NCBI GenBank assembly: GCA_902594255.1
Contig: CACJLN010000006.1
Location: forward strand, 1-64,000
Reading direction: 5' to 3'
Origin: an uncultured Pelagibacteraceae bacterium
GTDB lineage: Bacteria; Pseudomonadota; Alphaproteobacteria; Pelagibacterales; Pelagibacteraceae
Length of the DNA stretch: 64,000 bases
Every line of letters begins with the position of its first letter. The first letter of the stretch is position 1. This document shows positions 1 through 64,000 of the stretch, in pieces. The notes under the pieces were generated by a model. The model was not told the origin of the DNA, did not search any database, and worked only from the letters and a program-made list of their open reading frames with translations. The translations under genes and the position numbers were made by a program.

Positions 1-241
1 GAACAAAGTTATTAGAATTTTAAAAAAAACTGAGGATAAAATAAAAACAATTGCAGTTGGTGATAATTATAATGATTTAGATATGCTTAAAAATAGTGAT
101 GTCCCTTGTTTAGTATTCAATGATCAATTTAAACTTGATCAAATTAATATTGCTAATCTTGTATTTTCTAATCAGCCATCTCCAGAGGGCTGGGCTGATG
201 TGATTAAAATGGCTCTAGCTAAATTAAATTATAATGTCTAA
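1..241 (+). CDS. C-terminal part of HAD-family phosphatase, mannosyl/glucosyl-3-phosphoglycerate phosphatase-like (truncated by window start)
   Basis: Open frame from window start to TAA at 239-241; ...KTIAVGDNYNDLDML... HAD motif IV (GDxxND); followed directly by a GpgS-like gene. Confidence 0.7.
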   Translation, partial: NKVIRILKKTEDKIKTIAVGDNYNDLDMLKNSDVPCLVFNDQFKLDQINIANLVFSNQPSPEGWADVIKMALAKLNYNV

Positions 242-249
242 ACTTTATT

Positions 250-1470
250 ATGAGTGAATTTTCTCAAAATGGAATAATTTCTACCCTACACGACTTTGGA
301 ACTAGATCTACAGCCGAAATTGAAAAAGACTTATTAAAATTTTCTAAAGAAAGAAAAATGGAATTAATTTTACCTTGTCTTTATTCAGAATTAGAGGGGA
401 ATGCTTTACCAAATATTGTAGAGGAAATCAGCAAAACAAAATATTTAGATCATATTATAGTTGGTCTTGATAAGGCGAATGAAAAGCAAGCAAAAAAAGC
501 CTGGAAGTTTTTTAAAAAATTAAAAACACCCTTTTCTTTATTATGGAATGATGGACCTGCATTAAAAAAACTTGATAAAGAATTAAAGAAAAAAGATCTT
601 TCACCGAGCGAACTTGGCAAAGGAAGAAATGTTTGGTATTGCATAGGAATGTCTATAGCAAGAGACACAGCACGATCTGTTGCTCTTCACGATTGTGATA
701 TAAAAACTTACGATAGAAGAATGCTGGCAAAACTATTTTATCCGGTTGTAAATCCTCTTTTTAACTTTGAATTTTGTAAAGGATATTATCCAAGAATTGC
801 CAATGGAAAGATGAATGGTCGTGTTGCAAGATTATTAGTTTTTCCATTGTTAACAGCTTTAGAGAAGACAATTGGCACAAGTGATTACTTGGAGTTTATG
901 AAATCTTTTAAATATCCGTTAGCTGGAGAATTTTCATTTAGACGGAACGTTTTACCTGAATTAAGAATTTCATCAGATTGGGGTATTGAAGTTGGGATTT
1001 TATCTGAAATGCAAAGAAGCTTTTCTCCACAAAATATTTGTCAGGTAGATTTAGCTGACACTTATGATCACAAACACCAGATTTTATCTAGTGATGATGA
1101 GACTAAAGGTTTATCTAGAATGTCAATTGATATTATTAAAACATTTATAAAAAAGTTAGCCACTCAGGGAAATACTTTTAGTAGAGAAAAGTTTAGATCT
1201 CTTAAAGCAACTTATTATAGATCAGCTTTAGATTTGATAGATATCTATAGAAGTGATGCTTACATGAATGGTCTAAAATTTGACTCTCATATTGAGGAAA
1301 AAGCTGTTGAATTATTTGCAGTTAATATTATGAAAGCAGGTGAAGCTTTTATTCTTAATCCAATGGATACGCCTTTTATACCTACGTGGAGTAGAGTTAA
1401 AAGTGCTATACCTGATTTTTTATCAAGATTAAAAGAAGTTGTTAATGAAGATAACAAAAAATATTCTTAA
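250..1470 (+). CDS. gpgS: Glucosyl-3-phosphoglycerate synthase-like glycosyltransferase (GT81-type)
   Basis: ILPCLYSELEGNALPNI, LLWNDGPALKKL, GKGRNVW, LHDCDIKTYDRRMLAKLFYPV, CKGYYPRI, ICQVDL..YDHKHQ motifs typical of GpgS. Confidence 0.8.
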   Translation: MSEFSQNGIISTLHDFGTRSTAEIEKDLLKFSKERKMELILPCLYSELEGNALPNIVEEISKTKYLDHIIVGLDKANEKQAKKAWKFFKKLKTPFSLLWNDGPALKKLDKELKKKDLSPSELGKGRNVWYCIGMSIARDTARSVALHDCDIKTYDRRMLAKLFYPVVNPLFNFEFCKGYYPRIANGKMNGRVARLLVFPLLTALEKTIGTSDYLEFMKSFKYPLAGEFSFRRNVLPELRISSDWGIEVGILSEMQRSFSPQNICQVDLADTYDHKHQILSSDDETKGLSRMSIDIIKTFIKKLATQGNTFSREKFRSLKATYYRSALDLIDIYRSDAYMNGLKFDSHIEEKAVELFAVNIMKAGEAFILNPMDTPFIPTWSRVKSAIPDFLSRLKEVVNEDNKKYS

Positions 1471-3191
1471 TGGTCATTCAAAAAGATCAAAAAAAAATTA
1501 TATCTATACTAAAAAAAATCTATCGACAGATTTTAACTAAACAAAATATAGATTTATTAAAGAATGAAGTAGTACAATTAATCGAAGGCTTTAATAAAAA
1601 AAATCGAGTAAATAAGATAAATATCTCTGAAAAAACTTCACTAGTTATCAGCTATGGAGACAATATTTACTCAAGTCAATCAAGTTCAATGAAAATTTTT
1701 CAAAAATTTTTTCAAAAAAATTTAGAGAAATTATTTGATACAATTCATTTCTTGCCCTTTTATCCTTCAAGCAGCGATAGTGGTTTTGCCGTAAAGGACC
1801 ATTACCAGATTGATAAAAAAATTGGAAATTGGTCTGATTTAAAAAAAATTTCTAAATCAAAAAAAATTATGGCTGATGTGGTTATTAACCATGCTTCAGC
1901 GAGAGGTTTTTGGTTCAAAAATTTTTTAAAAAGAAAAAAACCTGGTAAAGATTATTTTTTAACAGTTAACTCAAAGTTTAATACTTCTAAAGTGGTAAGA
2001 CCAAGAGACCACAAATTATTAAAAAAAATTAAAATTTTTGAAAAAAATGATTATCTTTGGCGTACTTTTAGTCCAGATCAAATAGATCTAAATTTTAAAA
2101 ATCCCTCAGTGTTGCTAAGATTTATTAAAATTATAATCTATCTTATTAATAATGGTGTCACAATTTTTAGACTAGATGCTATTGCCTATCTATGGAAACA
2201 AAATGGCACTAAGTGTATTAATTTAAGTCAAACCCATGAAATCATAAAACTTTTAAGAGTTGTAACTAGTCTTCTTAATGTACAAACATTAATTATTACT
2301 GAAACAAACTTACCTGAAAAAGAAAATTTAAGTTACTTTGGAAAAAATAATGAGGCAAATTGGATTTATAATTTTTCTCTGCCACCATTATTAATTCACG
2401 CATTCCTATTTGAAAATAGCTCATATTTAAATCAATGGAGCAGAAAACTTCCATCTACAAAGCACGGAAATTGTTATCTAAATTTTATTGCTTCACATGA
2501 TGGTATAGGTATTAGGCCTACTGAGGGAATACTTAACGAAAAAACATTAAGCAGTTTTCTAAAAAGATTAAAAAAAAATGGATCAAAATTTTCTTACAGA
2601 AAAGTTCAAAATAAATCAAAAAAAGTATACGAAGCTAATATTACAGTTTTTGATGCATTAAGAAAATCTGATTTTGATCCAAAAGGTTTGTTTTTTTTAG
2701 AAAGGTACGTCTCTGCGCACGCTATAATGATCTCTTTTGAGGGTATCCCAGCTGTTTATTTCAATTCTTTATTTGGTAAATCTAATGATGAAGCAAAATA
2801 TATAATTACTGGGAACAATAGAGACGTCAATAGGTATAAGTGGAATTTTAATAATATTACTACAAAGCTTAGGAATAAAAAATCTAAACAAAGTATTTTC
2901 TATCGTAATATTGGGGCTTTATTAGAAATAAAAAGAAAACAAAAAGCTTTTCATCCCAATGCCTCAAGAATTAATATCAATCTTGGACCAAAAATATTTT
3001 GTTTTAAAAGAATAAGTAAAGATAAAAAACAATCAATTATTTGTATGACCAACTTATCGTCAAAGATACAAACTCCAAATTTTAAAAAAATTGGTAATTA
3101 TAGGGATCTGTTAAATTCAAATTTAAAATTTAGAGAAGAAACCTCATTAATTTTAAAACCGTTCCAAACAGTATGGTTAACAAATAACTAA
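1470..3191 (+). CDS. GH13 sucrose/glucosylglycerate phosphorylase-like enzyme
   Basis: GH13 motifs DVVINHAS, FRLDAIAYLWK, ITETNLPE, FIASHDGIG; overlaps stop of gpgS-like gene. Confidence 0.75.
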   Translation: MVIQKDQKKIISILKKIYRQILTKQNIDLLKNEVVQLIEGFNKKNRVNKINISEKTSLVISYGDNIYSSQSSSMKIFQKFFQKNLEKLFDTIHFLPFYPSSSDSGFAVKDHYQIDKKIGNWSDLKKISKSKKIMADVVINHASARGFWFKNFLKRKKPGKDYFLTVNSKFNTSKVVRPRDHKLLKKIKIFEKNDYLWRTFSPDQIDLNFKNPSVLLRFIKIIIYLINNGVTIFRLDAIAYLWKQNGTKCINLSQTHEIIKLLRVVTSLLNVQTLIITETNLPEKENLSYFGKNNEANWIYNFSLPPLLIHAFLFENSSYLNQWSRKLPSTKHGNCYLNFIASHDGIGIRPTEGILNEKTLSSFLKRLKKNGSKFSYRKVQNKSKKVYEANITVFDALRKSDFDPKGLFFLERYVSAHAIMISFEGIPAVYFNSLFGKSNDEAKYIITGNNRDVNRYKWNFNNITTKLRNKKSKQSIFYRNIGALLEIKRKQKAFHPNASRININLGPKIFCFKRISKDKKQSIICMTNLSSKIQTPNFKKIGNYRDLLNSNLKFREETSLILKPFQTVWLTNN

Positions 3192-3198
3192 AATTTTT

Positions 3199-3600
3199 TT
3201 AACCTACTAATGCCTTTTCGAGATACTTTTTATCTAAATCACAATCCTTGTAGCCACGCTTAACAACATTCAAATATCTTTCTGTTGGAAACCTAAATGG
3301 AGTTTTTTCAACCATTGTATAAGTCATTACTTTTTTTCCATTATAATTGAAATAAAATTTTTTATATAGAACTGGAAAATCTTCATAAATATCTAATTTC
3401 TTTTCATCACTTTTAGAAATTTCGAATAATCCTCCTGGCACAACTGAATTTTTATTCGGCTCAATATCAGCTGCGCGGTATTTGCTCCTAAAAGTCAATT
3501 TGAAATCTTTCAAATTTATCTTTTTGAGAAAGATGCTATCTTTACATCTTTTTTTCATTTGAAAATGATGAAGATTACTGCCGTAAGCAAAGTAAAGCAT
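3199..3600 (-). CDS. Gamma-glutamylcyclotransferase-like (AIG2-like) protein
   Basis: MLYFAYGSNLHHFQMKKRC (YGSN motif), PGGLFEI. Confidence 0.7.
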   Translation of the reverse strand: MLYFAYGSNLHHFQMKKRCKDSIFLKKINLKDFKLTFRSKYRAADIEPNKNSVVPGGLFEISKSDEKKLDIYEDFPVLYKKFYFNYNGKKVMTYTMVEKTPFRFPTERYLNVVKRGYKDCDLDKKYLEKALVG

Positions 3601-3629
3601 TTATTATCTTAGAGTTTTAATTTTATTCA

Positions 3630-5390
3630 TTATTGCCCCATAGCTTCTCTTGCTTGTTCAACAGAATAATTTGTACCATGAGCTGCATTATATGCTTCAA
3701 CTGCTGCTGCAAAACTATCATAACCAGCACCAGCTGCAACTGCCTCTAAATCAACACTAACACCTGCTGCACTTGCTGCAGCAATCGTATCTGCTACATC
3801 CTGTAAACTTGCACCAGCGGCCTGAGCAAGAGCACCAGCATCAAAAGAACTTATAGATCCATTTGAAAGAGCCTCTATTACATTTAAGTTATCTTGATAA
3901 GCCGAAGCATATTCTTCAACAGACCAATCTGCACCATATTGAGCATTCGCAAGATCTGTTAAATCAGCATAATTATTTATATCTAAACCTCTAAAATCGC
4001 CCATAGCTCTTGCAAAATCATCTAGAGAGAAATTAAATTTAAAAGACTCTGATACTTGCGACACTGTTTTTGCAATATCATCAATTGACTCATCAGAAAT
4101 TACATTTTTAAAATCCTCAATATCAATAATCTCTCTAAAATTTTGTATAGCAAGCTGAGCCTTTATTTCTAGTATTTGCTCGTCGGATAATACAACCTCA
4201 ATACCATTGCTATCTTGTACTTTTGTTGGTATTGGATTTTTCCAAGCATTAGCCCAATCACTCAAGGCCCATTTGTTCATATCTGCCGTTGAGGCTAATT
4301 GCATATTTAGTGAGTCTAATTTAACATTCAAATCGTCTCTATATAAATTTAAGAGCCTATTTACAGGTAGACCATTATTTTCAAGATTTAAAATATCTAA
4401 TTGAATTTTGTTTGACTTAATATTTCTATTATTTTTTGTAAATTTCGTTATCTCACCAAGAATTTTTAATTCTTCGTCCTTAAAGTCATTAAAATTTGCT
4501 TCTGTCAAATCTTGCTCAAATCGTTTAGGAAGATTGTTCTTTTTAAGATCTTTTAATATAAAATCTGCTAGTCTATAACCACTTAAGGCAACTAAAGGAT
4601 TTTCATTTGCTAAATCTGGTAATTCAACTATTAATGAACTTAATAACTCATACTCTCTAAAAATTTCAGCTTTTTTAAGAGATCTTTTCAATTTTTTAGA
4701 GTTTTTTTGATTTTCTTTTAAATATTTTTTCTTTGTAAGTCTTTCTTCTGTCAATTTTTCAATTGATTTAATTGTTAAAGCTAAATGTTTATTGACTTCT
4801 TTGTGGATCTTTAATTTTTTCTTTTCTTCTTTAGATAGTTTAATTTCTTTAGTTTTAGCTTGGTTGAATAACTTATACATCGTGAAATAAACCTCGATAG
4901 CCTCTTCAGGAGAACTTTCTATAGTTAGCCCTACTGCTTCTCTCATTGTTTGTCTTGCTTGATTTAAATTATGAATTTTCTGCATTACTTTTTTACCACT
5001 ATTTGGATATTTAATTTCAAATCTCTCTAAATCTTTTTCATGATCTTTTAATTGTTGCATGTAAAAAAACTCAAAATAAGCCATACCCTTCATCATCTGG
5101 TGTGGGTATTTATCTAAAAGGCCTTTTTGATCCACGAAAATTCGTTTGACTTCCTCTTGTGACTTTTTAGAACGTGCAACAAAAGTTTTTAATTTTTCTG
5201 GAAATAATTCTTTTGGTACAGTTTCAATTTTTTTGAATTTACCTATAGCTTTTAAATCTTCCTTAAATACTCCTAATTTTTTCTCTTTTTCGGTTCTTTC
5301 TAGGCCAGCACTACTTGTAATTAAAAGAGAACTAATAAATAAAATCAATGTTAGAGTTTCTAGTATTCTTTTTATATTTTGAAAAAACAT
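3630..5390 (-). CDS. Large exported protein: signal peptide, Lys/Glu-rich helical middle, Ala-rich C-terminus with internal repeat; unknown function
   Basis: The ORF track starts at 5450, but the Met at residue 21 (MFFQNIKRILETLTLILFISSLLITSSA) begins a signal peptide and gives a TAATG junction with the upstream gene; C-terminal ANAQYGADWSVEEYASAY / AYNAAHGTNYSVEQAREAMG repeat. Confidence 0.7.
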   Translation of the reverse strand: MFFQNIKRILETLTLILFISSLLITSSAGLERTEKEKKLGVFKEDLKAIGKFKKIETVPKELFPEKLKTFVARSKKSQEEVKRIFVDQKGLLDKYPHQMMKGMAYFEFFYMQQLKDHEKDLERFEIKYPNSGKKVMQKIHNLNQARQTMREAVGLTIESSPEEAIEVYFTMYKLFNQAKTKEIKLSKEEKKKLKIHKEVNKHLALTIKSIEKLTEERLTKKKYLKENQKNSKKLKRSLKKAEIFREYELLSSLIVELPDLANENPLVALSGYRLADFILKDLKKNNLPKRFEQDLTEANFNDFKDEELKILGEITKFTKNNRNIKSNKIQLDILNLENNGLPVNRLLNLYRDDLNVKLDSLNMQLASTADMNKWALSDWANAWKNPIPTKVQDSNGIEVVLSDEQILEIKAQLAIQNFREIIDIEDFKNVISDESIDDIAKTVSQVSESFKFNFSLDDFARAMGDFRGLDINNYADLTDLANAQYGADWSVEEYASAYQDNLNVIEALSNGSISSFDAGALAQAAGASLQDVADTIAAASAAGVSVDLEAVAAGAGYDSFAAAVEAYNAAHGTNYSVEQAREAMGQ

Positions 5391-6139
5391 TAACGATCTA
5401 CAATTTCTATTTTTTTTTCTTTGATAAATTCTAAAATTTGGGAACTGCAATTATCTATTTTGGATTTGTTTTCAGATCTAAGAACAACCGACACTCCTAA
5501 TTTTCCAGCATGAAAAAAAGGATAGCTACCAATTTCAACATCTTGATTTTGATTTTGAACTTGTTTTAGTGATTTTGCAATTTCACTTTCTACTGTTTTA
5601 AAATTTAATGTGTGACTTAATATAGGTTCACCTCCAACAATTTTATTTGTTAAGCCACCTAACATAGATTTCATTATTGAAGGTACACCTGGCAAACAAA
5701 ATACATTTTTTACACTAAATCCTGGAGCACCACTTGTTGGATTTAAGATCAACTCAGCATTTTCAGGCATCCAAGCCATTCTTTGTCTACCTTCATTAAA
5801 TTCGCCAGGTTGATAGTAAGATTCTAAAATTTTAAATGCCTCTTTATGTACTTCATATTTTAAACCGAAAGTTTTAGCAACAGACTCAGCGGTAATATCA
5901 TCGTGAGTAGGTCCTATCCCACCAGTTGTAAAAACATAATTATTTTCATTTCTTAATACATTAAGGGTATCAACAATAATTTTTTCAACATCAGGTATAA
6001 CTCTTACCTCGTTAACTTTTACTCCAATTGAATTTAACCAAGTTGCTAAAGTACTAGTATTAGTATCTTGTGTTCGACCAGAAAGAATTTCATTACCTAT
6101 AATTAGGATAGCAGCATTTACTTTTGTGTTTTTTGCCAT
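5390..6139 (-). CDS. CinA N-terminal/MoaB-like molybdopterin-binding domain protein
   Basis: AAILIIGNEILSGRTQDTN, FTTGGIGPTHDDITAE, LPGVPSIM; 249 aa, no C-terminal amidase domain. Confidence 0.8.
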   Translation of the reverse strand: MAKNTKVNAAILIIGNEILSGRTQDTNTSTLATWLNSIGVKVNEVRVIPDVEKIIVDTLNVLRNENNYVFTTGGIGPTHDDITAESVAKTFGLKYEVHKEAFKILESYYQPGEFNEGRQRMAWMPENAELILNPTSGAPGFSVKNVFCLPGVPSIMKSMLGGLTNKIVGGEPILSHTLNFKTVESEIAKSLKQVQNQNQDVEIGSYPFFHAGKLGVSVVLRSENKSKIDNCSSQILEFIKEKKIEIVDR

Positions 6140-6159
6140 TTTATATGTATAATTTGAAA

Positions 6160-6858
6160 ATGAAATTTACCAAGTCTTTATTAAAAGGTAAACTAATCAA
6201 AAGATACAAGCGTTTTTTTGTTGATGTGCAATTAAATAAAGAAATTGTTACGGCCCATTGTCCAAATACTGGCTCTATGAAAGGCCTTCTTGATGAAGGT
6301 AATGAGGTTTATTTACTAAAAAATGACGATCCAAAAAGAAAATTAAAATACGGCTTAGAAATTATTAAAGCTAAAAATAATTTAGTTGGAGTTAATACTC
6401 ATTTGGCTAACAAGATTGTAAATCATGGATTATCCAATAATTTAATTAAAGAATTGAATAAAAATGACTCAATTAAATCTGAGGTTTTTTATAACAAAGA
6501 AACTAGGTTTGATTTCTTAGTCGAGAAAAATAAGCAAAAAAGTTTTATTGAAGTTAAAAATGTAACCCTTTTTAGAGATAAAAAAACTGCTGAATTTCCT
6601 GATGCAATTACAACAAGAGGCTCTAAACATCTTCTTACCCTTATTGATGCCATAAAAAAAGGGTATAAAACATATTTAATATTTCTGGTTCAAATTCAAA
6701 ATATGGAATATTTTAAAATAGCTAAAGATATTGACGATGAATATCATAAGAATTATTTGAAAGCTAAAAAAGCAGGTGTTAATTTTTTAGCTTACAGATG
6801 TAAGATTAATTCAAAAGAAATTTTAATAGAAAAGAAATTAAAAATTATTAATGACTGA
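6160..6858 (+). CDS. sfsA: SfsA family sugar fermentation stimulation protein homolog (DNA/RNA nuclease superfamily)
   Basis: VTAHCPNTGSMKGLL, SFIEVKNVTL, FPDAITTRGSKHL; start moved from 6124 to the internal Met (MKFTKSLLKGKLIKRYKRF). Confidence 0.85.
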   Translation: MKFTKSLLKGKLIKRYKRFFVDVQLNKEIVTAHCPNTGSMKGLLDEGNEVYLLKNDDPKRKLKYGLEIIKAKNNLVGVNTHLANKIVNHGLSNNLIKELNKNDSIKSEVFYNKETRFDFLVEKNKQKSFIEVKNVTLFRDKKTAEFPDAITTRGSKHLLTLIDAIKKGYKTYLIFLVQIQNMEYFKIAKDIDDEYHKNYLKAKKAGVNFLAYRCKINSKEILIEKKLKIIND

Positions 6859-7624
6859 TTATTCAGAAAAGTTTGAAAAGATGAGAATTGCTGGAAAGCT
6901 TGCTGCTCAAACACTTGATATGCTTACAGAAAATATCAAAGAAGGTATTTCAACAGCCCATATTGATAAACTTGGATACGAGTTCATAAGAGATAACGGT
7001 GGTTACTCTGCTCCTCAATACTATCGAGGATTTACTAAATCATTATGTACATCTCTTAATCATGTTGTTTGTCATGGTATACCTTCAGAGGATAGAATTT
7101 TAGAACAAGGCGATGCAGTGAATGTTGATGTAACAGCCATAGTTAATGATTACTATGGGGATACAAGCAGAATGTTTTGCATTGGGAATACTTCTGTAAA
7201 GTTAAACAATCTTATTAATGCAACTTATGACTCAATGATGAAGGCTATTAAAATTTTAAAACCTGGAATTAAGATGGGAGATATAGGTTACGAAATTCAA
7301 TCGAATGTTGAGGAAAAAGGTTTTTCTGTGGTAAGAGATTTTTGTGGACACGGAATTGGTTCTGTTTTTCATGAGCCACCAAATGTTTTACACTATGGCA
7401 AAAAAAACACTGGTATGGAATTAAAGCCTGGAATGACTTTTACAATAGAACCTATGATTAACGAAGGTAAATTTGATACAAAATTGCTTAATGATGGTTG
7501 GACTGCAGTTACTAAAGATAAATCTTTATCTGCACAATTTGAACATACAGTAGGAATTACAGAAAATGGTTATGAAATCTTTACAGAATCTGCTAAAGGT
7601 TATTTAAAGCCCCCATACTTATAA
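6851..7624 (+). CDS. map: Methionine aminopeptidase type I
   Basis: NHVVCHGIP, NVDVTAIVNDYYGDTSRMF, GHGIGSVFHEPP, TIEPM. Confidence 0.95.
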   Translation: MTDYSEKFEKMRIAGKLAAQTLDMLTENIKEGISTAHIDKLGYEFIRDNGGYSAPQYYRGFTKSLCTSLNHVVCHGIPSEDRILEQGDAVNVDVTAIVNDYYGDTSRMFCIGNTSVKLNNLINATYDSMMKAIKILKPGIKMGDIGYEIQSNVEEKGFSVVRDFCGHGIGSVFHEPPNVLHYGKKNTGMELKPGMTFTIEPMINEGKFDTKLLNDGWTAVTKDKSLSAQFEHTVGITENGYEIFTESAKGYLKPPYL

Positions 7625-7627
7625 TTA

Positions 7628-8920
7628 ATGATAAAAAGATACTCAAGAAAAGAACTCACTGATATTTGGTCAGAGGAGAATAAATATAAAATCTGGCTAG
7701 ATGTTGAAATTGCGGCAGCTCAAGCAATGGAAAAGCTAGGCCAAATACCAAAAGGTGTATCATCAGTTGTCAGGAAAAAAGCAAGAATTAATGTCAAAAG
7801 AATTCATCAAATTGAAAATCAAGTAAAACATGATGTAATTGCTTTTTTAACTTCGGTTACTGAAAAAGCAGGAATAAAAGCAAGATATCTTCATCAAGGC
7901 ATGACTTCTTCTGATGTTTTAGATACAAGTTACAATATTCAACTAGTGCAATCAGGAAAAATAATCCTTAAAGACCTAGACCAAATTTTAAAAGTTTTAA
8001 AAAAACAAGCAAAAAAATACAAATTCACACCTTGTATGGGAAGAAGTCATGGAATTCATGCTGAACCAATTACATTTGGTTTAAAACTTGCATCTTTTCA
8101 TGAGGAATTTAAAAGAAATAAAAAAAGATTAATAAGTGCAATAGATGATGTGTCAACATGTGCAATATCAGGTGCTGTAGGAACTTTTGCAAACATTCAT
8201 CCAAATGTTGAAAAACATGTTGCCAAAAAACTTAATCTAAAAATTGAACCAATTTCAACTCAAGTAATCCCCAGGGATAGACATGCTTTCTATTTCTCAG
8301 TTTTAGGAATTATCGCTGGTTCGATAGAACGAGCTGCTACTGAAATAAGACATCTTCAAAGAACAGAAGTTTATGAGTTGCAAGAATTTTTTTCAAAAAA
8401 TCAAAAAGGTTCTTCAGCTATGCCTCATAAAAAAAATCCAATCTTGAGTGAAAATTTAACAGGTCTTGCAAGAATGATTAGAAGCGCAGTTGTTCCTGCG
8501 TTAGAAAATATAGCTTTATGGCATGAAAGAGACATTTCTCACTCAAGTGTAGAGAGAAATATCGGCCCAGATGCCAACATCACTCTAGATTTTGCGTTGG
8601 TTAGATTAGCAAATATTCTAGACAATATGGTTGTTTATCCAAATAAAATGCTTGAAAATTTAAATATCACAAAGGGTTTAATTTTTTCACAAGAATTAAT
8701 GCTTGAGCTTACGAAAACTGGTTTAACTAGAGAAAAATCTTATAAAATGGTTCAAACATATTCAAAAAGATGTTTTTCTGAAAATCTAAATTTGTATGAA
8801 GCTATTCAATCCGATAAATATATAACAAGTAAAATCTCATCAAAAAGATTGAGATCTATTTTTAGCTACTCTAAGCATTTTAAAAATATAAATTTAATTT
8901 TTAGAAGAGTTTTTAAATAA
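7628..8920 (+). CDS. purB: Adenylosuccinate lyase
   Basis: [35 protein letters not shown] signature. Confidence 0.95.
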
Positions 8921-9705
8921 TGAAAAAAGGAAAAAAATTATATGAGGGTAAAGCAAAGATTATTTATGCAACACAAGATAAGAATTTGGTGATACAATAT
9001 TTTAAAGATGACGCTACTGCGTTTAATAACCAAAAAAAATCTACAATTGAGGGAAAAGGAGTTTTAAATAATAGAATTTCAGAACATATTCTCTCAAATC
9101 TGTCCCAAATAGGGATCAAAAATCACTTAGTCAAAAGATTGAATATGCGTGAACAAGTAATAAAGTTGGTTGAAATTTTACCAATCGAATTTGTTGTCAG
9201 AAATGTTGCTACTGGTTCGTTAACCAAAAGACTTGGTATAGAAGATGGAACTGTTCTTAAAGAACCCTTAATTGAGTATTGCTTGAAAGATGACAAACTT
9301 GGAGATCCATTGATAGCTGAAGAGCATATTTATGCTTTTGAATGGGCAACAAAAAAAGAGATAGATAAAGTTAAAAAAATGATACTAAGAATAAATGATT
9401 TCATGATTGGTATGTTTAGAGGGGTTGGCATCAACCTTATTGATTTCAAATTAGAATTTGGAAGAATAAAAATTAATGGAAAAAATGAAATAATTCTAGC
9501 TGATGAAATAAGTCCTGATACTTGTAGATTGTGGGACTCAATAACAGATAAAAAACTCGATAAAGATAGATTTAGAAAAGATTTAGGAGGATTAATACCT
9601 GCTTACACAGAAGTTGCTAAAAGATTAGGGATATTGCATGAACAGTCTAATATATCTGCTGTGAATGTAACAAAATTGTCATCCATTAAGAAAAAAAATA
9701 AATGA
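8920..9705 (+). CDS. purC: SAICAR synthetase
   Basis: [42 protein letters not shown]. Confidence 0.95.
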
Positions 9706-9944
9706 AAATATCAGCAATAATAACATTAAAAAAAGATGTTTTAGATCCTCAAGGAAAAGTAATACACCAAACTTTAGAAGATATGAATTTTAAAAATGTT
9801 AATGAGGTCAGACAAGGAAAATATTTTGAAATTGATGTTAAAGAAAATGATCCAAAAAAAGCTAAAGAGATAGTAGAAGATATGTGCGAAAAGCTTCTAG
9901 CTAATCTTGTCATTGAAAATTATAAAATTATTGAGATACAATAA
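9702..9944 (+). CDS. purS: Phosphoribosylformylglycinamidine synthase subunit PurS
   Basis: 80 aa, [20 protein letters not shown]; lies between purC and purQ. Confidence 0.95.
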
Positions 9945-9947
9945 TTA

Positions 9948-10631
9948 ATGAAATCATCAGTAATTACCTTTCCTGGTTCAAATTGCGATAGAGACATGGA
10001 TGTTGCTTTAAAAAAGTTTGGTTTTAAGAATAAAATGGTTTGGCATAACGATAATGAACTACCTAAAAGTGATTTAGTTGTTTTACCAGGTGGGTTTTCA
10101 TATGGAGATTATCTACGTTGTGGTAGCGTTGCTTCTAAATCTAAAATTATGCAATCGGTAATTAATTTTGCTAAATCAGGAGGTTTAGTAATGGGTATTT
10201 GCAACGGTTTTCAAATATTAGTGGAAACTGGTCTGGTCCCAGGTGTTTTACTAAGAAATAAATATTTAGAATTTATTTGTAGGAACGTATTTGTAAAAAT
10301 TGACAACAAAGACAATCCTTACTTCAAAAATCTTGAAAAAGATATTTTTGAACTTCACATTGCACACAACGAGGGAAACTATTTTTGTACTGGAGACCAA
10401 TTAAAAGAAATTAAAGATAATAATCAGGTAGCAATCTATTATTGTAATAATGGTGGCAAAATAGAAGAAGAATTTAATCCAAATGGTTCAATTAAAAATA
10501 TTGCTGGAATTTTAAATAAAGAAAAAAATGTATTAGGAATGATGCCTCACCCTGAGCGAATGATTGATAGTTGTTTATCTGGTGAAGATGGTTCCTTATT
10601 TTTTAAAAACCTTCTTAATAATATTAAATAA
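9948..10631 (+). CDS. purQ: Phosphoribosylformylglycinamidine synthase subunit PurQ
   Basis: [49 protein letters not shown]. Confidence 0.95.
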
Positions 10632-12820
10632 TGCAAGTAAATGAAAAATTAGCTGTAGAACATGGACTTAAAGTTGAAGAATACAAACTTATTTGTGAAT
10701 TACTTAAAAGAACTCCCAATCTTACAGAGCTTGGCATATTTTCAGCCATGTGGAACGAGCATTGCTCGTATAAATCTTCTAGACTTCATTTAAAGAAATT
10801 ACCCACAAAAGGAAAAAAAGTTATTCAGGGACCTGGTGAAAACGCTGGGGTAATTGACATCGAAGATGGGGATGCAATTGTTTTCAAAATTGAAAGTCAT
10901 AATCATCCCTCTTTCATTGAGCCTTATCAGGGAGCAGCAACTGGCGTAGGAGGAATAATGAGAGATGTGTTTACAATGGGAGCAAGACCAATAGCAAACT
11001 TAAACTCTATTCACTTTGGATCTACACAACATAAAAAAACTAAAAATTTATTGAGAGGTGTGGTTCATGGTATTGGCGGGTACGGAAATTGTATGGGTGT
11101 TCCTACTATTGGAGGTCAAACTTGTTTTGATAGATCTTATAATGGAAACATTTTAGTTAATGCGATGACTTTAGGATTAGTTAAAAAAAATAAAATATTT
11201 TATTCTAAGGCGGCAGGGCTTAATAAGCCTGTGATATATGTCGGTTCAAAAACTGGAAGAGATGGAATTCACGGTGCTAGTATGGCATCAGCTAGCTTTG
11301 ATGATAAAATTGAGGAAAAAAAACCTACCGTGCAAGTGGGAGACCCTTTCACAGAAAAACTTTTATTAGAAGCTTGCTTAGAACTAATGGCGGGAGACTC
11401 TATAATAGCTATTCAAGACATGGGGGCTGCTGGATTGACATCATCTAGTATTGAAATGGCGTCTAAGGGTAAATTAGGAATTGAAATTAATTTAGATAAA
11501 GTTCCGTGTAGAGAAACCAAAATGACACCGTATGAAATCATGTTATCTGAAAGCCAGGAAAGAATGCTAATTGTATTAGAAAATGGAAAAGAAAATTTAG
11601 CCAAAAAAATATTTGATAAATGGGGTTTAGATTTTGCAATTATTGGAAAAACTACAAACACAAAAAATATAGAACTATTCTTTAATTCAGAACAAGTGGC
11701 TAAAATACCAATCAATATACTAGTAGAAAATTCCCCAATGTATGATCGAAAATGGAAAAAAACAAAATTACCAAAAAAAAATAAAATTCAAAAAAAAGAC
11801 CTTAAAAATTTAAAAATTTTAGACGTTTTAAAAAAGATGATATCAAATCCAAATGTATGTAGCAAAAAATGGATATGGGAACAATATGATCACACTGTAA
11901 TGGGTGATACAATTCAAAAACCTGGGGGTAATTCTGGTGTTGTTAGGGTTCATGGAACAAACAAAGCCGTAGCCGCAGCTGTAGACTCTTCTGCAGTTTA
12001 TTGTTGGGCTCATCCACTTACTGGTGGAAAACAAATAGTGTGCGAAAGTTGGAGAAACTTAATTTCTGTTGGCGCTAAACCTGTGGCAATTACAAATTGT
12101 CTTAATTTTGGAAGCCCTGAAAAAGAGGAAAATATGGGTGAGTTTGTTGAATGCGTTGAAGGTATTGGCAAGGCTTCAAAATACTTAGCTTTTCCTGTGG
12201 TCTCAGGAAATGTTTCTTTTTACAATCAAACTAAGGAAATTGGAATTAAGCCAACTCCTGTAATAGGTGGAGTGGGATTAATAAAAGATTACACTAAAAT
12301 GATTACGATGAATTTTAAAAGTGAGGGAAATCTGGTTTTGGTCATAGGTAAAACAGAAGGTCATTTAGATCAAAGTTTATTTGCTAGAACAATTTTAGAT
12401 GAAAAAAATGGCCCACCTCCAGAGATAAACTTATTTAATGAAAAAAATAACGGGGAAACTATCTTAAAACTAATTGAGGATAATTATATTAAAAGTGCAC
12501 ATGATGTATCTTTAGGAGGAATTTTAATGGGCGTCTCGAAAATGTGTATTGAAGGAAATGTAGGGATAGAGATAAAAAAACCTGATTCGTTATTAAGTGA
12601 ATTTGAATACTTTTTTAGTGAAGACCAAGGCAGATACATTATAGAAATTTCAAAATCTGATATAAAAAAGGTAACTAGTATTTTAGAAAAAAATGCAGTT
12701 CATTATGATGAAATTGGAACATTAGTTGGAAAATCAGTAAGTTTTAATGAAAAGACAATTGTTCCAGTTGACGAATTAAAGTCATACAATAATAATTGGT
12801 TAAAAGATTATATGAGATAA
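10631..12820 (+). CDS. purL: Phosphoribosylformylglycinamidine synthase subunit PurL
   Basis: [38 protein letters not shown]; 729 aa. Confidence 0.97.
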
Positions 12821-12824
12821 TAAA

Positions 12825-13055
12825 ATGGCAATGGATTTAAAAGAAATTGAAAGATTAATAAAAGAAGCATTCTCGGATGCCACTGTTGAAATACAAGATT
12901 TAGCTGGTGATGGTAATCATTATTCAGCAACAGTTACTTCGTCAAAATTTTCTGGTAAAAGTAAAATTGAACAACACAAAATGGTATATAACTCTCTTAA
13001 AGGTAAAATGGGAAATGAGTTGCACGCTTTAGCTCTCAAAACAAAGGAACAATAA
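12825..13055 (+). CDS. BolA family protein
   Basis: DATVEIQDLAGDGNHYSATVTSSKFSGKSKIEQHKMVY. Confidence 0.9.
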   Translation: MAMDLKEIERLIKEAFSDATVEIQDLAGDGNHYSATVTSSKFSGKSKIEQHKMVYNSLKGKMGNELHALALKTKEQ

Positions 13056-13387
13056 TGGATGAACAAGTAAAATCTTTAATACAAAATCACATAGACAATA
13101 ATGAGGTTTGTTTGTTCATGAAAGGAACACCCGATGCTCCTCAATGTGGATTTTCGATGGCAGTTGCTAATATACTCAAAATTCTTGAAGTAAATTATAA
13201 AGGTATAAATGTTCTAGAGGATCAAAAAATTAGAGAGGGAATTAAAGTTTTCAGTGATTGGCCGACTATTCCTCAACTATATGTAAAAAAAGAATTTGTT
13301 GGTGGATGTGATATTGTTAAAGAAATGTTTGAAAATGGTGAACTAAAAAAAACTTTCGATGACAAAGATATTAATTACAAAAAATAA
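13055..13387 (+). CDS. grxD: Monothiol glutaredoxin (Grx4 family)
   Basis: LFMKGTPDAPQCGFS (CGFS), SDWPTIPQLYVKKEFVGGCDI. Confidence 0.95.
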   Translation: MDEQVKSLIQNHIDNNEVCLFMKGTPDAPQCGFSMAVANILKILEVNYKGINVLEDQKIREGIKVFSDWPTIPQLYVKKEFVGGCDIVKEMFENGELKKTFDDKDINYKK

Positions 13388-13389
13388 TT

Positions 13390-14007
13390 TTATCTAGAGT
13401 AATACTCAATTACTAAATTTGGCTCCATGACAATTGGATAAGGAACCTCTTCAAACTTAGGAACTCTTACAAATTTAAGTTTTTTATTTTTTTCATCCAT
13501 TTGAATATACTCTGGGATTTCTCTTTCTTTATTTGCCATAGCTATATCTATAATAGCTAGCTGTTTTGATTTGTCCTTAATCTCAATTGAGTCTTCCTCT
13601 TTTACTAAGTAACTAGAAATGTTTACTCTCTTACCATTGACCTTAACATGTCCGTGATTAATTAGTTGTCTCGCAGAAAAAATAGTAGTTGCAAATTTTG
13701 CTCTATAAATAATTGCATCTAATCTTCTTTCTAATAAACCTATTAAATTTTCACCAGTATCACCTCTTTGCATGCTTGCTTTTTTATAAATATTTCTAAA
13801 TTGTCTCTCGTTAATATTTCCATAATACGCTTTAAGTTTTTGTTTAGCTTGTAATTGAATTCCATAATCTGAGGGCTTAGAAGTTTTTGTTTGACCATGT
13901 TGACCTGGGCCATATGCTCTTGTGTTAAATGGACTTTTGGGTCTTCCCCATAAGTTAACTTTTAATCTTCTATCAATTTTATGTTTAGAGTTTAATCTTT
14001 TTGTCAT
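13390..14007 (-). CDS. rpsD: 30S ribosomal protein S4
   Basis: [54 protein letters not shown]. Confidence 0.97.
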
Positions 14008-14047
14008 TTAGTAAAAGGTTTTATAAACTTACTCATTATTTTGTCAA

Positions 14048-14761
14048 TCAGCGTTTTTTACCAAGACTTGCAAATACACTTGATAAAATACGAGTTTCTT
14101 TATCTGAAAGTTCCATTCTATAAAAAATATTTCTTAAATTCTCAAGCATTACAGGTTTTTTTTCTTTTGGTTTAAAAAAGTTTATTTCGTTGAGATTATT
14201 TAGACATAAATTAATCATAGATTGAATTTCTTTTTTTTTGGCTTTCTTTACCTTTTTGGATTTTTTAAACTGGTTTGATTTAGAGCTTAAAAAACTTGAT
14301 ATAAATTGTGCAATGATAATAAGGCTGTGAGATAAATTCAAAGATTTAAAATTAATATTTGTTGGAATTTGTAAAGTGTAATTTGCATAACTAACTTCTT
14401 TATTTGATAAACCTGATGCCTCTGAGCCAAATAAAAATCCAATTTTTTTTCTAAAATCTATTTTTTTTAAACCCTCAAGATTAATATGTTTCACATTTTT
14501 ATTTCTAAATCTTGCAGATGTAGCAATCAATATATCGATATTTCCTAAGGAACTTTCTAAATTATTAAACACTTTACTTTTTTTTATAATATCTTTCGCC
14601 CCAACGGATGTCGCTAATATCTTATCATTAGGAAAAATAGGTTTTGGATCAATCAGATAGAGTTTTTGAAAATTAAAATTCTTTAATGCTCTTGCGCAAG
14701 CACCAATATTTTCTGAAAGCTGTGGTTTGTGTAAAATAAATGTAACTTTATTTTTGTTCAT
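14048..14761 (-). CDS. SpoU/TrmJ-like tRNA/rRNA 2'-O-methyltransferase
   Basis: ILHKPQLSENIGACARALKNF, GFLFGSEASGLSN, LSHSLIIIAQ. Confidence 0.9.
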   Translation of the reverse strand: MNKNKVTFILHKPQLSENIGACARALKNFNFQKLYLIDPKPIFPNDKILATSVGAKDIIKKSKVFNNLESSLGNIDILIATSARFRNKNVKHINLEGLKKIDFRKKIGFLFGSEASGLSNKEVSYANYTLQIPTNINFKSLNLSHSLIIIAQFISSFLSSKSNQFKKSKKVKKAKKKEIQSMINLCLNNLNEINFFKPKEKKPVMLENLRNIFYRMELSDKETRILSSVFASLGKKR

Positions 14762-15622
14762 TTATTTGATGCCGTGATTTCTATTATAATTAGACAATTT
14801 AGATGGATTAATTCCTTGTAGAAATTTTTGGTCAACATCCCATATAGAAACCTTTAACGGATAACACTTTGAAACATCAGATGAATGTTCTGATCCACAG
14901 TCTCCGCCTGGGCAAGCAGATAAAGCTCCTAATAAATCTGTGTCTGCAAAAAATTCTAAATAGTCGCCAGGTCTTACTGGGCTAGATTTCATAAAATATT
15001 GTTTAGTGTCATTGGTAAAACCAGTAAGCATAAATACATTTAAGACATCGTGTACAATTTTTTCTGCATCATCTAATTTGACATTTTTCTCCTTAACTAA
15101 AGCTCTAGTTAAGTTCGAATGACAACAATAATGGTAATCGTTATTCGATGTTAGCTTATACGTATAAGGATCACATCTAGTACCAATGACATCATGAACC
15201 GAGCCCCCATCTTTATCATAACCATACCAATCTAATGTATCCCACGTAATTGTAGCCAATGATCTTAAATATGGAAAACTGCTGAACATTTTATCTCCAA
15301 CTGAAATATGTGTTCCATATAGAGCTCTAGTTTTTCCTGAATAAAACTTTTCATTTAAATTATCGGCTTGAAATAAGTTTAAATCTCCAACTTGTGGTCC
15401 TTCAACACTTTCAATTCTAAAAAAATTACCTGATTTGACATTAAAAGTTTTAGCATCTCTAGGAGGGACTATAACTTCATCGATTTGTTTAATATGTTTT
15501 CTCGCTTCATGTAATATTTCAAGATTATTATTTATATTATCGTTTGGGTAACAAACTACAGGATCTGCTCCTACCCTGCTTTTGATATCAGTAGGTTTCT
15601 TAGAAAACTTCTTAATTTTCAT
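14762..15622 (-). CDS. DUF1989 / urea carboxylase-associated family protein
   Basis: VPPRDAKTFNVKSGNFFRIESVEGPQVGDLNLFQ, GALSACPGGDCG. Confidence 0.7.
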   Translation of the reverse strand: MKIKKFSKKPTDIKSRVGADPVVCYPNDNINNNLEILHEARKHIKQIDEVIVPPRDAKTFNVKSGNFFRIESVEGPQVGDLNLFQADNLNEKFYSGKTRALYGTHISVGDKMFSSFPYLRSLATITWDTLDWYGYDKDGGSVHDVIGTRCDPYTYKLTSNNDYHYCCHSNLTRALVKEKNVKLDDAEKIVHDVLNVFMLTGFTNDTKQYFMKSSPVRPGDYLEFFADTDLLGALSACPGGDCGSEHSSDVSKCYPLKVSIWDVDQKFLQGINPSKLSNYNRNHGIK

Positions 15623-17224
15623 TTATTTACTTGCAGGAGCTTTGTCCTTAAATAATTTGAAATCTAAACTATCGATAAGAGCTTTAAATGATGCATCAAT
15701 TATGTTTGGAGAAACGCCAATAGTAAACCAATTTTTTCCTTGAGAGTCTGTGCTTTCAATCGATACTCTTGTGGTGGCTTCAGTTCCTGTGTTTAAAATT
15801 CTTACCTTATAGTCAACTAGTTTTAAATCTTTTAAATATTCAGAGTATTTTTCTAACTTAGTAACATTTTTTCTTATAGCGTTGTCTAAAGCATGAACGG
15901 GTCCATTACCCTCACCTTCGCAGACTATTTGTTCACCATCAACTTCTAATTTTGCTTTTGCTCTAGAAACTATTTTATCTTGATCGTTTTTTGAAACTGA
16001 AACGTCGTATTCTTTTATTGAAATATATCTTGGAATTTCTCCCATTACTCTTCTAGCCAGTAACTCAAAAGATGCATCGGCTCCATCATAACTATAACCA
16101 ATGAATTCTCTATCTTTAACTTCTTCTAATAGTTTTTTAACTTTAGGATCATTTTCCTTAATATCAATTCCAATTGTTTTCAATCTAGACAGGATATTTG
16201 ATTTACCTGACTGGTCTGAAACAACTATATTTCTGTTATTACCAACTTCTTCAGGATTTATGTGCTCATAAGTTTTAGGATCTTTTTGAACAGCAGATAC
16301 ATGTAAACCGCCTTTATGTGAAAACGCTGCAGCACCAACATATGGTAAATGTTTATTTGGTTTTCTATTAAGTATCTCATCAAGCAACCTTGAACATTGT
16401 GTAATATGTTTGATATTTTTTTCTTTAATACTTATTTCAAATTTATCTGATAACTCTTTCTTAAGATGAAAAGTTGGAATAATTGACATTAAATTAGCAT
16501 TACCGCATCTTTCACCTAAGCCATTTATAGTGCCTTGAATTTGTCTCGCTCCAGATAAAACAGCTGCTATTGAGTTTGCAACAGCGTTACCAGTATCATT
16601 ATGTGCATGAATACCTAAATTTTCACCAGGTATGTGTTCAGAAACTTCTTTTACTATCTTAGTTACTTCATGAGGAAGTGTGCCGCCATTAGTATCACAT
16701 AGAACTATCCATTTCGCTCCGTTATCATAAGCAGCTTTGATACAAGTTAAAGCATATTCGGGGTTTGCCTTGTAGCCATCAAAGAAATGTTCTGCATCAA
16801 ACATGAACTCTTTATTGTTTTTTACAAAATGCTTTGTTGTTTCTTTAATGTTTTCTAAATTTTCCTCTTTAGATATTCCTAATGCAACATCGACATGAAA
16901 ATCCCAAGACTTTCCAACTAAACAAACAGATTTAGTATTAGAATTTAAAATTGCTGACAAACCTGGATCATTTTCAGCACTTCGTCCCGCTTTTTTTGTC
17001 ATTCCAAAAGCGGTAAAGGTAGAGTTCTTTAAATCTAAACCTTTCTGAAAAAATTCCGTATCAGACGGATTAGCACCTGGCCAACCTCCTTCAATGTAAT
17101 CTACACCAAGATCATCTAGAGCATGCGCAATTTTTGCTTTTTCATCAATTGAAAAATGCACACCTTGAGTTTGTGCTCCATCTCTTAATGTTGTATCAAA
17201 TATATATAATCTTTCCTTGCTCAT
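15623..17224 (-). CDS. cimA: (R)-citramalate synthase
   Basis: IFDTTLRDGAQTQGVHFS, YIEGGWPGANPSD, GIHAHNDTGNAVANS, FSHKGGLHVSAV. Confidence 0.9.
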   Translation of the reverse strand: MSKERLYIFDTTLRDGAQTQGVHFSIDEKAKIAHALDDLGVDYIEGGWPGANPSDTEFFQKGLDLKNSTFTAFGMTKKAGRSAENDPGLSAILNSNTKSVCLVGKSWDFHVDVALGISKEENLENIKETTKHFVKNNKEFMFDAEHFFDGYKANPEYALTCIKAAYDNGAKWIVLCDTNGGTLPHEVTKIVKEVSEHIPGENLGIHAHNDTGNAVANSIAAVLSGARQIQGTINGLGERCGNANLMSIIPTFHLKKELSDKFEISIKEKNIKHITQCSRLLDEILNRKPNKHLPYVGAAAFSHKGGLHVSAVQKDPKTYEHINPEEVGNNRNIVVSDQSGKSNILSRLKTIGIDIKENDPKVKKLLEEVKDREFIGYSYDGADASFELLARRVMGEIPRYISIKEYDVSVSKNDQDKIVSRAKAKLEVDGEQIVCEGEGNGPVHALDNAIRKNVTKLEKYSEYLKDLKLVDYKVRILNTGTEATTRVSIESTDSQGKNWFTIGVSPNIIDASFKALIDSLDFKLFKDKAPASK

Positions 17225-18564
17225 TTAAATTTCCACAGTGTTTTATCATCTTTGTCCTCTATTAAAACACCTTTATCTAAAAGATTATTTCTAATTTCAT
17301 CTGCTTCTTTATAATTTTTGTTCTCTCTTGCCTTATTTCTTAAATCAATCATCTTTTTTATTTCCTCCTCACTGATAGAGGCTTTGTTCCTTTTGAAACT
17401 ATCCCATTGTTTGCTGTCCTCATTAAATAGTCCAATAAATTTACAAGCGGATATAAAAATATCTTGATCTTGTCCCTTACTAGCTTTTTCATAAAGTTGA
17501 TGTAAATTAGCTATATAACCTGGAGTGTTAAGATCTTCATATAAAGGTTTCAAAATCGCGTCTGGAACATTTACATTCTTAATTTCTGGTGAATATATGC
17601 GATACCATTTATCTAAAGTGTTTTGACAATTATTAATTAGTTTTTCACTCCAATCTAAGGGTTGTTTATAGTGAGCGCTCATAAGCGCTAGCCTAACAAC
17701 CTGGCCACTTATTTTTTTTTTAAAATCTTTTATTTTTAAAATATTCCCTTGGGATTTTGACATCTTTTCATTGGACATAGTTATAAAAGCATTATGGACC
17801 CAATAATTTGCAAAAACTTTTGTATCATTAGCGCATCTTGATTGCGCTATTTCATTTTCATGATGGGGAAAAATTAAATCAATTCCACCTCCATGTATAT
17901 CAAACTCATTACCTAAAAATTTTTTAGACATTGCAGAACATTCCAAATGCCAACCTGGTCTACCTTTTCCCCAGGGAGAGTCCCATGAGGGTTCATTGTC
18001 ATTCGACGGTTTCCACAATACAAAGTCCTCTGAGTTCTTTTTATTTTCACTTACTTCTACTCTTGAACCAGCAATTAATTCCTCCAAATTTTTATTAGAT
18101 AGTTTTCCATAATCAGAAAATTTTTTTACTTCAAAGTAAACATGACTTTTATTTTCATAAGCATAACCTTTTTTCATTAAATCATTTATCATCTCAATCA
18201 TTAGACTAATATGTTCTGTGGCTTTTGGTTGATGTGTTGGATTTTCGCAATTTAAAAATTTACAATCATCCAAAAAACTTTTAGTAACATTTTCTGTTAA
18301 TTCTTTAGTTGAAATTTTTTTTTCTTCTGATGATTTAATTATTTTATCATCTATATCAGTTATATTTCTTACATAAGTGACTGACACAAATTTTTTTTTG
18401 AGAAGCTTAAATAAGATATCAAATATTATTAATGGTCTAGCATTTCCAATATGAGGATCATCATAAACAGTTGGTCCACAAACATACATTCCTATATTTT
18501 TATTATTTTTTGGAATGAACTTTTCTTTTTTATTAGTTAAATTATTTGTTAAATAAATATCCAT
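17221..18564 (-). CDS. cysS: Cysteinyl-tRNA synthetase
   Basis: MYVCGPTVYDDPHIGNARP, GWHLECSAMS, HGGGIDLIFPHHENEIAQS, KMSKSQGN. Confidence 0.97.
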   Translation of the reverse strand: MDIYLTNNLTNKKEKFIPKNNKNIGMYVCGPTVYDDPHIGNARPLIIFDILFKLLKKKFVSVTYVRNITDIDDKIIKSSEEKKISTKELTENVTKSFLDDCKFLNCENPTHQPKATEHISLMIEMINDLMKKGYAYENKSHVYFEVKKFSDYGKLSNKNLEELIAGSRVEVSENKKNSEDFVLWKPSNDNEPSWDSPWGKGRPGWHLECSAMSKKFLGNEFDIHGGGIDLIFPHHENEIAQSRCANDTKVFANYWVHNAFITMSNEKMSKSQGNILKIKDFKKKISGQVVRLALMSAHYKQPLDWSEKLINNCQNTLDKWYRIYSPEIKNVNVPDAILKPLYEDLNTPGYIANLHQLYEKASKGQDQDIFISACKFIGLFNEDSKQWDSFKRNKASISEEEIKKMIDLRNKARENKNYKEADEIRNNLLDKGVLIEDKDDKTLWKFK

Positions 18565-18615
18565 TTTAATAGATTAAGAAATATACCTTATTTAATGATT
18601 TGTTAATCTAATTGA

Positions 18616-19353
18616 TTAACTTGGAATTTTGCATACTGGAATAGGGTCCATTTTATGCAAATTTTGTTTTCGAATTTTTTCGTACTCAGTTCTGTGAGGT
18701 GAGTCGGGATTAATCATTGCATCTTCTAATTCATTATAAGTGAAACCAAGCTGGCCTTCATCAGTTCTACCATCATCCCAAAGACCATCCGTTGGAGGAG
18801 CATCAATTATTTCTTTTGCTATTCCTAATTCTTTACCTAATTCCCAAACCTCTGTTTTATTACAGTCTGCTATAGGTGAGATATCTACACCTCCATCTCC
18901 ATACTTTGTGTAAAAACCTACCCCGAAATCCTCAACTTTATTACCAGTTCCGACAACTATTCCTCTGTTAGCAGATGCTACTTGATAAAGAGTTGTCATT
19001 CTTAGTCTAGCTCTTGAATTGGCATAACCGTGCTCATTATCAAACTTATTCAATGTTGATGAGAAAGTTTCAAACAATTTATCCAAACTTATAGTATGAG
19101 CTTCTACATTTTTAAATTTTTTAACTAACCAATTTTGATGCATTAGACTTAAATTGTGTTGATTTTCTTTTTGTTTAATAGGCATAGTTAAAACAATTGT
19201 TTTTAAACCAGTCATTGCACTTAAGGTACTGGACACAGATGAGTCAATTCCACCAGAAATTCCCACAACCAAGGACTGTGCTTTTGTCGGCATTCGATCA
19301 ACATAGTCTTTGATCCAATTTGAGATAAATTTTACTTTTTCGGAAGCATTCAT
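18616..19353 (-). CDS. nadE: NAD synthetase (ammonia-dependent type)
   Basis: VVGISGGIDSSVSS, GTGNKVEDFGVGFYTKYGDGGVDISPIAD. Confidence 0.9.
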   Translation of the reverse strand: MNASEKVKFISNWIKDYVDRMPTKAQSLVVGISGGIDSSVSSTLSAMTGLKTIVLTMPIKQKENQHNLSLMHQNWLVKKFKNVEAHTISLDKLFETFSSTLNKFDNEHGYANSRARLRMTTLYQVASANRGIVVGTGNKVEDFGVGFYTKYGDGGVDISPIADCNKTEVWELGKELGIAKEIIDAPPTDGLWDDGRTDEGQLGFTYNELEDAMINPDSPHRTEYEKIRKQNLHKMDPIPVCKIPS

Positions 19354-19392
19354 TAGATTATAATTAATAATTATTTCTATTTAAGCAATGGA

Positions 19393-20778
19393 TTAAGATG
19401 CCGCTTGAATAGCATTTTTCGAATAACTGCTATTCTTTTTAATCTCATCTGAGATTAAAAAAGCCAATTCTAGTGCTTGATCTGAATTTAGTCTCGGGTC
19501 GCAATGAGTATGATATCTACTAGACAAATCCGCATCAGATATTTTTCTTGCACCACCTGTGCATTCAGTCACATCTTGTCCGGTCATTTCTACATGTAAT
19601 CCACCAGCATATGTTCCCTCAGATTGATGGATACCAAAAACGTTTTTAACTTCAGCAACAACATTATTAAATGGTCTAGTTTTAAAACCTGTAGTTGATA
19701 CAATTGTGTTGCCATGCATAGGATCGCAAGACCAAATAACATTTAAACCCTCTTTTTTTATACCTCTAATTAATTTTGGTAAAAACTTCTCTACATTTTG
19801 ATGACCGAATCGGGAAATTAAAGTTATTTTACCTTTTTCATTTTTTGGATTTAAAACTTCGCAAATTTTTGCAATTTCATCTGGTTTAGATGTTGGACCA
19901 CATTTAATACCTATCGGGTTTTCAATACCTTTACAAAATTCAACATGACCTCCATCAAGTTGTCTCGTTCTGTCACCTATCCAAACGAAATGAGCTGACG
20001 TATCATGATATTCTCCAGTGGTTGAGTCTACTCTAGTCATGCTTTCCTCAAAAGGTAAGTGTAAGGCTTCATGAGAAGTCCAAAAATTTACTGTGTATAA
20101 TCTATTATTGAAGTCTGAAGTTATTCCACAAGCTTCCATAAAAGCTAGAGCATCGGCAATTTTATCCTCTAAGTCCTTAAACTTTTTAGCCTGAGGGCTT
20201 TTTTTAATATAATCTAAATTCCATAAATGAACTTTATTTAGATCTGCAAATCCACCTTTTGAAAATGCTCTTAACAAATTAAGTGTAGATGCTGATTGAG
20301 AATAAGCCTTAAACATTCTTTTTGGATCTGGTCGTCTGGCTTTCTCATTAAAATCGATTGCGTTAATATTATCTCCTAGATAACTTGGTAATTCTTTATC
20401 ACCTTGTTTTTCTGTGGGCGCACTTCTTGGTTTTGAAAATTGTCCAGCAATTCTTCCAAGTTTAACAACTGGTAGTGATGCTGAATAAGTTAATACCAAA
20501 GACATTTGAAGGATAACTTTAAAAGTGTCTCTAATATTATCTGGGTGAAACTCTGCAAAACTTTCAGCACAGTCTCCTCCTTGAAGAAGGAATGCTTTAC
20601 CATCAACAACTTTAGCTAATTGTTCTTTTAGATGCCTAGTCTCGCCTGCAAACACAAGAGGAGGAAAAGTTTTAAGTTTATTTAAAACAGTATTTAATTC
20701 CTTCTCGTCATCATACGTAGGTATGTGTTTGACAGGAAATTTTCTCCAGCTATTTACTTTCCAATTTTTCATATTCAA
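19393..20778 (-). CDS. Class II 3-deoxy-D-arabino-heptulosonate-7-phosphate synthase
   Basis: FLLQGGDCAESFAEF, GRIAGQFSKPRS, CDPMHGNT, GGLHVEMTGQDVTEC. Confidence 0.93.
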   Translation of the reverse strand: MNMKNWKVNSWRKFPVKHIPTYDDEKELNTVLNKLKTFPPLVFAGETRHLKEQLAKVVDGKAFLLQGGDCAESFAEFHPDNIRDTFKVILQMSLVLTYSASLPVVKLGRIAGQFSKPRSAPTEKQGDKELPSYLGDNINAIDFNEKARRPDPKRMFKAYSQSASTLNLLRAFSKGGFADLNKVHLWNLDYIKKSPQAKKFKDLEDKIADALAFMEACGITSDFNNRLYTVNFWTSHEALHLPFEESMTRVDSTTGEYHDTSAHFVWIGDRTRQLDGGHVEFCKGIENPIGIKCGPTSKPDEIAKICEVLNPKNEKGKITLISRFGHQNVEKFLPKLIRGIKKEGLNVIWSCDPMHGNTIVSTTGFKTRPFNNVVAEVKNVFGIHQSEGTYAGGLHVEMTGQDVTECTGGARKISDADLSSRYHTHCDPRLNSDQALELAFLISDEIKKNSSYSKNAIQAAS

Positions 20779-20807
20779 CTCAAGATTGTTGTAGCAGAGT
20801 TTCTATA

Positions 20808-22628
20808 TTATTCAACGGTTACAGATTTGGCTAAATTTCTAGGCTTATCTATATCATAACCTTTTTTTAATGCTGAATAATAAGCGAGTTTTTGTAATGG
20901 CACTGTTAAAAGAAAAGGTAAAAGATCTACATTTGTAGTTTCAACCTCAATCGTTTCCCAAATATTTTCTGAAATAATTTCATCTTTACTTTTATTTGTT
21001 ATCAATAAAACTTTCGCACCTCTGGCAATTACTTCCTGCATGTTAGAAATAGTTTTTTTATAGTAATCATCCCTAGGGGCTAGAACAACTACTGGCATAC
21101 CCTCCTCGATAAGTGCTAACGGCCCATGTTTCATTTCACCAGCAGGATAACCTTCTGCGTGGATATATGATAATTCTTTAAGCTTCAGTGCCCCTTCAAG
21201 TGCAATCGGATAAGAAAAGCCTCTGCCTAAAAACATTGATCCTTTTGCATCATTAAAAGTTTTGGATATTGTTTGAATTTTATTATCAGTTAATAAAGTC
21301 TGTTGGACTAAATCGGGCAACTCTTTTAAATCTTTGAGTTTTTTGTTGAATAATTCTCTCTTGAGATCCTTTCTCAAAAAACCAAGTTTTAAGGCTAATA
21401 AATAAAGTATCAAAATTTGTCCTAAAAAAGCTTTAGTCGAAGCAACACCAATTTCAATGCCACAATGAATTGGCAATACAAATTCTGAGTCTCTTGCAAT
21501 TGAGCTTTCAATAACATTCACGACTGAACATGTCTTCATTTCCTTAGATTTACATAAGCTTAATGCTGCATAAGTATCAGCTGTTTCACCAGATTGAGAC
21601 ACAAAGACATATAAAGTATTTTTTTTAAATCTATTTTTTCTATATCTAAACTCTGAAGCTATATCGACATTAACATTTAAAGTCGTTAGTTCTTCAAACC
21701 AATACTTTGCCATCAAGCATGAATGATAAGCTGTACCACAACCTATTAATGTAATTGTTGAAATTTCATTTATTTTCCAGGGAAAGTTGAAGATATTAAT
21801 ATCATTATTTGATGTATCCAAGTACTCTTTAATTCCATTTTTGAGAGTAGTTGGTTGTTCCTCTATCTCCTTTGCCATGAAATGTTTATAATCACCTTTG
21901 TCATATTTTTCCTCTTCAGATGACAGCTCTAAAACTTTTTTATTTATCTTTATTCCGTCTTCATTAAAAAATTCTACGTGATCTTTTTTAATTACACAAA
22001 ATTCTCCGTCACTTAAGTAAGTTATTTTATTGGTCATTGATTTAAGTGCATAGGAGTCTGAACCTAGATAATTTTCATTTGGACCGTAACCCACAGCTAA
22101 AGGTGATCCCCTTCTAGCTCCAATAATTAAATCTGGTTGATCTTTAAATATAATTCCTAAAGCAAAACTACCATGAAGAGATTTTAAAGTTTTTGTAATT
22201 GAACTAATAATAGTTTCTGTTTTTAAATTCTCTGTAATTAAGTGAACGATTACTTCAGTGTCTGTTTGTGATTTAAATTTATGTCCCTTACTGACCAGAA
22301 ATTTTTTTAACAACGTAGAATTTTCAATTATACCATTGTGAACAACTGAGACATTTTGAGAAGAGTGAGGGTGAGCATTTATACTATTAGGAAGACCATG
22401 CGTCGCCCATCTTACATGACCAATTCCTATCGTTCCTTCCATATTTTGAACTACAGAATTTTTTTCAAGATTATCAACTCTGCCTTCTGATTTTACCTCA
22501 TTAATAGATCCAGCATGAAGAGTTGCGATACCTGCTGAGTCATAGCCTCTATATTCCAATTTCTTAAGAGAATTAATAATTGAAGCAGAAACCGGTTTCT
22601 TGCTATTGATACCAATAATTCCACACAT
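20808..22628 (-). CDS. glmS: Glucosamine-6-phosphate synthase
   Basis: MCGIIGINSKKPV, LEYRGYDSAGIA, GHVRWATHG, GCGTAYHS, SQSGETADT, KPRNLAKSVTVE. Confidence 0.97.
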   Translation of the reverse strand: MCGIIGINSKKPVSASIINSLKKLEYRGYDSAGIATLHAGSINEVKSEGRVDNLEKNSVVQNMEGTIGIGHVRWATHGLPNSINAHPHSSQNVSVVHNGIIENSTLLKKFLVSKGHKFKSQTDTEVIVHLITENLKTETIISSITKTLKSLHGSFALGIIFKDQPDLIIGARRGSPLAVGYGPNENYLGSDSYALKSMTNKITYLSDGEFCVIKKDHVEFFNEDGIKINKKVLELSSEEEKYDKGDYKHFMAKEIEEQPTTLKNGIKEYLDTSNNDINIFNFPWKINEISTITLIGCGTAYHSCLMAKYWFEELTTLNVNVDIASEFRYRKNRFKKNTLYVFVSQSGETADTYAALSLCKSKEMKTCSVVNVIESSIARDSEFVLPIHCGIEIGVASTKAFLGQILILYLLALKLGFLRKDLKRELFNKKLKDLKELPDLVQQTLLTDNKIQTISKTFNDAKGSMFLGRGFSYPIALEGALKLKELSYIHAEGYPAGEMKHGPLALIEEGMPVVVLAPRDDYYKKTISNMQEVIARGAKVLLITNKSKDEIISENIWETIEVETTNVDLLPFLLTVPLQKLAYYSALKKGYDIDKPRNLAKSVTVE

Positions 22629-22630
22629 AT

Positions 22631-23254
22631 TTATTTTTTCTTTCTTTTATAATTTTTAATTTCTGATTGTAAAGTTCGTGTAAGGGCTAGTGTCTTATTA
22701 TTTACATTCTTTGTTATTACTGAACCTGCACCAACAACGCTATTTTTACCTATTGTAATTGGAGCAACTAATGCTGAATTTGATCCAACAAAAGCATTAT
22801 CTTTTATAATCGTTTTGTTTTTTTTTATTCCATCATAATTACATGTAATAGTTCCTGCTCCGACATTAACTGACTTACCTATAGTGCTATCACCGATATA
22901 TGATAAGTGATTTGCTTTAGATTTTTGTCCTAGTGTAGATTTTTTTATTTCAACAAAATTACCAACTTTAGATCCTTTTTTTAAAGTTGTGCCAGGTCTT
23001 ATTCGTGCATAAGGACCAATCTCAACACTGTTCTCAATTTTACAATTTTCAAGATGTGAAAAAGATTTAATAACAACATTATTACCAATTTTAACTTTTG
23101 ACCCAATCACAACATAGGGCTCAATAATTACTCTTTTTCCAATTTTTGTATCATTTGAAAAAAAAATGGTTTCAGGTCCTGACATTTTAACACCCAATTT
23201 TAAAAACTTTTTTCTAAGTGTATCTTGTTGCTTTTGTGAATTTGTTTGTTTCAT
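22631..23254 (-). CDS. GlmU C-terminal (glucosamine-1-P acetyltransferase, left-handed beta-helix) as standalone protein
   Basis: 207 aa; hexapeptide repeats, GPYARIRPGTTLKKGSKVGNFVEIKKSTLGQKSKANHLSYIGDSTIGKSVNVGAGTITCNYDGIKKNKT; no pyrophosphorylase domain. Confidence 0.85.
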   Translation of the reverse strand: MKQTNSQKQQDTLRKKFLKLGVKMSGPETIFFSNDTKIGKRVIIEPYVVIGSKVKIGNNVVIKSFSHLENCKIENSVEIGPYARIRPGTTLKKGSKVGNFVEIKKSTLGQKSKANHLSYIGDSTIGKSVNVGAGTITCNYDGIKKNKTIIKDNAFVGSNSALVAPITIGKNSVVGAGSVITKNVNNKTLALTRTLQSEIKNYKRKKK

Positions 23255-23325
23255 CTAGGAAATTCTTTATATTAAGTATATATCTTTCTTAATTCACAAA
23301 TTATTTCTTAAAAATACTTTTGATA

Positions 23326-24009
23326 ATGAGCCAACAATATACAATTCTTTTTGATTTAGATGGTACTTTAGTAGATACAGCACCAGATTTAATGCGTGCT
23401 CATAATCATGTCATGAAAAAATTTGGGTATCCTACAAAATCTACAGAGGAAATAAGAAATTTGGTTGGTCAAGGTGCGGGTGCTATGCTTGGTAGATCTA
23501 TTTGGGGACAAGCTAAAAAAGAATTTGGCAAAGTTCAGGATAAAAATGTTAAAGAAGCAATGGTTAGAGATTTTGTGGACTTTTATGGTAAAAATATTGT
23601 CAATGAGAGCACATTAATTAACGGTGTTAAAGATTTTTTAATTTGGGCCAAAGAAAAAAATATATCAATGGGTGTTTGTACAAATAAACAAGAACATCTA
23701 GCAGTTGATCTATTAAAAAAAATTGGTATTTACGACTTTTTTGATTATGTTGCTGGACACAACACATTTGATTATTGTAAACCAGATCCAAGACACCTAA
23801 CCTCAGTAATAGAAATATTAAATGGAGATATAAAAAAAAGCCTGATGATTGGTGATAGTGAAACAGACGCTAATGCTGCTAAAGACGCTGGAATACCAGT
23901 TATTCTACTAGAAGACGGTTATACAGAAAAAAAAATAACAGAAATTTATCACAATCACTTAATAAAAGACTTTGTAGGTATTGAAAAAATTGTATCAAAA
24001 TATCTTTAA
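23326..24009 (+). CDS. gph: Phosphoglycolate phosphatase-like HAD hydrolase
   Basis: ILFDLDGTLVDTAPDL, KPDPRHL, MIGDSETDANAAKDAG; second Met (MSQQ) preferred to 23320. Confidence 0.85.
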   Translation: MSQQYTILFDLDGTLVDTAPDLMRAHNHVMKKFGYPTKSTEEIRNLVGQGAGAMLGRSIWGQAKKEFGKVQDKNVKEAMVRDFVDFYGKNIVNESTLINGVKDFLIWAKEKNISMGVCTNKQEHLAVDLLKKIGIYDFFDYVAGHNTFDYCKPDPRHLTSVIEILNGDIKKSLMIGDSETDANAAKDAGIPVILLEDGYTEKKITEIYHNHLIKDFVGIEKIVSKYL

Positions 24010-24063
24010 GATTGATTATTTTTTTTTAACTATTAAAAACTAAATCGTAAATAAGGAGTTTTT

Positions 24064-25566
24064 TTGATATTTCATAACGTTAAAGTTTATCCATCCAAAA
24101 TCCATCTACCGAAAAAAAAACAGCTCGCCTGGAAATTAGCTGAAATAGCAAGCGATAATGCAAAACTTAACAAAGATTGTGTTGAAATGGTTATTAATAG
24201 AATAATCGATAATGCATCTGTTGCGATAGCATCATTGAATAGAAGACCAGTAATTTCGTCTAGGGAGATGGCCTTAAAACATTCTAGAAAAAATGGAGCC
24301 ACATTATTTGGAGTAAATAGTAAGCTAAAGTTTGATTGTGAATGGGCGGCATGGTCAAATGGTACAGCCGTAAGAGAACTAGATTTTCATGATACTTTTT
24401 TAGCAGCTGACTATAGTCATCCTGGAGATAATATACCTCCACTTATAAGTGTTGCTCAACAAAATAAAAAAAGTGGTTTAGATCTTTTAAAAGGAATCAT
24501 CACTGCATATGAAGTTCAAGTAAATTTAGTAAAAGGAATTTGTTTGCATAAGCATAAAGTTGATCACATTGCCCATTTAGGTCCAAGTGTTGCTGCTGGA
24601 TTAGGAACAATGCTTAAATTAAACATTGAAACTATTTATCAAGCTATTCAGCAAGCGTTGCACACAACTATTTCTACCAGACAATCAAGAAAGGGAGAAA
24701 TTTCAAGTTGGAAAGCTTATGCTCCGGCTCATGCAGGAAAACTTGCGATAGAGGCTGTAGACAGAGTCATGCGAGGTGAAGGAGCCCCAAGTCCAATTTA
24801 TGAAGGTGAAGATAGTGTAATAGCAAGAATTTTAGATGGAAAAAAAGCTTTATACAAAGTCCCTTTGCCAAAAAAAGGTGAAACCAAAAAAGCAATATTA
24901 GAAACGTATACAAAAGAATATTCGGCTGAATATCAATCTCAAGCTTTAATAGATTTAGCAAAGAAACTAAGAAAAAAAATAGATAATTTAAGTCAAATTA
25001 AAAAAATAGATATTTATACAAGTCATCATACCCATTACGTTATTGGAACAGGTGCAAATGATCCTCAAAAAATGGATCCAAATGCGAGCAGAGAAACTTT
25101 AGATCACTCAATTATGTATATATTTGCAGTTGCTTTAGAGGATGGTAATTGGCATCATATAAAGTCTTATACGAAAGCTAGGGCAAAAAGGAAGAGTACC
25201 TTAAAAATTTGGAGGTCAATCAAAACTCACGAGGATAAAAAATGGACTAAAAAATACCACGATCCAAACCCTAAAAAAAAGTCATTCGGCGCTAAAGTTG
25301 TTATTACTTTAAAGAATGGAAAAAAAATATCAGAGCAACAAGATAGAGCTGATGCACATCCTTATGGATCTCGACCGTTTAAAAGACTGAACTATATAAA
25401 CAAATTTTTAACTTTAACAGAGAATATTATTGATAAAAAAGAGAGTGATAGGTTTTTAAAGACTGTTCAAAACTTAAAAAAATTGAAATCTGGACAACTA
25501 GATAAGCTCAATATTGAGATAAAAAGAAATAAAATTAAAAAAAATCTAAAGAAAGGTATTTTCTAA
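24064..25566 (+). CDS. prpD: 2-methylcitrate dehydratase (MmgE/PrpD family), TTG start
   Basis: [32 protein letters not shown]; precedes prpB and prpC; TTG at 24064 after AAGGAG. Confidence 0.92.
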
Positions 25567-26462
25567 TGCATTTTGTTGAAAAGGAACCTCCACAAAAAAG
25601 AATGGATTTGGATGAAAAACTTAAATCTAATAAAATTTTAAGAGTTCCTGGGGCATATAACCCTCTGACTGCTAAACTAATTGAAGAAATTGGCTATGAT
25701 GCAGTTTACGTCTCTGGCGGTGTGATGGCTAATGATCTTGGTTTTCCAGATATTGGATTAACTACATTACAAGATGTCAGTACTAGATCATATTTAATTT
25801 CAAGAGTTACAAATTTACCTACAATCGTTGACATAGATACAGGTTTTAAATCTTGTAAAGAAACTATTGAAACTTTTGAACAGTTTGGGATTTCAGCTGT
25901 ACATTTAGAGGATCAAATTGAAAGGAAAAGATGTGGTCATCTTGATAATAAAGAATTGATTTCGACTGATGCAATGGTTAAAAAAATTAAAGAATGTGTC
26001 TCTGCAAAAAAAGATAAAAATTTTAAAATCATTGCTAGATCAGATGCAAAAAGTGTCGAGGGGATCGATAAGATGATAGAGAGATGTAAAGCATACATCG
26101 ATGCTGGAGCCGAAATAGTTTTTCCAGAAGCATTAAGTGATGAAAAAGATTTTGAGAAAGTTAGAAAAGAATTGTCTTGCTACTTATTGGCTAATATGAC
26201 CGAATTCGGTAAATCAAAATTATTTAATTATAAAGAATTAGAGCAATTAGGGTACAACATAGTGATTTATCCTGTTACCACTCAACGGTTGGCTATGAAA
26301 AATGTTGAGGATGGGTTGAGAGACATTTATGCAAATGGACATCAAAATAATATAATAGATAAAATGCAGACTAGAAAAAGATTATATGAACTTGTTGACT
26401 ACGAGAAATATAATAGTTTGGACGAAAAGATATATAATTTTAATACCGAAGGACATGAATAA
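25566..26462 (+). CDS. prpB: Methylisocitrate lyase
   Basis: ILRVPGAYNPLTAKLIEEIGYDAVYVSGGVMA, DIDTGF, HLEDQIERKRCGHL. Confidence 0.93.
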   Translation: MHFVEKEPPQKRMDLDEKLKSNKILRVPGAYNPLTAKLIEEIGYDAVYVSGGVMANDLGFPDIGLTTLQDVSTRSYLISRVTNLPTIVDIDTGFKSCKETIETFEQFGISAVHLEDQIERKRCGHLDNKELISTDAMVKKIKECVSAKKDKNFKIIARSDAKSVEGIDKMIERCKAYIDAGAEIVFPEALSDEKDFEKVRKELSCYLLANMTEFGKSKLFNYKELEQLGYNIVIYPVTTQRLAMKNVEDGLRDIYANGHQNNIIDKMQTRKRLYELVDYEKYNSLDEKIYNFNTEGHE

Positions 26463-27586
26463 TGAGTGATGATATAAAAAAAGGTTTACTTGGAATAGTT
26501 GTTGATGAGACAGAGGTTTCAAAAGTTATGCCTGAAATTAATTCTCTCACTTATAGAGGATACGCTGCTCAAGATTTGTGTGCTAAATGTAAATTTGAAG
26601 AGGTGGCATATTTAATTTTAAATGGAGAACTTCCTGACAAAAAACAATTAAGAAAATTTGAAAAGCAAGAAAGAAAAGAGAGGAAATTATCTAAAACTTT
26701 ACTTGAAGATATCAAAAAATTTCCAAAAAAAGCTCATCCTATGGATGTCGCAAGAACAGCTGTGAGTATTATGGGGCTTGAGGATAAAGAGACAAAAGAC
26801 AACTCACCAAAAGCTAACATGCGGAAAGTGATGCGAATTTTCGCAAAAATGCCTGTCGCTCTTGCAGCTTTTTATAGATCAAGAAAAGGTAGAAAAATTA
26901 TTCCTCCAAAAAGTAATTTATCCTTCTCGGAGAATTTTTTTCATATGTGTTTTGGTAAAGTACCAAATAAAGATATTGTAAAAGCTTTTGATGTATCTTT
27001 AATTCTTTATGCCGAACATAGTTTTAATGTCTCAACTTTTACAGCAAGAACAATTACCAGCAGTTTGTCAGATATTCATGGTGCAATCACTGGGGCAATT
27101 GCAAGTTTAAAAGGTCCATTACACGGCGGTGCGAATGAAGAAGTGATGCATATGATGAATAAAATTAAAAAGCCAGAAAATGCACTTAAATGGATTAATA
27201 AAGCACTTGATAATAAAGATGTTGTTATGGGATTTGGCCATAGAGTTTACAAAAGTGGAGACTCAAGAGTGCCAACTATGAGAGAGTATTTTGGCAAAGT
27301 AGCAAAAATTAAAAAAGATAAAAAATTTGAAAAAATTTACGACATAGTTGAAAAAGTGATGATCGACAGGAAAAACATTTACCCCAACGTTGATTATCCG
27401 ACTGGACCTACTTACCATTTGATGGGTTTCGATACTGATTTTTTTACACCTATTTTTGTGATATCAAGAATAACCGGTTGGTCAGCTCATATAATTGAAC
27501 AACACGCTGCAAATAAACTTATTAGACCACTTGCTAGTTATAAAGGCAGTCAACATCGTAAAGTGGTTCGATTAAACCAAAGATAA
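26462..27586 (+). CDS. prpC: 2-methylcitrate synthase / citrate synthase family
   Basis: LTYRGYAAQDL, EHSFNVSTFTART, GPLHGGANEEVM, VMGFGHRVYK. Confidence 0.92.
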   Translation: MSDDIKKGLLGIVVDETEVSKVMPEINSLTYRGYAAQDLCAKCKFEEVAYLILNGELPDKKQLRKFEKQERKERKLSKTLLEDIKKFPKKAHPMDVARTAVSIMGLEDKETKDNSPKANMRKVMRIFAKMPVALAAFYRSRKGRKIIPPKSNLSFSENFFHMCFGKVPNKDIVKAFDVSLILYAEHSFNVSTFTARTITSSLSDIHGAITGAIASLKGPLHGGANEEVMHMMNKIKKPENALKWINKALDNKDVVMGFGHRVYKSGDSRVPTMREYFGKVAKIKKDKKFEKIYDIVEKVMIDRKNIYPNVDYPTGPTYHLMGFDTDFFTPIFVISRITGWSAHIIEQHAANKLIRPLASYKGSQHRKVVRLNQR

Positions 27587-27595
27587 AGTAATTAT

Positions 27596-28363
27596 TTATG
27601 ACTTGATGTTGTAACCTTTTTTCAAAAGTATTGTTACGACCATCACACAAATCACCAAAAACGAAATCATTGTCCCAATACTAATCCAAATATTAAAGTC
27701 TGACACTCCATAAAATGAAAATCTTAATCCATTAATCAAATAAACTACAGGATTAAAGTATGTAACCATTTGCCAGAATTCTGGTAACATATCTAACGAA
27801 TATAAACTTCCACCTAAAAAGACCATCGGTGTAATAACCAAAGAGGGTATGATAGACATTTGTTCAAAATTTGTGCTCATCAAACCAATTAAAAATCCAA
27901 ATAATGCAAAAGTAAATGAAACTAGAACTAACAAAAAAATCATTAATAATGGATGCTTAACTTCAACATCAACAAAAAACATCGATGTTATAAATATCAT
28001 TACACCTACAATTAATGTTTTAGTTGCTCCAGCTCCCACGAAAGCCAAAACTACTTCAAAGGTAGAGATAGGTGCAGCTAAAATTTCATAAATTGTTCCA
28101 TTAAATTTAGGAAAAAAAATTCCAAAAGATGTATTACTGATTGATTGTGTTAGTAAAGTTAACATTAATAAACCAGGAACAATATATGATCCATAACTTA
28201 TACCATCGATTTTTTGAACATATCCTCCAATTACTGAACCAAAAACAATAAAATATAATGATGTAGATAAAACAGGTGATAATAGTGATTGAGTTAAGGT
28301 TCTTCTAAACCGATCCATTTCATGTAAATAAATAGCTTTCAACGCTTGAAAATTAAATTTCAT
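27596..28363 (-). CDS. ABC-2 type transporter permease
   Basis: [38 protein letters not shown]; paired with downstream-coordinate ATPase. Confidence 0.85.
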
Positions 28364-29288
28364 TGTTTTCCCTAACTAATGATACGAATATTTTTTCAAG
28401 ATTACTTTGTTCAGTTTTAAGGTCTCTGAGTTTCAAGCCAGCATCTTTAATATCTTGTAATAAGTTTGTAATACCAGTTTGCTTTTCGTGAAGATTATAA
28501 GTGTAAATTAACGACATTTTGTTAACACCAAAATTTAGACTATATTTACTTAGAGAATCAGGTATTTTTATAATCTCATCTTGTAATTCAATAGTTAAAG
28601 TTTTTTGCCCCATCTTTTTTAACAATTCTTTTTTTTCTTCAACGACGATGATTTCACCTTGATTTATAACACCAACTCTATCAGCTATAGCTTCTGCTTC
28701 CTCAATATAATGTGTAGTTAAAATAATTGTCACTCCCGTCTCTCGTAAAGACTCGACCACTTTCCACATTTCCTGTCTTAATTCTACATCTACACCTGCT
28801 GTCGGTTCATCTAAAAATAATATTTGAGGTTCATGAGACAAAGCTTTAGCGATCAAAACTCTCCTTTTCATTCCACCTGATAACTGACGGAGTATTCGAT
28901 CTTTTTTATCCCATAAACTTAACTGTTTTAAAACTTTTTCAATATGGGCAGGATCTGGTTTTTTTCCGTACAAACCTCTTGAATAAGATACATTGTTAAA
29001 AACTGTTTCAAATTGCTCTAAAGTTAATTCTTGAGGAACTAAACCAATTCTAGATCTTGTTTCTCTATAATCATCAATAATATCGAAACCCTCTACAGCG
29101 ATTTCACCACTGGTAGGTTTTACAATGCCGCAAATAATATTAATCAAGGTCGTTTTGCCAGCTCCATTTGGACCTAACATTGCAAAAATTTCACCTTTTT
29201 TAATATTGAGATTAATATTTTTAAGGGCTGTTAAACCATTTTTATAAACTTTTGAGAGATTATTAATCGCAATTTGATTGTCTAGCAT
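28353..29288 (-). CDS. ABC transporter ATP-binding protein (DrrA/NodI-like)
   Basis: [13 protein letters not shown] Walker [16 protein letters not shown] signature, [12 protein letters not shown] Walker B. Confidence 0.92.
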
Positions 29289-29334
29289 TAAGCCAGATAT
29301 ATAACTATTAATTCACTTAATACAATCTTGTATA

Positions 29335-30774
29335 TTAAAACCTTTTAGCTTTAAGAACTAAGAATGGTAAAAAAGTTGCAATTATAAAAGATAAAAATAA
29401 CAAAGACTGTGACACAATAGGTGCAAATAATTCTTTAGAAAACATAACACCAACTAATAAACTTTTTGAAAAATCAGGAGCTGGAAACATTAAAAATCCC
29501 CCTATTAATCCAGCAAAAATTGAAACATAAGCAGTTTTTTCATTTATGTCCTTATTATAAAAACTATAAAAGACAGTTAAGACAAATGCACAACAAAGCA
29601 AGTCAGCCAATAAAAAAAGGTATAATATATCAAATCCTTTAGATGCAATAATAAAAGATATAAGAGATAAAAATAATATTATATATTTTGAAAAATTTAG
29701 ACTTGTCTTTTTATCTAGATTAAATGTTGCATTTCCATCAACTACAATAAGGCTTGATATTGCATTTACTAAAGTATCAACGGTGGAAATAGTAAGCGCT
29801 AAACCTAGTACAATCACAAAAAAAGATAAAAATTTTGTCTGTTCTTTTAAAAGTAATGTGAAAAATCCAAGATCAGGGCGAGTAGTTGGGTCTAATGAAA
29901 AGGCGACCATTCCTGTAAAACCCATAAAAAAAACTACTGGTACGATAATAAAAAATGAAATTACTAAACTTTTTTTTAAAGTTTCAAAATTTTTTGCTGC
30001 ATACACTCTCTGCCAATTACCTTGGTGAAATAAATTTGTTGCAGCAACGGCAATAAAAAAAGTCAAACCTGCTGTATAACTGGGCACATATGACAAACTT
30101 AAAAGTTGAGGATTTTTTTCTTTTACAAAGTCTATTGAAAAGTCAGATCCTGTGAAAATGTTAATATATATTAAAGAAATCAATAATAAAATTCCAATAA
30201 CTATCATTTGAATATTGTCTGTGAAAATAGATGCTCTTAACCCCCCATATAATGTGTAGATAAGTGTAGATATTAATACAATCAATGCGGTTACCCAAAG
30301 TTCTGTTCCAGAAATATAATTAATCAAAACTGCTACCGCAGTAACCTCTGCGCATAAAAAGATAAACATGTAAAATATTGTTAATAACAAAATAAGTTTG
30401 AATAAACTTTTTTCAAACTTTTTTCTCATAAACTCTATTAATGAAGATCCTCGAGCAAGCTCTTTTCTAATTTTTTTTCCAAGATATATCAAAAATAACA
30501 TTGGAAAAGCAGTTCCCAAAGAGTATCCAATAACAGCGCCTATACCTCCCCAAGTTGCTGCTGAAGCTGGTCCAAACAAAATCCATGCTCCTAAAGCAGA
30601 TGCAGTTAAACTAGTAGTTAATGAGAAAACACCTATATTTCTATTAGCTGTAAGATAGTTATTTAACCCTTGATATTTATTTGAATTATATAGACCTAAA
30701 ATTACAAATATAAGACTAATAGTTATTAATAATATTAAAGATGTGGATTGTGTTAAAAGATATGTTCTTTCCAT
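29335..30774 (-). CDS. thiV: Sodium:solute symporter family transporter under TPP riboswitch; probable thiamin/HMP transporter
   Basis: SSS-family multi-TM protein; TPP riboswitch immediately 5' (30781-30842). Confidence 0.8.
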   Translation of the reverse strand: MERTYLLTQSTSLILLITISLIFVILGLYNSNKYQGLNNYLTANRNIGVFSLTTSLTASALGAWILFGPASAATWGGIGAVIGYSLGTAFPMLFLIYLGKKIRKELARGSSLIEFMRKKFEKSLFKLILLLTIFYMFIFLCAEVTAVAVLINYISGTELWVTALIVLISTLIYTLYGGLRASIFTDNIQMIVIGILLLISLIYINIFTGSDFSIDFVKEKNPQLLSLSYVPSYTAGLTFFIAVAATNLFHQGNWQRVYAAKNFETLKKSLVISFFIIVPVVFFMGFTGMVAFSLDPTTRPDLGFFTLLLKEQTKFLSFFVIVLGLALTISTVDTLVNAISSLIVVDGNATFNLDKKTSLNFSKYIILFLSLISFIIASKGFDILYLFLLADLLCCAFVLTVFYSFYNKDINEKTAYVSIFAGLIGGFLMFPAPDFSKSLLVGVMFSKELFAPIVSQSLLFLSFIIATFLPFLVLKAKRF

Positions 30775-30777
30775 TAT

Positions 30778-30842
30778 TCTCCCTTTCTGAATTACCGGAC
30801 AGGTTCAAAGGGTTTATTCTCAGTCTATTCAGACACCCCTTA
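30778..30842 (-). promoter_or_regulatory. TPP (THI-element) riboswitch
   Basis: Minus strand AGGGGTGTCTGAATAGACTGAGAATAAACCCTTTGAACCTGTCCGGTAATTCAGAAAGGG carries the conserved GGGGTG, CTGAGA, ACCCTTTGAACCTG and GGTAAT...AGGG blocks of the THI box. Confidence 0.93.
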
Positions 30843-30851
30843 AAGTTATAA

Positions 30852-31139
30852 TTATACTTTGTTATCCATTATTTCAATCATACACTTAGTTGCATACTCT
30901 CTCCATTCTGATGAGCTTTTACCTTTAAGACTATCTAAGTGATCTCGGTTATTTTTTATATCATTTTTATGCTTGATTTTATCTTCCTCATCTAAATTTG
31001 ACTCCATTTTTGTCAAATTAGTTTCCATGGCTTTTATCCAATTATTCCCTAATTCTACACACTTTTTGTCATCTTTTTCATCACAGATCTGTTTAAAAAA
31101 ATTAAAGATAACTTCATCAGTTTTTACAGGATTTTTCAT
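30852..31139 (-). CDS. Hypothetical small charged protein
   Basis: 95-aa ORF in good coding context; acidic/Lys-rich; no family recognised. Confidence 0.55.
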   Translation of the reverse strand: MKNPVKTDEVIFNFFKQICDEKDDKKCVELGNNWIKAMETNLTKMESNLDEEDKIKHKNDIKNNRDHLDSLKGKSSSEWREYATKCMIEIMDNKV

Positions 31140-31149
31140 TTAAGAAATA

Positions 31150-31329
31150 TTATTTATTAAAACAATTATTAACTAAAATTGCCATTAAAATCCAAATTAC
31201 AAAAACTTCACCGTTTGTGAAGGAATAATCTGCTCCAGCAAAACCAGCAACAATATTTATAGCATAAATAATTATTGTAGAAATTACTAAGCTAAAAATT
31301 AAATTAATTAATCCAGTTACATATTTCAT
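31150..31329 (-). CDS. Small hydrophobic (2-TM) protein, 59 aa
   Basis: Hand-translated minus strand: MKYVTGLINLIFSLVISTIIIYAINIVAGFAGADYSFTNGEVFVIWILMAILVNNCFNK*; below ORF-track length cutoff. Confidence 0.5.
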   Translation of the reverse strand: MKYVTGLINLIFSLVISTIIIYAINIVAGFAGADYSFTNGEVFVIWILMAILVNNCFNK

Positions 31330-31423
31330 ATTTAAAGATTATCTATATTTCTGTCTAAAGCAAATTTAAAATTTCTATTTATAAGTGATTATTTTTTAAG
31401 ATGCGCGAATATTATAAAAATAC

Positions 31424-31484
31424 CAGGTTGTATTCAAACATTTTATTTTAATTTTAATTAAATATATTCCTTGAATACAACCTG
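31424..31484. repeat. Perfect 14-bp inverted repeat CAGGTTGTATTCAA...TTGAATACAACCTG, 33-nt AT-rich spacer
   Basis: Arms 31424-31437 and 31471-31484, read directly. Confidence 0.95.
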
Positions 31485-31489
31485 CTTAA

Positions 31490-31665
31490 AACTTAGTTTT
31501 TTACTAAGGAGGTTATTCAAATGAATCAAAAGCCACCTGACACTTAGCTGGGTAGCTACATATCAAAAAAACAATATAAGAAAAAAATCCATTTGGATTT
31601 AAAAGCCAAAAAGGCGATATAGAGGAGCTCTTTTGGTGAAAGATCTAAAAGAGCGAACCTCTGAC
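31490..31665 (+). ncRNA. Candidate structured RNA/leader with a series of hairpins (strand inferred from AAGGAGG-N8-ATG)
   Basis: Stems: 31492-31497/31503-31508; 31545-31549/31554-31558; 31585-31590/31595-31600; 31605-31607/31613-31615; 31621-31625/31658-31662 enclosing 31627-31634/31647-31654. Confidence 0.5.
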
Positions 31666-31674
31666 AAAAAAGAT

Positions 31675-32142
31675 TTAATGTGGTGCTCTAAACTTGCTAT
31701 GACAAGCCTTACAATTCGCCCACATAAATTTACCTAAAGTACTTCTAACATCATCCGAAGTTTCAATTATTTTCGTAAGTTGTATCATATCATTTGAAGA
31801 TTTAGTCATCAGAGCATTGAACTCGTCTTTATTTTCCCAAATAATTGGGAGAGCCTCTGTTTTAAATCCTTCTTTAGTATTTTCAGGAAAATATTCAATT
31901 AGTGTTTTGTAATTTTCGCTCATCTCAATCATTAAAGTTTTCGCTTTTTCAAATTCATCTTTACTTGCTAAGGCTTGCACCCTTTTTGCAGTACTATAAT
32001 TTTTACTAAAAAGCGCTTTTCTTCCCTTAATTATCTCCTCAACTGAAAGATCAAGTTCAGATTTTACTGGAAGTGACAAAATAACAAAAAATGAAATAAA
32101 GAAAATATACTTTAATATAATAATATTATATTTTAATAACAT
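31675..32142 (-). CDS. Exported cytochrome c' / c556-like protein
   Basis: Signal peptide; C-terminal MWANCKACHSKFR (CxxCH heme motif); four-helix type spacing. Confidence 0.85.
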   Translation of the reverse strand: MLLKYNIIILKYIFFISFFVILSLPVKSELDLSVEEIIKGRKALFSKNYSTAKRVQALASKDEFEKAKTLMIEMSENYKTLIEYFPENTKEGFKTEALPIIWENKDEFNALMTKSSNDMIQLTKIIETSDDVRSTLGKFMWANCKACHSKFRAPH

Positions 32143-32670
32143 ATGAGACTAACAAATAGCTTAACAGAATACGGCTTCATTTCCAAAGTTTTTCATTGGT
32201 TAAGTGCCGCAGTCTTGATAATTCAAATTCCCCTAGGTTTCTATTTAGTTGATATGGATTTTGGTGATAAGAGGTTAACTGTTGAAAGTATCCATGTAAC
32301 TCTTGGTTTAAGTATATTTTATCTAATTTTATTTAGACTTTTATACAAAACATTAAATCCAACACCTCGACTACAAAATAGTCTTTTTCCTGGACAAAAG
32401 ATTATTGCAAAACTAAATCACATTTTTTTATATGTTTCAATTTTAGTAATAACTATATCTGGTGCTTTGAAAAAATTATTCAATGGAGAAGAGCTTGATA
32501 TGTTTTTTTTTAATCTTGAAATTCAAGATAATTTTGAGTTAGCAGAAATCTTTTATGAAATTCATATTATCGGAAATTATACATTAATAGCCCTTATATC
32601 ATTACATATTTTTGCAGTTATAATTCATAAAATTTTATTTAAAGAAAATTTACTAAAAAGAATTTTATAA
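32143..32670 (+). CDS. Cytochrome b561-like membrane protein
   Basis: KVFHWLSAAVLIIQIPLGFYL, IHVTLGLSIFYLILFRLLYK, HIIGNYTLIALISLHIFAVIIH. Confidence 0.85.
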   Translation: MRLTNSLTEYGFISKVFHWLSAAVLIIQIPLGFYLVDMDFGDKRLTVESIHVTLGLSIFYLILFRLLYKTLNPTPRLQNSLFPGQKIIAKLNHIFLYVSILVITISGALKKLFNGEELDMFFFNLEIQDNFELAEIFYEIHIIGNYTLIALISLHIFAVIIHKILFKENLLKRIL

Positions 32671-33375
32671 AATTATACAGATTAATTTGTCTTTAAATCT
32701 TATAATATTTTTATATTTCAACTCAATTTCTTGAACTCCAAGATCAATTTGTTCTCTCGAAAAATTTACTAAGGTAGAGATGTATTTATTTTTGATCATT
32801 TTTAGATATTCTTTTTTATAAACTTTTACATCAAAAAAAAAATTTTTTTTAGTCCTATAGGGATATAACTTTGTAATAATCTTTAATATTTCCTTATCTC
32901 TTTTAAGAGATTGTTCTAGTTTATGTTTCATTAATTTAAAGGTTGGGATTTCATTTTTATTTGTTTCAAGAGTAAAAATTAAAATTTTGCCTTTCGAGTT
33001 TAATCTTTTTTTTAAAAATCTTAATAATTTTTTGATTTCAATGAATTTCATTAAATGAATTGTTTGTTTTATTAAAATCAAATCAAATTTTTGATTACTA
33101 ACTGAGGAATAATCTAAAGCACTAATTTTTTTGAAATTTATTCTTTTATCTCTATCTTTATGATTAATAATATCAATACCTAGCGGTTTTATTTTAAACT
33201 TAAACTTTGAGTTTAAAGCACCTAGAATTTTGCCCCGACCACAGCCGATATCTAAAATTTTTGAGTTAGAATTTAGATTAAAATTTTTTAATAAAAAACT
33301 GTTAAATGCATTAATATATTTTTGTGAAGATAACCAAGTTTTATTATCCCAATTTCTAACATTTTTTTTTACCAT
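32665..33375 (-). CDS. Class I SAM-dependent methyltransferase
   Basis: SKILDIGCGRGKILGAL motif I. Confidence 0.75.
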   Translation of the reverse strand: MVKKNVRNWDNKTWLSSQKYINAFNSFLLKNFNLNSNSKILDIGCGRGKILGALNSKFKFKIKPLGIDIINHKDRDKRINFKKISALDYSSVSNQKFDLILIKQTIHLMKFIEIKKLLRFLKKRLNSKGKILIFTLETNKNEIPTFKLMKHKLEQSLKRDKEILKIITKLYPYRTKKNFFFDVKVYKKEYLKMIKNKYISTLVNFSREQIDLGVQEIELKYKNIIRFKDKLICIIL

Positions 33376-33381
33376 AGTTAT

Positions 33382-34707
33382 TTAAATCCTAAACTTAGAG
33401 TCAAATCTTTGATAAATTTTATCTAAATAATAAAATAATGATAATCCTCTTAAAATCATAAATAAACAGAGTGAAATCCAAACTCCTGTATTGGATAAAT
33501 ACTTAGTTAAAGTTATTGAGATTAATAAATAACAAAACACTGAAAAAATCATCGCATTTCTCAACTCTTTTGTTTGAGAAGATCCAATAAAAATACCATC
33601 AAATTGATAACAGAACGATGCAATAAAAGGTAATAAGATTAACCAAATTACATAAGATGAACTTAAGTTTCTGATATTTTCAATATCAGACATTAAATTA
33701 ATTACATGTTCATTAATAAAAAAATAAATAATTGAAATAAACAGACCTGTTAACGAACTTAGTAAAAAAGAATTTTTAATAATTGTTTTAAAAAGTTTTA
33801 AATTTTTTTTTCCAAGAGAGAACCCAACCATTCCTTCAGTAGAAAACGCATAAGCATCTAAAATAAATGCTGATAAGAAAACTAAATTTATTAAGATAGC
33901 ATTAACTGCAACATAATCTTCTCCTATTTGAGTCCCTAAATAAGTAAACCATAAAAAGGCAAATGTTAATAAAATGGTTCTAATAAAGATATCAAAATTT
34001 ATATTAAAAATATCTTTCATCTTTTTTAGATTAAATAAATTTAATACATCGATTTTAATAATAGTAAATTTACATAGATAATTAAAAGTATAAATCAAAA
34101 ATATTAGAGATGTAATTAATGCAGAAAACAAAGTGCCATATGCAACTCCTTTAATATTTAAATCAAATTTTGTAACTAAAACAACACTTAAAAATATATT
34201 TAGAATAGAAAAAAAACCTACCACTAAGCTAGAAATTTTAGTTTTTTGTAAACCGACAAATAAGCCTGTGATAATATACAAAGTTAACTCACCAGGAGCT
34301 GAGTAAATTCTTATATTAAAATACTGAATGTAAAATTCTTTTGTTAACTCAGATAAATTAAATATTTTTAAGCTTAAATCTAGAATAAATGTTTGAGATA
34401 CAAAAATTACGGCTGATACTATCAATACAAAAAATAAATTTCTTAAAACTATATTTAAAATTTCTAGATAACTATTTTGACCAAAAGCTTGGGAAACCAT
34501 ACCCACAGTTCCCATTCTTAAAAAGCCAAAACTCCAAAACAACATAGAGAATAAATTTGCTGCAATCGATGTTGCTGTCAAATAAGAAAGATTTCCAAGA
34601 TTTCCCATTAGAGCTGTATCAATAATAGCAACCAATGGAATTGCTAAATTTGCAAAGAAAATAGGAATAGATAATTTTAAGATGTAAGATATTGAAGATT
34701 TTTGCAT
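33382..34707 (-). CDS. MATE family efflux transporter (DinF-like)
   Basis: LKLSIPIFFANLAIPLVAIIDTALMGNLGN; 12-TM character. Confidence 0.88.
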   Translation of the reverse strand: MQKSSISYILKLSIPIFFANLAIPLVAIIDTALMGNLGNLSYLTATSIAANLFSMLFWSFGFLRMGTVGMVSQAFGQNSYLEILNIVLRNLFFVLIVSAVIFVSQTFILDLSLKIFNLSELTKEFYIQYFNIRIYSAPGELTLYIITGLFVGLQKTKISSLVVGFFSILNIFLSVVLVTKFDLNIKGVAYGTLFSALITSLIFLIYTFNYLCKFTIIKIDVLNLFNLKKMKDIFNINFDIFIRTILLTFAFLWFTYLGTQIGEDYVAVNAILINLVFLSAFILDAYAFSTEGMVGFSLGKKNLKLFKTIIKNSFLLSSLTGLFISIIYFFINEHVINLMSDIENIRNLSSSYVIWLILLPFIASFCYQFDGIFIGSSQTKELRNAMIFSVFCYLLISITLTKYLSNTGVWISLCLFMILRGLSLFYYLDKIYQRFDSKFRI

Positions 34708-34734
34708 TTAATCAATTTAATTTGTATTTTTTGA

Positions 34735-35172
34735 TTAATGGCAAGCAACACCAAATTTTTTGAGTCTCCAATAATTATATGGCCAAGGTGTTAGAAATCC
34801 AACTACAAGCATTAACGGCACAACCCACCATGTTAATATTGCGCCACCTGTTAAAAGATAATCTGTTAAATTCATTGCAACTTCCATGCTTATCATTGAA
34901 ATAAAACTCATACCAAGTGCTGTTCTGAGCGCATTACTAAAACTAAAATTTTGCTTAATCAAAATTATTGTCTCAAGAATTATACTAGTGATTAAACCAT
35001 TAATAATCGCTAAAATCATTATCCCTAATACTGGAAATGGTATTTTTGTTAATTGAAAATATAAAATCGTACCAAAATCTCCAATAGCACAACCCAGCAA
35101 ACACCATGCAGTATTTTTAGCACTTTGTTTCCAAGTTTTTGAGCAACGCCAGTCAAATGTAGTGGATTCCAT
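34735..35172 (-). CDS. DUF4396-like membrane protein
   Basis: CLLGCAIGDFGTILYF ... GMSFISMISMEVAMNLTDYLLTGG ... GFLTPWPYNYWRLKKFGVACH. Confidence 0.6.
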   Translation of the reverse strand: MESTTFDWRCSKTWKQSAKNTAWCLLGCAIGDFGTILYFQLTKIPFPVLGIMILAIINGLITSIILETIILIKQNFSFSNALRTALGMSFISMISMEVAMNLTDYLLTGGAILTWWVVPLMLVVGFLTPWPYNYWRLKKFGVACH

Positions 35173-35194
35173 ATTTATGTGATATTATTAATTT

Positions 35195-35875
35195 ATGATT
35201 TTTAAACAAGTTTTTGATAAAAAATCTAGCACTTACACTTACATAATTGCCTCAGCAGAAGGAAGAGAAGCTTTAATCATAGACCCTGTTTTAGAAAATG
35301 TTGAGGACTATATAAAAATACTCAATCAACTAAATCTTAAATTAGTAAAAGTAATAGACACACATATCCATGCTGATCATGTCACTGGTGCGGGAATGTT
35401 GAGAGATAAAACAAAATGTGTAACTATTATGGGTGAACATACCCCAACTGATGCTGTAGAAATAAAAGTCAAAGATGATGAAATAATTAAGTTAGACAAA
35501 CTTAATTTTAGAGCAATTTATACTCCAGGACATACCTCTGATAGTTTTTGCTTTTTAATGGATAAATATTTATTTTCTGGGGACACATTGCTTATAAATG
35601 GCACAGGAAGAACTGATTTTCAAAATGGTAGTTCTAAAGATGCGTATAACTCTATATTTAATAGACTATTAAAACTTCCCGAAGATACACTTTTATATCC
35701 TGCCCATGATTATAAGGGCGAGACTGTTAGCACTATAGGTAAAGAAAAAAGATCTAACCCAAGGCTGCAAGTCAGAAATGTAGATGAATATATTGAAATT
35801 ATGAATAACCTGGATCTTAAAAAACCAGAAAAAATTGATTATAACGTTGCGAGTAATCTTAAATTAGGAATTTAG
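35195..35875 (+). CDS. MBL-fold hydrolase, ETHE1/persulfide dioxygenase-like
   Basis: DTHIHADHVTGAGML, YTPGHTSDSFCF, FSGDTLLINGTGRTDFQNG. Confidence 0.85.
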   Translation: MIFKQVFDKKSSTYTYIIASAEGREALIIDPVLENVEDYIKILNQLNLKLVKVIDTHIHADHVTGAGMLRDKTKCVTIMGEHTPTDAVEIKVKDDEIIKLDKLNFRAIYTPGHTSDSFCFLMDKYLFSGDTLLINGTGRTDFQNGSSKDAYNSIFNRLLKLPEDTLLYPAHDYKGETVSTIGKEKRSNPRLQVRNVDEYIEIMNNLDLKKPEKIDYNVASNLKLGI

Positions 35876-36267
35876 GTTTTAATCGAAGATTTGATCGCTT
35901 CATATAGCAAATCTTTGGTTGTTTCACCGACGCTTCTATATATTTCTTTATTATCTTTGAAAATCAAAAGTGTAGTTTGGAACTGAACTTTTAATAATTC
36001 AGCAATTTCTCTATTTGTGACGTCAAAAGAGAAGTATTCAATATTATCAAATTTAATATCTGATAAACCACCTTCTTTTTTGGCAGTTTTTAAAATTTTC
36101 ATTTGACCTGCGCATGAAGGACAATATTTTATCCAAGAACTAACTATTACTATTTTACCTTCTGCTTGAGCCTTGTTGAACAATTCTTTAGTAAAAGTAG
36201 TTTCTTTCTCTATTGCATTGGCGTTTATTGAAAATAAACAAATAATAATAAATAAAAGTTTTTTCAT
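35872..36267 (-). CDS. Exported thioredoxin-fold protein
   Basis: MKKLLFIIICLFSINANAIE signal peptide; SSWIKYCPSCAGQM CxxC-type site. Confidence 0.7.
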   Translation of the reverse strand: MKKLLFIIICLFSINANAIEKETTFTKELFNKAQAEGKIVIVSSWIKYCPSCAGQMKILKTAKKEGGLSDIKFDNIEYFSFDVTNREIAELLKVQFQTTLLIFKDNKEIYRSVGETTKDLLYEAIKSSIKT

Positions 36268-36274
36268 AGCGATC

Positions 36275-36589
36275 TTATACAACAAAAATTAAAAACCAAT
36301 AAGAAGCTAGACCTGAAAATATTGTCGCAATGATACTTCTTGAAAAAATCCCAATTACCACAGCAATTATAGCTGCGATTATCTTTGGATTATCCTGAAT
36401 TTGAAATAGTCCTGCATCATTTATAAAGATTGCTGGAAAAATGATTGCAGGAAATATTGCGGACGGTACAAAAGACAATATCTCTCTAATTCTATCATTA
36501 AACATTTCTTTTTTAATTAAAGCAATCATAGTAAATCTTGTGAGATATGTGATTAGTCCACAATATATTATTAAAGCCCAATTACTCAT
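36275..36589 (-). CDS. azlD: AzlD-family branched-chain amino acid export subunit
   Basis: 104 aa, YLTRFTMIAL..., paired with AzlC. Confidence 0.85.
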   Translation of the reverse strand: MSNWALIIYCGLITYLTRFTMIALIKKEMFNDRIREILSFVPSAIFPAIIFPAIFINDAGLFQIQDNPKIIAAIIAVVIGIFSRSIIATIFSGLASYWFLIFVV

Positions 36590-37277
36590 TTGTTTTAGTC
36601 ATTTTTGTTAAAATAATTGCTGAAAGTAATCCAATTAATGCAGCAACAATTACATAAGCTTTGAATGGAATTATATTATAGCCGAGAGTAGCAACAAGTC
36701 CTGAAACTATTATTACAACTACGTTAATAAATTTTCTAAAATCGTTAATCAGTAAAGCTAAAAAAGTTAATGGAATCGCAAAACTTAATCCAAGTTTTTC
36801 TGGAATAGCAGCACCTAGTATAATTCCTAAAAAGGTTGTTGATTGCCATATTATCCAACAAGTTGCGCCACCACCAACTAAATGAAAGTATTTATTTTCA
36901 TCTTTATTCTTTTTGAAGTATTCATTTGATCTAGCAAATGCCTGGTCAATTAAAAAATAAGAGATAATAATTTTCCAAATTAATTTTAAATCTGACAAAT
37001 GTTCAGAAACAACAGCCCCATAAAGTAAGTGTCTTGAGTTTACTGCTCCTACTGAGCTAACAATTACTAAAGAAGAAGCGCCTCCTGAAAATAATTGTAA
37101 AAGAACTATTTGAGAAGCGCCTCCGAATATAATTAAAGACATTCCCATTGTTTCCAAAGGTGTAAATCCAACCTCAATAGCTAAAACACCAAATATTAAT
37201 CCAAAAGGTACTACAGGGATCATTAATGGACTTACATCAATCACGCCTTTTAAAAATATCTTAAGCTTACTACTCAT
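36582..37277 (-). CDS. azlC: AzlC-family branched-chain amino acid permease
   Basis: IPVVPFGLIFGVLAIEVGF, MSLIIFGGASQIVLLQL, NSRHLLYGA. Confidence 0.9.
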   Translation of the reverse strand: MSSKLKIFLKGVIDVSPLMIPVVPFGLIFGVLAIEVGFTPLETMGMSLIIFGGASQIVLLQLFSGGASSLVIVSSVGAVNSRHLLYGAVVSEHLSDLKLIWKIIISYFLIDQAFARSNEYFKKNKDENKYFHLVGGGATCWIIWQSTTFLGIILGAAIPEKLGLSFAIPLTFLALLINDFRKFINVVVIIVSGLVATLGYNIIPFKAYVIVAALIGLLSAIILTKMTKTNE

Positions 37278-37296
37278 TTTATTAAAAAGGCTTTTA

Positions 37297-38358
37297 TTAG
37301 AAGCAAACTATATGATCAATATGAATTGGTCTTTTAATACCAAATTTTTCATCCACCTCATGCTGATGAATATGATGAGAGTGAACAAATACAGGAATGA
37401 GGGTATTTGTTGGAGTTTTAAGGGTGTAAATAAAGTTAGTACCTCTAAATTTTCTGTCAATCACCTCGAATTTTAAGTTACTTCCATCATCATGATGTAA
37501 GTCCTCTGGTTGAATTAAAAGCTTTACATTAGATCCTATTGGGAATGGTTTGACAAAGTTACCAGTAATTGTTCCCAGATCTTTGTTTTCAAGGCTTTTA
37601 GGGCTTGTAACCTCTGCAGGAATTAGAATTCCTCTATTTAAAAAATTAACTACTTCTTCCGAGTTTGGTAAATGATAAACATTATAAGGGTCATCAAATT
37701 GTTTAAGCTCTTGATTTAAAATTATTCCACATTTCGATCCTAGGTAAAAAGCCTCATAAGAGTCATGGGTGACTATAATAGTAGTTGTCTTTGAATTTTT
37801 AAGTATTTTTTTTAATTTTTCTTGTATCTCCTCTTTAAAACTTTGATCTACATTTGATAATGGTTCATCTAAAAGTAATAAATCAGGCTGCGTGATAAGA
37901 GATCTTGCGAGTGAAGCTCTTTGAGCTTCACCAGCACTTATTTCATGGGGAAATTTATTCAGTATGTCAGAAATATCTAATAAGTTAATTAATTCCTCAA
38001 AATTTATTGATTTGTCTTTTTTGATCTCATTTCTTTCAGCTCCTAATAATATATTCTTTTTAACTGTGTAGTGTGGGAATAAACTGTTTTCCTGAAAAGC
38101 CAAGGATATGTTTCTTTTCTCTGGTTCGATATTAATATTTTCTGAGGACAAAGTTTTTCCTTTGAGCGCGATTGAACCTTTATTTATATTTTCCAAACCC
38201 GCAATAGTTCTTAAAATTGTCGTTTTGCCAATACCTGAGGGTCCCAATAAACATATGATATCCCCTTCTTTTTCTATAGAAAAGGAAACATTCTTTACCT
38301 TAACTTTATTTCCGATCTTAAAGTCAACGTTTTTAATTTCAAAAAAATTATCATTCAT
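37297..38358 (-). CDS. fbpC: Iron(III) ABC transporter ATP-binding protein
   Basis: LLGPSGIGKTTILRTIAGLE, ISAGEAQRASLARSL, LLLLDEPLSNVD; TOBE-like C-terminus; next to FbpB/FbpA-like genes. Confidence 0.88.
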   Translation of the reverse strand: MNDNFFEIKNVDFKIGNKVKVKNVSFSIEKEGDIICLLGPSGIGKTTILRTIAGLENINKGSIALKGKTLSSENINIEPEKRNISLAFQENSLFPHYTVKKNILLGAERNEIKKDKSINFEELINLLDISDILNKFPHEISAGEAQRASLARSLITQPDLLLLDEPLSNVDQSFKEEIQEKLKKILKNSKTTTIIVTHDSYEAFYLGSKCGIILNQELKQFDDPYNVYHLPNSEEVVNFLNRGILIPAEVTSPKSLENKDLGTITGNFVKPFPIGSNVKLLIQPEDLHHDDGSNLKFEVIDRKFRGTNFIYTLKTPTNTLIPVFVHSHHIHQHEVDEKFGIKRPIHIDHIVCF

Positions 38359-39970
38359 TATTTTCTCTTAAAATATATTTTGATGTTACTATAATAAATA
38401 AACTAGCAATTAAAATTAAAAATAAGGAAGGTACTGCTGCAGCTTCTAATAAATCTTCAGATGCAGAGATATATGCGGTGGTAGCAAAGGTTTCAAAATT
38501 AAAAGGTCTTAAAATTAGAGTTATTGGTAATTCTCTAATTATTTCTAAAGAGATAAGTATGATAATAAACAAAAGGGAATTTCTTAAAAAAGGTATGTGA
38601 ATATTTGTAAAAGTTTTTCTTTTAGAATAGCCAAGTAGGTAAGCACTCTCATCGACAGAAATATTCATCTTTTCGTATCCTGATTTTATTCCATTAAAAG
38701 CTAATGAATAAAATCTGATAAAGTAAACTAAAACTAATCCAAACACAGATCCTATAAATATTTTTTTGATTGAAGAAAATCCAAATGATTTAATTATACT
38801 TTCATCGAACCAAGCTATAAAAGTAATGAAAGCAATTGCTAAAATCACTCCAGGTATAGCATAGCCTGAAATTGATAATGTAGATAAAAAATTGAGAGTT
38901 TTATTATTTGAAACTCTATTGCCATAATTTGATATTAAAGAAAATATTATTAAAACTAAACTAGATAATAAAACTAAGTACAAAGTATTCAAAACTAAAT
39001 TAGTTATTTCTAAATCAAACAAATTTTCAGGAAATTTTATTGTCCAGTAAAGCATTTGACTTAGTGGAAATAAAAAACTCACAAAAAAAATAAAAAAACA
39101 AAAGATAAAAGCTAAAAAAGCATTAATTCCAAAGAGTTTTATTTTTACTTTTTGTTTAAATCCACCTTTCGAATTAAAATGGTATTTAGCTCGTCTTCTA
39201 GATAGATTTTCTAAAATAAATAATGAAAATATAAATAATAATAAAAAAAAAGATATACGATTAGCAAAAGCTAAATCATCAAAATAAATCCAAGAGTTAT
39301 AAATACCTGTAGTCAAAGTATTTATTGAGAAAAAGTCAACTGCGCCGAACTCTGCTAAAGTTTCCATTGCTACCAAAGATAAACCCGCAACTATAGCCGG
39401 TCTTGCTGCGGGCAATATTACTTTAAAAAAAGATTTAAATCTTGAAAAGCCTAGATTTTTACCAAGATCAATTAAATTTTGTGACTGATATAAAAATGAT
39501 GCTCTAGCAAGTATATATACATATGCATATAAAGAGAAAGATATTGATAATATCGCTCCAAACATACCATCAAATTTAGGAATATTTTTATTATAATTTG
39601 CCTCGCCAAATAAGTTTTTTAAAATTGTAAATGCAGTTCCATAGTTTTCAAAAAAGGCAGTTAAAGAGTATGCATAAATGTAGGGTGGGACTGCAAAAGA
39701 CAATATCAATGCCCATTTAAAAAAATTACTTCCTGGAAATTCATAGAAAGATACTAGGTAAGCTGCACCAGTGCCAATAATAAATGTAAGTAATAAGACT
39801 GATAACAAAAGAGTAAGTGAATTAAAAATATACTCAATTAGAAAAGTATTTTTTAATATTTCATAATAATTAGAAGTAGCTTCAAAAAAACTTGCAAATA
39901 CAGTTATCACTGGAATTAGTACAATTAAAGAAATTAAAAAAGATGAAACAAACCAACTATTGAATTTCAT
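38351..39970 (-). CDS. fbpB: Iron(III) ABC transporter permease (fused two-domain)
   Basis: EAA-like motifs NLGFSRFKSFFKVILPAARPAI and LLGYSKRKTFTNIHIPFLRNS; 539 aa. Confidence 0.88.
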   Translation of the reverse strand: MKFNSWFVSSFLISLIVLIPVITVFASFFEATSNYYEILKNTFLIEYIFNSLTLLLSVLLLTFIIGTGAAYLVSFYEFPGSNFFKWALILSFAVPPYIYAYSLTAFFENYGTAFTILKNLFGEANYNKNIPKFDGMFGAILSISFSLYAYVYILARASFLYQSQNLIDLGKNLGFSRFKSFFKVILPAARPAIVAGLSLVAMETLAEFGAVDFFSINTLTTGIYNSWIYFDDLAFANRISFFLLLFIFSLFILENLSRRRAKYHFNSKGGFKQKVKIKLFGINAFLAFIFCFFIFFVSFLFPLSQMLYWTIKFPENLFDLEITNLVLNTLYLVLLSSLVLIIFSLISNYGNRVSNNKTLNFLSTLSISGYAIPGVILAIAFITFIAWFDESIIKSFGFSSIKKIFIGSVFGLVLVYFIRFYSLAFNGIKSGYEKMNISVDESAYLLGYSKRKTFTNIHIPFLRNSLLFIIILISLEIIRELPITLILRPFNFETFATTAYISASEDLLEAAAVPSLFLILIASLFIIVTSKYILRENNE

Positions 39971-39994
39971 ATTATAATCCGCCTTATGAACATG

Positions 39995-40040
39995 AAAAAA
40001 GTAAAGTGTCCAAAATTAACTTTCACTAATAGTGGACACT
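39995..40040 (-). terminator. Terminator/attenuator-like hairpin between microprotein and fbpB
   Basis: Minus-strand AGTGTCCA...TGGACACT (40033-40040/40005-40012), followed by TTACTTTTTTC. Confidence 0.65.
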
Positions 40041-40051
40041 ATTTAAGAAAA

Positions 40052-40243
40052 TCAAAAATTAAATACTTTTAGGATATGCGGAACCTCCTCAGTCTTAATT
40101 TCTGTTATTTTTCTTTTATTTATCCTTTCATTGATTTTTTTACACTCAATTAAACATGGGGAACATGCAACCGAAGATTTATTAAAATCAACTTCAGAAA
40201 TAAATTTTTCTTTTTCTTTTTCTTTTACCATAATTACTTCCAA
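40052..40243 (-). CDS. Cys-containing microprotein within iron transporter operon
   Basis: 63-aa ORF with SVACSPCLIECKK; start overlaps fbpA stop (40234). Confidence 0.6.
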   Translation of the reverse strand: MEVIMVKEKEKEKFISEVDFNKSSVACSPCLIECKKINERINKRKITEIKTEEVPHILKVFNF

Positions 40244-41262
40244 CCAGCGGCTGTCATAACCTCTACTGCGGCTGCTTGATTTTTTCCATAAGAAGCTAGT
40301 TTAGTCTTCATGTCTTGTTTGAAATCTAATCCTAGGTTATTAACAACTAGTGGACTTGGTGAAACACCATCAATCATTGGAAACTCAAAAGTATTATTTG
40401 TAAAATGCTCTTGAGACTCCGGAGTTAATAAAAACTCTACAAGTTTGACAGCGTTAGTTTTATTTAGAGCACCTTTTACTAAGGCTGCACAACTAACATT
40501 CATGTGTGTTCCTCTGTCATTTTGATTAGGGAAAAAAGCTTTAACTTTTTTAGCTGCTTCTTGTTGTTCTGCACCTTTTTTTCCAGATAACATCAGAGCT
40601 AAATAGTATGTGTTAGCCACTGCAATATCTGCTTCACCAGCAGCCACTGCCATAATTTGAGCTCTGTCATTACCGGTTGGTGTTCTTGCCATGTTAGCAA
40701 CAACTCCTTCAGCCCATGCAGCTGTTGCAGCTTTTCCATTGTTTTTTATCAATGATGCTACAAGAGATTTGTTGTAAATATTGCTAGATTTTCTAATTAC
40801 TAATCTACCTTTCCATTTAGGATCAGCTAGACCTTCATAAGTCATTCCAGATAATTCAGCGCCAGTTACTCTTTCAGGTGAATAATAAATTATTCTTGCT
40901 CTTTTTGCGATTCCAACCCACTTGCTTGTTCTAAAAGTTTTTGGAACAGCTGCTTTAATAGCAGGGGATGTTAAACCACCTTGAAGTGTGCCTTTCGCAT
41001 CCATAGCACCACATCTTCCAGCATCTGCTGTGATATATAGGTCGGCCGAAGTATCTGCACCCTCGCTAATTATTCTTTTTTCTAAGGCACCAGATTTGCC
41101 ATTAATTAAATTTACTTTTATGCCAGTTAAATTTGTAAACTTGGAATAAAGTTCTGAGTCTGCTTTGTAATGTCTTGCATTAAAAACATTAACTTCATTT
41201 GCGATAGAAAAAGTTGATACAAATAAAGATGTGATTATTGCAAAAATCGTTACTTTTTTCAT
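40234..41262 (-). CDS. fbpA: Iron(III) ABC transporter substrate-binding protein (FbpA-like)
   Basis: Signal peptide from MKKVTIFAIITSLFVSTFSIA; NVFNARHYKADSELYSKFTNLTGIKV, ADLYITADAGR; start moved from 41283 to the internal Met. Confidence 0.92.
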   Translation of the reverse strand: MKKVTIFAIITSLFVSTFSIANEVNVFNARHYKADSELYSKFTNLTGIKVNLINGKSGALEKRIISEGADTSADLYITADAGRCGAMDAKGTLQGGLTSPAIKAAVPKTFRTSKWVGIAKRARIIYYSPERVTGAELSGMTYEGLADPKWKGRLVIRKSSNIYNKSLVASLIKNNGKAATAAWAEGVVANMARTPTGNDRAQIMAVAAGEADIAVANTYYLALMLSGKKGAEQQEAAKKVKAFFPNQNDRGTHMNVSCAALVKGALNKTNAVKLVEFLLTPESQEHFTNNTFEFPMIDGVSPSPLVVNNLGLDFKQDMKTKLASYGKNQAAAVEVMTAAGWK

Positions 41263-41292
41263 TCGTTCTCCATTTCTCCGCATTATTTAGTT

Positions 41293-41336
41293 GAAAATGA
41301 TAACTATTCGCAATGATAATGATAATCAATCGCAAC
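41293..41336. promoter_or_regulatory. Tandem Fur-like boxes upstream of fbpA
   Basis: GAAAATGATAACTATTCGCAAT (41293-41314) and GATAATGATAATCAATCGCAAC (41315-41336); second resembles GATAATGATWATCATTATC. Confidence 0.65.
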
Positions 41337-41384
41337 AATGTCGCACACGGATAATCTTAAAGAGAATTATCTAAAAATGCCGGA

Positions 41385-42275
41385 TTAAGCTTCCCAGTCG
41401 CCAATTTTACTGAATAAAAAATTTCTAAATGCTTGAACTCTAGCGGTATTTTTTAAGGATTGAGGATACACAAAATGGGCTTCTGTAATTGGACCTTCAG
41501 ATTTTGGTAATACCTTTATAACTTTGTTTGAGTCACTTACTAAATATTCAGGTAATGCTGCTAAACCAACTCCAGACTCAACAGCTAAGAGTAAACCCAT
41601 AACACTGTTAACTTTCATTATAGTTTTTCTTTTTTTGCCATCGTGCATGCCAAGTTTTAAAGCCCAATCTGGATTATAAACTGGAGATGGTGCACCTTTA
41701 CCAAATGAGATAAACTTATGCTTGTTCAAATCTCCTATAGTTTTAGGCATTCCATTCTTTTCGAGGTATTTATTTGAACCATAAATATAGTATTTAATAT
41801 CAACTAATTTTTTTTGAATGTAATTAAGCTGTTTAGGTCTTCTCATAAAAATACCTATATCTGCTTGTCTTGTGCTCAAATCTAATTCTTTATCATCAAA
41901 TACAAGTTCGATCTCTATTTCTGGATGAAGTCTCATAAATTCTTGTATTCTAGGAGTTAACCAATGTGTACCAAAACTTCTAACAGTGGTGATAGTTAAT
42001 TTACCAGTAGGTTTATTTTTTTGATCACCTAATGAAGTTTCTACCTCTTTTAACTTGCTAATTACCTCATGTGCAGTTTTGAAAACATACTCACCATTTT
42101 CAGTAAGCGTTAATCCCCTTGCGTGCCTTTCAAATAATTGAACTTTCAAATCTTGTTCAAGGGATTGTATTTGTCTGCTTATAGCTGACTGACTTAGATT
42201 TAAATTGACAGTTGCACTAGTAAAACTACCAGCTTCTGCAACAGCATGAAAGATTTTTAATTTATCCCAATCCAT
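41385..42275 (-). CDS. LysR family transcriptional regulator
   Basis: LKIFHAVAEAGSFTSATVNLNLSQSAISRQIQSLEQDLKVQLFERHARGLTLTENG HTH. Confidence 0.93.
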   Translation of the reverse strand: MDWDKLKIFHAVAEAGSFTSATVNLNLSQSAISRQIQSLEQDLKVQLFERHARGLTLTENGEYVFKTAHEVISKLKEVETSLGDQKNKPTGKLTITTVRSFGTHWLTPRIQEFMRLHPEIEIELVFDDKELDLSTRQADIGIFMRRPKQLNYIQKKLVDIKYYIYGSNKYLEKNGMPKTIGDLNKHKFISFGKGAPSPVYNPDWALKLGMHDGKKRKTIMKVNSVMGLLLAVESGVGLAALPEYLVSDSNKVIKVLPKSEGPITEAHFVYPQSLKNTARVQAFRNFLFSKIGDWEA

Positions 42276-43276
42276 TATTTGTTTAAATCAATTAAAACTC
42301 TTCCAGTGATCTCACCTTTAAGTATTTTAGGATAAGTTTCAATCAATTCCTCTAAACTTATTGTTTGAATAGACTTTTCTAATAAATCAAAATCAATTAA
42401 ATTAGCTGCTTCTCCCCAAATAAATTCTCTTCTTTTAATACTGCAGTTTGCAGAGTCCATGCCCCAAAGTTTTATACCTCTTAACATAAACGGAATAACA
42501 TTGGTGTTAAGTTCATTTGTACTTGCATTACCACAAACTGCTATAATACCTGTTGGATTTGTTTGCACTATTGCGTTGGCTAAAATTTTTCCACCAACAG
42601 TATCAACGACCCCATCCCATAAGCCTTTATCAATTAATTTTGGATCTTTATCAAATTCAGCCCGATTTATAACGTTTTTTGCACCAAGTGATTTCAAATA
42701 CTCTGTTTTTGAATCTTTTCCAGAAACAGCTGTAACCTCATAACCCATTTTATTTAAAATCATCACAGCAACACTTCCTACACCGCCTGTTGCTCCTGTG
42801 ACTAAAACATTTTTTACTTTTTCACCAAGTAATAACTCTTCTCTTGCTTTTATAGCGAATGCTGCCATTAAAGATGTGAAACCTGCAGTACCTAAAGTCA
42901 TAGCTTGTTTACTTGTTAAGTTTTTTGGTTTTTTTACTAAGAAATCTCCATTGACTTTTGCAATTTGTGAGTATCCACCATAAAATATTTCTCCAACCCT
43001 AAATCCTGTCAAAATTATCTCATCACCTTCCTTAAATTTTGAATTTTGACTTTCAATTACAGTACCTGAGAAATCGATACCAGGGATGTGGGGAAACTCT
43101 TTTACTAACCGCCCACCATTTTTTAAAATCATGCCATCTTTAAAATTTAAGTCTGAAAAATCTACTTTGACTGTAACATCCCCATGTTTTAAGAAATTTT
43201 TATCGATAGATTTTACTTCTCTTATAAATTCTTCACCTTTTTGATCTAAAACTAATGCTTTAAATTGATCTGACAC
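42275..43276 (-). CDS. acuI: MDR-family NADPH oxidoreductase, acrylyl-CoA reductase (AcuI/YhdH)-like
   Basis: VDFSDLNFKDGMIL, FPHIPGIDFSGTV, VTGATGGVGSVAV. Confidence 0.75.
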   Translation of the reverse strand: MSDQFKALVLDQKGEEFIREVKSIDKNFLKHGDVTVKVDFSDLNFKDGMILKNGGRLVKEFPHIPGIDFSGTVIESQNSKFKEGDEIILTGFRVGEIFYGGYSQIAKVNGDFLVKKPKNLTSKQAMTLGTAGFTSLMAAFAIKAREELLLGEKVKNVLVTGATGGVGSVAVMILNKMGYEVTAVSGKDSKTEYLKSLGAKNVINRAEFDKDPKLIDKGLWDGVVDTVGGKILANAIVQTNPTGIIAVCGNASTNELNTNVIPFMLRGIKLWGMDSANCSIKRREFIWGEAANLIDFDLLEKSIQTISLEELIETYPKILKGEITGRVLIDLNK

Positions 43277-43277
43277 T

Positions 43278-43892
43278 TTACTCTTTTGATATACTTATAA
43301 ATCTTAGATATCTATTTTGATAACTTAGATCATCTTTAAATTGACCTAAATAATAATTTGTAACAGTTGTAGCTTGCTCTTTCTTAATACCTCTCATGGT
43401 CATACATTGATGAGTTGAATCTATTGTAACAGCTACTCCCTTGGCATCTAAAGACTGCATAAGGGTATTCGCAATTTGCATAGTAAGTCTCTCTTGTGTT
43501 TGAAGTCTTTTAGAGAATACTTCAACAACTCTAGCCAATTTACTTAAGCCAACTACTCTATCCTTAGGAATGTATGCAACATGTGCTTTTCCTATGATAG
43601 GTGCCATATGGTGTTCACAATGACTTTGCACGGAAATATTTTTTTGGATGACCATATCATCATAACCATCAACATCTCCAAATGTTTTATCTAAAATTTG
43701 ATTAGGATCCTCGTTGTATCCTCTAAAGTACTCCTTAAAGGCTTTAACTACTCTTTTTGGAGTTTCCAATAAGCCCTCTCTGTTTGGGTCTTCACCCATC
43801 CAAGCTAAGATTGTTTTAAAAGCGTCCTCAGCTTCTTTATCTGAGATTTTATTTTTTTGTTTATTGATATCTGTATCTTTAACAAGTTTCAT
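43278..43892 (-). CDS. folE: GTP cyclohydrolase I
   Basis: SVQSHCEHHMAPIIGKAHVAYIP, VGLSKLARVVEVFSKRLQTQERLT. Confidence 0.96.
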   Translation of the reverse strand: MKLVKDTDINKQKNKISDKEAEDAFKTILAWMGEDPNREGLLETPKRVVKAFKEYFRGYNEDPNQILDKTFGDVDGYDDMVIQKNISVQSHCEHHMAPIIGKAHVAYIPKDRVVGLSKLARVVEVFSKRLQTQERLTMQIANTLMQSLDAKGVAVTIDSTHQCMTMRGIKKEQATTVTNYYLGQFKDDLSYQNRYLRFISISKE

Positions 43893-43968
43893 GCAGAGTT
43901 TTATACCTATATTTTGTTAATTTTAAAATATTTAAAATATAGCTATATGTGCTACATAATAACTGTAT

Positions 43969-44436
43969 ATGTTCAAAAAAAGAGAAAATGTAGTCGAAAT
44001 CGAAGAAGGCAATCTTCTATCTCCAAAATTTGATAATGATGGACTTATTCCAGTTATTACAATGTGTGCAAAAACAAAAGAGATTTTAATGCACGGCTAT
44101 ATGAATGTTGAGGCGCTAAAAAAAACAATTGAAACAAAAGAGGCTCATTATTTTAGTCGATCAAGAAATGCTATCTGGCATAAAGGAAAAACAAGCGGTT
44201 TTACTCAAAAAGTAAATGAAATAAGAATTGATGATGACCAAGATTCTATATGGTTAACAGTAGATATTGGTGATGGTGCAAGTTGTCATGTCGGTTATAG
44301 ATCATGTTTTTATAGATCAATTCCCTTAGGACCTATCGATAATGGACGTAAAGTTGAAATGAAATTTTTAGAAAAAGAAAAAAAGTTTGATCCAGAAAAA
44401 GTTTATAAAGGTCAACCAAATCCCACTAAGATATAA
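43969..44436 (+). CDS. hisI: Phosphoribosyl-AMP cyclohydrolase
   Basis: LMHGYMNVEALKKTIETKEAHYFSRSRNAIWHKGKTSG, CHVGYRSCFYR. Confidence 0.93.
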   Translation: MFKKRENVVEIEEGNLLSPKFDNDGLIPVITMCAKTKEILMHGYMNVEALKKTIETKEAHYFSRSRNAIWHKGKTSGFTQKVNEIRIDDDQDSIWLTVDIGDGASCHVGYRSCFYRSIPLGPIDNGRKVEMKFLEKEKKFDPEKVYKGQPNPTKI

Positions 44437-44441
44437 GACTT

Positions 44442-45050
44442 ATGAAAGTGTTAAGCCCGTTTGGCCCTAAGATTGCTTTAGTCAAAATTCCGAAAAAAAT
44501 TATAAATAATATCAATTTGGAAGTAGATAAAATTATAAGTGATAAAAAGAGATTAAAAAAAAGTGATTACTCAAAAAAATTGGTTGGTCAAGTTATGCAA
44601 GAAGTAAAATTAGATAATAAATTTATCAAAAAGAATCTTTTAAAATTTGTTAAAGATAATATCAAGAAATATATAAAGCAAAGTTCTAAAAGAAATGTTA
44701 AAAAGATAAATCTTAAAAGTCTTTGGGTGGTGAGACAATTTAAAAATGAGTATAATCCAATTCATTTTCATAGTGGTAATATTTCAGGTGTTGGTTATTT
44801 AAAAATACCCAAAAATATTACTAAAAGTAAAAAAAGACTTAAAACAAATGGAACTATAGATTTTATCCATGGCTCAAAATCATTTTTAAGTGATAGTTTA
44901 TTTAATCATAATCCAAAAGTTGGTGATATGATTTTATTTCCAAACAATTTAATGCATACCGCTTACCCTTTTAAAAGAGAGGGAGAGCGAAGATCTTTTT
45001 CTTTTAATGTAGATATTGATAAAAAAACATTAGATATTTTTAATGGATAA
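44442..45050 (+). CDS. Putative 2OG-Fe(II) oxygenase-like protein
   Basis: NPIHFHSGNISGVGYLKIP, GDMILFPNNLMHTAYPF, ERRSFSFNVDI. Confidence 0.6.
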   Translation: MKVLSPFGPKIALVKIPKKIINNINLEVDKIISDKKRLKKSDYSKKLVGQVMQEVKLDNKFIKKNLLKFVKDNIKKYIKQSSKRNVKKINLKSLWVVRQFKNEYNPIHFHSGNISGVGYLKIPKNITKSKKRLKTNGTIDFIHGSKSFLSDSLFNHNPKVGDMILFPNNLMHTAYPFKREGERRSFSFNVDIDKKTLDIFNG

Positions 45051-45417
45051 AATTCAAAAAAACGTTTTAGGTGAGGATTTAGAGCTTTGTTCTAATAACC
45101 CTTTAACCGGCTGGTATAGAGATGGATGTTGCAATACCGATGAAAATGATCATGGTTTGCATACTGTTTGTGCAAAAGTAACTACAGAATTTTTAGAATG
45201 GTGTAAAGATGCTGGTAATGATTTAATTACACCTCACCCTGAATTTGGATTTCCAGGACTTAAAGATGGTGATGGTTGGTGTGTTTGTGCAACTTGGTAT
45301 GCAAGAGCTGTGGAAGCTGGAAAAGGTTGTCCTATTTATCTAAAGAGTACTCATGAAAATACTTTAAAGTTAATTCCAATTGAAACATTAAAAAAATTTG
45401 CAATAGATTTGTCTTAA
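45043..45417 (+). CDS. DUF2237 family protein
   Basis: NVLGEDLELCSNNPLTGWYRDGCCNTDENDHGLHTVCAKVTTEFLEW. Confidence 0.8.
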   Translation: MDKIQKNVLGEDLELCSNNPLTGWYRDGCCNTDENDHGLHTVCAKVTTEFLEWCKDAGNDLITPHPEFGFPGLKDGDGWCVCATWYARAVEAGKGCPIYLKSTHENTLKLIPIETLKKFAIDLS

Positions 45418-47037
45418 TTACATGTTCCCATATCTTGGTCCACCTCCACCTTCAGGTGTAACCCAAGTAATGTTTTGTGATGGTTCTTTGATATCGCAAG
45501 TTTTACAGTGAATACAATTTTGAGAATTAATTACAAATTTATTAATATTATTTTCTGTTTGAACCTCGTAAACACCTGCTGGACAATATCTTTGGGCAGG
45601 CTCATCATATTCTTCTAAAGTATAATTAATGGGTAAATTTGGATCCTTTAACTTCAAGTGAACTGGTTGATTATCGGCATGATTGGTGCCTGTTAGATAA
45701 ACAGAGCTTGTTTTATCAAAAGTAAGAATATTATCTGGTTTAGGATAATCAATTTTGGGCATCTCTTTAGCTGATTTTAATGTCTGATGATCTGCATGTT
45801 TATGTCTTAATGTGAATGGAAGTTTGCCTCTAAACAGAATTTGGTCAATTCCTGTAAAAATAATCCCCAATATTAAACCCCAGCTAAAACTAGGTTTTAC
45901 ATTTCTAGCTTTATATAACTCATCATAGAGCCAACTTTGTTTGAACTTTTCCTCAAAGTTAGACAAATCCTTATCATTTTTGATGTGTTCATTAATTGCT
46001 TCAGCAGCTATTATTCCACTTTTCATAGCAGTATGAGAACCTTTTATTTTTGGCATATTTAATGTTCCAGCATCACATCCAATGAGTAATGCACCAGGCA
46101 TAAACATTTTTGGTAAACTTTGGAAACCACCTTCAATCAATGCTCTTGCACCATAAGAAATTCTTTTTCCTCCCTCTATCATTTTTTTTATGGCTGGATG
46201 AGTTTTAAATCTCTGAAATTCATCGAATGGTGATAAATGGGGATTTTTATAATCTAATCCAATTACATATCCTAAAAAAATTTGTTTGTTTTCAGCATGA
46301 TAGATAAAACTTCCACCGTAAGTGCTGTTATCCAATGGCCAACCAGCACTATGTATAACCATTCCTTCATGATGATTTTTATCTTCTATTTCCCAAATTT
46401 CTTTAAAACCAATTCCATACTGTTGAGGATCTTTTCCTTTATCAAGTTCAAACTTTTTAATTAATTGTTTTCCTAAATGTCCTCTGCATCCTTCAGCAAA
46501 TACAGTAACCTTTCCTAACAATTCTATCCCAGGTTCAAAACTATCTTTTTTATTTCCGTCTTTGTCTACTCCCATATCTTGAGTGGCCACACCTTTAACT
46601 GAACCGTCTTCATTATATAAAATTTCACTAGCGGGAAAGCCTGGAAAAATTTCGACACCTAAACTTTCCGCTTGTTCTGCTAACCACCTACACAAATTAG
46701 CAAGACTAATTATATAGTTTTTATGGTTTTGTTGAACAGACGGTAATAACCAAGTTGGCCAACTTAATGATTTTGTTTTACTTAAAAATAAAAATTTTTC
46801 TTTAGTAACTTTGGTTTTGATTGGTGCATTTAATTCTTTCCAGTTTGGAAACAATTCATCTAGAGCTCTAGTTTCAAAAACATTTCCACTTAATATATGA
46901 GCACCAATCTCCGATGCCTTTTCTAAAATACAAATGTTTAATTCTGAGTTTAATTGTTTTAATTTAATTGCAGTTGTTAATCCAGATGGACCACCACCTA
47001 CAATAACAACATCATATTCCATTTTCTCTCTGGACAT
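45418..47037 (-). CDS. Electron transfer flavoprotein-ubiquinone oxidoreductase
   Basis: VVIVGGGPSGLTTAIKL, LLIGCDAGTLNMPKIKGSHTAMKSG, CIHCKTCDIKEPSQNITWVTPEGGGGPRY. Confidence 0.95.
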   Translation of the reverse strand: MSREKMEYDVVIVGGGPSGLTTAIKLKQLNSELNICILEKASEIGAHILSGNVFETRALDELFPNWKELNAPIKTKVTKEKFLFLSKTKSLSWPTWLLPSVQQNHKNYIISLANLCRWLAEQAESLGVEIFPGFPASEILYNEDGSVKGVATQDMGVDKDGNKKDSFEPGIELLGKVTVFAEGCRGHLGKQLIKKFELDKGKDPQQYGIGFKEIWEIEDKNHHEGMVIHSAGWPLDNSTYGGSFIYHAENKQIFLGYVIGLDYKNPHLSPFDEFQRFKTHPAIKKMIEGGKRISYGARALIEGGFQSLPKMFMPGALLIGCDAGTLNMPKIKGSHTAMKSGIIAAEAINEHIKNDKDLSNFEEKFKQSWLYDELYKARNVKPSFSWGLILGIIFTGIDQILFRGKLPFTLRHKHADHQTLKSAKEMPKIDYPKPDNILTFDKTSSVYLTGTNHADNQPVHLKLKDPNLPINYTLEEYDEPAQRYCPAGVYEVQTENNINKFVINSQNCIHCKTCDIKEPSQNITWVTPEGGGGPRYGNM

Positions 47038-47060
47038 AGAGTAATTTTTTACAGATTATA

Positions 47061-48014
47061 TTATTTTTGTATAGTGTTTAATTTGTTCAATTCTTCCAAA
47101 AATTTTGGTAGTGCATCAAATAAATCTGCCTCTAAACCATAATCTGCAACACTAAAAATTGGAGCTTCCCCATCTTTATTTATAGCAACAATTACTTTGC
47201 TCTCTTTCATTCCAGCCAAATGCTGAATAGCACCAGAAATTCCTACAGCAATGTATAGGTCTGGCACAACTACTTTGCCAGTTTGTCCAACTTGATGATC
47301 ATTTGTTATATAACCTGCATCAACTGCAGCTCTCGAAGCACCGATAGCGGCATTAAGTTTATCCGCAACAGCAGTAATTAATTTAAAATTTTCACCACTT
47401 TGCATACCTCTGCCACCAGAAACGACTACTCTAGCAGTTCCCAATTCTGGTCTATCTGATTTGATTTCCTCTTTTTTTATAAATTTAGTAATTTCTGTTG
47501 CTTCAGCAGCATCACCATTTTGTATTTCAGCTGACCCACCAGATGTTGGAGCAGGGTCAAAAGATGTGGGTCTGATTGTTACACACTTTATTTTATCATT
47601 ACTTTTTACTGTAGCAAATGCGTTACCTGCATAAATTGGTCTTTGAAATGTATCTTCAGATATTACTTTCGTAATATCACTTATCTGAGAAACATCTAGT
47701 AAAGCCGCAACTCTTGGCATTAAGTTCTTTCCAAAAGTATTAGCTGAACATATTATATGTGAATAATTTCCAGAAAGTTTTATAATTACTGATGTGTAGT
47801 TTTCTGCTATGTAATTTTCATAAATTGGATTATTTACATTTATAACCTTTTTAACATTAGGAACCTGAGAAATTGATTTTGCTACCTCTTCAGAATTTGA
47901 CCCAATTACTAAAACATGAACATCTTCATTAATTTGAGATGCAGCAGAAATTGCATTAAAAGTAAAAGGTTTAACTTCTTTATTGTTATGTTCTGCTATT
48001 AATAAAACTGACAT
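47061..48014 (-). CDS. etfA: Electron transfer flavoprotein alpha subunit
   Basis: RVVVSGGRGMQSGENFKL, GASRAAVDAGYI, QVGQTGKVVVPDLYIAVGISGAIQHLAGMK. Confidence 0.96.
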   Translation of the reverse strand: MSVLLIAEHNNKEVKPFTFNAISAASQINEDVHVLVIGSNSEEVAKSISQVPNVKKVINVNNPIYENYIAENYTSVIIKLSGNYSHIICSANTFGKNLMPRVAALLDVSQISDITKVISEDTFQRPIYAGNAFATVKSNDKIKCVTIRPTSFDPAPTSGGSAEIQNGDAAEATEITKFIKKEEIKSDRPELGTARVVVSGGRGMQSGENFKLITAVADKLNAAIGASRAAVDAGYITNDHQVGQTGKVVVPDLYIAVGISGAIQHLAGMKESKVIVAINKDGEAPIFSVADYGLEADLFDALPKFLEELNKLNTIQK

Positions 48015-48763
48015 TATATTACTTTAGCTTCATTTTTTAATTTTTGAACTAATTCTTCAACACTTGCGACTTTAATCCCAGCTTTTCTTTTTGGGGGCTC
48101 TTCTACTTTAATTTGCTCTATTCTTGATTTTACGTCGACTCCAAGATCACCAGCACTTATTTGCTCTATAGGTTTCTTCTTAGCTTTCATTATATTTGGT
48201 AAAGAGGCATATCTTGGTTCGTTTAATCTTAAGTCACAAGTAACTATAGCAGGTACGTTTACCTCAATAGTCTCCAGTCCTTCATCGACCTCCCTAGTGA
48301 CCTCTAAAGTTTTTTCTTTTACTTCTATTTTTGATGCAAATGTTGCTTGTGGCCAATTTAATAGCGCAGCTAACATTTGACCGGTTTGATTACAATCATC
48401 ATCAATAGCTTGTTTACCCATAAAAACTAGATCTGGCTTTTCTTTTTCAACAATCTTTTTTAAAATTTTGGAAACCGCCAAAGGTTCTATTACCCCATTA
48501 ACTTTTACTAAAATACCTCTATCAGCTCCAACAGCTAATGCTTTTCTTACAGTTTCTTGTGCCTTTTCTTCTCCAACCGAAACTGCTACAACTTCTTTAG
48601 CCTTGCCTGCTTCTTTAATTTTTACTGCTTCCTCTATTGCATTATCATCTGGAGGATTTGTAGACATCTTAACATTGTCAGTAACTACCCCAGAGTTATC
48701 TTCTTTGACTCTTATTTGAACGTTATAATCAATAACTCTTTTGACTGCGACTAGGATTTTCAT
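48014..48763 (-). CDS. etfB: Electron transfer flavoprotein beta subunit
   Basis: [42 protein letters not shown]. Confidence 0.96.
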
Positions 48764-51195
48764 TAAGCTCTCAATAATTTATTTTCATTATCATAGGGGC
48801 TTTCTTCCAAAATTGTTGCCTCATACATTTTTCCCAGTATATCAACTTTTAGTTTTTCACCAACATTGGCTAAATCAGGTTTGACCATTGCAAGTGCGAT
48901 TGATTTATCTAATCTAAAACCATACTCACCACCTGTAGCTCTTCCAACTACTTTATTATCTTTATAAATTGGATTGTTTCCTAAAACATCCGAGTCTGTT
49001 GTATTATGAACTTCAAGAGTTACTAATTTATTATCAAAACCTTTTTCTCTCCATTTATTAAGCGCTTCTAAACCAATAAAGTTGCCTTTATTTGGGTGAA
49101 CAAATCTATCTAAACCTGACTCATAGGGAGAATATTCAATTGACAATTCTGTACCTACAAGTTTGTAAGATTTCTCAATTCTTAAACTATTCATCGCTCG
49201 TATACCAAAAGGTTTCAGTCCTAAATCTTTACCTGCTTCCATCAACTTATCAAAAATATGATTTTGATATTCAATTGGATGATGGAGCTCCCATCCTAAC
49301 TCTCCAACAAAATTTACTCTCATTGCATTTACTGGTGCATATCCAACATTGACATTTTTAGCGGTAAGCCATTTAAAGTTTTCATTTGAAAAATCATCAG
49401 TTGAAACTTTCTGCATCAGTTCTCTTGCTTTTGGTCCCGCAACTACAAGAACTCCAGTGCTATTTGTAAGATCCTCAAATATAACTGATCCATCCGTTGG
49501 CATCCATTTTTGGATCCAATCGTGATCTAATCTTAAATTTGCACCCGCTGATACAAGATAGTAACTATTTTCTGCTTCTTTCATAATTGTAAATTCTGAA
49601 TGCACACCGCCTTTTGTGTTAAGGGCATGACATAAATTTATTCTACCGATCTTTTTAGGTAGTTTATTTGCAACTAAATAATCTAAAAACTCCTCTGCTT
49701 TTGGACCTCTAATTCTACATTTCGCAAATGCAGTCATATCTAAAAGCCCGACGTTTTTTTTTACGTTTTCACATTCCCTTTTAATTGCATCAAACCACTT
49801 AGATCTTCTAAATGACCAATCATCTTTTTGTTCCATGCCATCAGTTGCAAAAAAATTTGGTCTTTCCCAACCAAATTTTTGACCAAAAACTGCTCCAAGT
49901 TCTTTCATTCTTTCGTAACAAGGTGATGTTCTAAGTGGTCTTGCAGCTGGTCTTTCTTCGTCGGGATAATGAACGATAAAAACGTGACTGTAAGCCTCTT
50001 CGTTTTTTGCTTTTAAATAAGACTTAGTCGCATAATTACCATAACGTCTTGGCTCAACGCCAAGCATATCAATTGTTGGTTCACCATCAATGATCCATTC
50101 TGCCAATTGCCAACCTGCTCCACCCGCAGCAGTAATTCCAAAACTATGACCTTCATTAATCCAAAAGTTTTTTAATCCCCAGGCAGGACCAACTATCGGG
50201 TTTCCATCCGGAGTATAACAAATTGCCCCGTTGTAAACTTTTTTAACACCAACTTCACCAAAAGCGGGCACACGATGTATTGCGCCTTCAATATGTGGAG
50301 CAAGTCTGTCTAAATCTTCTTGAAATAATTCATACTCTGAATTTTTTGATGGTCCTTCCACATAACAAGCTGGAGCACCATCTTCATATGGACCTAGAAT
50401 TAATCCACCAGCTTCTTCTCTCATATACCATCTACTATCGCTATCTCTTAATACGCCCATCTCAGGAAGACCTGCTTTTTTTCTTTTTTGAATTTCAGGA
50501 TGAGGTTCAGTAACAATGTACTGATGCTCTACAGGTATAACTGGAATGTCTAGTCCTACCATTTCTCCAGTTTGTCTAGCAAAATTACCTGAACAAGAAA
50601 TCACATGTTCACATTCAATCGATCCTTTGTCAGTTTCAACAATCCATCCATCTTTTGTTTGTCTCATTGATAAAACAGTAGTATTACGATAAATTTCAGC
50701 TCCTCTATTTCTTGCCCCTGTTGCAAGAGCTTGTGTTAAATCTGCTGGTTGAATATATCCATCTTCTGGATGTTGAATTGCTCCAATTAAATCATCGGTA
50801 TGACACAAGGGCCAAATTTCTTTTACTTGTTGAGGTGTTAAAAATTTTACATCAACTCCTATAGTTTTTGCTACTCCTGCATACTGATGATATTCATCCA
50901 TCCTGTCTTTCGTGCTTGCGAGACGTATATTTGAAACAACACTAAACCCAACATTTTTTCCTGTTTCTTCTTCTAATGTTTTATATAGATTAACAGCGTA
51001 TTTATGAAGCTGACCAACTGAATAACTCATATTAAATAGAGGCAATAGTCCAGCAGCATGCCAAGTTGAACCTGAAGTTAATTCTTTACGTTCAACTAAA
51101 ACAACATCTGACCACCCTTTTTTAGCTAAATGATAAAGTGCACTAACACCAACAACTCCTCCACCAACTACAACTACTTTTGTTTTAGTTTTCAT
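48763..51195 (-). CDS. Dimethylglycine/sarcosine dehydrogenase-like FAD + GcvT-domain protein
   Basis: [47 protein letters not shown]-terminal aminomethyltransferase domain; 810 aa. Confidence 0.88.
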
Positions 51196-51250
51196 AAAAT
51201 GATTCCTACTAAATTTTTATTCATTTCGAAACAAAATTGTATAAATGATC

Positions 51251-51715
51251 TCAAATTGAACTTCCTAATGGTTCGGGACTTGAAACCATTGTTGTCAACC
51301 AACAGTTATTTAGAGGTCCATCACCCAAGTATTTTTCTACTTGCCAATTGAACTTATGATAAGTCTTTTCTTTATCTAATAAAATAACCTCAAATTGAAC
51401 CCAGCTATCTCCTGATCTAGTTTGAGTAATAGTATGACTTAAATGATTTATCATCATTTGATAATTATTGCCTTTGATCATCTTCTTAAACCTATCTAGG
51501 GGTCCTGTAGCTTGTTTATTATTAGGGTGAGCAAAATTCCAGGTTTGTTCTATACCACTATCCTTAAATTTTTCGTTATTTTTTTGTAAACCAAGTAACT
51601 GTATCTTAACAACTTCGGCTGGTTGAATAGAGCTATTAGGCTTAATTAGTTCGGCTTTTGAAATTGAAGTTGAAACGAAAAAAATAATTAATAATTTTAA
51701 ATATTTATTGAGCAT
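51251..51715 (-). CDS. Exported DUF4864-like protein
   Basis: Signal peptide; VVKIQLLGLQKNNEKFKDSGIEQTWNFAHPNNK. Confidence 0.6.
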   Translation of the reverse strand: MLNKYLKLLIIFFVSTSISKAELIKPNSSIQPAEVVKIQLLGLQKNNEKFKDSGIEQTWNFAHPNNKQATGPLDRFKKMIKGNNYQMMINHLSHTITQTRSGDSWVQFEVILLDKEKTYHKFNWQVEKYLGDGPLNNCWLTTMVSSPEPLGSSI

Positions 51716-51729
51716 TTTTTAAGAATTTT

Positions 51730-52131
51730 TTAATTAAGATATTTCTCAATCTCAATCTTAGTACATTTATTCTCAACATAAATTATATTATTTGCCTCAG
51801 CTATTTTTCTAGCGTCAGGACTTTTGATATCTAGCTGTAACCACAAGACTTTTGCTTTTATTTTGACTGCTTCGTTAGCAATTTCAACAGCTTCATTTGA
51901 TGGCCTAAAAACATCAATTATATCTACTTGTCCGTCAATTTCAGAAACTTTTGCATACACTTTCTCACCTAGAATTTTTTCACCTCTAATAGTTGGATTG
52001 ACTGGATAAACTTTATAACCATTATTTTGAAGATATTTCATTACAATTGATGAGGTTTTTTCTAAGTTCTTACTTGCACCGACTAAAGCAATATTTTTAT
52101 ATTTAGTTAAAATATCTTTAGTCTCTGCCAT
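51730..52131 (-). CDS. CoA-binding (Rossmann) domain protein
   Basis: NIALVGASKNLEKTSSIVMKYLQNNGYKVYPVNP. Confidence 0.88.
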   Translation of the reverse strand: MAETKDILTKYKNIALVGASKNLEKTSSIVMKYLQNNGYKVYPVNPTIRGEKILGEKVYAKVSEIDGQVDIIDVFRPSNEAVEIANEAVKIKAKVLWLQLDIKSPDARKIAEANNIIYVENKCTKIEIEKYLN

Positions 52132-52132
52132 C

Positions 52133-52903
52133 TTATTTATTTTTCCAAACTGGTTTCCTTTTTTCTATAAAAGCAGAAATTCCCTCTTTTGCATCCATTG
52201 CCATCATATTTATTGTCATCATCTTACTTGTGTGTGAGTAAGCTTTTCTGAGTGGCATTTCTAATTGCTTATAAAAAGTTTGTTTTCCAATTTTAATTGT
52301 AAGATTAGATTTAGATGCAATTTTTTTTGCAATTTTTAAAACTTCTTTATTTAACTTTGATTTTGGAAAATAGTCATTAATCAATCCAATTTCTTTTGCA
52401 TAATTTGCTTTAATTGGTTCTCCAGTTAATAACATCTTCATCATTGGTTTTCTGTTAACTTTCCGACTAACAGCAACCATAGGTGTACTACAAAATAAAC
52501 CGATGTTTACCCCTGGAGTAGCAAATAATGCTTCTTTAGTGCTATAAGCCAAATCACAACTGGCAACTAATTGACATCCTGCTGCATAAGCTGCTCCATG
52601 CACTTTTGCAATCACTGGTTTTCTACCCTCAACTATCCGCAGCATTAGTTTTGAGCATAAATTAAATAATCTTTGATATTTTTTTTTGCTTTTTAAGTTT
52701 CTTACTTCTTTTAAATTATGACCTGCGCTAAAACCTTTTCCTGCTCCCTCAAGAATTATTACTTTTGTTTTTCTATCGTAATCTAATTTTTTAAAAACTT
52801 TGATAAGATCATTTAAATTTTTAAATGATAAAGAATTGTATGTTTTTGGTTCATTAATAATTATTCGTGAAATATCTTTTAATTTTACAACTTTAATATT
52901 CAT
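52133..52903 (-). CDS. Enoyl-CoA hydratase/isomerase family protein
   Basis: VIILEGAGKGFSAGHNLKE, AKVHGAAYAAGCQLVASCDLAY. Confidence 0.9.
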   Translation of the reverse strand: MNIKVVKLKDISRIIINEPKTYNSLSFKNLNDLIKVFKKLDYDRKTKVIILEGAGKGFSAGHNLKEVRNLKSKKKYQRLFNLCSKLMLRIVEGRKPVIAKVHGAAYAAGCQLVASCDLAYSTKEALFATPGVNIGLFCSTPMVAVSRKVNRKPMMKMLLTGEPIKANYAKEIGLINDYFPKSKLNKEVLKIAKKIASKSNLTIKIGKQTFYKQLEMPLRKAYSHTSKMMTINMMAMDAKEGISAFIEKRKPVWKNK

Positions 52904-52909
52904 TAATTA

Positions 52910-53284
52910 TTATTTTAATTTGCCCTCTTCTCTCATCTTGGCTCTTATTTTAGTTGCAGAGATTTCTTGAATTTCTTTTGAGAGCTCAATTTCTTCAATT
53001 TGATAACCTACGCCCCTACCATAACAAATATTTGTTATATTTGGTACTAACACAATTTTGTATCGTCCTTCAAATTCAGGTTTAAGTCTATCCTCTATAT
53101 TTTTTTTCACAGTTTCAAAATCAAATGGATTGTCATCAACACCCTGAACATCTCTAATCTGTATACAAACTTGACCTGTTTTTTTTAAAATTTCTTTAAA
53201 TAATGCATAATGACCATCGTGAAAGGGTTGCCACCTTCCTAACATTTGTGCAGTTGGTTTTTTATTGTCCCACTTATAGGTCAT
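52910..53284 (-). CDS. Nucleotidylyltransferase (cytidylyltransferase-like fold)
   Basis: MLGRWQPFHDGHYALFKEIL (HxGH-type HDGH), EISATKIR; start placed at MTYKWDNK. Confidence 0.8.
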   Translation of the reverse strand: MTYKWDNKKPTAQMLGRWQPFHDGHYALFKEILKKTGQVCIQIRDVQGVDDNPFDFETVKKNIEDRLKPEFEGRYKIVLVPNITNICYGRGVGYQIEEIELSKEIQEISATKIRAKMREEGKLK

Positions 53285-53690
53285 TTTTAATCTCCTTAAG
53301 TATTTTTGGAGCCCAATTTTTAGCATCTTGTGAAGTAACATGAAAGTTATACTTATCAGGCTTTACAAACATTTTATTAGTATCTTCAAATCTACCTTCT
53401 TTAATAGTATCAACCCAAATGATAAAATCTGCAGGAAATAATTTCCTAGCCTCAGGTGTTGGGCATATGAAATCAGCTACGACAAAATTTCCATCTTTTT
53501 TTAGCTTTAAGGCAAAATCAGCCATTCTCTTTGATTGCCTTTTTCTTCCTTCCTCTGAAAAATCCCAGTCATTTGCTTCTTTTCTAACCTCATCAGCGTT
53601 CAATCTTTTAGCATTAAGTAATGGAGCTAACTCATTAGCTAAGGTTGTTTTTCCTGACCCAGGCAGACCCATTATTAAAATAATTTTCAT
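53274..53690 (-). CDS. P-loop kinase, adenylylsulfate-kinase-like
   Basis: MKIILIMGLPGSGKTTLANELAPLL, RLNADEVRKEANDWDFSEEGRKRQSKRMADFA; start moved to the Met before the P-loop. Confidence 0.75.
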   Translation of the reverse strand: MKIILIMGLPGSGKTTLANELAPLLNAKRLNADEVRKEANDWDFSEEGRKRQSKRMADFALKLKKDGNFVVADFICPTPEARKLFPADFIIWVDTIKEGRFEDTNKMFVKPDKYNFHVTSQDAKNWAPKILKEIKNDL

Positions 53691-53773
53691 AATTGTTTTG
53701 TGACAATAAAAATCGATTCTATCAAGCTGAATTTCTTTGACAGCTTTTTTAAAAAAGATAATCATCCTATTAA

Positions 53774-54502
53774 ATGAACTTTTCTTTAGAAATAGGCCCA
53801 ACTACTGACCTAGATACTGTGCCTCCAGTTAAAGATATTTACATAACAATGTTACCTGGTGGGGATTATAAAGAGACAGCACAACAAGCAGTTGAGTTAG
53901 TTAAGAAAGGTTTTAATCCAGTCCCTCACTTTCCAGCAAGATCAATGCAGAATGAAAAGCAACTAAAAGATTATGTTTCAAGATGTAAAGATGGTGGAGT
54001 TAAACAAGTTCTAGTAATTGGCGGTGGAAGAGAACCAATGGGAAAATTCGATAGCTCTTTTCAACTTTTGGAGACTGGTTATTTTGAGAAGATGACAATA
54101 GGAATTGCTGGACACCCAGAGGGGAGTCCTGATATATCCGACTCAGACTTAGAAAAAGCTATGATAGATAAAAAGCCTTATGCTGATTATATAGTAACAC
54201 AGTGGTTATTAGATCCCCAGCCTATTATAGATTTTGTATCTAAACAAAGCGTACCAGTGCATGTAGGAATAACTGGCCCTCTTAAAATATCAAGCTTGAT
54301 TAAGTTTGCAAACATTGTAGGAGCAAAAAATTCCTTAAATTTTCTTAAATCTAATTTTACTAAGGCTTTAGATTTATTAAAACCTAAAGACCCTAATGAT
54401 TTAATTGGGAAGCTTAAATCACATACTGATTTCTTTCACATTTATACATTCGGCGGCTTGAAGGAAACTAACAAGTGGTTGAAGGAGAATAGTTATGTCT
54501 AA
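53774..54502 (+). CDS. Methylenetetrahydrofolate reductase-like protein
   Basis: FSLEIGPTTDLDTVPPVKDIYITMLPGGDYKETAQQAVELVKKGFNPVPHFPARSM, GIAGHPEGSP; short (242 aa). Confidence 0.8.
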   Translation: MNFSLEIGPTTDLDTVPPVKDIYITMLPGGDYKETAQQAVELVKKGFNPVPHFPARSMQNEKQLKDYVSRCKDGGVKQVLVIGGGREPMGKFDSSFQLLETGYFEKMTIGIAGHPEGSPDISDSDLEKAMIDKKPYADYIVTQWLLDPQPIIDFVSKQSVPVHVGITGPLKISSLIKFANIVGAKNSLNFLKSNFTKALDLLKPKDPNDLIGKLKSHTDFFHIYTFGGLKETNKWLKENSYV

Positions 54503-55853
54503 AGAATTTGACTATACAAAATTAAAGCATGTAACTTCAGTAGATCAATCAGATCGAAAAGTTCCATACAATTTAAGACAAAGTGGTCCAACAAAAGTAG
54601 AATTGTTGATTTCTACAAGGGTTAGAAAATCACCTTATTGGCATTTATCAATGCAAGCTGGATGTTGGAGAGCAACTGTTTACAATCGTATTTATCATCC
54701 TAGAGGATACGTAAAACCAGAACATGGTGGAGCTATGGTAGAATATGATGCTATCGTAAACCATGTTACAATGTGGAATGTTGCTGTTGAGAGACAAATA
54801 CAAGTTAAAGGTCCTGATGCAGAAAAATTTGTTGATTACGTAATCACTAGAGATGCAACTAAGATCTCACCTATGAGAGCAAGATATGTAATTTTATGTA
54901 ATGCATATGGTGGAGTTTTAAATGATCCAATTCTTCTAAGAATTTCAAAAGATGAATTTTGGTTTTCATTATCTGACTCTGATATTGGTATGTATTTACA
55001 AGGTGTAAATGCAGATGGAAGATTTAATTGCACTATAGAAGAAATAGATGCATGCCCTGTGCAAATACAAGGTCCAAAATCAAAAGCACTTATGAAAGAC
55101 TTATTAGGAGATCAAGTCGATTTAGAAAATATGCCTTTTTATGGATTAGCTGAAGTTAAAGTAGCTGGAAGAAGTTGTGTTATTTCTCAGTCAGGTTTTT
55201 CAGGCGAAGCTGGATATGAAATTTATTTAAGAGATGCAACCTTATATGCTGATGAAATGTGGAATGCTATTCTTAAAGTTGGAAAGAAACATAATTTGAT
55301 GGTTATTGCTCCTGCTCATCATAGAAGAATACAAGCAGGTATACTCTCTTGGGGACAGGATATGGATCAACAACATAATCCTTTCCAATGTAATTTAGGT
55401 TATCAAGTTTCTTTATCAGGTAAAGGCGAGTGGAATAAAAAATCTGATTATGTGGGTAAGGCAGTTTTAGAAAAAATGGGGGCAGAACTCAAAGCTGGAA
55501 AAAAACCTTATAAGTTACAATTGGTTGGGCTTGAAATGGGTGGAAAACCGATTGATGACTACGCTCCTGATTTTTGGTTAATATCAAATGAAAATGGTGG
55601 GGATCCAGTTGGATTTATTACCTCTCCTTGGTATCATCCAGAAAAAAAGATAAATATCGCAATGGGATATGTGCCTTTTGATGGAACTCTTAATGCAAAT
55701 GGTTTTCCAAAAGGAAAAGTGGGTACAAAATATAAAGTTCATTTACCTGAAAAATATTCTATTACTCCCGGCAAACCAGTTGATGCAGTGGTTACAGATA
55801 TACCATTTAAAGAGTCATATAACGCTAATACAAGAGAGGTGTCTAAAGGCTAA
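54495..55853 (+). CDS. DmdA/GcvT-family THF-dependent methyl/aminomethyltransferase (demethylase-like)
   Basis: STRVRKSPYWHLSMQAGCWRATVYN, VNHVTMWNVAVERQIQVKGPDAEKFVDYVITRD, GVLNDPILLRISKDEFWFSLSDSDIGMY, GFSGEAGYEIYLR. Confidence 0.8.
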   Translation: MSKEFDYTKLKHVTSVDQSDRKVPYNLRQSGPTKVELLISTRVRKSPYWHLSMQAGCWRATVYNRIYHPRGYVKPEHGGAMVEYDAIVNHVTMWNVAVERQIQVKGPDAEKFVDYVITRDATKISPMRARYVILCNAYGGVLNDPILLRISKDEFWFSLSDSDIGMYLQGVNADGRFNCTIEEIDACPVQIQGPKSKALMKDLLGDQVDLENMPFYGLAEVKVAGRSCVISQSGFSGEAGYEIYLRDATLYADEMWNAILKVGKKHNLMVIAPAHHRRIQAGILSWGQDMDQQHNPFQCNLGYQVSLSGKGEWNKKSDYVGKAVLEKMGAELKAGKKPYKLQLVGLEMGGKPIDDYAPDFWLISNENGGDPVGFITSPWYHPEKKINIAMGYVPFDGTLNANGFPKGKVGTKYKVHLPEKYSITPGKPVDAVVTDIPFKESYNANTREVSKG

Positions 55854-55886
55854 AAAATTTGAGGATATAATCAGTTTAAGCTACTT

Positions 55887-55991
55887 ATGACAAAAGGTTT
55901 CTTAATTGTACTTTGCATTGCTATCACAATTGTTTTAATACTTTTTCCATTAATTGTTTCATATAAAGAACAAAAAAATAAAAAAAATTAA
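55887..55991 (+). CDS. 34-aa single-TM microprotein
   Basis: Hand translation MTKGFLIVLCIAITIVLILFPLIVSYKEQKNKKN*, stop immediately followed by next ATG. Confidence 0.45.
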   Translation: MTKGFLIVLCIAITIVLILFPLIVSYKEQKNKKN

Positions 55992-56534
55992 ATGTTTGGA
56001 GAGTTTCTTAATATAATCTTTAAATCTATTAAATTAGATAAATCTCTTTACACTGATAGTAAAAATTTTGGAGAGGCTGCAATATATTTTGCTGGCTTAA
56101 TAATGATTTTAGATGGTATAGCTGGTGCTGTTGCAGCAAATAATATAATTAAAACGGCTGTCGCAATGTCTGGATTAACAGCGATTATTACCTGGTTTAT
56201 ATGGGCAATTTTAATCTTTGTCATTGGTGTAAAATTATTCCCTGATAAACAAACTAAAACACCTTTTAAAAAAGTTTTAACTGCAGTTGGATTTGCTCAT
56301 GCACCTGGACTATTGAGGTTTTTTGCAGTCACTCCAGATTTAATGATACCTATAATATTATTGACTCAATTCTGGATTTTCGCTGCTTTAATCATTTCAA
56401 CAAAACAAATCCTTAGTCTAAAATCGAATTTAAAATCTTTTGGAATAGTTTTTTTATCATTCCTAATTATTGTTTTTTTATCAATTTCATTTGTCATGAG
56501 CAGAATGAATATGATGCCAGTAAATGCTATCTAA
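55992..56534 (+). CDS. Yip1-domain-like membrane protein
   Basis: 180 aa, multiple TM, FPDKQTKTPFKKVLTAVGFAHAPGLLRFFAV. Confidence 0.65.
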   Translation: MFGEFLNIIFKSIKLDKSLYTDSKNFGEAAIYFAGLIMILDGIAGAVAANNIIKTAVAMSGLTAIITWFIWAILIFVIGVKLFPDKQTKTPFKKVLTAVGFAHAPGLLRFFAVTPDLMIPIILLTQFWIFAALIISTKQILSLKSNLKSFGIVFLSFLIIVFLSISFVMSRMNMMPVNAI

Positions 56535-56782
56535 ATAGGAAAAATTGTTTTTGATACTCTACAAGATTTGCAAATTTTAAAACCCGTAAGAATTAAATTT
56601 TGAGAAACACTTTCATCCTTACTTTTACATTCATCGCAAATATCGTCTAATTCTTTATTGTATTTTTTATCAATATGTCTATCTTTAATCACGGGCTTTA
56701 AATTTATAACAATTTTTCCAAAAATACTAATTTTATTGATATTTTTATCTAATTTTGAAATAAAGTTTATACTATTTAAATC
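56531..56782 (-). CDS. Possible zinc-ribbon protein lacking an ATG start
   Basis: Hand translation ...FISKLDKNINKISIFGKIVINLKPVIKDRHIDKKYNKELDDICDECKSKDESVSQNLILTGFKICKSCRVSKTIFPI*; CxxC...CxxC; 5' boundary unknown. Confidence 0.4.
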   Translation of the reverse strand, partial: DLNSINFISKLDKNINKISIFGKIVINLKPVIKDRHIDKKYNKELDDICDECKSKDESVSQNLILTGFKICKSCRVSKTIFPI

Positions 56783-57277
56783 ATGAAAAAGACTAACAAC
56801 TTAAAAGTTGCAGTTATAATGGGTAGTCAGTCTGACTTCAAAACTATGAAGTTATCTACTAAAATATTAAAAAGTATCGGTGTAAAATTTGAAACTAAAA
56901 TAATATCAGCTCATCGAACCCCAAAGAGAATGTATGAATTTGCTCGAGCTGCTAAAAAAAAAAATTATGGAGTTATAATTGCTGGAGCTGGAGGTTCAGC
57001 ACATTTGCCAGGTATGATTTCAGCTCTAACATCTATACCGGTTTTAGGAGTACCAATCGAAAGTAAGAACCTTAAAGGACTTGATAGCTTGCTATCAATT
57101 GTACAAATGCCGAAAGGAATTCCTGTGGGAACTTTAGCTATAGGAGGTAATGGTGCAATCAATGCTGGTTTATTAGCCGCATCGATAATTGCAAACAGTA
57201 ATCCTGCAGTTAAAAAAAGATTAGAAAATTGGCGATTATTACAAACAAAATCTGTAAAAAAAAAACCTAAAAATTAA
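56783..57277 (+). CDS. purE: N5-carboxyaminoimidazole ribonucleotide mutase
   Basis: VAVIMGSQSDFKTMKLS, ISAHRTPKRMYEFA, AGAGGSAHLPGMISALTSIPVLGVP. Confidence 0.96.
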   Translation: MKKTNNLKVAVIMGSQSDFKTMKLSTKILKSIGVKFETKIISAHRTPKRMYEFARAAKKKNYGVIIAGAGGSAHLPGMISALTSIPVLGVPIESKNLKGLDSLLSIVQMPKGIPVGTLAIGGNGAINAGLLAASIIANSNPAVKKRLENWRLLQTKSVKKKPKN

Positions 57278-57279
57278 AA

Positions 57280-58326
57280 ATGTCAGGAATAAATTTGGGT
57301 ATTATTGGCGGAGGTCAATTAGGAAGTATGCTGTCTGAAGCAGCAAAAAAATTAAATATAAAGACAATTATTTACTGTGATGATATCGATGCACCAGCAA
57401 AAAATTTTTGTGAACAATTCATTTATGGTGATTATCAAGATAAAAATAAGATAAGAGAATTTGTAAATAAAGTAGATTTGGTTACCTATGAATTTGAAAA
57501 CATACCTTTCGAAACTTTAAACGAAATTAACAAAATAAAAACGGTTATACCTAAGCCAAGTGTGAATAAACTAATTCAACACAGGCTAACCGAAAAAGAC
57601 TTTATAAACAAACTTAACATAAGAACGACTAAATATGCATCTGTGGAAAGAAAAACCGATATAGATGCTCTAGAGGATTTCTTACCAGGAATTTTAAAAA
57701 CTACTACTTTAGGTTATGACGGTAAAGGTCAATATCGTATTAAATCGAAACAAGATTTAAATTCTTTAAATATTGATTTTTCAAAAGGATATATACTTGA
57801 AAAACTTGTAAAACTTAAAAAAGAAATCTCAGTTATAGTAACGAGATTTGGTAATAATAGTTATGAGATATATGAGCCTATTGAAAATACTCATGAGGAT
57901 CAAATACTCAAATATTCTAAAATACCTGCTGAAATTAACAAACGATTATTTGATGAGTCAAAAGAATGGTCAATTAGAATTGCTGAAGAGTTAAAATATA
58001 TTGGAACTTTGTGTGTAGAATTTTTTATTGATAGAAATGAAAATTTATATGTAAATGAGATCGCACCAAGAGTTCACAATTCTGGTCATTTGACTATTAA
58101 CGCATACAATATAAGTCAATTTGAAAATCATATTAGAGCTGTCTGTTCTCTTGAAAAGATTCCACTTAAAAAGATTTCGAATGCAAAAATGATCAATTTA
58201 ATTGGAAACCAAATAATTCCCTACAGAAAAAATTTAAAGATCGATCATAATCAATTTTTCTTTGATTATCAAAAAAAAGAAGTTAAAACAAAAAGAAAAA
58301 TGGGTCACATTACTACATTAATTTAA
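57280..58326 (+). CDS. purK: N5-carboxyaminoimidazole ribonucleotide synthase
   Basis: LGIIGGGQLGSML, TTTLGYDGKGQ, NEIAPRVHNSGHLTINA. Confidence 0.95.
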   Translation: MSGINLGIIGGGQLGSMLSEAAKKLNIKTIIYCDDIDAPAKNFCEQFIYGDYQDKNKIREFVNKVDLVTYEFENIPFETLNEINKIKTVIPKPSVNKLIQHRLTEKDFINKLNIRTTKYASVERKTDIDALEDFLPGILKTTTLGYDGKGQYRIKSKQDLNSLNIDFSKGYILEKLVKLKKEISVIVTRFGNNSYEIYEPIENTHEDQILKYSKIPAEINKRLFDESKEWSIRIAEELKYIGTLCVEFFIDRNENLYVNEIAPRVHNSGHLTINAYNISQFENHIRAVCSLEKIPLKKISNAKMINLIGNQIIPYRKNLKIDHNQFFFDYQKKEVKTKRKMGHITTLI

Positions 58327-58794
58327 ATGTTTAAAATTATAGAGGGCAACTTTGATCATCCAGAAGTAGATGAACTTTTAAAAAAACACTTCATTGAACT
58401 CAAAGCCGCCTCACCTGAGGAGAGCACACATGTTTTGGACATCGCTGGGCTTAAAGTTCCTACAATAAAATTTTGGAGTTTGTGGGAAAATAATAGTTTA
58501 TTAGGCTGTGGAGCATTAAAATTTTTAGACATGGAGCATGGTGAATTTAAATCAATAAGGATTCATGACAACTTTAGAAGACAAAATTTTGGAATAAAGT
58601 TAATTCAACATTTAATTATTGAGGCTAGAAAACATAATTTAAAGAGAATAAGTATTGAAACAGGTGCTGGAAAATTTTTCGAACCTGCAAGAAAACTATT
58701 TAAAAGATGTCATTTTGAACCTTGTGAACCTTTTGCTCACTACAAAATTGATCCGAATTCGTTGTATTATACAAAGCAAATTGACCACGATTAA
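58327..58794 (+). CDS. GNAT family N-acetyltransferase
   Basis: LLGCGALKFLDMEHGEFKSIRIHDNFRRQNFGIKLIQHLI. Confidence 0.88.
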   Translation: MFKIIEGNFDHPEVDELLKKHFIELKAASPEESTHVLDIAGLKVPTIKFWSLWENNSLLGCGALKFLDMEHGEFKSIRIHDNFRRQNFGIKLIQHLIIEARKHNLKRISIETGAGKFFEPARKLFKRCHFEPCEPFAHYKIDPNSLYYTKQIDHD

Positions 58795-58907
58795 AACAAA
58801 AATTATCATAAAGTATTAATTTTGTTGACAAAACTCATTAAATTTTGAAGAACCTGTTATTACTTAATTATAAGTATTAAATTAATATAACAAAAAGTAA
58901 GAAAACT

Positions 58908-59114
58908 ATGAGTCTACAAGGAAAAGTAAAGTGGTTCAATCCTACCAAAGGTTTTGGTTTTATTGAAAGAGACGATAAAGAAAAAGATGTATTCGTTCAT
59001 GTTTCGGCTGTAAGAGATGCTGGTATGAATGGTTTAGATGAGGGTCAAGCTTTGACTTTCGATGTTGAGGATGGTCCCAAAGGTCCTTCAGCAGTTAATT
59101 TAAAAACTGCATAA
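58908..59114 (+). CDS. cspA: Cold-shock protein
   Basis: [31 protein letters not shown]. Confidence 0.95.
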
Positions 59115-59131
59115 TTTTCAAAATATCATTT

Positions 59132-59188
59132 ATTGGCTACATTAATATAAATTATAATTCTAGAAATTTAAAAATTTCTGTAGCCAAT
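59132..59188. repeat. Nested inverted repeat 3' of cold-shock gene
   Basis: ATTGGCTACA (59132-59141) / TGTAGCCAAT (59179-59188), enclosing AGAAATTTAAAAATTTCT (59162-59179). Confidence 0.9.
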
Positions 59189-59216
59189 AACACATCTATT
59201 AATATATAAAAAATTT

Positions 59217-59963
59217 ATGATAGGTATTCTTGGTGGAATGGGAACACAAGCAGGTTTAGACTTTTGTAATAAACTTGCAATTTTAAATAGAGGTAAAATA
59301 GATCAAGAATATCCCCTGTTTATTCTTTATAACAAAGCAAATATTCCAGGAAGGCCTGAGTCGATAGGTATTCACACTAGGAATCTAACTAAAAATTTAA
59401 ATGTAAAAAAAAATAAAATAAAATATCAACTTGTTTTAAAAAGTTTAGTTAAAGGATGTAAATTACTAAAAAAAAGTAAATGTAAGTTTCTTGTAATACC
59501 CTGTAACACAGCACATTATTGGTATGATGATTTAAAAAAAAGAATAAACTTACCGATAATAAATATGCCAAGAGAAGTTTATAGACATACAATAAAACAG
59601 TGTAAGAAAAACTCTACTATTGGTTTGCTTGCTACAGAGGGTACTTTAAGAACTGGAATATATAATAATTTTTTTGATAAAAATTTTAATTTAATTTTTC
59701 CAGAGTCAAAAATTCAAAAAAATTCAGTCAATCGAGCTATAAAATTTGTAAAGATGGGTGATGTAAAAGCAGCAAGTAAAATAATCAAACCTGCTATAAA
59801 TTATTTGATAGATAAAAAATGTAAAAAAATAATTCTTGGATGTACTGAATTACCAATTGCAATATTTGCATTTAAGTCTTTTGATAAAATTAAAACATCA
59901 AAAATATTTTTAGATCCGAATTTGATCTTAGCGAATGCAGCAATGAAAAAATATAATATATAA
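59217..59963 (+). CDS. Aspartate/glutamate racemase family protein
   Basis: IGILGGMGTQAGLDFCNKL, IPCNTAHYWYDDL, LGCTELPIA. Confidence 0.88.
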   Translation: MIGILGGMGTQAGLDFCNKLAILNRGKIDQEYPLFILYNKANIPGRPESIGIHTRNLTKNLNVKKNKIKYQLVLKSLVKGCKLLKKSKCKFLVIPCNTAHYWYDDLKKRINLPIINMPREVYRHTIKQCKKNSTIGLLATEGTLRTGIYNNFFDKNFNLIFPESKIQKNSVNRAIKFVKMGDVKAASKIIKPAINYLIDKKCKKIILGCTELPIAIFAFKSFDKIKTSKIFLDPNLILANAAMKKYNI

Positions 59964-59968
59964 AATAT

Positions 59969-60403
59969 ATGAAATCAAAAGACAGACCCTATATGCTATA
60001 TGTTGCAGAAAAAATATATTTAGAAATTTCCAGAATAAAAGAAAACAATATTGATTATAACAATTCCGATGCTATTAAAAATTTTATAAAAACTAAGTTT
60101 TTTGAAAAATTAAGTAGTGGTAAATTTCACGATGAATGGTTGGAAAAATTAAAGAACAACGACTTTATTGATCAGAATAATAATAAAATTCCAGCAGAAA
60201 CAATCAAGCTGTTGCATGTTCAAAAAGACATGATGATCAAACAATTAATTCAATTTCCTGATTTATATTATACAAAAAATAAATTTCCTCTTAAAATTTC
60301 ACAACGTGCCTTTGATCAATTATGGAGAATTTGTGAAAGTTACGAATTATGGTGTAAAGAAACTGAGCAAAGTGAATTGCTTAAATTGAATATTATCGAT
60401 TAA
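59969..60403 (+). CDS. Hypothetical protein
   Basis: 144-aa ORF directly after the racemase; no family recognised. Confidence 0.55.
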   Translation: MKSKDRPYMLYVAEKIYLEISRIKENNIDYNNSDAIKNFIKTKFFEKLSSGKFHDEWLEKLKNNDFIDQNNNKIPAETIKLLHVQKDMMIKQLIQFPDLYYTKNKFPLKISQRAFDQLWRICESYELWCKETEQSELLKLNIID

Positions 60404-60440
60404 TATTTGAAAATAATAAATTTTAATCTAAAAATTTTAA

Positions 60441-61289
60441 ATGATCAGAGTTTTTCCAATCATATTTGTTCTTTTATGGTCGTCTGCATTTATTACAACT
60501 AAACCAATTGTAGATAATAGCGATCCTTTTGCTGCACTAGCTTTTAGATTTTTTTTTGTAGCAATAGGTTTTTATATCTTTTCCCTGTATTCAAATCAGT
60601 CCTTAGCTGTAAATAAAAAGAATTTAATTGAAACTATTTTTAGTGGAGTTCTTTTTCACGGACTTTATTTGGGAGGTGTTTTTTATTCAATTTCTATCGG
60701 AATGCCAACTGGGATCGCTGCTTTGATAGTAACTCTTCAACCGATTTTAACAAATATATTGAGCGGGCCAATACTGAATGAGAAGGTAAATTTAAAACAA
60801 TGGATAGGTGTTTTGTTAGGATTTGTAGGTGCATCTTTAGTTTTAGGAATAGATTTAGGCTCTAAAATTCCACTTTTAGGACTGATTGCAACAATAATAT
60901 CCTTAATTTCAATTACTTTATCTACAATTTGGCAAAAAAAATTAAGTAAGAATATGCCTTTAGCTGTAAGCAATTTTTATCAAGCATCTGGAGGTTGTCT
61001 ATTTCATGTTCTTATAATTATATTTTTTGTTGAACCATATATTAATTTTACAAAGACATTTCTATTAGCAATGAGCCACCAAATATTTCTTGTTTCATTT
61101 GGAGCATTTACAATTTTAATGTTTTTAATTAAAAAAAACTCAGCAAGTAAAACTGTATCTATATTTTTTTTAATACCATCTACATCTGCTTTTTTAGCAT
61201 GGCTTTTCTTAAATGAAAAATTAACTTATTTAGATATCTTGGGATTTATTATAGCAACTGTAGGTGTTTATATTGCCACAAGAAACTAA
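60441..61289 (+). CDS. EamA/DMT family transporter
   Basis: LLWSSAFITTKPIVDNSDPFAALAFRFFF, GLYLGGVFYSISIGMPTGIAALIVTLQPILTNI. Confidence 0.9.
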   Translation: MIRVFPIIFVLLWSSAFITTKPIVDNSDPFAALAFRFFFVAIGFYIFSLYSNQSLAVNKKNLIETIFSGVLFHGLYLGGVFYSISIGMPTGIAALIVTLQPILTNILSGPILNEKVNLKQWIGVLLGFVGASLVLGIDLGSKIPLLGLIATIISLISITLSTIWQKKLSKNMPLAVSNFYQASGGCLFHVLIIIFFVEPYINFTKTFLLAMSHQIFLVSFGAFTILMFLIKKNSASKTVSIFFLIPSTSAFLAWLFLNEKLTYLDILGFIIATVGVYIATRN

Positions 61290-61358
61290 AAAATAATAAT
61301 ATATTTTCAAAGACGCTAAAAAGATATACTAATCGAATATCTTTATAAAAAAACCAAA

Positions 61359-63044
61359 ATGGCAAAAGTTAAATCAGATATAGAAATAGCTAGAAAAGCT
61401 AAGATGAAACCAATAAGTAAAATCCTAGCTAAAATTAATGTTCCAGACAAAAGTAGTGCATTTAGTCCAATGGGTAGACATATTGCAAAAATAAATTTTG
61501 AATTTCTAGAAAAACTAAAGAAAAAAAAAGATGGTAAATTAATTTTAGTGACCGCTATAACACCTACCCCAGCAGGTGAGGGCAAAACTACTACTTCAGT
61601 TGGGTTAAACGATGGGCTAAATAAAATTGGCAAAAAATCTATTGTTTGTTTAAGAGAACCAAGTTTGGGTCCTTCTTTTGGAATGAAAGGTGGTGCAGCT
61701 GGGGGAGGATATGCTCAAGTTGTTCCTATGGAGCAAATTAATTTACATTTTACAGGTGATTTTCACGCGATTACTTCAGCGCATAATTTATTGTCTGCAA
61801 TGATTGATAATCACATTTATTGGGGAAATAAACTCAACATAGATGAAAACAGAATTGTTTGGAAACGTGTAATGGATATGAATGACCGCGCACTTAGATT
61901 TATTGATATTAATACTAGTGGAGTCGCTAAGGATTTCAAAAGAGTTGATGGTTTCGACATAACAGTTGCATCAGAGGTAATGGCAATTTTTTGTCTATCT
62001 AACGATTTAAAAGATTTAGAAAAAAGAATTGGTAATATTACTTTTGCATACGATAAAAAAGGGAGCCCACTTTATGCAAGAGATATTAATGCTCATGGTC
62101 CTATGACAGTTTTACTTAAAGAGGCGATCAGACCAAATGTGACTCAAAGTTTAGAAAATAATCCCGCAATTATTCATGGAGGTCCATTTGCAAACATTGC
62201 CCACGGGTGCAATTCAGTGATTGCAACAAAATCTGCATTAAAATTATCTGATTATGTAGTTACTGAAGCAGGATTTGGTGCAGATCTTGGTGCAGAAAAG
62301 TTTTTAAATATAAAATGCAGGAAAGCAGGGTTAAGCCCTAGCTGTGTGGTAATTGTTGCAACAATAAGAGCATTAAAAATGCATGGGGGCGTTGAAAAAG
62401 AAGACTTAAAAAAAGAAGATATATCGGCGTTAGAAAAAGGATTGGTCAACTTGGAAAGGCATATAACAAACATAAAAAAATTTGGTTTAGAACCAATAGT
62501 AGCCATAAATCATTTTGCGCTAGATACAAAAAAGGAGATTAAAACTGTTTTAAATTTTTGTAAAAAAAATAAAGTTGAAGTAAGTGAATGCAAGCATTGG
62601 GCTAAAGGTGGAAATGGGACCAAAGATCTTGCAAAAAAAGTTGTTAAAGTCTGCAAAAATAACAAAAATAAATTTAAATTTTTATATAATAGCAATCTTA
62701 GACTTTGGGATAAAATAGAGTTAATTGCTAAACAAATCTATAAGGCTGACAAAATAACAGCTGATGATAAAGTCAAAGAACAATTAAAAGTTTTTGAAGA
62801 TAATGGTCATGGAAATTTACCAGTTTGTATTGCAAAAACTCAATTTAGTTTTTCAACAGACCCCAAACTCAAAGGTGCCCCCTCAAATCATGATATACCA
62901 ATAAGAGAAGTAAGATTATCCTCAGGAGCAGAATTTGTGGTAGTCATTTGTGGATCAATAATGACAATGCCAGGATTGCCAAGAAAACCCGCCGCTAATA
63001 CTATTAAATTAAATCAAAAAGGCCAAATTGAAGGTTTATTTTAA
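61359..63044 (+). CDS. fhs: Formate--tetrahydrofolate ligase
   Basis: [71 protein letters not shown]. Confidence 0.97.
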
Positions 63045-63818
63045 TTCTTTAAGCCAATTTTTAAGTTCTAACATTTTTTTTTCTTTGACTGTGGTCTGAA
63101 TTTCTTTTTCAATAAAAGATATGTGATTTTCGAGATCATTTTCATTTTTGAATACTTTTCTATATTCGATTAATCTTTTTCTTCTAAAATTAATCAAACT
63201 TATCATTTTTTCATAAGTTATTTCAGGGTGATATTGCAAACCCCAAACTCTAGTTTTATTTATTTGAAAATACAAACTTTGGACTTTATTAACTTTATTA
63301 GATGCAAGACAAATACCGTTTTCAGGTATTTTCACAACTTCGTCATAATTAAAAGCAGGAGAATTAAATCTTTTTTCTTTATCCTTATATAATGGATGCT
63401 TTAAACCGTATTCATTTATCTTGATTTCTTTTGCGATACCAACATGAGATGTGTTAGCTTTTTTTACCTGACCTCCTGCAGCTGTTACAGCCACTTGCAT
63501 GCCCCAGCAAATTCCTAAAATATTTTTAACTTTATTTTGACATTTTTTCATAAATTCAATTTGTCTTCTGATCTCTGGAGTATCGTTATAAATGTTAAGG
63601 CTGCTCCCTCCCCATATTAATCCATCGTATGAATTTAGCTTATCGATGAAAACTTGAATATTTTTATCTGATGAGGGATTTGTAACTTCTAAGATTAATT
63701 CTTTATCGAGGTATTCTAGACTTTCCTTTAAACTTTCAGTGTGGGTTTTAATACCCGCTTCTCTGAAACTTCCGTTCTCTTCTGCTGTATTACCCTCCAC
63801 TATTAAAATTTTTTTCAT
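63036..63818 (-). CDS. Class I glutamine amidotransferase-like protein
   Basis: [19 protein letters not shown] nucleophile elbow, WGLQYHPE. Confidence 0.87.
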
Positions 63819-63939
63819 TTAATTTCTATTATTTATTAAACTTTTATAAATTTCTTAAAAAACAATTCCTATTTAAAAATTCTTTAACAATCTCAAGTTG
63901 TAATTGTTAATTATATGTGACGATTTTGTTTCTCTTATT

Positions 63940-63958
63940 AATAATGATAATTAATTGC
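63940..63958. promoter_or_regulatory. Fur-like box near window end
   Basis: AATAATGATAATTAATTGC matches the fbpA-upstream GATAATGATAATCAATCGC at 16 of 19 positions. Confidence 0.45.
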
Positions 63959-64000
63959 AGAAACCCTAGCTATGTGGTTAGATTATAGCTTATTAGAATG

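Follow-up and report, generated by a model that had tools for sequence, protein, structure and literature searches.

A Conserved Structured RNA of Pelagibacteraceae with a Selected Micro-ORF, Best Read as a Free-Standing RNA Gene

Introduction

What is encoded in a gap of 345 nt between two genes of a SAR11 bacterium? The SAR11 bacteria are among the most abundant bacterial groups of the ocean and have very small genomes, and how genes are regulated in genomes so tiny, with no Hfq found in the set tested, is a question in itself. The intergenic gaps of SAR11 have a median length of 3 nt (PMC2704228). The stretch of 64,000 nt analyzed here (the window) belongs to a SAR11 (Pelagibacter-type) genome, the source assembly of which (G000) comprises 1.02 Mb in 36 contigs. 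The gap lies between a 59-aa open reading frame (ORF) at positions 31150–31329 and a cytochrome c′-like gene at 31675–32142, both on the minus strand. A first-pass annotation had proposed that positions 31490–31665 of this gap encode an undescribed structured RNA on the plus strand. The G+C content is 33.5% in this stretch, 26.7% in the gap, and 30.3% in the window.

Elsewhere in the window, two ORFs at 250–3191 resemble, by eye, a synthase of the glucosyl-phosphoglycerate type and an enzyme similar to sucrose phosphorylase, and may serve to make glucosylglycerate, a compatible solute. A 606-aa ORF at 3630–5450 (minus strand) has an alanine-rich, repeat-like C-terminal part.

Results

Three Hairpins Are Conserved by Compensatory Changes

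All the hairpins that had been listed for the stretch, as well as a Shine-Dalgarno (SD) sequence followed by an ATG, were present in the window sequence and their coordinates were confirmed. The plus strand folded with an energy of −44.6 kcal/mol, compared with −28.2 ± 3.6 kcal/mol for the shuffled sequences (z = −4.5; reached by 0 of 200 shuffles). As the z-score of the minus strand was similar (−4.1), the strand cannot be chosen from the energy alone. A first DNA search found approximately 12 homologues in the same genus, and in their alignment the stretch was conserved over its entire length as a single unit. Two covariance models were used for further searches, R1 and R2, the second of which was built from 50 diverse members.

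The conserved fold consists of three covarying hairpins. Hairpin A (31585–31600) is formed by AAATCC (31585–31590) and GGATTT (31595–31600) around an ATTT loop; 99.2% of its alignment cells were paired and three of its pairs had changed on both sides. Hairpin B (31605–31615) joins GCC (31605–31607) to GGC (31613–31615) around an AAAAA loop, and all three of its pairs had changed on both sides. Hairpin C (31621–31662), with which the conserved unit ends, has an outer stem of AGAGG (31621–31625) and CCTCT (31658–31662) and an inner stem of GCTCTTTT (31627–31634) and AAAAGAGC (31647–31654); both stems covary, and the internal loop between them (A opposite GAA) and the CUCUU sequence are conserved.

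Across 50 distinct sequences, 96.4% of the cells in hairpins A–C were paired, in comparison with 89.6% in the shuffles, and 91 double-sided changes, distributed over 15 pairs changed on both sides, were counted against 24 in the shuffles; it should be noted that these counts lean towards the structure, because the model to which the sequences were aligned already contained it. The covariation score of 0.255 (0.128 in the shuffles) was reached by none of 500 shuffles, and sliding the pairing partner by one to three columns destroyed the signal. When single sequences were folded independently, the same three hairpins were formed in nearly all members, including those from the genera g7 and g8, in which the sequences of the stems are quite different and the fold is kept. 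The alignment contained approximately 55 G–U cells and approximately 11 A–C cells (our own count), an excess that favors the plus strand.

These results demonstrate a structured RNA conserved by compensatory changes beyond the controls, the existence of which is near certain, and bear out both the structure and the strand that had been proposed. The list of hairpins stood only in part. The TAGCT (31545–31549)/AGCTA (31554–31558) hairpin is present in the window and is not conserved in the homologues, while CTTAGT (31492–31497)/ACTAAG (31503–31508), which precedes and overlaps the SD sequence (31492–31508), is conserved only loosely and is a low-confidence element. Counted from this hairpin to the last one, the RNA spans approximately 175 nt, and a start at the dyad described below would extend it to as much as approximately 240 nt. 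Helix 1 of the stored structure, in which the ORF region would be paired, was rejected since it has no compensatory changes and is explained by coding. The single-stranded linker at 31551–31584 is not conserved.

The Hairpins Are Preceded by a Micro-ORF with a Conserved C-Terminus

No ORF of at least 40 aa covers 31490–31665 on either strand, in agreement with the earlier statement that there is no convincing long ORF; what that statement had left unrecognised is a conserved ORF of eight codons, MNQKPPDT-stop (31521–31547, plus strand). Its ATG at 31521 is the one that had been noted in the AAGGAGG-N8-ATG signal, which thus starts a genuine micro-ORF. The SD sequence is perfect (AAGGAGGT, 31506–31513, plus strand) and its GGAGG is found in nearly all homologues. 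The micro-ORF varies from 6 to 9 residues, with an N-terminus variable in both sequence and length: the conserved end (31533–31547) is preceded by 2, 3, 4, or 5 codons, so the length changes by whole codons. An in-frame ATG was found in 147 of 147 loci, and the first ATG after the SD was in frame in 83 of 83 unique upstream sequences, both sets being related sequences rather than independent events.

In almost all homologues, the micro-ORF ends in Pro-Pro-Asp-Thr-stop. In the HTCC1062 type, ACA TAA stands in place of ACT TAG, and in the sister genus g7 the micro-ORF reads Met-Ser-Pro-Pro-Glu-Thr with the stop TGA (PPET*). These synonymous variants came from members found by the covariance models; codon frequencies taken from the many public loci that were fished by an exact pattern would be biased. 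Parsimony on a tree of 50 sequences gave 24 third-position changes against 4 others in the five end codons, while in the five preceding codons the changes were spread evenly over the three positions (29, 30, and 35). The two to five residues that precede PPDT have no shared composition. Judged by these codon changes, the C-terminal tetrapeptide (PPDT* or PPET*) is selected as a protein, and the rest of the peptide is free. The proposed structured RNA is thus not purely non-coding: its structure, strand, and homologues held, and to them has to be added a micro-ORF under protein-level selection.

One clade (L174–L176 and L178) has Leu-Pro-Asp-Thr (LPDT*) at this place and no Pro-Pro, which makes it a natural test of the need for the first proline.

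Directly 3′ of the stop codon stands a CTG (31548–31550, plus strand) that was present in 118 of 121 unique sequences in the genus, a set partly fished with that very sequence, and absent in g7. Its conservation in the genus suggests that the block is partly kept at the RNA level too. A longer protein made by readthrough of the stop was rejected, as the frame downstream of it is interrupted in different ways in different homologues.

A Promoter-Like Block and a Dyad Precede the RNA

The conserved unit starts approximately 110 nt before the SD with the block GAATnTAnnAAA, followed by GGTTGTATTCAA and, 33 nt further on, by an inverted copy of the latter. This region (31395–31484), which the first-pass annotation had missed, is promoter-like in its sequence. 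Column conservation in 123 unique homologues outlined a block of the type GAAT-n-TAnnAAA at 31395–31420 (plus strand), in which T31413 and A31414 are invariant. The −10-like hexamer TATAAA (31413–31418, plus strand) would put the start of transcription near A31425. The consensus scan found no standard sigma-70 site. The block was also considered as a general promoter, a possibility that was rejected because its 18-mer occurs elsewhere only with three mismatches and at the control frequency.

The left arm of the dyad (31424–31448, plus strand) consists of GGTTGTATTCAA (31426–31437) and an A/T-rich tail. It is 100% conserved at most positions in the 123 unique sequences and nearly invariant in the homologues from g1 and g8, and its 12-mer has 0–3 copies per genome, mostly at the RNA locus. 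The right arm (31460–31484, plus strand; TTGAATACAACC at 31471–31482) keeps its inner TTGAA, while the outer part is missing in approximately 40% of the homologues. With the left arm invariant and the right arm lost this often, there is no compensation; an RNA stem was rejected on these grounds, and a DNA site is the better reading of the dyad. We infer from this pattern that the block and the dyad are probably promoter and operator DNA. The inverted repeat as a whole (31424–31484), of the TTGnnnnCAA type, resembles an operator and is nearly private to the RNA gene.

The RNA Probably Forms Its Own Transcription Unit

In every one of approximately 150 loci with a called neighbor, the downstream neighbor was convergent. 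These neighbors fall into about 13 protein clusters and lie mostly 6–60 nt from hairpin C. The one exception was found among the distant members, where the locus L213 has a same-strand gene approximately 100 nt away. No intrinsic terminator with a T/U run was found in 31340–31740, and hairpin C is followed by no T run. The reverse strand of the genome G019 contains an empty site (L016), in which the same two genes stand 42 nt apart with no RNA between them, instead of the 345 nt in the window. This difference indicates that a unit of approximately 300 bp comes and goes whole. Judged by this arrangement, the RNA is best read as a free-standing RNA gene, a separate transcription unit facing a convergent gene, and this feature had also escaped the first reading of the locus.

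The RNA Is Patchily Distributed in Pelagibacteraceae

Of 397 genomes of the order, 149 contained the RNA according to the R1 model. R2 was run on 155 genomes, of which nearly all were at least 90% complete, and detected the RNA in 79; five of the positive genomes were from the second genus g7. Searches by genus gave the RNA in 6 of 6 genomes of g7 and in 1 of 41 genomes of g8. In a g8 genome, a glycine riboswitch lies near the RNA (L171, 2948–3034).

A search of 385 genomes of the class yielded no credible homologue beyond the family; the only hit outside Pelagibacteraceae (G540) was weak (E 0.04), had neither the ORF nor the hairpins, and was rejected. A sensitive search of 20 RNA-negative relatives left all of them negative (best E 0.16), which indicates that the absence is real and not an artefact of the search: the RNA is truly absent in many good-quality relatives. 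As far as seen, it appears to be confined to Pelagibacteraceae and patchy there, and the patchy distribution means that it is dispensable. A phage origin was also considered and rejected, as the conserved core, searched as one exact pattern, was not in 2.9 million viral contigs.

The RNA Is Likely Undescribed

Rfam 15 gave no match at the gathering thresholds in the whole window, and none that was credible at relaxed thresholds, nor did the RNA match any Rfam family in the five homologous loci that were scanned. ARAGORN and Rfam found no tRNA or tmRNA in the window. The earlier statement that no known riboswitch or housekeeping RNA is recognisable here thus agrees with the search that was suggested to check it.

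HIMB5, which we take to be genome G012, presumably carries the RNA, as does, on our assumption, HTCC7211. The RNA occurs in the cultured strain HTCC1062, at 762690–762876 (minus strand); the ends of the flanking genes in genome G066 match exactly the row 762678–763012 in Table 1 of Meyer et al. 2009 (PMC2704228), which identifies this genome as HTCC1062. In that table, the intergenic region 762678–763012 is given with 76 BLAST hits and no RNA, and only regions with more than 200 hits were followed. The same work describes another element of these bacteria, SAR11_0636, which is likewise considered a separately transcribed RNA but lies at another site (intergenic region 622388–622552).

HIMB5 was screened by Stav et al. 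2019 (PMC6429828), the main text of which reports short ORFs, one sRNA, HRC-1, and HRC-2, and no motif with the features of this RNA; the HIMB5 region, at approximately 794.8–795.15 kb, may be listed as a short ORF or a high-ranking candidate in the supplement of that paper. No description of this RNA was found in the literature compared, which included the main text of Stav et al. The RNA is likely undescribed, which falls short of proof.

Discussion

A purely non-coding RNA is the poorer description of this locus; a free-standing RNA gene that carries a micro-ORF of the pausing type fits it better. We put at roughly one in two the probability that its product is a regulatory RNA gated by ribosome pausing on the micro-ORF, a reading built on sequence and on analogy with known leader ORFs. 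A ribosome would be loaded efficiently at the strong SD and would be slowed or destabilized when adding the acidic residue after Pro-Pro, or at termination. The paused ribosome, sitting approximately 35–40 nt before hairpin A, would then decide the fate of the RNA, either how stable it is or whether a partner can reach hairpins A–C. In this model, the micro-ORF would act in the manner of an arrest-peptide leader ORF of the MgtL or TnaC kind, with the RNA itself as the output since there is no gene in cis. Candidate input signals would be the activity of EF-P or EttA, Mg2+, or charged tRNA.

Selection acts only next to the stop, which marks an arrest or pausing peptide rather than a functional peptide product. 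A working EF-P usually leaves only weak pausing at Pro-Pro-Asp, and this counts against the gated RNA, as do the LPDT clade without Pro-Pro, the conservation of CTG, the dyad, which has no place in the model, and the dispensability of the RNA. In E. coli lacking EF-P, PPD and PPN fell only among the pausing PPX motifs (PMC4140641). The early Pro/acidic EPDP motif of MgtL stalls or destabilizes ribosomes, and EttA acts on it (PMC11282234). By analogy with these cases, ribosomes would pause at Pro-Pro-Asp/Glu-Thr.

A trans-acting antisense sRNA, in which the micro-ORF would protect or time the RNA and a single-stranded part would pair with target mRNAs, is possible and agrees with a stand-alone, dispensable unit that has its own conserved upstream block and occupies variable genomic sites. 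We consider it unlikely, however: the most conserved parts are the end of the ORF and the paired hairpins, the single-stranded linker is not conserved, and no terminator-like U run is present. Moreover, Hfq was found in none of eight SAR11 genomes (G000, G066, G062, G063, G067, G068, G190, and G075), while the control genomes gave hits, which disfavors an ordinary Hfq-dependent sRNA.

The locus might also be a tiny mRNA, the peptide of 6–9 residues being a functional product for signaling or binding and the hairpins a stabilizing 3′ untranslated region. The protein-level selection on PPDT*, the strong SD, and the stand-alone unit fit such a message, and at least three short ORFs of undefined function are reported for HIMB5 in the main text of Stav et al. 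2019 (PMC6429828). Nevertheless, a functional peptide conserved in its last four residues only seems rather doubtful, and the conserved internal loop and CUCUU exceed what a stabilizing tail needs.

Of similarly low probability is a ribosome-docked RNA, in which the micro-ORF would only park a ribosome at a fixed place and the complex of the ribosome with the three hairpins would act. A still poorer explanation is a ribosome sink, in which a perfect SD would load one ribosome per RNA and stalling within nine codons would keep it there, lowering or storing free ribosomes; it would account for a near-perfect SD kept with a very short ORF that ends in a stall-type motif, but it would require a very high abundance of the RNA and make three covarying hairpins superfluous. 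A cis-acting leader (riboswitch or attenuator) is highly improbable in spite of the resemblance of the SD, short ORF, and hairpins to attenuators, because in nearly every locus the next gene, 6–60 nt off, is convergent, because these genes belong to many unrelated families, and because no terminator was found.

Three known systems come closest to the gated RNA that we prefer. The MgtL/TnaC-type leader ORFs, which depend on EF-P or EttA, likewise combine an SD and a very short ORF with hairpins downstream, have a Pro/acidic composition, and are under selection at the residues that are in the ribosome at the pause. Here, too, an SD precedes a short ORF that is selected as protein around the presumed stall site, but the regulated gene in cis that belongs to such leaders is not, and neither is the consistent same-strand downstream gene of riboswitches and other leaders, L213 excepted; this RNA is free-standing and occurs in many contexts. 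The dual-function sRNAs of the SgrS/SgrT kind are also stand-alone RNAs with both structure and a translated ORF, but the ORF described here has only 6–9 codons, and both marks of Hfq-dependent sRNAs are missing: Hfq in the eight genomes, and an intrinsic terminator with a U run in 31340–31740. Finally, tmRNA also stands alone and is both structured and equipped with a short frame that ribosomes translate; unlike it, this RNA has no tRNA-like part or alanine tag and initiates at an SD-ATG. If the ribosome-docked reading were true, the RNA would represent a second design beside tmRNA, a stand-alone RNA with a built-in frame that holds the ribosome. If the gated reading is true, this free-standing RNA and its pausing-type micro-ORF would add a kind of regulator that differs from the usual ones.
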